Positions 1 to 64,000 of a stretch of 64,000 nucleotides of DNA are shown here, one piece after another. The DNA comes from Crossiella cryophila (GTDB taxonomy: Bacteria; Actinomycetota; Actinomycetes; Mycobacteriales; Pseudonocardiaceae). The stretch is from contig NZ_JACHMH010000001.1 of the NCBI RefSeq assembly GCF_014204915.1, positions 4,985,501 through 5,049,500 of the forward strand, in the 5' to 3' direction. The number at the start of each line of letters is the position of its first letter. Within the stretch, counting starts at the first letter, position 1. The position numbers and the translations under genes were made by a program. The notes beneath the pieces are model-generated. The model was not told where the DNA came from. It saw nothing but the letters and a program-made list of their open reading frames with translations, and searched no databases.

Positions 1-2
1 GG

Positions 3-15039
<15,037 letters not shown>

Positions 15040-15043
<4 letters not shown>

Positions 15044-18000
15044 CCGACGACAAGCTGCGGCACTTCCTCAAGCAGGTGACCGCCGAGCTGTACGACACCA
15101 GGGCGCGACTGCGCGAGGTCGAGGACGCCGCCAGGGAACCGGTGGCGATCGTGGGCATGGGCTGCCGCCTGCCCGGCGGCGCGGCCACCCCGGAACTGTT
15201 GTGGCAGCTGGTGGACGGCGGGGTGGACGCGGTCCGCGGCTTCCCCCGCGACCGCGGCTGGGACCTGCGGCCCAGCGCGGACTACGCCCAGGTCGGCGGC
15301 TTCCTGGCCGAGGCGGCCGAATTCGACGCCGCCTTCTTCGGCATCAGCCCGCGCGAGGCACTGGCCATGGACCCGCAACACCGGCTGCTGCTGGAAACCA
15401 CCTGGGAGACCGTCGAACACGCCGGCCTCGACCCGGCCACCCTGCACGGCACCGCCACCGGCGTGTTCGTCGGCTGCAGCAACCAGGACTACCTCGCCGG
15501 CCCGCGCACCCTGCCCGCCGAGGTCAGCGGCCACCTGATGACCGGCAACTCCAACGCCGTCGCCTCCGGCCGCATCGCCTACACCCTTGGCCTGTCCGGC
15601 CCCGCCGTCACCATCGACACCGCGTGCTCCTCCTCCCTGGTCGCCCTGCACCTGGCCGCCCAGGCCCTGCGCTCCGGCGAATGCGACCTGGCCCTGGCCG
15701 GTGGTGTCACCGTGCTGTCCACCGCCGCGGTCTTCACCGAACTGGCCAAACAGGGCGGACTCGCGGGCGACGGCCGCTGCAAGGCATTCGCCGCCGCCGC
15801 CGACGGCGCGGGCTGGGGCGAAGGCGCCGGAATCCTGCTCCTGCAACGGCTCTCCGACGCCGAACGCGACGGCAGGCAGATCCTCGCCGTCCTCCGCGGC
15901 TCCGCGGTCAACCAGGACGGCGCCTCCAACGGCCTCACCGCCCCCAATGGCCCAGCCCAGCAACGAGTCATCCGAGCCGCCCTGGCCGCCGCCCGGCTGG
16001 CACCCACCGAGGTGGACGTGGTGGAGGCGCACGGCACCGGCACCGCGCTGGGCGATCCCATTGAGGCACAGGCATTGCTGGCCACCTACGGCCAGGACCG
16101 GGACCGGCCGCTGTGGCTGGGTTCGGTGAAGTCGAACCTGGGGCACACGCAGGCGGCGGCCGGTGTCGCCGGGGTGATGAAGATGGTGCTGGCGTTGCGG
16201 CACCAGCGGTTGCCGCGGACCTTGCACGTGGACGAGCCGACGCCGCAGGTGGACTGGTCGGCGGGCGCGGTGTCGCTGCTGACCGAGCCGGTGCCGTGGC
16301 CGGTGGGGGAGCGGCCGCGGCGGGCGGGGGTGTCCTCGTTCGGGATCGGCGGGACCAACGCGCATGTGATCATCGAGGAAGCCCCGGCTCCAGCCCGCCA
16401 GGAGAACGAGCCCGGCCCGGTCGCTACTCCGGCGCCCCTCCTCCTCTCCGGTCGCACCCCCGCAGCCCTCCGCGCCCAGGCCGCAAAACTCCGCGACTAC
16501 CTCACCACCCACCCCCACACCCCCCTCCCCGACCTGACCCACTCCCTAGCCACCACCCGCACCGCCTTCCCCCACCGCGCCGTCCTGCTCGCCGACCCCA
16601 CCACCCTCGCCGACGGCCTGCGCGCCCTGCACGAGGACCTCCCCGCCCCCGGCCTCCTGCACGGCACCGCCCCACACCCCGCCCGCCCGGTCTTCGTCTT
16701 CCCCGGCCAGGGCGCCCAATGGCCCGGCATGGCCACCGACCTGATCGCGCACTACCCCGTCTTCGCCGCCCGCTTCACCGCCTGCGCCCAGGCCCTGGCC
16801 CCCTACCTCGACCGCCCCCTGGCCGAGCTGGCCGCGGACGAAGAAGCACTGTCCAGAGTGGACGTCGTGCAGCCCGTGCTGTGGGCGGTGATGGTCTCGC
16901 TGGCCGAGTTGTGGCGTTCCTTCGGCGTCGAACCCGCCGCCGTGCTCGGCCACTCCCAGGGCGAGATCGCCGCCGCCTGCGTGGCCGGGATCCTCTCCCT
17001 GGACGACGCGGCCCGGCTGGTCGCGTTGCGCAGCCGGGAACTGCTGCCGCTGGCCGGACATGGCGGCATGCTCTCGGTCACGCTGCCCGAGGCGCGGGTG
17101 CGGGAGCTGCTGACCCGTTGGGGCGACCGGCTTTCGGTGGCCGCGATCAACGGGCCGGCCACCATCGTGGTCTCCGGCGAGGACAGCGCGCTCACCGAAC
17201 TGGAACGCGAACTCTCCGCCCAACGGGTCCAGCGCTGGCGGATCCCCGGCGTCGACTTCACCGCGCACTCCACCCAGATCGAGCAGATCGCCGCTCCGGT
17301 CCGCGCCTGCGCCCAGGACATCCGGCCCGGCAAGGCGAGCGTGCCGTTCTACTCCACTGTGGACGGTCGCTGGGTGGACGGGGCCGAGCTGGACGGCGAG
17401 TACTGGTACCGCAACCTCCGCCAGACCGTCCGCTTCGCCGAGGCCACCACCGCGTTGCTGGCGCAGGGGCATCGGGTCTTCATCGAGGTGAGCGCGCACC
17501 CGGTGCTCACCCCCGGACTGACCGAGACCGCGCACGAGTCCGAGCGGGAGGCGGTGGTGGTCGGCACGCTGCGCCGCGAGGACGGCGGGGTGCGCCGGGT
17601 GCTGGGCGCGCTCGCCGAGGCGCACGTGCACGGCGTGCCGGTGGACTGGACCCAGGTGGTGCCCGGCACGCGGATCCCGCTGCCCACCTACGCCTTCCAG
17701 CACGAACGCTTCTGGCTCAGCTCGGGTGCGCCCGAACCCACCGGCGACGGCCTGAGCTACCGGATCGACTGGATCCCGTTCACTCCAGCGCCCGCCCCGC
17801 CCGGGACCTGGCTGCTGCTCACCGCCGACGCCCAGGACGCCACCACCACCGCCCTCGCCACGGCACTGGCCGGACAGGCCGAGGTGCTCGAACTGCCCGC
17901 GACCACCGCCGACCGCGCCAACTTCGCGGACCGGCTGCGCGCGGCGGGCACCGAGTACACCGGCGTCCTCTCCCTGCTCGGACTCGCCCCCGGCGAGCAC

Positions 18001-19611
18001 CCCAGCGGACTCTCCGCCGCCCTGGCCGCCACCCTCACCGCCGTGCAGGCCCTCGGCGACGCCGGGATCGAGGCCCCGCTGTGGTGCCTGACCCGCGCCG
18101 CCACCGGCATCGCGGAACCCGCCGATCCGGCCCAGGCCCAGCTGTGCGGGCTGGGCCGGGTGGCCGCGGTGGAGCACACCCGCCGCTGGGGCGGCCTGCT
18201 CGACCTGCCTGCCGGGGAGTTCGACCCCGCGCTGGTGATCGCGGCCCTGAGCGGTGCGGGGGAGGAGGACCAGCTCGCGGTGCGCGGCAACGGATTGCTG
18301 GCCCGCCGCCTGGTCCGTGCGCCCCAGCGCAGGTCCGTGCGGGACTGGCGGGCCGAGGGCACCGTGCTGGCCACCGTCAGCGTGCCGGTGCTCGCCGGAC
18401 ACCTGGCCCGCTGGCTGGCCGCCGCGGGCGCGAGTCACGTGGTCCTCGCCGGGGCCGAACCCCCGGACGTCGAGCAGTTGCGCGCCGAACTGGCCGAGGT
18501 CCGGCTCACCGTCATCGAACCGGACACCATCGTCGCGGTGGGCAAGCAACTCGCCGCCGACGGCGAACCGGTCCGCGCGGTCATCCACGCCGCAGGCACC
18601 CGCCCGGCCACCCCGGACGAACTCACGCCACTGGCCGACCTGACACCCGCCGACCTCGCCCGCGTCCTGGCGTCCACAGTGGACAGTCTGGACGCGGTCA
18701 CCGAACTGGCCGGGGACAGCGCGGAACTCGTGTTGTTCTCCTCCATCGCGGGCATCTGGGGCAGTGGCGAGCACACCGCGCTCTCCGCCGCCAACGCCCA
18801 CCTGGACGCCACCGCCCAGCGCCGCCGCGCCACCGGCCACCCCGGCACCGCGGTCGCCTGGGGCCTGTGGGACTTCGGCTACCAGGTCGACGCCCCGGAC
18901 TTCGGCCTGCGCCTGCTCGACCCGGCCGCCGCGCTCACCGCGTTGCGCGGCCTGCTCGACCGGGACGAACCCACCGGGGTGCTGGCCGACGTCGAGTGGA
19001 CCCGGTTCGCGCCGCTGTTCACCGTGGCCAGGCCCAGCCCGCTGCTCACCGGCATCCCGGAAGCCGTGGAACACAACGCCGAGACCGGCGGCGAACCCGA
19101 ACTGCTGGGCAGGCTCACCGCACTGGACCCGCCCGCCCGCCGGGCCGCCCTGCTCGACCTGGTGCGCGGGCACACCGCGGCCGTGCTCGGTCACGGCGAC
19201 CCCGGCGCGATCGAGGCCGACCGGGCCTTCCAGGAACTCGGCTTCGACTCGATGATCGCGGTCGAGTTGCGCAACAACCTCACCAGGGCAACGGGATTGC
19301 GGCTGCCCACCACGGTGATCTTCGACTACCCGGCCCCCGGCGTGCTCGCCGAACACCTGCACGACGGGCTGTTCGGCGGCGATCACCGGCCACTCGTGCT
19401 GGCCGAACTGGACCGGCTGGAGAACGCGCTGGCCACCGGCGCCGACGGACTCGACCCCGGCGCGGACGCCGAGATCACCCGGCGGCTCAAGGACCTCCTG
19501 GACCGCTGGAACGCCAGGAGACCCGCGGACGGACCGGAGCAGGCCGATATCGGATCCGCCTCCGACGAAGAGCTGTTCGAGCTGATCGACAGCGACTTCG
19601 GCAGGCACTGA
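15040..19611 (+). CDS. Type I modular PKS, one module (M4)
   Basis: This 1523-residue protein carries one extension module. The ATG at 15040 was chosen because it overlaps the previous TGA (ATGA) and begins a typical docking coil ([12 protein letters not shown]); the frame stays open further upstream but that is inside the previous gene. Domains: KS 33-450 (TACSSS Cys196; MDPQHR instead of [14 protein letters not shown] instead of GISGTNAH), AT 548-850 (GHSQG Ser639; FTAH at the specificity position), degenerate KR 905-1330, ACP 1365-1440 (Ser1404) and a docking tail ending [13 protein letters not shown]. The KR has no TGxxGxxG loop, and Leu replaces the catalytic Tyr (TALSAAN), so it should leave a ketone. 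The AT belongs to the GHSQG family that loads branched units, but FTAH is not the textbook methylmalonyl YASH. Codon choice shifts abruptly near 16,380. Confidence 0.97.
15136..19380 (+). other. PKS module M4: KS-AT(FTAH)-KR(inactive)-ACP
   Basis: The AT motifs are GHSQG and FTAH. The KR cofactor region reads [14 protein letters not shown] and the active-site stretch is TALSAAN, so both cofactor binding and proton donation are lost. An alpha-branched beta-ketone is expected. Confidence 0.85.
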
Positions 19612-19646
19612 CCAGCACACGACTTTCGCTCTGGGGGCGGTTTTAG

Positions 19647-22600
19647 ATGTCGAACGAAGAGAAGCTCCGCGACTACCTCAAGCGGGTCACCACCGACCTG
19701 CGGGACACCAGCGCGCGGCTGCGTGAGCTGACCGACAAGGCCAGTGAGCCGATCGCGATCGTCGGCATGGCCTGCCGCTACCCCGGCGGGATCAGCTCGC
19801 CGGAGGACCTGTGGCGGCTGGTCGCCGAGGGCCGGGACGCCATCGCCGGGTTCCCGGCCGACCGCGGCTGGGACACCGAGGGGCTCTACCACCCGGACCC
19901 GGACCACTCCGGCACCAGCTACGTGCGTGAGGGCGGATTCCTCTCCGGCGTGGCCGATTTCGACCCGGCCTTCTTCGGCATCTCCCCGCGCGAGGCCCTG
20001 GCCATGGACCCGCAGCAACGCCTGCTGCTGGAGACCACCTGGGAGACCTTCGAACGCGCGGGCATCGACCCGGCGTCCTTGCGCGGCAGCGCCACCGGCG
20101 CGTTCATCGGGTGCAGCACCCAGGACTACATCCACGGCATGAAGCACATCCCGCCGGAGGTCGAGGGCCACCTGATGACCGGCAACGCGGCCGCCGTGGT
20201 CTCCGGCCGCCTCGCCTACACCTTCGGGCTGGAGGGCCCGGCGGTCACCGTGGACACCACCTGCTCCTCCTCCCTGGTCGCACTGCACCTGGCCGTGCAG
20301 GCCCTGCGCACCGGGGAATGCGATCTCGCACTGGCCGGTGGCGTGATGGTGATGTCCACCGCCTCGGTGTTCGTCGCCTTCTCCCGGCAGCGCGGCCTGG
20401 CCCCCGACGCGCGCTGCAAGACCTTCGCGGGCAGCGCCGACGGCACCAGCCTGGCCGAGGGCATCGGCGTGCTGCTGGTGGAACGCCTCTCCGACGCCGT
20501 CCGCAACGGCCACCCGGTGCTGGCCGTGGTGCGTGGCAGCGCGGTCAACCAGGACGGCGCGTCCAACGGTCTCACCGCCCCCAACGGTCCCTCGCAGCAG
20601 CGGGTGATCCGGGCCGCGCTGGCCAACGCCGGCCTGGCCGCGGCCGAGGTGGACGCGGTGGAGGCACACGGCACCGGAACCCCGCTGGGCGATCCAATCG
20701 AGGCCCAGGCACTGATCGCCGCCTACGGGCAGGGCCGGATGGACCCGCTGCGGCTGGGTTCGATCAAGTCCAACCTCGGGCACACCCAGGCCGCCGCGGG
20801 CGTCGCCGGTGTGATCAAGATGGTGATGGCGTTGCGGCACAACCGGTTGCCGCGCACCCTGCACGTGGACGAGCCCACCCCGCACGTGGACTGGACCGCC
20901 GGTGCGGTGGAGTTGCTGACCGAGCCGATGGACTGGCCGGACACCGGTCGCCCGCACCGGGCCGGGGTGTCCTCCTTCGGGATCAGCGGCACCAACGCGC
21001 ACGTGATCATCGAACAGGCCCCCGCCGCCGACGAGCCGGAACGGACCGAGCTGCCCGTGGTGCCCTGGGTGCTCGCCGCCCGCACCGGCGAGGCGCTGCG
21101 CGCCCAGGCACACCGGCTGGCCGCGCACCTGGAGTCCGCCACCGGGTTCGGTCCGGCCGAGATCGGTCGCGCCCTGGCCACCGGGCGCGCCGGGTTCGAG
21201 CACCGCGCGGTGCTGACCGGCCGGTCCAGGGAGGAACTGCTCGCCGCGTTGCGGGCACTGGCCGCCAACACGCAGGCCCCCGGCCTGGTGCAGGGCACCA
21301 CGACCCGCGGCGGCACCGCCTTCGCCTTCACCGGGCAGGGCGCGCAGCGGCTCGGCATGGGCCGGGAACTGCACGAGACCTTCCCGGTCTTCGCCGCCGC
21401 CTTCGCACAGGTGTGCACCGAACTGGACTTCGATCTCGTCCTGGAGATCTGGGGCGATGAGGAACGGCTCAACCGCACCGAATTCGCCCAGCCCGCGCTG
21501 TTCGCCATCGAGGTCGCGCTCTACCGGCTCCTGGAGAGCTGGGGCCTGCGGCCGGACGCGGTGGTCGGGCACTCGGTCGGCGAGATCGCGGCCGCACACG
21601 TGGCCGGGGTGTTCTCCCTAGAAGACGCCTGCCGCCTGGTCACCGCACGCGGCCGGTTGATGCAGGCGCTGCCCACCGGCGGCGTGATGGTGTCCGTGCG
21701 CGCGCCGCTGGCCGAGGTCGAGCCGCTGCTCACCGACCTGGTCAGCGTGGCCGCGGTGAACGGCCCGGAGTCGGTGGTGATCTCCGGGGCCGGGGCCGAA
21801 GTCTCGGCCATCGTGGAGATCCTGGTCGAGCGCGGGGTGAAGACCAAGCAGCTGCGGGTCTCGCACGCCTTCCACTCGCCGCTGATGGACCCGATGCTGG
21901 CCGAGTTCCGATCCGTGGTCGAGGGATTGTCCTTCGCCAGCCCGGAAATCCCGTTCGTGTCCACTGTGGAGGGTGATCCGGCCACGCCGGAGTACTGGGT
22001 GCGGCAGGTGCGGGAGACCGTGCGCTTCGCCGACGCGGTGACCACCCTGGCCGGACAGGGCGTGAGCCGGTTCCTGGAGGTCGGCCCGGACGCGGTGCTG
22101 GCCGGGATGATCCAGGACTGCCTGCCCGAGGCCGTGGTCGCGCCACTGGTGCGGGCCAACCGGTCTGAGCAGGTCACGCTGACCGCCGCCCTCGGCACCC
22201 TCACCGTGGCCGGGCACGCGCCGGACTGGCGGCTGTTCTTCCCGCCCGCGCGACCGGTGCCGCTGCCCACCTACCCGTTCCAGCGGGAGCGGTTCTGGGT
22301 GGACGGGGCCGAGGCGGTGGCCGAGGCCGTTGCCGGGCTGGAACTGGAATCCGACTTCTGGGACGCGGTGGAACGCGCCGACATGTCCGCGCTCTCCGCC
22401 GTGCTCGGCGCGGACGGGGCCGGGCAGGAATCCCTGGACGCGGTGCTGCCCATGCTGTCGGCCTGGCGGCGCAGGCGGCGTGACGAGTCCCAGGTGGACC
22501 GCTGGCGCTACCGGATCGACTGGCGGCCGATGCCGGTCGGCGACGGCCTGCTCACCGGGAACTGGCTGCTGGTCACCGCGGGCGAGCCGCACGGCCTGGA

Positions 22601-25600
22601 CACCGCGCTGACCGCGGCCGGGGCCACCGTGCACTGCCTCGATGTGTCCGATGTGGACGATCGGGTCACGCTGACCGCCCGGCTGGCCGACCACCCCGAC
22701 CTGACCGGAGTGCTGTCCACGCTGGCCCTGGACCACACCCCGCGGACCACCCTGGACACCCTCGCGCTGATCCAGGCCCTCGGCGACGCCGAGCTGGACG
22801 CCCCGCTCTGGCTGCTCACCCGCGCCGCCGCGGAAACCCCGGCGCAGGCCCAGCTCTGGGGCCTCGGCCGGGTGCTCGGCCTGGAACACCCGCAGCGCTG
22901 GGGCGGTCTGGTCGACCTGCCCGAGCAGCTCGACCAGGTCACCACGGACCGGCTGTGCGCGGTGCTGGCCGCACCCGGCCACGAGGACCAGCTGCGCCTG
23001 CGCGCCGAGGGCGTGTACGTGCGCCGACTGGTCTCGGCACCCACCGGCGGCGCCCCGGCCGGCCGCAACTGGCGGCCACGCGGCACCGTGCTGGTCACCG
23101 GCGGCACCGGCGGCCTCGGCGCGGAACTGACCCGTTGGCTGGCCGCCAACGGGGCCGCGCACCTCGTGCTCACCAGCCGCAGCGGCGTCAACGCACCGGG
23201 TGCCGCCGAACTCCTCGCCGAGGTCCAGGCCCTCGGCGTGCGGGCCACCGTGGCCGCCTGCGATGTCACCGACCGCACCGCACTCGCCGCCCTGGTCGAG
23301 GACCTGGCCGCCGCCGGTGACCCGGTCCGCGCGGTCCTGCACGCCGCCGGCGTGGTCGCCACCGGCACCCTGGCCGAGAGCACCCCGGCCGAGTTCGCGG
23401 ACATCATCGCGGCCAAGGTCACCGGCACCGCCAACCTGGACGCCGTGCTCGGCGACACCGAGCTGGACGCGTTCGTGCTGTTCTCCTCCACCGCTGGCGT
23501 CTGGGGCGGCGGCGGGCACGCCGCCTACGCCGCGGCCAACGCGCACCTGGACGCCTTCGCCGCCCAGCGTCGGTCCCGTGGGCAGACCGCCACCGCGATC
23601 GCCTGGGGCGCCTGGGCGGAGAGCGGTAAGGCCGCCGACACCGAGGTCACCGGCTACCTGGCCCGGCGCGGCGTGCGCGGCATGCCGCCCGAACTGGCCC
23701 TGCGTGCCCTGCAACAGGCCCTGGACCACGATGACACCTTCGTGCTGGTCGCCGACATGGACTGGCCGCGCTTCGCCGCCGGGTTCACCTCGGCCCGCCC
23801 GCGCCCGCTGCTGGACGCCCTGCCCGAACTGGCCGCGGCCGAACCCGCCGCCCCGCTCACCGGCTCCGCCTTCGCCAGGGAACTGGCCGCACTGGAGGAA
23901 ACCGCGCAGCGGCAACGGGTCCTGGCCCTGGTCCGGGAACACACCGCGGCCGTGCTCGGGTACGCCGAGGCCGCCCGGATCGAACCCGGCCGCAACTTCG
24001 CCGACCTCGGCTTCGACTCACTGGCCGCGGTGGACCTGCGCAACCGGCTGCGCGCCGCCACCGGCCACGAGGTGCCCACCACGGTCGTCTACGACCACCC
24101 CACCGCCGAGGAACTGGCCCGGCACCTGCACGAGCAACTGCTCGGCCAGTCCACCGACCTGCTCCCGGCCGCACTGTCCACTGTGGATGACGATCCGATC
24201 GTGATCGTCGGCATGGCCTGCCGCTACCCCGGCAACGTGCACTCCCCGGCCGAACTGTGGGAGCTGCTGCGCGCGGGCAGGCACGCCACCGGCCCGCTGC
24301 CCACCGACCGCGGCTGGGACACCCCCGGCCTCTACGACGCCGACCCCGGCGAGGGCGCCACCCGCATCACCGACGGCGCGTTCCTTTATGACGCCGCCGA
24401 TTTCGACGCCGGATTCTTCGGCATCTCCCCGCGTGAGGCACTGGCCATGGACCCGCAGCAACGCCTGCTGCTGGAAACCTCCTGGGAGGCACTGGAGGAC
24501 GCGGGCATCGACCCGGCCGCGATCCGGGGCAGTCAGGCCGGGGTTTTCGTCGGCACCAACGGCCAGGACTACACCTCGCTGTTCATGGCCGCCGGCTCCG
24601 GTGGCCTGGAGGGCTACCTCAGCACCGGCAACGCCGCCAGCATCCTCTCCGGCCGGATCGCCTACACCCTTGGCCTGTCCGGGCCCGCGGTCACCGTGGA
24701 CACCGCCTGCTCCTCCTCGCTGGTCGCCCTGCACCTGGCCGCCGACGCCCTGCGCCGCGGCGAATGCGCGCTGGCACTGGCCGGTGGCGTCGCGGTGATG
24801 TCCACCCCGGTGGCCTTCACCGAGTTCAGCAAACAGGGCGCACTGGCCCCCGACGGCCGGTGCAAGGCCTTCGCCGCCGCGGCCAACGGCACCGGCTGGG
24901 GCGAGGGCGTCGGCCTGCTGCTCCTGGAACGGCTCTCCGACGCCCGGCGCAACGGACGTCAGATCCTGGCCATCGTCAAGGGCAGCGCGGTCAACCAGGA
25001 CGGCGCCTCCAACGGCCTCACCGCACCCAGTGGAACTGCTCAGCAACGGGTGATCCGCCAGGCACTGGCCACCGCCGGACTGCGACCGTCCGAAGTGGAC
25101 GCCGTCGAGGCGCACGGCACCGGCACCGCCCTCGGCGACCCGATCGAGGCGACCGCCCTGCTGGCCACCTACGGCCAGGACCGCGAACGGCCGCTCTGGC
25201 TCGGCTCGGTCAAGTCCAACCTGGGCCACACCCAGGCCGCCGCCGGGGTCGCCGGCGTGATCAAGATGATCATGGCGATGCGGCACGGTGTGCTGCCGCG
25301 CACCCTGCACGTGGACCAGCCCACCCCGCACGTGGACTGGACCGCGGGTGCGGTGGAACTGCTCACCGCCGACCAGGACTGGCCGCGCAACGGGCATCCG
25401 CGCCGGGCCGGGATCTCCTCCTTCGGCGTCAGCGGCACCAACGCGCACGTGGTCATCGAACAGCCCGAGGAGGTGGCCGCCGAGCCCGCGCCCGGACCCG
25501 AACTGTCCGCCTGGCCGCTCTCCGCCCGTAACCGCACCGCGCTGACCGCCCAGGCCAACCGCCTCGCCGCCTGGCTCACCGAGCACCCCGAGGCCACCCC

Positions 25601-28600
25601 GGCCGACGTGGCGCACTCCCTGGTCACCACCCGCAGCACGCACGAGCACCGCGCGGTGATCACCGGCGCGGACCGGGCCGAACTGCTCGCCGGACTCACC
25701 GCCCTAGGCCGCGGCGAGACCGCGCCCAACCTGGCCACCGGCGCCGCCACTCCGCACGCCGGACCGGTCTTCGTCTTCCCCGGCCAGGGCGCGCAGTGGG
25801 CAGGCATGGCCCTGGACCTCCTCGACACCGAACCGGCCTTCGCCGAACGCCTCACCGAGGCCGCCACCGCGCTGTCCGAGCACCTGGACTTCGCCGTGCT
25901 CGACGTGCTGCGCGGGCACCCGGACGCGCCGCTGCTGGAGCGGGTGGACGTGGTGCAGCCGGTGCTGTTCGCGGTCATGGTCGCGCTGGCCGAACTCTGG
26001 CGCGCCAAGGGCGTTGTGCCAGCCGCGGTGATCGGGCACTCCCAGGGCGAGATCGCCGCCGCCTGCGTCGCGGGCGCGCTGTCCCTGGCCGATGCCGCCA
26101 GGGTGGTCGGATTGCGCAGCCGCGAACTGCGCGCGCTGGCCGGACAGGGCGGCATGCTCTCGGTGATGCTGCCCGAGCAGCAGGTCCGCGAACTGCTGGA
26201 CCGCTGGACCGATCAGCTCGCGGTGGCCGCGGTCAACGGACCGGCCACCGTGGTGGTCTCCGGCACGAACGAGGCACTGCTGGAGTTGGAGACCGAACTC
26301 TCCCGCCTCGGTGTGCCACGCTGGCGCATCCCCGGCGTCGACTTCATCGCCCACTCCGCACACGTGGAAGGACTCGCCGAGGCGATCAGGGCCGCCGTAC
26401 GCCCGGTCCGCCCACAGGCCGCGAGCATCCCGTTCTACTCCACTGTGGACGGACGTTTCCTGGACGGCACCGAGCTGGACGGCGAGTACTGGTACCGCAA
26501 CCTGCGGCACACCGTGCGCTTCGCCGAATCCGTCCGCGGCCTCCTCGATGCCGGTCACCGGATCTTCGTCGAGGTGAGCGCGCACCCGGTGCTCACCCCC
26601 GGCATCGAGGAGACCGCGCACGAGCACGGCGCCGAGGTGGTGGTGGCCGGTTCGCTGCGCCGCGAGGAGAGCGGCCCGCGCCGGATGGCGTTGTCCCTGG
26701 CGGAGGTGCACGTCAACGGGGTCGCCGTCGACTGGCGCACCAGCGGCGCCCGGCTGACCCTGCCCACCTATGCCTTCCAGCGCAACCGGTACTGGGTGGA
26801 CATGAGCGGGGCCGCGATCCGCGCCGGCCAGCGCCAGCAACTGTCCACTGTGGACGCGATGCGGTACCGGGTCGGCTGGACCCGGCTGCCCGACCCGGCC
26901 CCGGCCCCGCTGACCGGCCGCTGGCTGCTGCTCACCACCGCCGCGGACACCCGCTACGCCACCGCCCTGCGGTCCCGCGGCGCGGAGGTCGTCGAACACC
27001 TCGTGGACCCGGTCAACCCGGACTTCACCGCTGTCCTGGCCCAAAACCCGGACTGCACCGGCATCCTGTCCCTGCTGGCCACCGCCGAGCAGCCGCACCC
27101 GGACCACCCCGCGGTCCCGGCCGGACTGGCCGCCACCCTGGCCCTGCTCCAGGCCATGGCCACTCAGCAGAGCAGCTCGAAGCTGTGGTGCGCCACCCAC
27201 GGCGCGGTCGCGGTGAGCGCACCCAAGGAGGCACACAGCCCTGAGCAGGCCATGATCTGGGGCCTCGGCCGCACCGCCGCACTGGAGTACCCGGCCAGCT
27301 GGGGCGGTCTGATCGACCTGCCAGCCGACCCGGACGAACGCACCCTGGACCGGCTGTGCACCGTGCTCGCCGGTCAGTCCGAGGACCAGATCGCGTTGCG
27401 GCCCAGTGGTTTCCACGGCCGCCGGATGCGCCGCGCGCCACTGGGCGCGGCCGCCCCGATCCGGCACTGGCGACCGCGCGGCACCGTGCTGGTCACCGGC
27501 GCCACCGGCGCGCTGGGCCCGCTGCTGGCCCGCTGGCTGGTCGAGCAGGGCGCCCAGCACCTGGTCCTGGTCAGCCGTGGTGGCGAGGACACCCCCGGCG
27601 CGGCCGAACTGCGGGCCGAGCTGACCGAGTCCGGCGCGGACGTGCACATGGCCGCCTGCGACATCACCCAGCGCGAACAGGTCGCCGACCTGCTCACCGG
27701 CCTGCGCGCACAGGGCCACACCGTGCGCTCGGTGGTGCACGCCGCGGCCCTGATCGGCCTCGCCCCGATCGAGGGCACCGACCTGTCCGAGGTCGCCGAA
27801 GTCCTGGCCGCCAAGGTGCTCGGCGCCCGCCACCTGGACGAACTGCTCGACCCCGCCGAACTGGACGCGGTCGTCCTGTTCTCCTCGCTGGCCGGACTCT
27901 GGGGCAGCTCCGACCACGCCGCCTACGGCGCGGCGAATGCCTACCTGGACGCGCTCGCCCAGCGCCAGCGCGCCCGCGGCATCCCCTCGATGTCGGTCGC
28001 CTGGGGTGTCTGGCACGCCGCCAACCCACGCCGAGGCGCCACCGCGGAGACCGCGGTCCAGGCCGGGGAACGGTTGCGGCGGCAGGGTTTGCCGTCCTTC
28101 GACCCGCAGCTGGGCTTCCAGGGCCTGCGCGCGGCCCTCGACCACGACGACGCCGCACTGGCCATCTGCGAGATCGACTGGGACCGCTTCCTGCCGGTGT
28201 TCACCCTGAACCGGCCCAGTCACCTGTTCACCGAGGTCCCCGACGCCCAGCAGGTGGAGGGCGACACCGCGGGCGCCAGCGAACTGGCCACCCGGATCAT
28301 CGCGCTGCCCGAGGCCGAGCAGGAATCCGAACTGCTCGACCTGGTGCGGGCCCGCGCCGCCGCCGTGCTCGGGCACGCCGGCGCGGACGCGGTAGAGGAG
28401 GACCGGGCCTTCCGGGACCTCGGCTTCGACTCACTCAGCGCGGTCGACCTGCGCAACGAGCTGAAGACGGTCACCGGCCTGCGGCTGCCCGCCACCCTCG
28501 CCTTCGACTACCCGACCCCACGCGAACTGGCCGCGTACCTGCGGGCCGAACTGCTCGGCGCGGCCGCCACGCCGGTGGCCGCGCTCACCGTCACCGCGGC

Positions 28601-31600
28601 CAACGACGAGCCGATCGCCATCCTCGGCATGAGCTGCCGCCTGCCCGGCGGGGTCGCCTCGCCCGAGGACCTGTGGGCCCTGCTCACCACCGACGGCGAC
28701 GCGATCGCCCCGTTCCCCACCGACCGCGGCTGGGACCTGGACGCCCTCTACGACCCGGACCCGGACAACCTCGGCACCTGCTACGCCCGCGAAGGCGGCT
28801 TCGTCCGCGGCGTGGACGGCTTCGACCCCACCTTCTTCGGCATCTCCCCGCGCGAGGCGCTGGGCATGGACCCGCAGCAACGCCTGCTGCTGGAAACCAG
28901 CTGGGAAGCCTTCGAGCGGGCCGGGATCGACCCGGCCACCCTGCGCGGCAGTCACACCGGCGTGTTCATCGGCGCCGGATTCCAGGGCTACGGCGCACTC
29001 GGCGACGGCCTCACCGGCGGCGCGGCCAGCGTCGCCTCCGGTCGCCTGGCCTACACCTTCGGGCTGGAGGGCCCGACCCTCACCGTGGACACCGCGTGCT
29101 CCTCCTCGCTGGTCGCCCTGCACCTGGCCTGCCAGGCACTGCGGGCGGGGGAGTGCACCACCGCGCTGGCCGGTGGCGTCACCGTGCTGTCCACCCCGCT
29201 CGGCCTGATCGACTTCTCCCGGCAGCGCGGCCTGGCCCAGGACGGCCGGTGCAAGGCCTTCTCCGCCGCCGCGGACGGTATCGGCATGGCCGAGGGCGTG
29301 GGCATGCTCATGCTGGCCCGGCTCTCCGACGCCGAGCGCCTGGGTTACCCGGTGCTCGCGGTGGTGCGCGGCTCGGCGGTCAACCAGGACGGCGCGTCCA
29401 ACGGCCTCACCGCGCCCAACGGCCCGTCCCAGCAACGGGTGATCCGCCAGGCCCTGGCCAACTCCGGCCTTCGACCGTCCGATGTGGACGTTGTCGAGGC
29501 GCACGGCACCGGCACCTCGCTGGGCGATCCCATTGAGGCGCAGGCATTGCTGGCCACCTACGGGCAGGACCGGGAGGTGCCGCTGCTGCTGGGTTCGGTC
29601 AAGTCCAACCTGGGGCACACCCAGGCCGCCTCCGGGGTCGCCGGGGTGATCAAGATGGTGCTGGCGTTGCGGCACAACCACCTGCCGCGCACGCTGCACG
29701 TGGACGAGCCCTCCCCGCACGTGGACTGGACCGCGGGCAAGGTCGACCTGCTCACCGAACCCACCGACTGGCCGGAAGCCGGTGCGCCGCGCCGGGCCGG
29801 GGTGTCCTCCTTCGGGATCAGCGGCACCAACGCACACGTGATCATCGAGGCCGCCCCGGCCCAGACCCCGGTCGCCGAGGAGCGGACCGAACCCGCGGTG
29901 CTGGTCTGGCCGCTGTCCGGCCGCACCGGGAACGCCCTGCGCGACCAGGCGAGCCAACTTCTGTCCACTGTGGACGTTGACCCGGCCGACCTGGCCTACT
30001 CGCTGGTGACCACCAGGACCACCCTGGAACACCGCGCCGTGCTCACCGGCGCAGGCACCGCGGACCTGCGGGCCGCACTGGCCGCACTCGCCGAGGGCCG
30101 CCCGGCCGCCGGACTCGCCACCGGTATCGCCGCCCGCGGCCGCCTGGCCATGCTGTTCTCCGGCCAGGGCGCCCAGCGACTGGGCATGGGCCGCGAGCTG
30201 CACGCGGCCTTCCCGGTCTTCACCGCGGCCTTCGACGAGGTGTGCGCCGGACTCGACCCGGCCCTGCCCGAGGTGCTGCGCGAAGACCCGGATCGCCTTG
30301 ACCACACCGAATTCGCCCAGCCCGCGTTGTTCGCGATCGAGGTCGCGTTGTTCCGGCTGGCCGAGTCCTTCGGCCTGACCCCGGCCTACCTGCTCGGCCA
30401 CTCCATCGGCGAACTGGCCGCCGCGCACGTGGCCGGGGTGTTCGACCTGGCCGACGCTTGCCGCCTGGTCACCGCCCGCGCCCGCCTCATGCAGGCCCTG
30501 CCTGCCGGTGGGGCGATGATCTCGGTGCGGGCCACCGAGGAGGAAGTCCGGCCGCTGCTCACCGACCAGGTCGGCCTGGCCGCGGTCAACGGCCCGGACT
30601 CGGTGGTGCTCTCCGGCGCGGCCGACGCCGTGTCGGAGATCGCCGCGGTCTTCGCCGGACAGGGCCGCAAGACCAGCAGACTGCGGGTCTCGCACGCCTT
30701 CCACTCGCACCTGCTGGACCCCATGCTGGCCGAGTTCCGCGCCGTGGCCGAATCCGTGCGCTACCAGGCCCCGCGCATCCCGGTGGTGTCCACTGTGTAC
30801 GGACGCCCGGCCACCCCGGCGGAACTGGGCTCGGCCGAGCACTGGGTGCGCAACGTGCGCGACACCGTGCGCTTCGCCGACGGCATCGACTGGCTGGCCG
30901 GGGAGAAGGTCAACCGGCTCCTCGAACTGGGCCCGGACGGCGTGCTCACCGCGATGGCCCGCCAGTCCCTGCCCGCCGACACCCCCGCCTTCGCCGCCCT
31001 GCGCAAGGACCGGACCGAGCCGTCCGCCTTCGCCGAGGCACTGGCCGGACTGTCCGCGCACGGCCTCCCGGTGGACTGGCGGCCGCTGGTCACCGGCCTT
31101 GGCGCCCACCGGATCGACCTGCCCACCTACCCGTTCCAGCGCGAACGTTTCTGGCCGGACACCCCGGCGCAGCGGCCCGGCGATCTGGCCGCGGCCGGAC
31201 AGCAGGCCACCGACCACCCGCTGCTGGCCGCCGCGGTCGAACTGCCCGCCGCCGGTGGCGTGGTGCTCACCGGCAGGCTGTCCACCCGCACCTGCCCGTG
31301 GCTGGCCGATCACGTGATCGGCGGCGCGATCCTGTTCCCCGGCACCGGTTTTGTCGAACTGGCCACCAGGGCCGGGGACCAGGCCGGGGTACCGGTGCTG
31401 GAAGAGCTGACCCTGCCCGTGCCGCTGGTGCTGCCCGCCGACGGCTCGGTGCAGATCCAGGTCGCGGTGGCCGCCCCCGACGCCACCGGCCTGCACCCGG
31501 TGACCGTGCACGCCCGCCCCGACGAGCAGACCCCGTGGACCCTGCACGCCACCGGCCTGCTCAGCGACCAGACCCGCCAGGGCGTCTTCGACCACCCGCA

Positions 31601-34600
31601 GTGGCCACCGGCGGACGCCGAACCGGTCGACCTCACCGAGTACTACCCGGTGTGCGAACGGGCGGGCCTGGCCTACGGCCCGATGTTCCAGGGCCTCAAG
31701 ACCGCCTGGCGGCGCGGTGACGAGGTCTTCGCCGAGGTGAGCCTGCCCGAGCAGGCCGACGCCGAGGCCGCCCGCTACGGCCTGCACCCGGCCCTGCTCG
31801 ACGCGGCCCTGCAAAGCGCTGGCGTGCTCGCCGAATCCCTGGACCAGGTCAGCCTGCCCTTCGCCTGGACCGGCTACCGGCTGCACGCCGGTGGCGCCGC
31901 CCTGCTCCGGGTGCACGCCCGCAGCACCGGCGAGGGCTCGGTGACACTGACCGTCGCCGACCACACCGGCGCACCCGTGGCGACCCTGGAATCACTGGTC
32001 TCCCGCCCGATGACCACCGCCGCCCCGCAGGCCGCCGCGCACCACGACTCGCTGTTCCGCCTGGACTGGACCGGCCTGCCCGACCTCGGCCAGACCGACC
32101 CGGGCTCGGTGGCCTGGCTGGACAGCGGCACCGCCGACCTGTCCGAACTGCGGGCCACCGGAGCGGCCCCCGACCTGGTCCTGTTGTCCTGCCCCATTCC
32201 CGACGGCGACGGGCCAACCCGGCTGCGCACCGCCACCCACCAGGTCCTGGCCACCCTGCAGAACTGGCTGGCCGACGAGCACTTCGCCAACACCCACCTG
32301 GCCGTGCTCACCCGGCACGCCGCCCCACCCGCCGCCGACCCGGCCGCCGCCGCGGTCGCCGGACTCGTCCGCTCCGCCCAGTCCGAGAACCCCGGCCGCA
32401 TCACCCTGGTCGACCTCACCGCCGACCCCACCGACACCCTGCCCGCCGTCGTCACCGCGGCCATCGCCGCCGGTGAACCCGAGATCGCCGTGCACGACAA
32501 CGAGATCCGCGCACCCCGGCTGGCCAGGATGCCCAGGGTCGAGGAACACGGCGGCTGGTCGGCCGAGGGCACCACGCTGATCACCGGCGGCACCGGCCAG
32601 CTCGGCGCGGCCGTGGCCAGGCACCTGGTCACCGTGCACGGGGTGCGGCGACTGCTGCTCACCAGCCGCCGCGGCCCGGACGCCCCTGGCGCCGCGGCAC
32701 TCCAGGCCGAACTCGCCGAGTTCGGCGCGCACGCCTGGGTGGTCGCCTGCGACGCCGGGAACCGGCTCGCGCTGGCCGCCCTGCTGGACCGGATCCCGGC
32801 CGAACACCCGCTCACCGCCGTGGTGCACACCGCGGGCGTGCTCGACGACGGCGTGCTCGGCTCGCTCACCCCCGAGCGGCTGGACACCGTGCTGCACGCC
32901 AAGGCCGAAGCCGCCTGGCACTTGCACGAACTGACCAGCGATCTCGACCTGTCCGCGTTCGTGCTGTTCTCCTCCACCGCGGCCACCATCGGCGGCCCCG
33001 GCCAGGCCAACTACGCCGCCGCCAACGCCTACCTCGATGCCCTCGCCCGGCACCGGCACGGCCTCGGCCTGCCCGCCCAGTCCCTGGCCTGGGGCATGTG
33101 GGCCGGCGACGGCATGGCGGGCAGGCTCAGCGAGGCCGACCGCAACCGCATCGCCCGCGGTGGTGGCGCGGCACTGGCAGTCGAGGAGGGCCTGGCCCTG
33201 CTGGACACCGCCCGCGCCCTGCCCGACGCGGTGCTGCTGCCCATGCGGGTCGCCGCCCCGGCCAACCAGGTCGCGGTGCCCGCCCTGCTGCGCGGCCTGG
33301 TGCCGCGGAGCAGGCGCAGTGCCGCCGCCCGCAACCAGGCAGGAGCCGGAGAACTCCGCGACCGCCTGGCCGGACTGGAGGAGAGCGCGCGACTGGAGGC
33401 ACTGCTCGCGCTGACCAGGGAACAGGTCGCGGCCGTGCTCGGCTACCGCGGCGCGGCCGAGGTCGACGCCGGGAAGTCCTTCGCCGACCTCGGTTTCGAC
33501 TCGCTCACCGCGGTCGAACTGCGCAACAGCCTCACCGCCGCCAGCGGCCTGCGCCTGCCCGCCACCCTGGTCTTCGACTACCCGACCGCCACCGCACTCG
33601 CCGGCTACCTGCACGGCGAACTCTTCGGCGCCGACCACGTCGTCACCACCGCGCCCAGGGCCCGGGTCGGCGAGGACCCGATCGTCATCGTCGGCATGGC
33701 CTGCCGCTACCCCGGCGGGATCAGCACCCCCGAGGACCTGTGGCACCTGGTCGACCGGGACGGTGATGCCATCAGCGGCTTCCCGGACAACCGCGGCTGG
33801 GACCTGGAACTGCTCTACGACCCCGACTCCGACCGCAACGGCTCCTACGTGCGCGAGGGCGGATTCCTGCACCAGGCAGCCGATTTCGACCCGGCCTTCT
33901 TCGGCATCTCCCCGCGCGAGGCCATCGCGATGGACCCGCAGCAACGCCTGCTGCTGGAAACCGCCTGGGAGACCGTGGAACGCGCCGGCATCGACCCCGG
34001 CACCCTGCGCGGCAGCCGGACCGGGGTGTTCGCCGGGCTGATGTACCACGACTACGGCAGCCGGGTCATGCACGCCATCCCCGAGGACCTGCTCGGCTTC
34101 CTGGGCAACGGCAACTCCGGCTCCATCCTCTCCGGCCGCCTCGCCTACACCCTCGGTCTGGAAGGCCCCGCGGTCACCGTGGACACCGCCTGCTCCTCCT
34201 CGCTCGTCGCCCTGCACCTGGCCGTGCAGGCCCTGCGATCGGGGGAGTGCGACCTCGCGCTGGCCGGTGGCGTCACCGTGATGTCGCTGCCAGGACCGTT
34301 CGTGGAGTTCTCGTTGCAGGGCGGACTGGCCCGCAACGGGCGGTGCAAGTCCTTCGCCGCCGCCGCCGACGGCACCGGCTGGTCCGAAGGCGTCGGCCTG
34401 CTGCTGGTGGAACGCCTCTCCGACGCCCGCCGCAACGGACACCAGGTTTTGGCCGTCGTGCGGGGCAGCGCGGTCAACCAGGACGGCGCCTCCAACGGCC
34501 TGACCGCACCCAACGGCCCGTCCCAGCAACGCGTCATCCGCCAGGCACTGGCCACCGCGGGCCTGCGACCGTCCGATGTGGACGCGGTCGAGGCACACGG

Positions 34601-37600
34601 CACCGGCACCACCCTCGGCGACCCGATCGAGGCCCAGGCGCTCCTGGCCACCTACGGCCAGGACCGGGACATCCCGCTGTGGCTGGGTTCGATCAAGTCC
34701 AACATGGGCCACACCCAGGCCGCCGCCGGGGTCGCCGGGATCATCAAGATGGTGCAGGCCATGAGACACGGCACCCTGCCGCGCACCCTGCACGTGGACG
34801 AGCCGTCCCCGCACATCGACTGGTCCGCCGGTGACGTCCGGCTGCTCACCGAACCCATCGCCTGGCCGGAGACCGGACGGCCCCGCCGCAGCGCGGTGTC
34901 CTCCTTCGGGATCAGCGGCACCAACGCACACGTGATCCTGGAACTCCCCGACACCCCGGCCCCGCGACCCAGCGCACCCAGCACCCTCCCGGTGCCCTGG
35001 CTGCTCTCCGGCCGCACCGAAGCGGCCCTGCGCGACCAGGCCGCCCGGCTGCGCACCTTCGCCGATGGCGAGAGCAACCCGGCCGACATCGGCTTCTCCC
35101 TGGCCACCGGCCGCACCCGGTTCACCCACCGGGCCGCGGTCATCGGCGCCGACCGCACCGAACTGCTCACCAGGCTGGACGCGCTGGCCAGGGGCGAGTT
35201 CGCCGCCGACCTCCCGGTCGGCACCGCCCGCACCACCGGCAAGACCGTGTTCGTCTTCCCCGGCCAGGGCGCGCAGTGGACCGGCATGGCCACCGCGCTG
35301 CTCGCCGAGGAACCGGTTTTCGCCGCCAGGATGGCCGAATGCGCGGCCGCCCTTTCGTCCTTTGTGGACTGGAAACTGCTGGAGGTGCTCACCGACGAGC
35401 AGGCCCTCGCCCGGGTCGACGTGGTGCAACCCGCGCTGTGGGCGGTGATGGTCTCGCTGGCCGAACTCTGGCGGGCACACGGCGTCGAACCGGCCGCGGT
35501 GATCGGGCACTCCCAGGGCGAGATCGCCGCCGCCTGCGTGTCCGGCGCGCTGTCCCTTGTGGACGGTGCGCGGGTGGTCGCGCTGCGCAGCAAGGCGATC
35601 AGGGCACTGGCCGGACACGGCGGCATGGTCTCGGTGCACCTGCCGGTCGAACAGGTCACCGAGCGCATCGCCCGGTGGGGCGGCGCGCTCTCGGTCGCCG
35701 CGGTCAACGGACCGGCCACCGTGGTGGTCTCCGGCGAGGTCGGCGCACTGGACGAACTGCTCGCCGACTGCGCCAGGGACCAGGTGCGGGCCCGCCGGAT
35801 CGCGGTGGACTACGCCTCGCACTCCGCCCAGGTCGAACGGATCGAGACCGAACTCCTGGAACTGCTCGCCCCGATCAGCCCGCGCACCGCGAGCATCCCG
35901 TTCCGGTCCACAGTGGACGGTGACTGGCTGGACGGCGTGGAACTGGACGCGGCCTACTGGTACCGCAACCTGCGCACCACCGTCGGATTCGCCGAGGCCA
36001 CCCAGGCCCTGGCCGAAGCAGGGCACGAGGTCTTCGTCGAGATCAGCCCGCACCCGGTGCTCACCATGGCGGTGCAGGAGATCCTGGACGCCACCAGCGC
36101 CGAGGCGGTGGTCACCGGATCACTGCGCCGCGACGACGGCGGCCGGTCCCGATTCCTCACCGCACTGGCCGAACTGCACGTGCGCGGTGTCCAGGTGGAC
36201 TGGCGGCCGGTCTTCCCCGGCGCCAACCGGGTGGACCTGCCCACCTACGCCTTCCAGCACCAGCGCTACTGGCTGGAGGCGGCCACCGGCTGGACCGGCG
36301 ACCTCACCTCGGTCGGCCAGCAGAACACCGGCCACCCACTGCTGGGCGCCGCGGTCGCACTGCCCGGCTCCGGCGGCATAGTGTTCACCGGACGGCTGTC
36401 CCTGACCAGTCACCCCTGGCTGACCGACCACCGGGTCGGGGGCCTGGCGATCTTCCCCGGCACCGGATTCCTGGAACTGGCCCTGCACGCCGGTGGGCAC
36501 GTCGGCTGCGACCGGATCGAGGAACTCACCCTGGCCGCCCCGCTGGTGCTGCCCGAACGCGGCGGCGTGCTCGTCCAGCTCGCCCTCGGCGCGGCCGAGG
36601 ACAACGGGCGGCGCGTGCTCACCGTGCACTCCCGCCCGGACCAGCCCGAGGCCGAGGAGGACTGGACCAGCCACGCGCACGGCGCGCTCACCCCGGCGGG
36701 CAACGCGGGTGTCGCGCTCACCGAGTGGCCACCGGCCGAGGCCGAACCCGTTGACGTGGACGGGTTCTACGACAGCCTCAACGGCGGCATCGAGTACGGG
36801 CCCGCCTTCCAGGGCCTGCACACGGTGTGGCGGCACGACGGCGAGCTGTACGCCGAGGTCACCCTGCCCGGGGACGCCGAAGCCGACCGGTTCGCCCTGC
36901 ACCCGGCCCTGTTCGACGCCGTGCTGCACACCGTCGGCCTGAGCGAACTCATCGAGTCGGGCGCGGCCCTGCCGTTCTCCTGGACCGGCGTCACCCTGCA
37001 CGCGGTCGGGGCCGCGGCCCTGCGGGCCAGGGTGCGGATCACCGGCACGGACACCCTGTCCCTCACCCTGGCCGACCCCGAGGGCAACCCGGTGGCCACC
37101 GCCGACTCACTGCTGGTGCGCGCGATCCCGGCCGCCGACCGAACGGTCGGTAGGCACCACGACAACCTGTTCGGCCTGGCCTGGACCCCACTGCCCGCCG
37201 CGGCGCACCCGGCTCCGGCGCACGTGTGGCTGCCCGCGGACGCCGAACCCGACCTGAACGCGCTCGCCGAAGCAGCCCCCGCACTGGTGTTCCTGCCCTG
37301 CCCGCCGGTCACCGGCGACCTGCCCGCCGCCGCCCGCGCGGCCACCGGCCGGGTCCTCGCCGCCGTGCAGGCCTGGTGCGCCGACGAACGACTGACCGCC
37401 AGCCGACTGGTCGTGCTCACCGAGGGCGCGGTGTCGGTGGCCGGGGAAGAGGTCGCCGACCTCGCCGGCGCCGCGATCTGGGGCCTGGTCCGCTCCGCCC
37501 AGTCGGAGAACCCGGACCGGATCATCCTGCTGGACAGCCCCGAACCCGACCGCCGCACCCTGCCCGCCCTGCTCAACCCCGAGGAACCCCAGCAGGCGGT

Positions 37601-38972
37601 CCGCGCAGGGGTGCTGACCGTGCCCCGCCTCACCAGGGTCCCGAGGGCCGAGACCGAACCGGTCTGGCCGACCGAGGGCACGGTGCTGATCACCGGCGGC
37701 ACCGGCGCACTCGGCGCCGAGGTCGCCAGGCACCTGACCGCCAACCACGGCGTCCGCGACCTGCTGCTGCTCAGCCGCCGCGGCCCGGACGCCCCCGGCG
37801 CGGCCGGACTGCGGGCCGAACTGACCGATCTCGGCGCCAGGGTGACCATCCGCGCCTGCGACACCGCCGACCGGACCGCACTGGCCGCCGCCCTGCACGG
37901 CGTCGAACTGACCGCGGTGGTGCACACCGCCGGGGTGCTCGACGACGGCGTGCTCGGCTCGCTCACCCCGGAACGCCTGGACCGGGTGTTCGCCCCGAAG
38001 GTCGACGCCGCCTGGCACCTGCACGAACTCACCCGCGAGGCGAACCTGTCCGCGTTCGTGCTGTTCTCCTCCGTCGCCGGACTGCTCGGCGCGGCCGGAC
38101 AGGGCAACTACGCCGCCGCCAACACCTTCCTGGACGCCCTGGCCGGGCACCGCCGCGCCCTCGGCCTCCCGGCGGTCTCGCTGGCCTGGGGCCTGTGGGC
38201 CAAGGACACCGGCCTGACCGAGACCCTCAGCGACACCGACCGCTCCCGGATCCGCCGGGACGGCACCGTCGCACTGTCCACAGTGGAGGGAATGGCACTG
38301 CTGGACACCGGAACCGCCCTCGGGCACGCGCTGCTGGTGCCGATGCGGGTCGACCCGAGGGCGCAGGCCGCCCGCGGCCCGGTGCCGCCACTGCTGCGCG
38401 GGCTGGTCCCGGCCCGGCGGCGCACCGCGGCCACCGGCGGACCGGCCGAGATCGCCGGACTGCGGGAGAAACTGGCCGGACTGGAGGAGAAGGCCCAGCA
38501 GGAAATGCTGCTGACGCTGGTCCGCTCCCTGGCCGCCGGGGTGCTCGGCCACGCCTCCGGATCCGCGATCGAGGCCACCCAGAAGTTCCAGGAGGTCGGC
38601 TTCGACTCGCTGACCGCACTGGAACTGCGCAACGGCCTCACCGCCGGCACCGGCCTGCGGCTGCCCGCCACGCTCGTCTTCGACTACCCGACCCCGGTCG
38701 CGCTGGCCGGTTACCTGCGCGAGCAACTGGTCCCGGCCGCTCGCACCGCGAACGAGCTGCTGCTGGACGGACTCGACCAGCTCGACACCGCACTGGACGG
38801 CGCGGACGAGCAGCTGCTCGGCACCGTGCGGGCCCGGTTGCAGGCCCTGCTCGCCAGGACCACACCAGCCGCTGGCCGGGACCTGGCTGGGGAGATGGCC
38901 GCGGCCAGCGCCGAGGACGTGCTCAGTTTCATCGACCGGGAGTTCGGTCAGTCGACGGGGGAAAGCCGATGA
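19647..38972 (+). CDS. Type I modular PKS, four modules (M5-M8)
   Basis: This very large protein of 6441 residues extends the chain four times. ATG 19647 follows a GGGGGCGG ribosome site and a 35-base gap, the only gap in the PKS run. An N-terminal docking coil leads into M5: KS (TTCSSS, Cys206), AT (GHSVG Ser643, HAFH), KR (Tyr1294, A-type) and ACP (Ser1458). M6: KS (Cys1688), AT (GHSQG Ser2132, FIAH), KR (Tyr2760, A-type) and ACP (Ser2929). M7: KS (Cys3151), AT (GHSIG Ser3586, HAFH), DH (His3889), KR (LDD, Tyr4456) and ACP (Ser4619). M8: KS (Cys4849), AT (GHSQG Ser5289, YASH 5389: methylmalonyl), DH (His5595), KR (LDD, Tyr6155) and ACP (Ser6321). The docking tail ends [13 protein letters not shown]. 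The stop overlaps the next ATG (ATGA). Confidence 0.97.
19746..24135 (+). other. PKS module M5: KS-AT(malonyl)-KR(A-type)-ACP
   Basis: The AT has GHSVG and HAFH (malonyl). The KR has TGGTGGLG, no LDD, and Trp in [15 protein letters not shown], which marks an A-type KR giving an L-hydroxyl. The KS active site reads TTCSSS instead of TACSSS; Cys is kept. Confidence 0.85.
24192..28560 (+). other. PKS module M6: KS-AT(FIAH)-KR(A-type)-ACP
   Basis: The AT has GHSQG and FIAH, the same unusual class as M4. The KR has TGATGALG, lacks LDD and has [15 protein letters not shown], so it is an active A-type. An alpha-branched L-hydroxy unit is expected. Confidence 0.83.
28608..33640 (+). other. PKS module M7: KS-AT(malonyl)-DH-KR(B-type)-ACP
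   Basis: The AT has GHSIG and HAFH. The DH has [10 protein letters not shown], a complete HxxxGxxxxP, and LLDAALQ. The KR has [11 protein letters not shown] and NYAAAN. An unbranched alkene is expected. Confidence 0.87.
33675..38730 (+). other. PKS module M8: KS-AT(methylmalonyl)-DH-KR(B-type)-ACP
   Basis: The AT has GHSQG and VDYASHS, the classical methylmalonyl signature and the only one in the window. The DH has [10 protein letters not shown] and LFDAVLH. The KR has LDD and NYAAAN. An alpha-methyl alkene is expected. Confidence 0.87.
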
Positions 38973-41900
38973 GCGACAACGACACGCGCCTGCTGGACTA
39001 CCTCAAGCGGGTCACCGTGGACCTGCACGAGACCAAGGCCAGGCTGACCGAGGTCGAGGGCCGCGGCCACGAACCGGTCGCGGTGATCGCCATGGCCTGC
39101 CGCTACCCCGGCGGGATCAGCTCGCCGGAAGACCTGTGGCGGCTGGTCGAGCAGGGCCGGGACGCCGTCTCGGAATTCCCGACCGACCGCGGCTGGGACG
39201 TGGACGGCCTCTACGATCCCGACCGCGGCCAGCTCGGCACCAGCTACGTCCGGCACGGCGGGTTCATGGCGGGCGCGGCCGAGTTCGACGCCGCCTTCTT
39301 CGGCATCTCCCCGCGCGAAGCCCTCGCCATGGACCCGCAGCAACGGCTGCTGCTGGAAACCTCCTGGGAGGTAGTCGAACGCGCGGGCATCAACCCGGAA
39401 TCCCTGCGCGGCAGCCGGACCGGGGTCTTCGCCGGACTGATGAACCACGACTACACCGTCTGGGCGGCCACCCTGCCCGCCGAGGTCGGCGGCTTCGCCG
39501 GCAACGGCAACGCGGGCAGCGTGGCCACCGGCCGGATCGCCTACAGCCTGGGCCTGGAGGGCCCGGCGGTCACCATCGACACCGCGTGCTCCTCCTCCTT
39601 GGTCGCCCTGCACCTGGCGATCCGGGCCCTGCGCACCGGTGAATGCGAACTGGCACTGGCCGGTGGCGTCACCGTGATGGCCACCCCGACCGGGTTCGTC
39701 GAGTTCTCCCGGCAGGGCGGCCTGGCCCCGGACGGCCGCTGCAAATCCTTCGCCGGTGCCGCCGACGGCACCGGCTGGTCCGAGGGCGTCGGCATGCTCC
39801 TGGTCGCCCGGCTCGCTGACGCCCAACGACTCGGCTACCCGGTGCTGGCCGTGCTGCGCGGCAGCGCGATCAACCAGGACGGCGCCAGCAACGGCCTCAC
39901 CGCCCCCAACGGCCCAGCCCAGCAACGCATGATCCGCCAGGCCCTGGCCGACGCCCGGCTGAAACCGTCCGAAGTGGACGTTGTCGAGGCACACGGCACC
40001 GGCACCACCCTCGGCGACCCGATCGAGGCCCAGGCCCTGCTCGCCGCCTACGGCCAGGGCCGCGAAACCCCACTGTGGCTGGGCTCGATCAAGTCCAACC
40101 TCGGCCACACCCAGGCCGCCGCCGGAGTCGCCGGCGTGATCAAGATGGTGCAGGCGTTGCGGCACCAGCACCTGCCGCCCACCCTGCACGTGGACGAGCC
40201 CACCCCGCACGTGGACTGGTCGGCAGGCGAGGTCCGGCTGCTCACCGAGGCCCAGGACTGGCCCGACCCCGGCCGCCCCCGCCGCGCCGGCGTGTCCTCC
40301 TTCGGCATCTCCGGCACCAACGCGCACATCATCCTGGAACAAGCCCCCGACCAGCTCAGTTCGCCCACCGCCGAGGCAGGAGTGCTGCCCTGGCTGCTCT
40401 CCGCCCGCTCCGCCACCGCCCTGCGCACCCAGGCCGCCCGCCTGGCCAACCGGATCGAGGCCGAACCCGAACTGTCCACAGTGGACATCGGCTTCTCGTT
40501 GGCCACCGGCCGCGCCGCCCTCGCGCATCGCGCCGCCGTGGTCGGCGCGGACCGGGAGGAGCTGCTGCGCGGCCTGCACACCCTCGCCGAGGGCGGCGGA
40601 CTCACCGGCGTGACCGAACCCGGCGGACTCGCCTTCCTGTGCACCGGCCAGGGTTCGCAACGCCTCGGCATGGGCCGGGAACTGTACGACACCCACCCTG
40701 CCTTCACCGAGGCATTCGACGCCGTCAGTGCCGAGCTGGACCCGGAACTGCGCACGGTGCTGTGGTCGGCCCCGGAACGCCTGGACCACACCGAGTTCAC
40801 CCAGCCCGCCCTCTTCGCCGTCGAGGTCGCCCTGTTCCGGCTCCTCGAATCCTGGGGCCTGCGCCCGGACTTCCTGCTCGGCCACTCCATCGGCGAACTC
40901 GCCGCCGCCCACCTCGCCGAGGTGCTGACCCTGCCCGATGCCTGCCGCCTGGTCACCGCACGGGCCCGGCTGATGCAGGCCCTGCCCACCGGCGGCGCGA
41001 TGATCTCCGTGCAGGCAGGCGAGGACGCGGTCCGGCCACTGCTCACCGCAGGCGTCGACCTGGCCGCGGTCAACGGCCCCGCCTCCGTGGTGCTCTCCGG
41101 CGTCGAGGAAGAGGCCGAGGCCATCGCCGCGACCCTGGCCGAACGCGGGGTGAAGACCAAGCGGCTGCCGGTATCGCACGCCTTCCACTCCCCGCTGATC
41201 GAACCCATGCTGACCGAGTTCCGCGCGGTGGCCGAGAGCGTCACGTACCACAAACCCGCCATCCCAATCGTGTCCACTGTGGACGGAAAGCTGCTCGCCG
41301 AGCCCACCGACCCGGGCTACTGGGTGCGCCAGGTCCGCGCGCCGGTCCGCTTCGCCGACGCCTTCGACACCCTCCTCGCCAACGGCGTCACCCGCTGCCT
41401 GGAACTGGGCCCCGGCGGCTCACTCACCGCCCTCGGCCAGGAATGCCTGCCCGAAGGCGAGACCGCACTGCTGGTCCCCGCCCTGCGCAAGGACCGGGCC
41501 GAAGCCCGCTCACTGCTGGAGGCGGTGACCCGGCTCCAGGTCAGCGGCGTGCCGGTGGACTGGCAACCACTGTTCGGCCCGTACGCGCACACCGTCGACC
41601 TGCCCACCTACCCCTTCGAACGCCGCCGCTACTGGCCGGAGGGCGCACTGCCCACCGCCTCCTTCGGCGCCACCGGCCACCCCCTGCTCGGCGAACCCGT
41701 CGCGCTGCCCGACACCGGCGGCCTCGCCCTGACCGGCAGGCTGTCCCTGGCCGCCCAGCCCTGGCTGGCCGAGCACACCGTCAACGGCCTGCCGCTGTTC
41801 CCCGGCGCCGGGATGATCGAACTGATCACGCACGCCGGCGGCCTGCTCGGCTGCGGCCGGATCGACGAACTCGTGCTGCACGCCCCACTGGTGCTGCCCG

Positions 41901-44887
41901 ACCGCGGCGGCATCCGGCTCCAGGTCACCGTGGACGGCCCGGCCGATGACGGCGGCCGCCCGGTCGCCGTGCACGCCCGCCCCGACGGCGCGGACCTGCC
42001 GTGGACCTGCCACGCCCGCGGCCGCCTGGTCCCCGCCACCGCCGAAGAGCCGTTCACCGAGACCTGGCCGCCCGCGGCCGAACCCGTTGACCTGACCGGG
42101 TTGTACGAGAAGTTCGCCGCGGTCGGCCTCGGCTACGGCCCGCTGTTCCAGGGCCTGCACCGGGCCTGGCGGCGGGAGGCGGACATCCTCGCCGAGATCG
42201 TGCTGCCCGCCGAACCCGGCCGCTTCGGCCTGCACCCCGCCCTGCTCGACGCCGCCCTGCAAGCCGCCGGACTCGCCCTGCCCGCCGACCCCGCCGACGG
42301 CCCCGGCCTGCCCTTCGCCTGGCGCGGCGTCACCCTGCACGCCACCGGCGCCGACCGGCTGCGGGTCAGGATCACCCCGGCCGAGGACGGCGTGACCCTG
42401 CACCTGGCCGACGGCGCGGGCAACCCGGTGGCCACCATCGAGTCCCTGCTGGTCCGCCAGCTCAACCCGGCCCAGCTGGCCGGGAACACCCGCCGCGACG
42501 CCCTGTTCCAGCTCGACTGGACGCCGCTGCCCGAGTCGACAGGCCCCGACCCCGAAGTCACGCTCATTCACCTGGACCCGGCCGGAACCACTGTCCCGGA
42601 ACGGATCCACGCCGCCGCCCACACCGCGCTCAGCACCGTGCAGAACTGGCTGGCCACCGACCAACCAGGCCACCTCGTCCTGCACACCCAGCACGCCGTC
42701 GCGGTCGGCGCCGAAGAGATCGACCCGGCCGCCGCCGCGATCTGGGGCCTGGCCCGCTCCGCCCAGTCCGAACACCCGGACCGGATCATCCTGCTCGACG
42801 GCGACCCCACCCCCTCGGCCCTGCGCACCGCCATCGACCAGGGCGAACCCCAGCTCGCCGTCCGCGACGGCAAGCTCTACGCACCCCGCCTGGCCCGAGC
42901 CACCGAACCCGAGACCACCGCGCTCCCAACGGATCCGGACCACACGGTGCTGATCACCGGCGGCACCGGCGCCCTCGGCGCGGAACTCGCCCGCCACCTG
43001 GCAGGCGTCCACGGACACCGCCGCCTGCTGCTCACCAGCCGCCGCGGCCTCAACGCCCCCGGCGCCCAGGAGCTGCTCGCCGAACTCACCGAACTCGGCG
43101 CGGCAGCCACCATCGCCGCCTGCGACGTCGCCGACCGCGACCAGCTGGCCGCCCTGCTGCACGACATCCCGGCCGCGCACCCGCTCACCGGCGTGGTGCA
43201 CACCGCGGGCGTGCTCGACGACGGCGTGCTCACCGCGCTCACCCCCGACCGCCTGGACACCGTGCTGCGCCCCAAGGCCGACGCCGCCTGGCACCTGCAC
43301 GAACTCACCCGCGACCGCGACCTGTCCATGTTCGTGCTGTTCTCCTCCGCTGCCGGGGTGCTCGGCGCCGCCGGTCAGGGCAGCTACGCCACCGCCAACA
43401 CCGTCCTGGACGCCATCGCCCAACACCGGCACACCCTCGGCCTGCCCGCGGTGTCCCTGGCCTGGGGACTGTGGGCCCAGCACGGCGGCATGACCGGCGA
43501 CCTGGCCGAGTCCGACCGCACCCGGCTCACCCGCGGCGGCGTCCAGGCACTGTCCACTGTGGACGGAATGGCGTTGTTCGACGCCACCTGCCGGGCCACC
43601 CGCCCACTGCTGCTGCCCATGCGGGTCGGCTCGGCCACCGGCCTGGGCACCGTGCCCGCCCTGCTGCGCGGCCTGGTCCCCGCCGCCCGCCGCACCGCGG
43701 GCACCGGCGTCACCGAGGCCGCGGACACCCTGCGCGACCGGCTCGCCGGCCTGGACACCGAGGCCCGGCACACCGCACTGGTCGACCTGGTCCGCGCCAG
43801 GGCCGCCGCTGTGCTCGGCTACCCCGGCACCGCGGAGGTCGCCCCCGAACGGGACTTCCTGGAACTCGGCCTGGACTCGCTCACCGCGATCGAACTGCGC
43901 AACGGCCTCAACGAGGCCACCGGCCTGCGGCTGCCGATGACCGTGGCCTTCGAGGAACCCACCGCCCAGCGCCTGGCCCGGCACCTGGACACCGCGCTGC
44001 GCGCCACCGCCACCCCCGCCGCGGAGGACGGCGAGACCGTGCGCACCCTGTTCCGCACCGCGGTGCAGACCGGGCAGCACTTCGCCGCCTTCGACCTCGT
44101 CCAGGCCGTCGCCGCACTGCGCCCGGTCTTCCACACCGCCGCCGACCTGCACCCCGTGCCCAGCCCCGTGCACCTGGCCGAGGCCGACGGACTGCGGCTG
44201 ATCTGCCTGCCCTCGCCGATGGGCATGGGCGGCGCCCGCCAGTACGCCCGCTTCGCCGCCGCCCTGCGCGGACAGCTCGCCGTCTCCGTGCTGCCCCTGC
44301 CCGGCTTCGCCGAGGACGAGCCACTGCCGGCCACCGCCGAGGCCGCGGTCGAGGTACTGGCCACCCTGGCCAGGCAGACCGCCGGTGCCGCGCCGTTCGC
44401 CTTGCTGGGCGCCTCCAGCGGCGGCCTGCTCGCCCAGGCCGTCGCACACCGCCTCGAACAGGACGGCCAGGCCCCGGTCGCGGTCGTGCTGCTGGACACC
44501 TTCCGGGACAACGGCGCCGGCCTGGACCAGGTCGTCGCGCTGATGCTGGACGGCCTGCTCACCAGGGAGGAGTGGATCGGCCCGTTCACCGGCGCCCGGC
44601 TGTCCGCGATGGCCCGCTACGCCCGGCTGCTGGAGGACTGGCTCGGCGCCGAACGGATCAACGCGCCGATCCTGTTCCTGCGCCCCGAATCCTCCTTCGC
44701 CACCGGAGCCGACGGCCAGGCGCTGGACCCGGCCCAGTGGCAGACCTCCTGGCCGGGCGCGCACACCACCAGCGAACTGCCCGGCGACCACTTCTCCCTG
44801 ATGGAGGAACACGCGGCGAACACCGCCGCGCACATCCGGGACTGGCTCACCACCCTGGGACAGCCTGTCCCGGATCGGAGTTTCTGA
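38969..44887 (+). CDS. Type I modular PKS, final module M9 plus thioesterase
   Basis: This 1972-residue protein makes the last extension and releases the chain. ATG 38969 overlaps the preceding TGA and begins a docking coil ([14 protein letters not shown]); the frame is open upstream only as a shadow. Domains: KS 36-460 (Cys207), AT 555-850 (GHSIG Ser640, HAFH: malonyl), DH 898-1172 (His936 in [10 protein letters not shown]), KR 1325-1570 (LDD, Tyr1473 in GSYATAN), ACP 1605-1680 (Ser1637, in LGLDSL) and thioesterase 1720-1972. The thioesterase shows a GxSxG nucleophile (GASSG, Ser1816), an Asp in VVLLDTF and His1941 in GDHFSL, the expected triad. It has no C-terminal docking tail, which agrees with being the last protein. 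Macrolactone formation or hydrolysis are both possible. The stop overlaps the next start (TGATG). Confidence 0.97.
39071..44010 (+). other. PKS module M9: KS-AT(malonyl)-DH-KR(B-type)-ACP
   Basis: The AT has GHSIG and HAFH. The DH has a complete HxxxGxxxxP. The KR has TGGTGALG and LDD. Its ACP reads LGLDS rather than LGFDS and is followed by a linker into the thioesterase. It should set the C2=C3 double bond. Confidence 0.87.
44150..44884 (+). other. Terminal thioesterase domain
   Basis: An alpha/beta-hydrolase domain closes the PKS: GASSG nucleophile elbow near 44414, a downstream Asp, and [10 protein letters not shown] carrying the catalytic His near 44789. Its place after the last ACP fits a chain-releasing, possibly macrolactonising, TE. 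Confidence 0.9.
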
Positions 44888-46164
44888 TGTCCTCCCCGCA
44901 CATCGCGGTCATCGGCGGCGGCACCGGCGGACTCGGCCTGGCGCACGCCCTGCACAACGCAGGCATCAGCGTCAGCGTGCACGAACGGCACCGGGTGCGC
45001 ACCGAACGCCTGCAGGGCTACCGGGTCAGCCTCAACCCCGACGGCTCCCGCGCGCTCAGCCGCTGCCTCTCCGCCCGGCGCTGGCAGGAGTTCCTGGACC
45101 ACTGCGTGGAGGCCGACTACGGCGACCAGGTGCTCACCGACACCCAATTGCGGGAACGACTGCGGCTGCGCGCCGCACCCAGGAAGGTGGTCGCCGACCG
45201 GGCCGAGGCCACCAACGACATCCAGCGCAGCACCCTGCAAACCCTGCTCGCCAGTGGACTCGAGGACATCGTCCACTACGACCAGGACTTCACCCGCTAC
45301 GAACACCTCCCGAACGGCCAGGTGCGCTGCCACTTCGCCGACGGCGGCAGCACCGTCGCGGACCTGGTGGTCGGCGCCGACGGCGGCCGCTCCCGGGTGC
45401 GCGCCCAGCTGCTGCCCACCGCGAAACGCCACGACACCGGCATGTTCATCGTGGCGGGCAAGTACCTGCTCACCGAGGAACGCGCGCAGAACCTGCCCGC
45501 CCAGCTGCGCACCGGCATCACCGGCGCGCTGGAGATGCGCGGCTGCAGCCTGATGTCCATGCCCATCAGGCAGAACAAGAACGGCGGTGTCAACGACGAG
45601 ACCTACCAGCACAACCCGGTGCTCTTCGACAACACCGTCGACTACCTGCTCTGGTCCTACAACGCCAGCCCCAGCCACCACCCCGGACTGACCAGGGGCG
45701 CCGACCCGCACACCCTGCGCGAGCTGGTCGGCTCACTCATCGCCGACTGGCATCCCGGACTGCGCCGGATGGTCGCCGACACCGAGGCGGAGACCATCTC
45801 ACTGCTGCCCGTGCACACCGCGGACCCGGTGCGGCCCTGGCCCACCACCAGGGTCACCCTGCTCGGCGACGCCATCCACAGCATGACCCCCTTCCTCGGC
45901 CTCGGCGCGGGCACCGCGCTGCGCGATGCCCGGCTGCTCGCCGACCGGATCATCGAGGTCGCCAACGGCGGCCGGGATCTCCTGGCAGCGGTGGGGGAGT
46001 ACGAACGGGAGATGCTCGACTACGGCTTCGCCGCGGTCGCCGACTCCCGCCGCGCCTCCCGGATGTTCCTGGCCGACAACGCTTTCGCCCGCCTGGCCTT
46101 CGGCGCCGCGTCCCGGCTGCTGACCGCCTTCCCGTCCCTGCAACAGAAGTTCGTCAACCAGTGA
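44887..46164 (+). CDS. FAD-dependent monooxygenase
   Basis: A 425-residue flavoprotein of the p-hydroxybenzoate hydroxylase-like group. It shows the N-terminal FAD loop (IGGGTGGLGLAHAL, residues 9-22), the DG motif near residue 160 (GADGGRSRVR) and the GD motif near residue 330 (LLGDAIHSMTPFLGLGAG). The start at 44887 shares one base with the PKS stop (TGATG), so it is almost certainly co-transcribed and coupled to the PKS. Upstream in-frame sequence lies inside the PKS gene. A tailoring oxidation (hydroxylation or epoxidation) of the polyketide is the likely role, by position rather than by sequence; the substrate is unknown. It lacks the second NADPH-binding Rossmann motif of Baeyer-Villiger enzymes of the BVMO type I class. 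Confidence 0.88.
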   Translation: MSSPHIAVIGGGTGGLGLAHALHNAGISVSVHERHRVRTERLQGYRVSLNPDGSRALSRCLSARRWQEFLDHCVEADYGDQVLTDTQLRERLRLRAAPRKVVADRAEATNDIQRSTLQTLLASGLEDIVHYDQDFTRYEHLPNGQVRCHFADGGSTVADLVVGADGGRSRVRAQLLPTAKRHDTGMFIVAGKYLLTEERAQNLPAQLRTGITGALEMRGCSLMSMPIRQNKNGGVNDETYQHNPVLFDNTVDYLLWSYNASPSHHPGLTRGADPHTLRELVGSLIADWHPGLRRMVADTEAETISLLPVHTADPVRPWPTTRVTLLGDAIHSMTPFLGLGAGTALRDARLLADRIIEVANGGRDLLAAVGEYEREMLDYGFAAVADSRRASRMFLADNAFARLAFGAASRLLTAFPSLQQKFVNQ

Positions 46165-46202
46165 CCGCCGGCTCACCCCGGCAGATGAGAAGGAGCCCCA
46201 CC

Positions 46203-46673
46203 ATGTCCGAAGCATTCTCCGCGCTGGAGGAGGACTTCCTGAAGGTCACCAGCACCGTCGTGCTGGCCACCGTGACCACCGTGGACGGCAACGGAGCCCC
46301 GCGCTCCCGGGTGCTGCACCCGGTGTGGGAGGTGGTGGACGGCCGCCCGGTCGGCTGGATCTTCACCTCCCGATCCCCGGTCAAGACCAAACACCTGGCC
46401 GGGAACCCGAACGTCGCGGTGTCCTACCTCAGCGCGATCGGCGAGGTCGTGCTCGCCGAGTGCGTGGCCAGCTGGGTGGAGGACGGGGAGACCAAGAAGC
46501 ACGTGTACGAGCTGATCAACGGCCGCGGCGACGGGTACGACCTGCGGCTGTTCGGCATCGACAGCCCGGAGAACCCGGCCTTCGAGGTGCTGCGGCTGGA
46601 CCCGTCCCGGGTGCAGGTCAACACCGACTTCCCGAAGGACTTCACCTTCATCCCACGGATGGCCAAGCTCTGA
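46203..46673 (+). CDS. Pyridoxamine 5'-phosphate oxidase-fold FMN protein
   Basis: A 156-residue protein with the split-barrel pattern of the PNPOx-like family: LATVTTVDGNGAPRSRVL at the N-terminus, the GWIFTSRSPVKTKHLAGNP strand-helix, then a C-terminal RLDPSRVQVNT. ATG 46203 has a good ribosome site (AGAAGGAG, about 8 bases before). An in-frame start 42 bases earlier lacks one. It sits 38 bases after the monooxygenase and shares its strand, so they probably form one transcript that ends at the hairpin five bases downstream. Family members bind FMN or F420 and reduce or oxidise varied substrates. A role in polyketide tailoring, or in flavin supply to the monooxygenase, is inferred only from position. 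Confidence 0.85.
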   Translation: MSEAFSALEEDFLKVTSTVVLATVTTVDGNGAPRSRVLHPVWEVVDGRPVGWIFTSRSPVKTKHLAGNPNVAVSYLSAIGEVVLAECVASWVEDGETKKHVYELINGRGDGYDLRLFGIDSPENPAFEVLRLDPSRVQVNTDFPKDFTFIPRMAKL

Positions 46674-46677
46674 CCGC

Positions 46678-46707
46678 CCGGCCGGCGCCCACCCGGGCGC
46701 CGGCCGG
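46678..46707. terminator. Bidirectional hairpin terminator
   Basis: A perfect 13-bp GC inverted repeat with a four-base loop (ACCC) begins five bases after one stop codon and lies just before the convergent stop of the type II thioesterase gene. No long T-run follows, as is usual in actinomycetes. Confidence 0.8.
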
Positions 46708-46714
46708 ACCCTGC

Positions 46715-47467
46715 TCACGCAGTGCCGGCCAGATGGCCGTCGATGTGCGCGGAGATCATTCGCAGGATCTCCGGCACCACGGCGTTGAGAAAGAAATGCC
46801 CGCCGGGAAATACTTTCAGCTCGAATGAACCGGTGGTGTGCTCATCCCAGGATTTCACCTCGTCCACGGTGGCCTTGGGATCGGCGTCCCCGGTCAACGC
46901 GATCACCGGACAGGACAACGGCGGACCCGGCGTGTAGCGGTAGGTCTCGGCGGCCTTGTAGTCGGTGCGGATCGCCGGCAGCACCATCCGCAGCACGTCC
47001 TCGTCCTCCAGCAGCGCGGAGTCGGTGCCTGCCAGCTTCCGGACGTCGACGATCAACCGGTCGTCATCGAGCAGGTGGGTGCGCTCGTCGCGGGGCCGGG
47101 ACGGCGCGCGGCGACCGGAGGCGAACAACCCGGTCGGCCGGATCCCCTCCGCCTCCAGCCTGCGCGCCACCTCGAAGGCCAGCGACGCGCCCATGCTGTG
47201 CCCGAACAGGGTGACCGGGCGGTCCAGCCAGGGCCGCACGGCCTTGGTCACCTCATCGGCCAGCGCCTCGATGGAATCGATGCCCGGCTCCTGCCTGCGG
47301 TCCTGCCTGCCGGGGTACTGCACGGCGAGCACCTCAACGCCGGGGGTCAGCGCGCGGGAGACCGGGAAGAAGTAGCTGGCCGACCCACCGGCGTGCGGCA
47401 GGCACAGCAGTCGGGCGGGTGCCTGTGGCGCCGGGTGAAAACGACGCACCCAGAGATCGTCAGTCAT
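46715..47467 (-). CDS. Type II thioesterase (PKS editing)
   Basis: A 250-residue free-standing alpha/beta-hydrolase typical of PKS and NRPS loci, where it removes wrong or decarboxylated acyl groups stuck on ACPs. The N-terminal LLCLPHAGGSAS strand supplies the oxyanion region, the nucleophile is Ser91 in GHSMG, Asp194 or Asp196 lies in TGDADP, and the catalytic His224 is in GGHFFL. Length matches the family. It is transcribed against the PKS run and diverges from the XRE/NB-ARC regulator, sharing a 372-base upstream region with it. That layout suggests that the regulator region may control it, though this is inference. Confidence 0.95.
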   Translation of the reverse strand: MTDDLWVRRFHPAPQAPARLLCLPHAGGSASYFFPVSRALTPGVEVLAVQYPGRQDRRQEPGIDSIEALADEVTKAVRPWLDRPVTLFGHSMGASLAFEVARRLEAEGIRPTGLFASGRRAPSRPRDERTHLLDDDRLIVDVRKLAGTDSALLEDEDVLRMVLPAIRTDYKAAETYRYTPGPPLSCPVIALTGDADPKATVDEVKSWDEHTTGSFELKVFPGGHFFLNAVVPEILRMISAHIDGHLAGTA

Positions 47468-47839
47468 GGTTGCCCCGAAGTCCTAACTTCAGCGGTCCGG
47501 AGTAATGGATTCGCAATGCGCATATGCGCGCGATGGACCCAATTCTAGCCGCTGTTCCGGCCTGGTGTCCGTGTTGTGCTCAAGTTGCTGTCACGAATCC
47601 GACATTTAGCTCACCAGAGTTCTCTATGTGCCCGGTTCTTGCCTGGTCGCAGCCCCCGCTGTCACACTCACCAGTGGTTCTGCCACGAGCAGGACCTGTG
47701 GACCGCTACCACAACCAATGGGGGTGCCGCCAGTTATTCAGCCATATGTGAAGCGCTCGCCGCTTCAGAAAATAATTCGATTATATCCACGTTTGGCTCA
47801 TGTTGAAGAGCCAGTTCGCCGCTGGGGGGCGTTCTCGGA
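47468..47839. promoter_or_regulatory. Divergent intergenic regulatory region
   Basis: These 372 bases separate the leftward thioesterase and the rightward regulator. The stretch is clearly AT-richer than its surroundings (for example around 47,765-47,810), as promoters often are in GC-rich genomes. Overlapping short reading frames here lack good ribosome sites and GC-ending codons, so I do not call genes. A 12-bp palindrome is at 47518. Confidence 0.55.
47518..47529. promoter_or_regulatory. 12-bp palindrome, candidate operator
   Basis: GCGCATATGCGC is a perfect palindrome about 50 bases upstream of the thioesterase start. Its place fits a repressor or activator site, but no known regulator consensus is matched. 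Confidence 0.3.
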
Positions 47840-49126
47840 GTGGATCACTCAGGTTTATTCGGGGCCATGTTGCGAGAGTTTCGCCTGCGCGCCGGAATGA
47901 CGCAGGAGGAACTGGCTGAGGGTTCGGGTGTGTCGGCCCGGACGATCAGCTTGCTGGAGACCGGGAGGCGTGAGGCGCCTCGGCTGGCCTCGGCGAGACT
48001 GCTCGCCGAGGCACTGTCCCTGCCGGTGGAGGAACGCGGTGCGCTGTTCGCGGCGACCCGCGGTGAGATGACCGGCCTGCTGCCGACCCAGCAGACCGGC
48101 GAACGCACCACCACGACCGAGACAGCGGTCCAGGTGGGGTCGCACGGGTTCCTGCCCTACGACGTGCCCGACTTCGTCGGTCGCGACGCGGAGCTGAACC
48201 GGTTGCGGCACTTGGCCAGTCTGTCGGCGAGCACGGTCATCGCGGTGCTCGACGGCATGGCCGGCATCGGAAAATCGGCACTGGCCGTGCACGCCGGGCA
48301 CGCGCTGACCGCGCTGTACCCGGACGGCCAGTTCTATTGCGATCTCAGGGGTTTCAGCCAGGGCCACCAGCCACTGGATCCTGCCGAAGCCCTGGAGGCG
48401 TTGCTGCGGATGGTGAACGTGCCGTCCTGGCAGATACCGCCCACAGTGGACGAACGCGCCGCGCTGTGGCGGGCCAGTGTCGCCGGACAACGGGTTCTGG
48501 TGGTGCTGGACAACGTCTCGGACACCGATCAGGTCCGCCCGCTGCTGCCGGGCACCGCGGGCAGCCTGGTCGTGGTCACCTCCCGTCGCCGGCTACCCGC
48601 CCTGGCCGGTGCGATTCCGTTGTCGCTGGACGTTCTTCCGCCCGGGGACGCCCTGCGACTGTTCACCCGAGTGGCCGGCCGGGACCGCATGCGGGACGAG
48701 GAGGCCAGCGCGGCCGAGATCGTCAAGCTGTGCGGTTTCCTGCCGATGGCGGTGCGCATCGCCGCGGTCCGGCTGGCCAACCGGCCCAGCTGGACCACCG
48801 GTCACCTCGCGGAGCGGCTGCGGGATGACAACCGCAGGCTGGGTGAGCTTGCCGTGGCCGGGATGCCCGGTGTGGCAACGACATTCACCCTGTCCTATCG
48901 CCTGTTGGACCAGCACCAGCTCCGGCTGTTCCGCCTGTTGGGCAGACATGGCGGCGAGGTCTTCGACCCCGACGCGGCAGCCACACTGGCCGGCCTCACC
49001 CCGATGCGGGCCGAGGAACTGCTGGAAACCCTGGTGGACAACCACCTGCTGTTGCAACCGGCGCCGGGCCGCTACACCTTCCACGAGCTGCTGCGGGATC
49101 AGGCCCGCAGTCTCACGGAGGACTGA
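47840..49126 (+). CDS. XRE/NB-ARC (STAND) transcriptional regulator, short form
   Basis: A 428-residue regulator with an N-terminal XRE helix-turn-helix (about residues 7-65: MTQEELAEGSGVSARTISLL) followed by an NB-ARC ATPase domain: P-loop GMAGIGKSA at 139-147, Walker B-like VLVVLDNVSD near 217, GLPLA-equivalent CGFLPMAV, and a C-terminal winged-helix segment ending FHELLRDQARSLTED. Related AfsR-like and XRE/NB-ARC regulators usually continue into a TPR repeat region of several hundred residues; here the protein stops where it would begin. The GTG at 47840 follows a GGGGGG stretch; ATG 47867 is an alternative. Position next to the PKS and diverging from the editing thioesterase suggests pathway control, which is inference. 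Confidence 0.85.
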   Translation: MDHSGLFGAMLREFRLRAGMTQEELAEGSGVSARTISLLETGRREAPRLASARLLAEALSLPVEERGALFAATRGEMTGLLPTQQTGERTTTTETAVQVGSHGFLPYDVPDFVGRDAELNRLRHLASLSASTVIAVLDGMAGIGKSALAVHAGHALTALYPDGQFYCDLRGFSQGHQPLDPAEALEALLRMVNVPSWQIPPTVDERAALWRASVAGQRVLVVLDNVSDTDQVRPLLPGTAGSLVVVTSRRRLPALAGAIPLSLDVLPPGDALRLFTRVAGRDRMRDEEASAAEIVKLCGFLPMAVRIAAVRLANRPSWTTGHLAERLRDDNRRLGELAVAGMPGVATTFTLSYRLLDQHQLRLFRLLGRHGGEVFDPDAAATLAGLTPMRAEELLETLVDNHLLLQPAPGRYTFHELLRDQARSLTED

Positions 49127-49132
49127 GTGGTG

Positions 49133-49164
49133 CCGGGCCCGCCGATTCCGGTCGGCGGGCCCGG
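49133..49164. terminator. Bidirectional hairpin terminator
   Basis: A perfect 13-bp inverted repeat (arms 49133-49145 and 49152-49164) with a six-base loop lies between two convergent stop codons six bases after one and three before the other. It should insulate the PKS-side regulator from the LacI operon. Confidence 0.8.
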
Positions 49165-49166
49165 AC

Positions 49167-50186
49167 TCAGGCCGAGTCCCGGTGCACGAGCGTGGGTTCG
49201 AAGATCACCGCGGCCGGCGGCACGTCCGGGTCCTCGACCCTGGTGAGCACCTGGCGGGCCATTTCCGCGGCCATGTCCTCCACCGGCTGGCGGACCGTGG
49301 TCAGCGGGGGCTCACAGGCCAGCGCGGCGCTGCTGTCGTCGAAACCGATCACCGCGACGTCCTCGGGCACCCGGCGGCCGTGCTTGCGCAGCACCGGCAG
49401 CGCACCCTGGGCCATCAGGTCGGAGGCGACGAACACCGCGTCCAGGCCGGGGGTGTCGGCGAGCAGCCGTTCCATCGCGGCGGCGCCGCCCGCGCGGCTG
49501 AAATCGCCCTCGGCGATCAGCGGGGGCGGGTGGCCGAGGCCGATGAGGGTGTCCCGGAAGCCGGTGAGACGACCCTGGCCCGCGGGGGCCTCCAGCGGGC
49601 CGGTGATGGTGGCGAAGTCGTGGCGGACAAGGGCGTGCAGGTGCTGGGCGGCCAGCGCGCCGCCCGCGACCTGGTCCACATCCACGTAGGTGATGCGGGT
49701 GGGATTGGGCGACTTCCCGGCCAGCACGACCGGCAGGCGGGACTTCAGGAGCTGACCGGGCAGCGGGTCCTGGGCGTAGGTGTGGATCAGGATCACCCCG
49801 TCCAGGCGGCCCTGACGCAGGTCGGTGACCACCTGCTCGCGACTGTCCCGGCCGGTCATCAGCAGCACCAGGTGCAGGCCCAGCGGGTTGAGCACGCTGG
49901 TCACCCCGCTGACCACCCGGCCGAAGAACGGGTCGCCCAGGATCCGGCTCTCCTCCGGCAGCACCAGCGCGATCGCGTCGGCGCGCCGGGTGACCAGGGA
50001 ACGGGCCGCCAGATTGGGCAGGTAACCGGTTTCGGAGATGGCCCGCTCGACCGCCTGGCGCAGACCCTCGTCCACGCTGGCCTTGCCGTTGACCACCCGG
50101 GATACCGTCGCCCGCGACACACCGGCGACCCGCGCGACGACCTCCAGGGTCACGCGTTCGGCGGTGGGGCGGCGGGAGACGGACAC
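49167..50186 (-). CDS. LacI-family transcriptional regulator
   Basis: A 339-residue repressor with the LacI helix-turn-helix at residues 12-35 (TLEVVARVAGVSRATVSRVV) and the hinge NLAARSL, then the periplasmic-binding-protein-like sensor domain (VIGFDDSSAALACEPPLTTVRQP near the C-terminus). The start is GTG. It is the last gene of a leftward operon after the DUF1996 and DUF305 genes (30-base gap). Two GAGCGCTC-centred palindromes lie ahead of that operon and look like LacI-family operators, so autoregulation is plausible. The effector is probably a sugar; the large glycosidase about 2.3 kb away is a possible partner, but no operator copy was seen directly in front of it. Confidence 0.93.
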   Translation of the reverse strand: MSVSRRPTAERVTLEVVARVAGVSRATVSRVVNGKASVDEGLRQAVERAISETGYLPNLAARSLVTRRADAIALVLPEESRILGDPFFGRVVSGVTSVLNPLGLHLVLLMTGRDSREQVVTDLRQGRLDGVILIHTYAQDPLPGQLLKSRLPVVLAGKSPNPTRITYVDVDQVAGGALAAQHLHALVRHDFATITGPLEAPAGQGRLTGFRDTLIGLGHPPPLIAEGDFSRAGGAAAMERLLADTPGLDAVFVASDLMAQGALPVLRKHGRRVPEDVAVIGFDDSSAALACEPPLTTVRQPVEDMAAEMARQVLTRVEDPDVPPAAVIFEPTLVHRDSA

Positions 50187-50216
50187 CTGATCTTTATACC
50201 GGCTCCCGCCGCCCGG

Positions 50217-50768
50217 TCAGCCGCCCGTGAGCTGGGCGAGCCGGGCCAGATCCACCTCGCGTTGCCCGGTCATCCGCCCGGCGACCTCCTTGGTGGCCGG
50301 ATGGGTGATCGACTCGGCCGCCGAAGTGGCCACCGTGCTCGATTCGGTCAGGTGCGCGCGCAGCAGCCGGATGAACTCCGCGTCGAAGTCCGCCGCCCTG
50401 GCCAGCGCGCTCAGCTCGGGCTCGGTCGGCATGCCGGGCATGTCGTGGCCCTGGTGGTTGTCCACATAGGCCACCCCGGCCTGTTTGAGCAGCTCGTGCA
50501 GGGTTTCCCGTTCCGCGCGGCGGGCCGAGCCGAGTTCGGCCGCCAGCTCGCGCAGCGCCGGTCTCACCACCCGGGCCGCGCCCGCGTCGAGCAGTTTGAC
50601 CGCCTGGTCGTCGGTGGCGATGACCAGTTCGGCGAAGGCGGTCTCGGTCGGCCCGAACACCCCCGCCGCCGTCGAGGGCGCTGACGGCGGCGGGGACGCG
50701 GCCTGCTGGGCACAGCCGGTCAGGCCGAGACCCAGCAGGGCGATGAGCATGGGCCGGGCCAAGCTCAT
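50217..50768 (-). CDS. DUF305-type lipoprotein
   Basis: A 183-residue secreted lipoprotein: the signal MSLARPMLIALLGLGLTGCA ends in a lipobox (LTGC), then a Ser/Pro linker and a four-helix domain of the DUF305 kind, with HDMPGM and paired alpha-helices rich in Glu and Arg. The reading frame extends upstream but this ATG forms an ATGA overlap with the DUF1996 gene stop, which makes it the natural start. DUF305 proteins are often found with metal-handling genes, but the function is not settled. It is co-transcribed with the DUF1996 and LacI genes. Confidence 0.85.
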   Translation of the reverse strand: MSLARPMLIALLGLGLTGCAQQAASPPPSAPSTAAGVFGPTETAFAELVIATDDQAVKLLDAGAARVVRPALRELAAELGSARRAERETLHELLKQAGVAYVDNHQGHDMPGMPTEPELSALARAADFDAEFIRLLRAHLTESSTVATSAAESITHPATKEVAGRMTGQREVDLARLAQLTGG

Positions 50769-51619
50769 CCGGGCACGCCCGCGGCGTTGCACTTGATCAC
50801 CACGTTGAGGCAGTTGCGCACCCGGCGGTCCAGTTCGGCCGCGGGCCAGACGTTGAAGAAGTCGCCGTGCATGGTGTACCCGGGCCCGGAGGACAGCCGC
50901 AGGCCGCCGGTCGGACCGGTCACCGGATACCGCAGCACCATGCGCAGCTTGGGCACCGGCACCGGGTGCGCGGACGGGCAGCCGCCCGCCACCGGGTAGG
51001 CCAGGTGACCGGCGTGGTTGGGCGAGTCCAGGTCCCGGCCGTTCCAGCACTGCGGGAAGTCCAGGTAGGTCTCCAGCATCGTGTTCGGCGGGCACTCCAC
51101 GAAGTCCTTGGAGGGGTTCACCTGCCCGGCGTGCAGGCAGGACCAGCGCGCGATGCTGTCGTGGTGGCCGGTGGCCTTGGCGTTGCCCGCCACCACCTTC
51201 AGCCCGAGCGGGTAGGACCGGATGTCCTGCGGCCGGTTCACGCCCTCGCCGAGGTAGTAGAAGGTCATGAACCGCGGCGGCACCGGCACGTTGTCCTTGA
51301 ACAGCGTCGGCACCCAGTAGGAGGAGATGTCGATCAGCGGATCGCAGTTGCCGGTGGCCCCGGCCAACGATTGCAGGGTCGAGCGCGCGTTGGTCGAGTT
51401 GTTGCCGAAGAAGTCGTGCAGGTGTGAGGCCCCGGCCAGGTTGGGCAGCACGATCGGGTCATCGGGCAGCCGGTGGCTGAGCTGGCAGTCGGCCACGAAC
51501 TCGGCCACCCGCACCGGCTCGGCCTGCGCCGCGCCCGCGCCGCCGGTGAGCAGGCCCGCGACCACGGCCATGATCGCGAACAGAGTGGTGGAACGTCTCT
51601 TCGTCGTTGAAGAAGCCAT
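50765..51619 (-). CDS. Secreted DUF1996 protein
   Basis: A 284-residue exported protein with a Sec signal (MASSTTKRRSTTLFAIMAVV ... AAQAEP) and the DUF1996 pattern: CQLSHRLPDDPIVLPNLAGASHLHDFFGN, YWVPTLF, YYLG, FPQCWNGRDLDSPNHAGHLAYP and CPSAHPVPVPKLRM. ATG 51619 was chosen because AGGGAG lies eight bases before it and the signal peptide begins there; the frame stays open further upstream. It is the first gene of the leftward operon and has LacI-type palindromes 50-150 bases ahead. DUF1996 proteins occur in actinomycetes and fungi, sometimes joined to carbohydrate-binding modules. The biochemical role is unknown. Confidence 0.9.
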   Translation of the reverse strand: MASSTTKRRSTTLFAIMAVVAGLLTGGAGAAQAEPVRVAEFVADCQLSHRLPDDPIVLPNLAGASHLHDFFGNNSTNARSTLQSLAGATGNCDPLIDISSYWVPTLFKDNVPVPPRFMTFYYLGEGVNRPQDIRSYPLGLKVVAGNAKATGHHDSIARWSCLHAGQVNPSKDFVECPPNTMLETYLDFPQCWNGRDLDSPNHAGHLAYPVAGGCPSAHPVPVPKLRMVLRYPVTGPTGGLRLSSGPGYTMHGDFFNVWPAAELDRRVRNCLNVVIKCNAAGVPG

Positions 51620-51668
51620 TCTGGAACTCCCTCTGCTTGGCATCGGGCCCGACGCAAACGTATGGAGA

Positions 51669-51680
51669 GAGAGCGCTCTC
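51669..51680. promoter_or_regulatory. LacI-type operator O1
   Basis: GAGAGCGCTCTC is a perfect 12-bp palindrome about 50 bases upstream of the DUF1996 start. It resembles the CebR-type LacI operator of actinomycetes (TGGGAGCGCTCCCA), with the same AGCGCT centre. Confidence 0.65.
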
Positions 51681-51744
51681 AAGCGGTCACTATGGCGCTG
51701 CCCGGACGGCACCGGCAACCGCCGTTCGTATGAGTCCGCAACAA

Positions 51745-51766
51745 TCCGAGGGAGCGCTCTCTCGGA
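51745..51766. promoter_or_regulatory. LacI-type operator O2
   Basis: A 22-bp palindrome centred on GAGCGCTC with one mismatched pair (51751/51760). It shares its centre with O1 and lies 76 bases further upstream, centre to centre, a spacing that would allow looping by a LacI-family tetramer or two dimers. Confidence 0.6.
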
Positions 51767-51985
51767 CGTTCACGCAAGTAGGCGGACTGTGTCGCCGAGC
51801 CGGGTGACCCGTCACCTTTTCGGTGCGCATTGGCGGTAGAGCCTTGCCCCGCAATCTGGCCGTTACCTACGATGTTGATCAACAGCATCGCTTCGAGCCA
51901 CGGCATCTGGCCTGGTCAGTGCTGCTTTCTCGCCGTCAGTGCGGACGGCGCACAGTCGGGGTGTGAGGGAAAGAGAGGACCACGC

Positions 51986-52093
51986 ATGGACGTGGACCGG
52001 TGGGTCGAGGTGGAGGAGGCAGCCACCCGGCTGGTCCGCATCGCGGGCAGATCGGCCTTACCCGGTGGCGGCGGCGACGCGCGCCCTGGTTGA
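51986..52093 (+). CDS. Possible 35-residue peptide
   Basis: A short frame begins ATGGACGTGGACCGG after an AGAGAGGA ribosome-like site and codes for an acidic, then glycine-rich peptide (MDVDRWVEVEEAATRLVR at its start). Its codons end mostly in G or C. Its stop lies in the loop of a strong hairpin. No family is recognised. It may be a real small protein or a chance frame. Confidence 0.3.
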   Translation: MDVDRWVEVEEAATRLVRIAGRSALPGGGGDARPG

Positions 52094-52113
52094 GGGTGCG
52101 CGTCGCCGCCGCC
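52067..52113 (+). terminator. Very long GC hairpin
   Basis: Two 21-base arms (52067-52087 and 52093-52113) pair with only one G-T wobble around a five-base loop. It covers the end of the possible 35-residue frame and ends 68 bases before the membrane-protein gene. A terminator or an attenuator in its leader are both possible. Confidence 0.6.
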
Positions 52114-52181
52114 AGTTGTCCTGGCTGGTCCCTCAGCGTCGAGGGACCGCTCCACGTCTTGTCGGTAGGAACTTCCCCAAC

Positions 52182-52451
52182 ATGCCCCTGTCATTGATCG
52201 TCGTGCTCGTTGTCCTCATCGCCGGCGGTGCGCTGGTCCTGATCCTGGGACGGCTGCTGATCGCGGCCGATCAGGCCCTGGACCGAGCCCACCAGAAGAT
52301 GCTCACCGGTGGACCCACCCGGTGGCACCGCCTGGCCCACCGGCCGCGCCGGTGGTGGACAAATCGCTGTCATCACTGCCTGACGGCGCTGATGGAAGAG
52401 CGGCGGATCAGCCGCGAGCAGCGGAAACCGGTGCTGGCGCCGGTTGACTGA
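52182..52451 (+). CDS. Small membrane protein, unknown
   Basis: An 89-residue protein. One transmembrane helix at the N-terminus (MPLSLIVVLVVLIAGGALVL) is followed by a basic cytoplasmic tail with a His/Trp/Arg-rich stretch (RWHRLAHRPRRWWTNRCHHC). The frame runs further upstream but the hydrophobic start, GC3-rich codons and a GTAGGA site 13 bases ahead favour ATG 52182. No family is recognised. It lies between the long hairpin and the glycosidase gene. Confidence 0.55.
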   Translation: MPLSLIVVLVVLIAGGALVLILGRLLIAADQALDRAHQKMLTGGPTRWHRLAHRPRRWWTNRCHHCLTALMEERRISREQRKPVLAPVD

Positions 52452-52453
52452 TC

Positions 52454-52479
52454 GCAGGACGGCCGGATTTCTGTCCTGC
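52454..52479. promoter_or_regulatory. Inverted repeat ahead of the glycosidase
   Basis: GCAGGAC and GTCCTGC form 7-bp arms around 12 bases, just after the membrane-protein stop and about 35 bases before the glycosidase start. It may end the upstream transcript or be a regulator site. Confidence 0.3.
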
Positions 52480-52514
52480 TTGTCCACTTGTTCCACGCCT
52501 TGAACCAAGGTCTG

Positions 52515-55500
52515 ATGTCCGGCATGGCGAATGCGACTGGACCAGTCTCACGACGCGGTTTCCTTGCCACCACGGGCACCTTGCTCGCCAGTGTCGGTGT
52601 CGGCGTCGCCTTACCCGGCGCCGCGGCCGCGGCGCCCGATCCGGGACAGGCCGCTCCGCCGCGCACCGATCTGGCCAGGTTCCGGCCGGTCACCGCCTCC
52701 TCCACCGCCTATGCCGCCGCCCCGCCGGAGTTCGCGGTGGACGGCCTCGCGGTCACCGGGGTGCGGGGCAGTGGCTGGCGGGCCGAGGCGGCGGGACCGC
52801 AGTGGCTGATCGTGGATCTCCAGGCCCAGTGCCGGATCGAGGCGGTCCGCCTGGTCTTCGAGGCCAGGCTGACCGACCCGGCCTACGTGCCGGGCACCGG
52901 CTGGAACCCCTTCTCCGACACCGACGGCTCGGAGATCCTCTCCAGTGCCGCCACCGCCTTCCGGCTGGAGGTCTCGGACAACGGCACCGCCTGGCGGACC
53001 GTGTACGAGACCTCCTCCGGCCCCGGCGGCCAGGTCGACATCGCGCTGCCCACCCCCGCGACCGGTCGCTGGGTGCGGCTGTCCACCTCGCGCACGCACA
53101 ACACGAACCCGGTGGGGCTCAACGGGTTCGAGGTCTACGGCAGCACCGAACGCCCGCGCCCGGCGGTCAAGGGCTGGACCGACTGGGGCCGCAACACCCG
53201 CCCCGCCCCGGCCCTGACCGTCGGCAAGGACGGCACCGTGCCGCTGGAGTCCGGCTGGTCGCTGACCATGGACGAGTGGGCCGGGACCAGCGACGGCGCG
53301 GCACTGTCCGGCCCCAGCATCGACACCACCACCTGGCTGCCCGCCTCGGTGCCCGGCACCGTGCTGGCCGACCTGGTGGACCAGGGCCACCTGCCCGATC
53401 CGGTGTCCGGGCAGAACAACCTGCACATCCCGGAGGCGCTGTCCCGGCACAGCTGGTGGTACCGGCGGGCCTTCACCGTGCCCCGCGAGCTGGACGTCAG
53501 CGCCGGACGGCAGGTGTGGCTGGAACTGGACGGGGTCAACCACCACGGCGAGGTCTGGCTCAACGGCCACAAGGTCGGCACCGTGACCAGCCCGTTCGCC
53601 CGCGCCCACCTCAACATCACCGAAGCCCTGAAAGCGGGCAACGGCAAGCACAACCTGGCCATCCGGGTCGACCCGATGCCGCACCCCGGCACCGCGGGCG
53701 ACAAGGGCGCGGACGGCCTGGCCTTCCTGCACTCCGGCAAGCTCTACCTGGACTCGCCGACCTACCTGGCCACCTCCGGCTGGGACTGGATGCCCGCCGT
53801 ACGCGACCGCGGCGCGGGCCTGTGGAACCACGTTCGCCTGCGCAGCACCGGTTCGGCCGTCCTCGGCGACCCGAGGGTGGAGACCACCCTGCCCAACCTG
53901 CCGGACACCAGCCTGGCCGAGGTCAAGATCAGCGTTCCGGTGCGCAACCCCGGGACCGCGCCGGTGTCCGTGGTGGTGCAGGCCAGCTTCGGCGCGATCA
54001 GCCTGCGCACCACGGTGACCGTCCCCGCCGGTGGCAGCGCCAACGCCGTGTTCGCCCCGGCCGAGCACCCCGCCCTGCGGCTGCGCGACCCGAAACTGTG
54101 GTGGCCCAACGGTTACGGCGACCCCAACCTGCACGAACTCACCCTGACCGCCACCGTCGGCGGCGTCCGCAGCGACCGGCGCAGCCTGCGCTTCGGCATC
54201 CGCCAGTTCGGCTACGGCTACGACATCCCGATCAAGATCGACCCGGCCACCAACTCGGCCAAGCAGACCGTCGAGTTCGCCCCCGTCCAGGCCAAGCACG
54301 TCCGGATCCACTGTCACACCAGGGCCACCGGCTGGGGCAACTCACTGTGGAGCCTGTCCGTTGTGGACAGTGCCAAACCCGATGTCGACCTGGCCCTTGG
54401 CAAGACGGCCAGTGCGTCCTCAGTGGACAATCCGGGCAACGCCGCTGGCAACGTGGTCGACGGCAACACCGGCACCCGCTGGTCCTCGGAGTACACCGAC
54501 AACCAGTGGATCCAGGTGGACCTCGGCGCGGACACCGGGTTCGACCGGGTGGTGCTGCTGTGGGAAACCGCCTACGCCAAGGACTTCACCGTGCAGACCT
54601 CGGCCGACGGCCAGAGCTGGACGGACGTCAAGAAGGTCAGCAACGCGCCGATCCCGTTGCGGATCAGCGTGAACGGCGTGCAGGTGTACTGCCGCGGCGG
54701 CAACTGGGGCTGGGACGAACTGCTGCGCCGGATGGTCCCGGACCGGATGGACGCGGTGGTCAAGATGCACCGCGACATGAACTTCACCATGATCCGCAAC
54801 TGGATCGGCAGCAGCTACCGGGAGGAGCTGTTCGCCCAGTGCGATGAGCAGGGCATCCTGGTGTGGAACGACTTCTGGGAGGCAGGCGCCTTCCTGGCCG
54901 ACCCGCCCGGCTACGTCGACGTCGCCCGGGACACCATCCTGCGCTACCGCACCCACCCCTGCATCGTGGTCTGGTGCGCGGCCAACGAACAGCACCCGCC
55001 GCCGGCCATCCACAACGGCATCGCAAAGGCGATTGCCGAGGAACACAGCGAGATCCTGTACATGCCGGACTCCGCAGGCGGTTTCGTCTCCGGCCACGGC
55101 CCGTACTACTGGGTGGAACCCGCCAAGTACTTCGAGGCGAGCACCTACGACACCAACAACTTCGGCTTCCACACCGAGATCGGCATGCCCACCGTCCCGG
55201 TGGTGGAGAGCATGCGCAACCTGGTCGGCAAGGACCACGCCGGCTGGCCGATCGACATCACCTGGTTCCACCACGACTGGTCCACCAAGGGCAACCAGCG
55301 GCCGCAGACCTACCTGGAGGCGATCAACACCCGGCTCGGCGAGTCGACCAGCCTGGCCGAGTTCTGCCGCAAGGCCCAGTTCGTCAACTACGAGAACATG
55401 CGTGCCATGTTCGAGGCGTGGACGGCGAACCTGTGGCAGGACGCGAACGCGTTGCTGCTGTGGATGTCGCACCCGGCCTGGCACAGCACGGTGTGGCAGA

Positions 55501-56141
55501 CCTACGACTACGACCTGGACGTCAACGGCAGCTACTACGGCGCCCGCAAGGGCTGCGAGGCCCTGCACGTACAGGCGAACCCGGACGGCCAGGTAGTCGC
55601 GGCCAACCACACCCCGGTGGCGATCACCGGCGCCACGGTCAAGGCCACCCGCTACGACCTCAACGGCAAGCAACTCGGCACCCCACAGTCCCAGCAGCTC
55701 GCCATCCCCGCCTCCAACATCACCCGCGCCTTCACCGTTCCGTTCGCGGCCGACCTGCCCGCCCTGCACCTGCTACGCCTGGTCCTCAGCGACGCCAAGG
55801 GCAAGGTCCTCTCGGAGAACACCTACTGGCGCTACCGCAAACCCGAGGACATGCGCCAGCTCAACACCCTCCCCCAGACCAGGGTCTCAGTCCGCCTCAA
55901 CGACCAGCGCCCAGGCAGCCTGACCGCCACCCTGCGCAACGAAGGCCGCACAGTAGCCGCGCTGATCCGCCTCTCCGTCCGCGACCGCCGCTCCGGCGCC
56001 CGGCTGCTACCAGTGACCTACACCGACAACTACCTCTGGCTCCTCCCCGGCGAATCCCGCACCATCACCGCCACCTGGAACCCAACCAACCACCCCTCCA
56101 CCACCCCAACCCTGACAGCAGAGGGCTACAACACCCGCTAA
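52515..56141 (+). CDS. Secreted GH2 glycosidase with two discoidin (CBM32-like) domains
   Basis: A 1208-residue exported enzyme of glycoside hydrolase family 2, nearest in layout to exo-beta-glucosaminidase and beta-mannosidase members. A twin-arginine signal (SRRGFLATTGTLL) comes first, then an N-terminal F5/8C discoidin domain (about 45-215), the GH2 sugar-binding domain (about 240-420, with WYRRAFTVP and WLELDGVNHHGEVWLNG), the beta-sandwich (about 430-560), an inserted discoidin domain (about 575-715) whose two halves are in reversed order, the TIM barrel and a C-terminal beta domain. The likely acid/base is Glu825 (CAANEQ) and the nucleophile Glu888 (FHTEIG). ATG 52515 was chosen for its AAGG site; a TTG 27 bases upstream is weaker. 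The stop is TAA, one of two in the window, and is followed by the 21-bp-unit repeat. Substrate is unproven. Confidence 0.9.
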   Translation: MSGMANATGPVSRRGFLATTGTLLASVGVGVALPGAAAAAPDPGQAAPPRTDLARFRPVTASSTAYAAAPPEFAVDGLAVTGVRGSGWRAEAAGPQWLIVDLQAQCRIEAVRLVFEARLTDPAYVPGTGWNPFSDTDGSEILSSAATAFRLEVSDNGTAWRTVYETSSGPGGQVDIALPTPATGRWVRLSTSRTHNTNPVGLNGFEVYGSTERPRPAVKGWTDWGRNTRPAPALTVGKDGTVPLESGWSLTMDEWAGTSDGAALSGPSIDTTTWLPASVPGTVLADLVDQGHLPDPVSGQNNLHIPEALSRHSWWYRRAFTVPRELDVSAGRQVWLELDGVNHHGEVWLNGHKVGTVTSPFARAHLNITEALKAGNGKHNLAIRVDPMPHPGTAGDKGADGLAFLHSGKLYLDSPTYLATSGWDWMPAVRDRGAGLWNHVRLRSTGSAVLGDPRVETTLPNLPDTSLAEVKISVPVRNPGTAPVSVVVQASFGAISLRTTVTVPAGGSANAVFAPAEHPALRLRDPKLWWPNGYGDPNLHELTLTATVGGVRSDRRSLRFGIRQFGYGYDIPIKIDPATNSAKQTVEFAPVQAKHVRIHCHTRATGWGNSLWSLSVVDSAKPDVDLALGKTASASSVDNPGNAAGNVVDGNTGTRWSSEYTDNQWIQVDLGADTGFDRVVLLWETAYAKDFTVQTSADGQSWTDVKKVSNAPIPLRISVNGVQVYCRGGNWGWDELLRRMVPDRMDAVVKMHRDMNFTMIRNWIGSSYREELFAQCDEQGILVWNDFWEAGAFLADPPGYVDVARDTILRYRTHPCIVVWCAANEQHPPPAIHNGIAKAIAEEHSEILYMPDSAGGFVSGHGPYYWVEPAKYFEASTYDTNNFGFHTEIGMPTVPVVESMRNLVGKDHAGWPIDITWFHHDWSTKGNQRPQTYLEAINTRLGESTSLAEFCRKAQFVNYENMRAMFEAWTANLWQDANALLLWMSHPAWHSTVWQTYDYDLDVNGSYYGARKGCEALHVQANPDGQVVAANHTPVAITGATVKATRYDLNGKQLGTPQSQQLAIPASNITRAFTVPFAADLPALHLLRLVLSDAKGKVLSENTYWRYRKPEDMRQLNTLPQTRVSVRLNDQRPGSLTATLRNEGRTVAALIRLSVRDRRSGARLLPVTYTDNYLWLLPGESRTITATWNPTNHPSTTPTLTAEGYNTR

Positions 56142-56153
56142 CCCCCCACCCCC

Positions 56154-56295
56154 GTGTTGGCCGTTCTCGTACGGTGTGTTGGCCGAACTGGACGGTGTCT
56201 TGGCCGAACTGGACGGTGTCTTGGCCGTTATGGACGGTGTGTTGGCCGTTGGGCGTACCAGTTCGGCCAACACCGTGTACGACATCGGCCAACAC
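56154..56295 (+). repeat. Structured intergenic repeat, copy R1 (142 bp)
   Basis: Five units starting GTGTTGGCC or GTCTTGGCC follow each other at 21-22 base spacing (TTGG at 56157, 56179, 56200, 56221, 56242). Two inverted units (GGCCAA at 56265 and 56287) then close the element. The ends GTGTTGGCC and GGCCAACAC are inverted repeats; the inner GTGTTGGCCGAACTGG at 56176 pairs perfectly with its complement at 56258-56273. Arms of roughly 40 bases can thus fold on each other with tandem units in the loop. It starts 12 bases after the glycosidase TAA. Confidence 0.9.
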
Positions 56296-56313
56296 GCCGG
56301 CTTCAGGTGCTGT

Positions 56314-57393
56314 TCACGGCCGGACCGTGAGCAGCTGGATCGGCCACTGGACCCGGGACTGACCGCCGTGGAACAGGGCCACCCGGTCCATCTGCGGCAC
56401 CGGCAGCCAGATCCGGCCGTCCGGGGCGAGGAAGGGCGCGTCCGTCCAATGTAGACGCGAGTCCTGTACCACGGTGCTGATCCGGCCGTCCGGCGTGCGC
56501 CGCTTCAGCGCGTGCTCGACCAGGTCGGTGAAGTACAGGTTCCCGTGCCGGTCCATCGCGCTGCCACCTACCGCGGGCAGATCGGCCCAGGGCGTGACCC
56601 CGGCCGCGAGTTCCGCGGCGGACAGTGCCGGGTTGTCCAGGTCGCGGGTGGCGATCCGGGACCAGGGGCCGTGCAGCGAGCCGTAGTACAGCCACTGGCG
56701 GTCCGGGGACAGCTCCAGGGGATCGGCGTGCACCCGCAGTGGGCTGCCGTCCGGGGCCCGCACCACCGCGCCGTCCAGTACCAGCGGCCGGTCGGCCGGG
56801 GCGAGGGTGGAGGGATGGTTGTCCAGCACCCGCCGGGCCGTGCCGGTGATCAGGTCCAGCACGATCAGGCCGGGGCGGCCCGCGTCGGTCAGGTAGGCGT
56901 GGCGGCCGTTGAAGCGCACGTCGTCGACGTAGCTGCCGGGCAGCGCCACCGAGTCGGCGAAGTGGTGGATCCGGGTGACCTGGTTGGTGCGCAGGTTGAT
57001 CCGGACCAGCTTGGCGGCGCGGGGGAGCGGGTTGCCACCGAAATCGGGTGACCCGGTGTCCACCGCCCACAGCGAGCCGTGGCCGTCGTGGTGGATGGCG
57101 TTGATGTTGACGAACTTGGTGGCCGGGTCCTGGCCGGGCTGCCAGGAGTTCCACTCGGCGTTCGGATAGGGCCTGGCCTGACCGTGGACCAGTCTGGCCA
57201 GCGCCGGGCCCCTGGAGCCGCTCCAGCGTGGGCCGGAGACGAAGACCCGGCCCCGGTCAACGGCCACCGCGTTCCAGATCATCTGCTGGCTCTGCGCCGC
57301 GACCCGCAGGTCGGCTCGGGCGGTGGCCTCGGCGGTCGTGGCGGTCAGCGGGACGGCCAGTGCGACCGCCAGCACTACGGCGGAAAACCTCAT
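56314..57393 (-). CDS. Secreted royal-jelly/yellow-family beta-propeller protein
   Basis: A 359-residue exported protein. The Sec signal is MRFSAVVLAVALAVPLTATT; the mature part has the six-bladed MRJP/yellow pattern (MIWNAVAVDRGRVFVSGPRW, LWAVDTGSPDFGG, AAKLVRINL, YVDDVRFN, AYLTDAGRPGLIVLDL, SPDRQWLYYGSLHG, GNLYFTD). ATG 57393 follows AGGTTG by eight bases and starts at the signal peptide; the frame is open a few codons upstream from a TTG. Bacterial members may bind or hydrolyse small molecules, but the role is unknown. It converges on the glycosidase gene with repeat R1 between them. Confidence 0.85.
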   Translation of the reverse strand: MRFSAVVLAVALAVPLTATTAEATARADLRVAAQSQQMIWNAVAVDRGRVFVSGPRWSGSRGPALARLVHGQARPYPNAEWNSWQPGQDPATKFVNINAIHHDGHGSLWAVDTGSPDFGGNPLPRAAKLVRINLRTNQVTRIHHFADSVALPGSYVDDVRFNGRHAYLTDAGRPGLIVLDLITGTARRVLDNHPSTLAPADRPLVLDGAVVRAPDGSPLRVHADPLELSPDRQWLYYGSLHGPWSRIATRDLDNPALSAAELAAGVTPWADLPAVGGSAMDRHGNLYFTDLVEHALKRRTPDGRISTVVQDSRLHWTDAPFLAPDGRIWLPVPQMDRVALFHGGQSRVQWPIQLLTVRP

Positions 57394-57593
57394 GTGCGGC
57401 AACCTAAACAACAGGTGGTGGTTTCATGCAAGGACGGCAGGGCACCTCGCGGTTACCAGGTCACCCCCGGGTGACGCACCTTTCGCACCCGGATCCCGCA
57501 TAGTGGATCACCCGTCCGTGTCGCCCTCGATCGCACTACTCTCCGCCTCACGCCCGGCTTCCGGGCTGCTGGCCGAAGTCGAGGGAGTCGCTG
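57394..57593. promoter_or_regulatory. Divergent promoter region with palindrome
   Basis: This 200-base gap separates the leftward propeller gene and the rightward ABC importer. GTCACCC-CC-GGGTGAC at 57460-57475 is a perfect 7-bp inverted repeat and a candidate operator for the importer. A GAGGGAG ribosome site lies just before 57594. Confidence 0.45.
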
Positions 57594-59063
57594 ATGCGAC
57601 ACACGCTCAGGGGCGTGGTGCTGTTCCTGCTGTTGATGATCGTGCTGCCGGGGCAGGCGAGCGCGCAGGCCGCCGAACAACCCGTGGTCCGGGTCGGCAC
57701 CGAGGGGACCTACCCGCCGTTCTCCTTCCACGATCCGCGCAGCCAGGAACTCACCGGCTACGACATCGAAGTGATCAAGGCCATCGCCGGCAAGGCCGGG
57801 TGGCGGCTGGAGTTCGTCGAGACCCAGTGGGACGCGATCTTCCCGGCGCTGGACGCCAGGCGGATCGACCTGATCGCCAACCAGGTCTCGGTCAACGACG
57901 AACGCAAGGCCAAATACGGCCTGTCCAGCACCTACACCTACTCCCGCGGTGTGGTGGTCCGGCGCACGGGTGACACCGGCATCAAGTCGCTGGCCGACCT
58001 CAAGGGCAAGACCACCGCCCAGTCCAGCACCAGCAACTGGGCCAAGGTCGCCAAGGACGCCGGGGCCAAGGTCGAGGCCGTCGAGGGCTTCGCGCAGGCC
58101 GCGGCACTGCTCGCGCAGGGCCGGGTGGACGCGATCGTCAACGACAACATCGCCGTGCTGGACTACCTGGCCAGCACCGGTTCCACCGCGGTGGAGATCG
58201 CCGGGAACGCCGGGGACAAGATCAGCGAGCAGGCGCTGACCTTCCGCAAGGACGATGGATCCCTGCTCGCCCAGGCCAACCAGGCGATCACCGCGCTCAA
58301 GGCCGACGGCACGCTCAACGGCCTGTCGCAGAAGTACTTCAAGGCCAACGTCTCGGTGCCCGACGGCGGCAACGCCGACCTGTCCCAGGGCCGCGGCAGC
58401 CGCAGCACCTGGGAGGTACTGGCCAGCACGGCCTGGCCGATGTTCGTCGGCCTGGTCGAGGTGACCATCCCGCTGACCGCGCTGAGCTTCGCGATCGGCC
58501 TGGTGCTCGCGTTGTTCGTGGCACTGGCCCGGATCTCCGCTTACCGGGTGCTGGCCGGACTGGCCCGCGCGTTCATCTCGATCATCCGCGGCACCCCGCT
58601 GCTGCTGCAGCTGTTCATCGTCTTCTACGGGCTGCCCCAGCTCGGGCTGAAGTTCCCGCCCTTCGCCGCGGCGGTGATCGCCTTCAGCCTCAACGTGGCG
58701 GGCTACGCCGCCGAGGTGGTGCGCTCGGCGATCCTGTCCGTGCCCAAGGGCCAGTTCGAGGCCGCGGCCACCATCGGGCTGGACTACCGGAAGACGTTGC
58801 GCCGGATCATCCTGCCGCAGGCGGCCAGGACCGCGGTGCCGCCGCTGTCCAACACGTTGCTGTCCCTGGTCAAGGACACCTCACTGGGTTCGGTGGTGTT
58901 GCTGACCGAGTTGTTCCGGCAGTCCCAGCTCGCCGCGGCGGAGAGCAACGAGTTCCTCGCGCTGTACTCCTTCGCCGGGCTGTACTACTGGCTGATCTGC
59001 GTGGCTCTCTCCGCCGGGCAGAAACGACTGGAGATCCGACTGAACAGGTATGTGACCACATGA
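57594..59063 (+). CDS. Amino-acid ABC importer: fused binding protein and permease
   Basis: A 489-residue protein that joins two usually separate subunits. After a signal peptide (MRHTLRGVVLFLLLMIVLPG), a family 3 solute-binding domain (about 30-250) shows VGTEGTYPPFSFHD, LTGYDIEVIKAIAGKAGWRLEF and DAIVNDNIAVLDYL. A HisM/GlnP-type permease (about 275-485) follows, with four to five membrane helices and the EAA loop (EAAATIGLDYRKTLRRIILPQA) that contacts the ATPase. Polar amino acids or cystine are the likely cargo, by family. Such fusions are known in some Gram-positive importers. The start follows a GAGGGAG site; the stop overlaps the ATPase start (ATGA). Confidence 0.93.
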   Translation: MRHTLRGVVLFLLLMIVLPGQASAQAAEQPVVRVGTEGTYPPFSFHDPRSQELTGYDIEVIKAIAGKAGWRLEFVETQWDAIFPALDARRIDLIANQVSVNDERKAKYGLSSTYTYSRGVVVRRTGDTGIKSLADLKGKTTAQSSTSNWAKVAKDAGAKVEAVEGFAQAAALLAQGRVDAIVNDNIAVLDYLASTGSTAVEIAGNAGDKISEQALTFRKDDGSLLAQANQAITALKADGTLNGLSQKYFKANVSVPDGGNADLSQGRGSRSTWEVLASTAWPMFVGLVEVTIPLTALSFAIGLVLALFVALARISAYRVLAGLARAFISIIRGTPLLLQLFIVFYGLPQLGLKFPPFAAAVIAFSLNVAGYAAEVVRSAILSVPKGQFEAAATIGLDYRKTLRRIILPQAARTAVPPLSNTLLSLVKDTSLGSVVLLTELFRQSQLAAAESNEFLALYSFAGLYYWLICVALSAGQKRLEIRLNRYVTT

Positions 59064-59842
59064 CTGAGACCGCAGAACAGGACCTCCGCATCCAGGTGCG
59101 CGGGCTGGCCAAGTCCTTCGGCGACGCGCATGTGTTGCGCGGCATCGACTTCGACTCGCCGCGCGGGAGTTCGACCGTCCTGTTGGGACCGTCCGGCTCC
59201 GGCAAGACCACCCTGCTGCGCTCGCTCAACGCGCTGGAGACCCCCGAACGCGGGGTGGTCCGGATCGACGAGGTCGAGGTGGACTTCGCCGCGCTGCCCA
59301 CGGGCAAGGCCGGTCGCCGGGAGAGCGGCAGGCTGCGCGCGCAGAGCGGCATGGTGTTCCAGACGCACAACCTGTTCCCGCACCGCACGGTCCTGGAGAA
59401 CATCATCGAGGGCCCGGTCATCGCCCAGCAGCGGCCCAAGGAGGAGGCCGTCGCCGAGGCGAAGGTGCTGCTGGACCAGGTGGGGCTCGGCGACCGGGCG
59501 GACGCCTACCCGTACCAGCTCTCCGGCGGGCAGCAGCAACGCGTTGGCATCGCCCGCGCGCTGGCGCTCAAACCGAGGGTGGTGCTCTTCGACGAGCCGA
59601 CCTCGGCGCTGGACCCGGAACTGGTCGGTGAGGTGCTCGCCGTGATCAAGGACCTGGCCGCCGATGGCTGGACGATGGTGATCGTCACGCACGAGATCCG
59701 GTTCGCCGGGCAGGTGGCCGACCAGGTGCTGTTCCTGGACGGCGGGGTCATCGTGGAACAGGGCCCGCCCAGCCAGGTGATCGAGCACCCCCAGGAGGAA
59801 CGGACCCAGCGCTTCCTCAAGCGCATCCTGGACCCGGGCTGA
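59060..59842 (+). CDS. Amino-acid ABC importer ATPase
   Basis: A 260-residue ABC ATPase that powers the fused importer just upstream. Walker A is GPSGSGKT (residues 43-50), the signature is LSGGQQQR near 154, Walker B is VVLFDEP and is followed by TSALDPE, and the switch His is in VTHE. Between Walker A and the signature there is an NLFPH Q-loop region typical of polar amino-acid importers (GlnQ/HisP type). Its ATG overlaps the upstream TGA, so the pair is translationally coupled. A bidirectional hairpin follows seven bases after the stop. Confidence 0.95.
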   Translation: MTETAEQDLRIQVRGLAKSFGDAHVLRGIDFDSPRGSSTVLLGPSGSGKTTLLRSLNALETPERGVVRIDEVEVDFAALPTGKAGRRESGRLRAQSGMVFQTHNLFPHRTVLENIIEGPVIAQQRPKEEAVAEAKVLLDQVGLGDRADAYPYQLSGGQQQRVGIARALALKPRVVLFDEPTSALDPELVGEVLAVIKDLAADGWTMVIVTHEIRFAGQVADQVLFLDGGVIVEQGPPSQVIEHPQEERTQRFLKRILDPG

Positions 59843-59848
59843 GTAGCG

Positions 59849-59881
59849 CGGGCGCTGTCCCCATGGCGAGGACAGCGCCCG
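59849..59881. terminator. Bidirectional hairpin terminator
   Basis: A 12-bp perfect stem (CGGGCGCTGTCC with its complement) around a nine-base loop lies between the importer ATPase stop and the convergent stop at 59888. Confidence 0.8.
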
Positions 59882-59887
59882 GCTCGC

Positions 59888-60904
59888 TCAGCGGCAGGTC
59901 CAGCTGAACGGGAAGGTGTTCTGGTAGGTCTCGCCGAAGATGGTGCCGTCGTCGGCGACCACGGTCGCCCTGGCCGTGCTGGCGCCCGCGGGCACCGGCA
60001 GCTCGGCGAGGAACTTCGTGCCGTGCCAGACCGCGGGCGCGCCACTCCAGGAGCCGATCGAACCGCTGACCAGCCCACGCTTGTTCATCGCGTGCGCGGG
60101 GCCGCTGCGGTCCAGGTGCACGAACCAGTTGGTCTTCGGCTCCCACAGGTAGGACACCGGGGTGGAGGTCCGCAGGTCCAGCACCAGCACCCGCCCGTTG
60201 GCGATGCCGCGGGCGGTGACGCCGCTCTCCGGCTTGGGCAGTTTGGTGACGGTTCCGTTGTGCCACAACGCGACCTGGTAGCCGCCGGTGAGCAGGACGG
60301 TGCCGTCCTCGTCGATGTCGGTGGCCGCCGGATAGTCGATCTCCGACGGATCGATCACCGTCGCCTGGGTGCTGCCCGCCCGCCACAGCAGGACCTGGCC
60401 GCGGCCGTCGCTGTCCCGGTTGGCCGAGGCGACCACGTCACCACGGTTGTTGATCGCGTTGGGCTGCAACGAGGTCAGGCCCGGCGGCACGGTCAGCTGG
60501 CGGTAGACCCCTTGCCGGGTCTGGGTGAGCACGTAGTACTTCTGCGTGCCGCCGCTGAAATCGGCTCCACGCAACAGGACCACGCCCGCGGCGTTCTCAT
60601 CCACCGGCAGCGTCCAGCTCACCCCTGGCGCCGGGGCCTGCTTGACCGGAACGCCGCGCACCCAGCGGTAGAAGGTGACATCGGCGCTGGTCGGGCCGTA
60701 GTAGCCGGAGTAGTTCCCGCGCCCGTCCGCGCCGCTGACGTGGACGTAGGCCGGGTCGGCCCCCGCGGGCACCGGCACCGGCGTTGCCCGCCAGGTGCAG
60801 GCCGCCGCCGGGGCTTCCGGCGCGGCCGTGGCCACCGCGCTGACCCCGGCCGAGGCCAGCAGCACGGTGAGCACGACCGCGGTCGTGCGCATTGGTGCGA
60901 ACAT
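59888..60904 (-). CDS. Secreted HAF-repeat-like beta-propeller protein, paralogue 1
   Basis: A 338-residue exported protein and the last of three tandem paralogues. A signal peptide (through ATAAPEA) precedes a mature domain starting ACTW and ending FSWTCR. Repeated phrases such as AVWHGTKFLAELP, INNRGDVVASANRDSDGRG and VVADDGTIFGETYQ recur every 40-50 residues, as in HAF-repeat extracellular proteins, and suggest a beta-propeller. Single Cys residues near each end may join the first and last blades. The ATG follows GAGGGGG; a second ATG 12 bases later is possible. No catalytic motif is visible and the function is unknown. The gap to the upstream paralogue is 17 bases. Confidence 0.82.
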   Translation of the reverse strand: MFAPMRTTAVVLTVLLASAGVSAVATAAPEAPAAACTWRATPVPVPAGADPAYVHVSGADGRGNYSGYYGPTSADVTFYRWVRGVPVKQAPAPGVSWTLPVDENAAGVVLLRGADFSGGTQKYYVLTQTRQGVYRQLTVPPGLTSLQPNAINNRGDVVASANRDSDGRGQVLLWRAGSTQATVIDPSEIDYPAATDIDEDGTVLLTGGYQVALWHNGTVTKLPKPESGVTARGIANGRVLVLDLRTSTPVSYLWEPKTNWFVHLDRSGPAHAMNKRGLVSGSIGSWSGAPAVWHGTKFLAELPVPAGASTARATVVADDGTIFGETYQNTFPFSWTCR

Positions 60905-60921
60905 CTTTCCCCCTCAACTCC

Positions 60922-61929
60922 TCAGGAACAGTGCCAGCGCACCGGAATCGACGGCTGCGTGCTGGCCTTGCCGTGCACCACCCCGTCATCCCCCACGACG
61001 TTCACCCGCCCACCGGTCGCGCCAGGCGGCAACGGCAGCTCGGCCAGCAGCCGGGTACCGCGCCAGACCGCGGGCGGGCCGTCCAGGTTGTCCAGCTGCC
61101 CGCCGATCAGGTTCAGCCGGTTGATCCCGTTCGCCGCCCCGCCACGCAGTGGCTGGCTGACCACGCCGGTGCTCAGTTCCCACTGCCAGGCGGTGATCGG
61201 GTTCTGCCCGTTGAACCGGAGACCGACCACCCGGCCGTTGTTCAGCGAACGCGCCATCGCATCGGTCGAGCCCGGCATCGCGGTGAACACCCCGGCCCGC
61301 CACACGTGCACGTTGCTCCGCCCGCCGCTGAGCAGCACGGTCCCGTCCTCGTCGATGTCGACCAGGATCGGCACCCCGGTACCCGGCGGCGTGATCACCT
61401 CCGGCGTGCTCGCACCGGCCCGCCACAACAGCACGAAGTCCTTGCCGTTCTGCCAGATCGCGGCCACCACATCGCCGCCGTCGTTGACCGCGGCCGATTC
61501 CTGCAGTTTGGCCCCGGCGGGCAGTGGCAGCACGCGGTAGCCGTCGGCGGGGGAGTGGGTGAGCAGTACCCGCTCGCCCTGGGCGTCCTTGCCGCGCAAC
61601 ACCACGGTCCCGCCGTTGTTCTCATCCACCGGCTGGGCCCCGGTCACCCCCGGCGCGGCGGGCTGCCGCACGGCGAAACCGTTGACCCAGCGGAAGAACT
61701 CCGCGTCGTCGACGTTGGCCCGCCGGTACCCGGAGTACCCGCCCTGGGCGTTGGACCCGGTCACGGTGAACTCACTGGCCGGTATCCCGGGCGGACCCGC
61801 CACCGGGGTCACCTGCCAGGTGCACGGCGCGTCCGCCGGCGCGGCGACCGCGGTGCCGGTGAGCCCGGCGGTCAGCGCGACCGCCGCCAGCACCGTACCT
61901 ACCGATCGGATGGTTTCCTTGCTGCGCAT
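60922..61929 (-). CDS. Secreted HAF-repeat-like beta-propeller protein, paralogue 2
   Basis: A 335-residue exported protein, middle member of the tandem set. The signal is MRSKETIRSVGTVLAAVALT; the mature part starts CTWQVTPV and ends VRWHCS. It shares GGYSGYRRANVDDAEFFRWVNG, VNDGGDVVAAIWQNG, VDIDEDGTVLLSGG and PAVWRGTRLLAELPLP with its neighbours at the same spacing. An in-frame start 33 bases earlier would lie inside the next gene and lacks a better ribosome site, so ATG 61929 is preferred. It follows the upstream paralogue by 17 bases, as paralogue 1 follows it, which points to duplication of a whole gene-plus-spacer unit. Confidence 0.82.
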   Translation of the reverse strand: MRSKETIRSVGTVLAAVALTAGLTGTAVAAPADAPCTWQVTPVAGPPGIPASEFTVTGSNAQGGYSGYRRANVDDAEFFRWVNGFAVRQPAAPGVTGAQPVDENNGGTVVLRGKDAQGERVLLTHSPADGYRVLPLPAGAKLQESAAVNDGGDVVAAIWQNGKDFVLLWRAGASTPEVITPPGTGVPILVDIDEDGTVLLSGGRSNVHVWRAGVFTAMPGSTDAMARSLNNGRVVGLRFNGQNPITAWQWELSTGVVSQPLRGGAANGINRLNLIGGQLDNLDGPPAVWRGTRLLAELPLPPGATGGRVNVVGDDGVVHGKASTQPSIPVRWHCS

Positions 61930-61946
61930 GGCTTTCTCCCCAGTTG

Positions 61947-62960
61947 TCAGCGGCACGACCACCGCACCGGCACACTGCCCGGCTCGAAGGTCTCGCCGAA
62001 CACCGACCCGTCATCGGCCACCAGTTGCGGCCGGCCGGGCCGTCCGTCCAGTGCGGGCAGTTCGGCCAGGAAGGTCGAGCCCTGCCACACCGCGGCCGGA
62101 CCGTCCACCCGCTCCCCGGCGATCAGCCCGTCGCGGTTGATGCCCTCGGCGGTGCGCCCGCGCTCGGGGTAGACCACCTTGCCGCCGCGGGAATCCCAGA
62201 CGTAGGACTGGGCCGGGGCGGCGTAGCCCTGGCCGACCACCAGGCCGTCGCTGATCGCCCGGCCCACCACGGCCCCGGCCGGCTCCGGCAGCCGGGTGGT
62301 CACGCCATCGCGCCAGACGAAGACCTCGTAACCGCCGCTGACCAGCACGGACCCGTCCTCGTCCACGTCCTCCGCGGTCGGGTGGCTCGCCTCCGGCACA
62401 TCGAGCACCCGCGGCCCGGCCCCGGTGGAGAGGGCCTCCCACAGCACCACCACGTTCCGGTTGTCCGAGCTGCGCCGGGCCGAGGCGACCACGTCACCGC
62501 GGTTGTTGATCGCGGCCCCGCTCGCATGGGTCAGCCCGGCCGGGATCGGCAGCGCGTGGTAGGCGCCGGCCCTGGAGAGCGTGAACACCTGCCGCGCCCC
62601 GGTCGCGGTGTTCATCCCGTCCACCAGGATCGTCCCGGCGCGGTTCTCGTCCCGGGGGAACACCCAGTTCACCCCGGCGGGCGGGGCCAGTCGCTCCGGG
62701 ACCCCGCCGGTCCAGCGCAGCAGGGTGATGTCGCCGCTGTTGGGGGCGTAGTAGCCGGAGTAGCCGCCCAGCCCGTCCACCCCGGTGACGCTGGCGTACT
62801 GCGGATCAAGCCCGGCAGGCGCGGCCACCGCCTGCGCCTGCCAGGTGCAGGCCGGGCTCGGCTTTGCTGCCGCCGAAGCGGGTGCCGCGAGTCCGGTGCT
62901 GACAACAGTGCCGATGAGTGCCGCGACCGTGGCCGCGCGCGCCAAGGAAACGCCTGACAT
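61947..62960 (-). CDS. Secreted HAF-repeat-like beta-propeller protein, paralogue 3 (first in operon)
   Basis: A 337-residue exported protein and the promoter-proximal member of the tandem set. The signal is MSGVSLARAATVAALIGTVV; the mature part starts ACTWQAQAV and ends VRWSCR. It has the common blades GGYSGYYAPNSGDITLLRW, INNRGDVVASARRSSDNRN, VDEDGSVLVSGGYEVFVWRDG and PAAVWQGSTFLAELP. The ATG at 62960 begins the signal peptide and is preceded by GGGGGAA. The longer open frame upstream runs through repeat R2 and is rejected. Role unknown; it may bind a ligand at the cell surface. Confidence 0.82.
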   Translation of the reverse strand: MSGVSLARAATVAALIGTVVSTGLAAPASAAAKPSPACTWQAQAVAAPAGLDPQYASVTGVDGLGGYSGYYAPNSGDITLLRWTGGVPERLAPPAGVNWVFPRDENRAGTILVDGMNTATGARQVFTLSRAGAYHALPIPAGLTHASGAAINNRGDVVASARRSSDNRNVVVLWEALSTGAGPRVLDVPEASHPTAEDVDEDGSVLVSGGYEVFVWRDGVTTRLPEPAGAVVGRAISDGLVVGQGYAAPAQSYVWDSRGGKVVYPERGRTAEGINRDGLIAGERVDGPAAVWQGSTFLAELPALDGRPGRPQLVADDGSVFGETFEPGSVPVRWSCR

Positions 62961-63081
62961 GCGTTGTTCCCCCTCAGAAACCCCAGGTTGAAACCCCATT
63001 CTGCAACGTTGTAAAGCCCCGGTGCCACCAAGTGACTGCATCTGGCCTAACGCCCACCAGATCCCAACACCCCCTCCCGCC

Positions 63082-63202
63082 GTGTTGGCCGATGTCGTAC
63101 CCAGTGTTGGCCGAACTGGTACGCCATCCGGCCAACACACCGCCCACAACGGCCAAGACACCGTCCAGTTCGGCCAACACACCGTACGAGAACGGCCAAC
63201 AC
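63082..63202 (-). repeat. Structured intergenic repeat, copy R2 (121 bp)
   Basis: Read on the - strand, this copy matches R1 closely over its length, including both GTGTTGGCC/GGCCAACAC ends, but has one 21-bp unit fewer (142 versus 121 bases). It starts 12 bases after the TAA stop of the epimerase gene, with the same C-rich spacer as R1. It lies about 120 bases upstream of the HAF operon start. Confidence 0.9.
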
Positions 63203-63214
63203 GGTGGCGGGGGC

Positions 63215-63784
63215 TTAGTCGGTGTACTCCAGCAGCAGGCCCTGGGCGCGGACCTCGGCCAGGGTGGGGGCGGCCGCGTCCTTGGCCGAGATCAGCGGGA
63301 ACTCGTCGAAGCCCCAGGGCAGGTTCAGTTCCGGGTCCAGCGGGTTGATGTCGATCTGGGTGCCGGGCACGTGCGCGGTGCCGAGCACGTAGCTGATGCA
63401 GGTGTCATCGGTCAGGCTGAGGAAGCCGTGGCCGAAGCCCTCCGGGATGTAGAGCGCGGTGCCCCCGGCCGCGGTCAGCTCGGTGACCACGTACTTGCCG
63501 TAGGCGGGCGAGCCCAGCCGCAGGTCGACCATGATGTCCCGCAGCGCGCCACGCACACAGGTGACGTACTTGGCCTGGCCAGGCGGGTTGCGCACCCCGT
63601 GCAGGCCACGCAGCGTGTTCCGGCGCGACACCGAGTAGTTGATCTGTGCCGGGCGGAACGGCCTGCCGATCTCCTCGGACAGCGCCTCGGTGCGCAGGTT
63701 CTCGAAGAAGCTGCCGCGCTCGTCCGCGATCGGCTCCGGGGTGATGACCAGTGCCCCGGGCAACTCGGTGTGGTGGAACTTCAT
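63215..63784 (-). CDS. dTDP-4-dehydro-6-deoxyhexose 3,5-epimerase (RmlC family)
   Basis: A 189-residue cupin of the RmlC family, which epimerises C3 and/or C5 of dTDP-4-keto-6-deoxyglucose in rhamnose and antibiotic deoxysugar pathways. The catalytic dyad His62 (LRGLHG) and Asp169 and the acid Tyr132 (SYVLG) are present; the position of a second conserved Tyr of rhamnose-type enzymes holds His138. The tail with NPLDPELNLPW followed by LAEVRAQGLLLEY resembles epimerases of antibiotic sugar pathways. It has a strong GAGGAGGG ribosome site and an ATGA overlap with a short upstream frame. No other sugar gene is visible, so a sugar cluster beyond the right edge is likely. The stop is TAA, followed by repeat R2. 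Confidence 0.93.
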   Translation of the reverse strand: MKFHHTELPGALVITPEPIADERGSFFENLRTEALSEEIGRPFRPAQINYSVSRRNTLRGLHGVRNPPGQAKYVTCVRGALRDIMVDLRLGSPAYGKYVVTELTAAGGTALYIPEGFGHGFLSLTDDTCISYVLGTAHVPGTQIDINPLDPELNLPWGFDEFPLISAKDAAAPTLAEVRAQGLLLEYTD

Positions 63785-63861
63785 TCGCCCTCCTCAGCGG
63801 CGTTCTCCGCGCTCAGCCGGAGCGCGTACCCGGTGCTCGGCACACCGGTGTAGACGATCAT
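63781..63861 (-). CDS. Possible 26-residue leader peptide of the epimerase gene
   Basis: A short frame begins MIVYTGVPSTGYALRLS, has codons ending almost all in G or C, and ends in TGA overlapping the epimerase ATG. Codon quality drops sharply upstream of its ATG, which supports a start here. It may be a translation-coupled leader, or an accidental frame that holds the epimerase ribosome site. No homology is recognised. Confidence 0.3.
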   Translation of the reverse strand: MIVYTGVPSTGYALRLSAENAAEEGE

Positions 63862-63910
63862 CACCCCGCCCGGACCGGGAAAAACGCCGACCCGGCGATA
63901 GGCTCTTCGG

Positions 63911-64000
63911 ATGAATCTCACGGATCGAGTGACCGCCGCGGTGGCCAACCCACTGACCCACGACCACTTCGATCCGCACGCCGAGCTGACCGAGGTCCTT
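63911..64000 (+). CDS. Unknown protein, N-terminus only (3' cut)
   Basis: Thirty residues are visible (MNLTDRVTAAVANPLTHDHF at the start), with GC-rich third positions typical of real genes here. The frame runs off the right edge. The opening reminds me of the N-terminus of some actinomycete CoA-transferase family III proteins, but that is a recollection, not a demonstrated match. It diverges from the epimerase gene with about 50 bases between their leaders. Confidence 0.5.
   Translation, partial: MNLTDRVTAAVANPLTHDHFDPHAELTEVL

Follow-up and report, generated by a model that had tools for sequence, protein, structure and literature searches.

The locus described here raises the question of why two near-identical, inverted copies of a palindromic repeat, each placed directly behind a gene ending in TAA, bracket a 7-kb block of genes in Crossiella cryophila. 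The window analyzed is a stretch of 64,000 nucleotides (4985501-5049500 of the 10,058,141-base, 10.06 Mb, single-contig host genome), in which genes were called with a simple codon-usage script made for this analysis rather than with a standard annotator. The first repeat, R1 (56154..56295 of the window, 142 bp, + strand), consists of five plus-strand units (56154, 56176, 56197, 56218, 56239) followed by two minus-strand units (56264-56273 and 56286-56295), and the second, R2 (63082..63202, 121 bp, - strand), of four minus-strand units (63193, 63171, 63150, 63129) and two opposite units (63082, 63104). As the original prediction had it, the two differ by one 21-bp unit: an alignment of 121 columns contains 7 mismatches and one 21-bp gap, an identity of 94% with that unit left aside. 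R1 lies behind an exo-beta-D-glucosaminidase-like GH2 gene (52488..56141, +) and R2 behind a dTDP-4-dehydrorhamnose 3,5-epimerase-like gene (63215..63784, -). Both genes end in TAA followed by a C-rich spacer of 12 nt that leads to the long-arm end of the repeat (56139..56153, +, with TAA at 56139-56141; 63203..63217, -, with TAA at 63215-63217). The spacers, CCCCCCACCCCC and GCCCCCGCCACC, are equal at 9 of 12 positions when counted by eye, and the two TAA stops are the only ones among the 19 confidently called genes of the window, also as predicted. The short-arm end of R1 faces a convergent MRJP/SMP-30-like gene (56314..57411, -), whose TGA end lies 18 bp away. Predicted folding of R1 and R2 beats that of 200 shuffles (z -5.6 and -8.0), and the motif GTGTTGGCCG, found 42 times in the window with at most one mismatch (shuffle mean 11.7, sd 3.6), has 10 exact copies there, all within the two repeats.

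R1 and R2 are, however, no special pair but two of many copies in a large dispersed family, a Crossiella-specific, BOX/REP-like palindrome made of 21/22-bp units in inverted arrays. The 22-bp form of the unit is GTG-TTGGCC-N6-GTAC-N6, and the pattern TTGGCC-N6-GTAC-N6-TTGGCC is matched 575 times in the host (G000), 355 times in Crossiella sp. S99.2 (G001), 228 times in G002, 140 times in G003 and not at all in the congener G004. Among 346 genomes of the taxonomic family five match, the fifth by a single match outside the genus (one of 341 non-Crossiella genomes), and the repeat family is thereby present in four of the five Crossiella genomes. A search of the host and its relatives for units at 21-bp spacing, as proposed with the original prediction, gave GTGTTGGCCG-N11/12-GTGTTGGCCG pairs in similar fashion (558 in the host, 87 in S99.2, 231 in G002, 92 in G003 and 2 in G004), with any such pair in 8 of 80 genomes, host counted. 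An exact search of a named genome collection with one unit pair returned 11 stretches, all from Crossiella sp. S99.2, and a distant-mode search of phage and plasmid collections with R1 returned no match. Rfam gave nothing above the gathering score at R1 or R2, its window matches above that score being nine ASpks, none of them nearby; a mir-750 match at R2 fell under its gathering score and was taken as a hairpin artefact.

In the 1.2 Mb around the window we find 40 clusters, namely 13 of class A (arms pointing inward, as in R1 and R2), 10 of class B (arms pointing outward, with a loop) and 17 of single or mixed arms. Class A carries a tag, TTGGCCGAACTGGTACNCC, in the short arm (56252..56270 on the - strand in R1, genome 5041752-5041770; 63107..63125 on the + strand in R2, genome 5048607-5048625), of which the host genome holds 44 copies; in the 35 of these that were read, short arms have 2-3 units and long arms 3-8, and the ends are C-rich and loosely conserved. 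With 38 of the 40 clusters outside called genes, in sequence of which 9.4% is non-genic, and 575 unit pairs in the host, the predicted dispersed intergenic palindromic element is borne out. Elements are over-represented between convergent genes, as BOX elements are: 14 lie between convergent, 17 between tandem and 7 between divergent genes (all classes, 38 of the 40), against 174, 610 and 173 overall. A second set, 20 host regions picked for their class A copies and holding 33 clusters, none inside a called gene, gave 16, 4 and 2 for class A (the 22 of 25 elements with both neighbors called) against 56, 179 and 49 of all gene pairs there. The statistics below draw on 1.6 Mb from the host genome and 0.66 Mb from that of S99.2.

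The spacing of the units, 22 bp in 112 and 21 bp in 32 of 147 steps, could suggest that they are binding sites of a putative nucleoid or segregation protein, the arrays marking gene ends or organizing the chromosome. Since 21-22 bp make two turns of the helix, a protein would meet tandem units on one and the same side; in the two species compared, the bases separating TTGGCC from GTAC differ among units of one species as well as between the species, and GTGTTGGCCG and GTAC recur in the listed units of G003 with different intervening bases. On the other hand, our search patterns fixed TTGGCC and GTAC, so that their invariance is by construction; the inverted layout of the arrays is one that yields hairpins, no protein suggests itself as the binder, and the congener G004 is without the tandem pattern (0 pairs with the TTGGCC pattern and 2 with the GTGTTGGCCG pattern). 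We therefore regard this option as unlikely.

It had also been proposed that the inverted pair could flip the block between 56.1 and 63.2 kb. That near-identical inverted copies bracket 7 kb would indeed be expected if R1 and R2 delimited a block able to invert or transpose. In S99.2, however, the block is collinear and in the same orientation, minus one of three tandem genes, R1 is absent with an alpha/beta-hydrolase gene in place of the repeat array, and R2 belongs to another subfamily. As many further copies occur in both orientations, an inverted pair is expected by chance, and no recombinase family was found among the eight proteins scanned against Pfam, three of which had no Pfam match. 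We consider such a block highly improbable, and flipping was not supported as an explanation of the pair.

Comparison with S99.2 shows that the family differs between species, absent at some sites and represented by another subfamily at the same site elsewhere. For 17 of the 40 host clusters the flanks had a collinear counterpart in the S99.2 sequence used (0.66 Mb); 13 rows were scored (11 distinct S99.2 segments), and the four collinear sites inside one alignment were left unscored, except 5298135, which was judged by eye. The array is missing in S99.2 in two of the 13 rows, at host position 4603534 (7 bases left) and at R1, whereas S99.2 has units in the other 11 (9 segments), most of which belong to another subfamily (GAGTTGGCCCAA...GGTACG). 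Sites are thus frequently retained although their units are not the same. G003 is likewise without an element at the R1 site. Thus, of the suggestion that the element is mobile, the differing presence between species stands, but neither a mobilizing enzyme nor a target duplication was found, the latter at the two sites viewed (4603534, empty in S99.2, and R1, empty in G003).

What sets the surroundings of these elements apart is their strand composition. The strand entering an element, from either side, is rich in A and C and poor in G and T over about 100-300 bp. Across the 42 flanks of 21 isolated host elements the G-C skew of the entering strand is -0.44 at 0-20 bp, where the first bases of the profile are the element's own C-rich end, about -0.2 at 20-60 bp, -0.1 at 60-100 bp and about 0 beyond 200 bp. 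When flanks are sorted by arm and by the gene they face, those running from a gene end into a long arm have a skew of -0.33 at 16-50 bp (26 flanks), and those of class B have -0.31 and -0.32 (11 and 3 flanks). Between a gene end and a short arm the skew reaches only -0.09 (23 flanks); facing a gene start it is -0.14 for short arms (9) and -0.09 for long arms (7), and in the remaining groups of 1 to 6 flanks it ranges from -0.04 to -0.55, compared with 0.001 in 131 control regions upstream of genes. This halo extends into coding sequence, where the third-position skew over the last 99 nt is -0.41 beside elements (23 genes) and -0.06 elsewhere (665 genes), with corresponding values of -0.42 vs -0.054 in the second host set (20 regions, p 1.8e-11) and of -0.26 vs -0.08 in S99.2 (p 0.002). 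A general C-richness of gene ends was rejected as the cause, since 34 convergent genes with a long gap but without an element have a third-position skew of -0.01; by the same token, the halo is not a general need of termination. Predicted folding of the last 100 nt is also weaker beside elements, -30.6 kcal/mol (63 genes) vs -41.3 (977 genes).

The halo provides a context for the TAA stops. In the 1.2 Mb, the 28 stops at most 60 bp from an element comprise 12 TAA, 7 TAG and 9 TGA, whereas TAA makes up 60 of 918 stops across all confident genes and 23 of 176 in element-free genes with at least 100 bp behind them (p 0.0005 for the latter against 12/28). In the second set TAA is found at 12 of 33 stops near elements vs 12 of 191 (p 1.2e-5), and vs 5 of 38 where a long gap follows (p 0.02), and in S99.2 at 5 of 16 vs 25 of 408 (p 0.003). 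The original prediction tied the stop codon to the element and made this depend on TAA being uncommon in the genome and on a regular distance to the stop. The tie to stop type and the scarcity of TAA (7% of stops in 1.2 Mb) are confirmed, but the distance of 12 bases is not fixed: in the second set, where 33 stops lie no more than 60 bp from an element, it runs from -1 to 58 bp, four of these stops being TAA at 12. The link is an enrichment and no rule, with 12 bases and TAA both frequent but neither obligatory, and the skewed flanks may account for the unusual stop codon of genes beside elements.

If the halo belongs to the element, it should come and go with it, and in orthologous genes it does. 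We compared pairs from the host and S99.2 at 80% identity or more, counting an element where two or more units lie within 200 bp behind the gene. With an element only in the host (7 pairs), skew is -0.49 in the host and -0.27 in S99.2 (p 0.008), and with one only in S99.2 (19 pairs) it is +0.02 in the host and -0.27 in S99.2 (p 0.00025); with an element in both (12 pairs) it is -0.25 and -0.39, and with one in neither (285 pairs) -0.054 and -0.055. TAA follows the same course, at 3/7 host and 1/7 S99.2 stops in the first group, 1/19 and 8/19 in the second, 3 and 3 of 12 in the third, and 14 and 12 of 285 in the last. Differences, counted from the element-less to the element-bearing gene, run from G/T to A/C rather than the reverse by 144:26 in the last 100 nt of S99.2-only pairs, then 98:29, 79:49 and 177:122 (300-600 nt), and by 47:10, 33:17, 29:24 and 60:46 (300-600 nt) in successive bins of host-only pairs, whereas pairs without an element are balanced in the last 100 nt (869:882). 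As the pairs are unpolarised, loss of an element in one species counts like gain in the other; a looser run of the comparison gave the same picture.

At R1 the changes can be polarised with S99.2 and G003. Over the final 500 nt of the upstream gene (55639..56138, +), 36 of 39 host-derived substitutions go from G/T to A/C and none in reverse, and the density of these host-derived changes climbs from about 2 per 100 nt far off to 13 per 100 nt where the gene ends; amino-acid changes are also present there. Beyond 1 kb, host changes still lean 18:5 toward A/C and those of S99.2 3:22, so part of the signal is a background difference between the lineages. The convergent gene on the short-arm side of R1 shows no excess (0 or 1 change in its last 100 nt). 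For the element at 4603534, with the mis-oriented G002 rows left out, the ratio on the long-arm side is 8:0 over 200 nt and then 1:2 over a further 100, and on the short-arm side it is 1:3 over the first 100.

These observations leave two main options for the origin of the halo. The first is that the elements act as hairpins at 3'-ends and that selection favors an unstructured RNA lead-in to them. Elements occupy intergenic gaps, for the most part behind gene ends, and are predicted to form a very stable hairpin on either strand. Such a hairpin most likely would halt or fence transcription from both sides and protect mRNA 3'-ends, and a lead-in poor in G and T could be selected for letting the hairpin form undisturbed or giving Rho a place to load. 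No RNA base pair forms without G or U on one side, and a strand of A and C hence gives a C-rich RNA that hardly folds; the change from TGA to TAA stops would belong to this loss of G. In the second option the palindrome, a selfish repeat tolerated in gene ends, would repeatedly extrude as a hairpin, be cleaved or stall synthesis, and repair or single-strand exposure on each side would alter one strand; changes of C to T, C to G and A to G in the leaving strand would then appear in the entering one as G to A, G to C and T to C. A process at the DNA level is favored by the halo in flanks facing gene starts, where (K-M)/(K+M) is -0.16 at 16-66 bp (38 flanks). In favor of selection, sides facing gene ends exceed those facing gene starts at 66-116 bp (p 0.002), but there is no significant difference at 16-66 bp (p 0.08), at 116-216 bp (p 0.35) or when the two sides of 19 tandem elements are taken as pairs (p 0.13). 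The hairpin reading is further weakened by the missing T-run at R1 and R2, by the lack of excess in the convergent gene at R1 and the lineage background there, and by a co-variation test, in which arms belonging to one element paired no better than arms from different elements and neither arms nor flanks gave extra pairing over shuffled partners; as the class A arms were of mixed orientation, their result carries little weight. That the halo is centered on the element, on both sides, in class A, class B, single-arm groups and S99.2 elements alike, that amino-acid changes accompany it at the end of the R1 gene and that other gene ends are without it, likewise suits a mutational origin.

Pure mutation should, however, raise synonymous and non-synonymous differences alike and spare the reverse ones. 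In the last 100 nt of S99.2-only pairs, G/T-to-A/C differences reach 3.1 times the expectation from no-element pairs at synonymous and 1.5 times at non-synonymous positions, and reverse differences fall below this background to 0.34 and 0.56 times, which favors selection, as does the weaker folding of the last 100 nt beside elements. The numerous G>C transversions also speak against mutation, and so does the lack of excess next to the short arm of R1 and that of the 4603534 element. We thus take selection for a clean lead-in to 3'-end hairpins as the leading explanation, at a probability of roughly 40%, slightly ahead of strand-biased mutation, its close rival, which we still consider a serious if somewhat doubtful candidate. 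It is conceivable, if tentative, that each element is the center of a standing strand-biased rewriting, in which a palindrome-linked process replaces G and T by A and C in the entering strand, on both sides and over up to several hundred bases, and so alters adjacent codons and stops, with no such trace at sites that lack the element; if true, this would be repeat-driven, strand-specific substitution outside any system known to us. Under either option the presence or absence of an element is tied, gene pair by gene pair, to directional change in the adjoining coding strand, the odd stop-codon bias would be accounted for by the halo, and the family lets one ask whether such repeats are mutation-causing parasites or gene-end devices that impose selection on their neighbors.

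Several known systems resemble this family in part. A search of the literature on the unit sequences, on Crossiella genomes and repeats, on actinobacterial REP/RAYT and on intergenic repeats with skew, stops or terminators gave no title on this Crossiella family among the matches listed. With its hundreds of short intergenic palindromes arranged in inverted arrays, the family is reminiscent of REP/BIME sequences with their RAYTs. The corresponding Y1 transposase (PF01797), however, was matched in only two of the five genomes, by one stretch in G000 (with a stop inside) and three in G001, and not in G002, G003 or G004; as G002 and G003 carry the repeats, mobilization by a RAYT is unsupported. 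REP sequences bear a GTAG/CGTC tag (PMC3733652), placed at the foot of a 20-40 bp palindrome. Neither motif is in the 22-bp unit consensus, but R1 contains three CGTC on the - strand, located at its 21-bp units. Like MITEs, the elements are small, non-coding, built of inverted repeats and present or absent between relatives, but they come with no target duplication seen and no autonomous partner found, and their ends are C-rich and loosely conserved.

With respect to transcription termination, the original prediction of a terminator-like element is supported by the predicted hairpin but not by a hairpin-plus-T-run site, as a consensus scan of 55900-63500 gave none at R1 or R2, and the two hairpins differ from intrinsic terminators in being without a U-run. 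Rho-dependent terminators (rut sites) have a C-rich, G-poor RNA lead-in. The lead-in to the Crossiella elements is also C-rich and G-poor, but it occurs where the repeat is present and on both of its sides, is depleted in U as well and reaches up to about 300 nt. Each of the five Crossiella genomes has two occurrences of a Rho RNA-binding domain, which is neutral for the lead-in reading; a second, short Rho paralogue was considered as a partner of the repeats and discarded, as it is in all five genomes including the repeat-poor G004.

The closest known kind is the BOX element of streptococci, to which we compare by description. BOX elements (boxA-boxB(n)-boxC) are dispersed and intergenic, over-represented between convergent genes, predicted to form a stem-loop when transcribed and variable in the number of inner modules (PMC3049150), and the Crossiella elements share the dispersed intergenic placement, the convergent bias and the predicted stem-loop. 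Their number of units varies too, but here it is the arms, laid out as inverted arrays, that consist of the repeated 21/22-bp unit. They also differ in that the family has two opposite architectures and a GC-rich actinomycete host. They differ further in the strand-composition halo and the stop-codon shift of their neighbors, and of the features described here it is the strand halo that is the new part.

The Crossiella palindromic repeats, to which the window copies R1 (56154-56295, forward strand) and R2 (63082-63202, reverse strand) belong, are unevenly spread over the host chromosome. A search for repeat pairs, defined as two unit motifs with 11 or 12 bases between them, lists none from 398864 to 1738839 (about 0.4-1.74 Mb), while such pairs are common in the rest of the sequence covered by the listing. 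The units also fall into subfamilies, and in Crossiella sp. S99.2 single sites combine units of two of these, GTGTTGGCCGTT and GAGTTGGCCCAA, whose variable positions differ largely through T/A and G/C swaps.

At the R1 site, S99.2 is without the repeat and carries in its place an alpha/beta-hydrolase gene (Abhydrolase_6, E 6e-18), as seen when window positions 56142-56302 are compared with the counterpart stretch L147:7588-8292. Between R1 and R2, one of three adjoining genes without a Pfam match (window 59881-60912) is absent from S99.2, a loss that was perhaps caused by recombination between paralogues.

We also observed composite modules, each about 0.8-1 kb long and with no gene called in them, in which inner hairpins are flanked by single inverted repeat arrays (L062:6930-7750, L073:9024-9909 and, in the host genome, G000:4786426-4787459); in the two modules analysed, the arms of the inner hairpins are 57-70 nt long. 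All five Crossiella genomes share a short second Rho-like gene, which in the host (G000:C1:5521118-5521321, stretch L230) is followed within about 100 bp by a class A repeat, that is, one with arms of 21/22-bp units pointing inward as in R1 and R2.

The polyketide synthase part of the window gave nine matches to the Rfam family ASpks (reverse strand, 1979-40093), which probably reflect repeated coding sequence. A 13-bp palindrome, GTCCACWGTGGAC, occurs as single scattered copies across the window and the genome, many of them within polyketide synthase genes, and among the sites listed most copies lie in called genes. The host has 488 sites, the other four Crossiella genomes have 330-500, and outside Crossiella the count reaches up to 640, in another genus. 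At least one site was found in 42 of the 60 genomes searched, host included, while the reversed pattern, used as a control, gave 0 or 1 matches. GTCCACWGTGGAC is similar to HIP1, the highly iterated palindrome of cyanobacteria.
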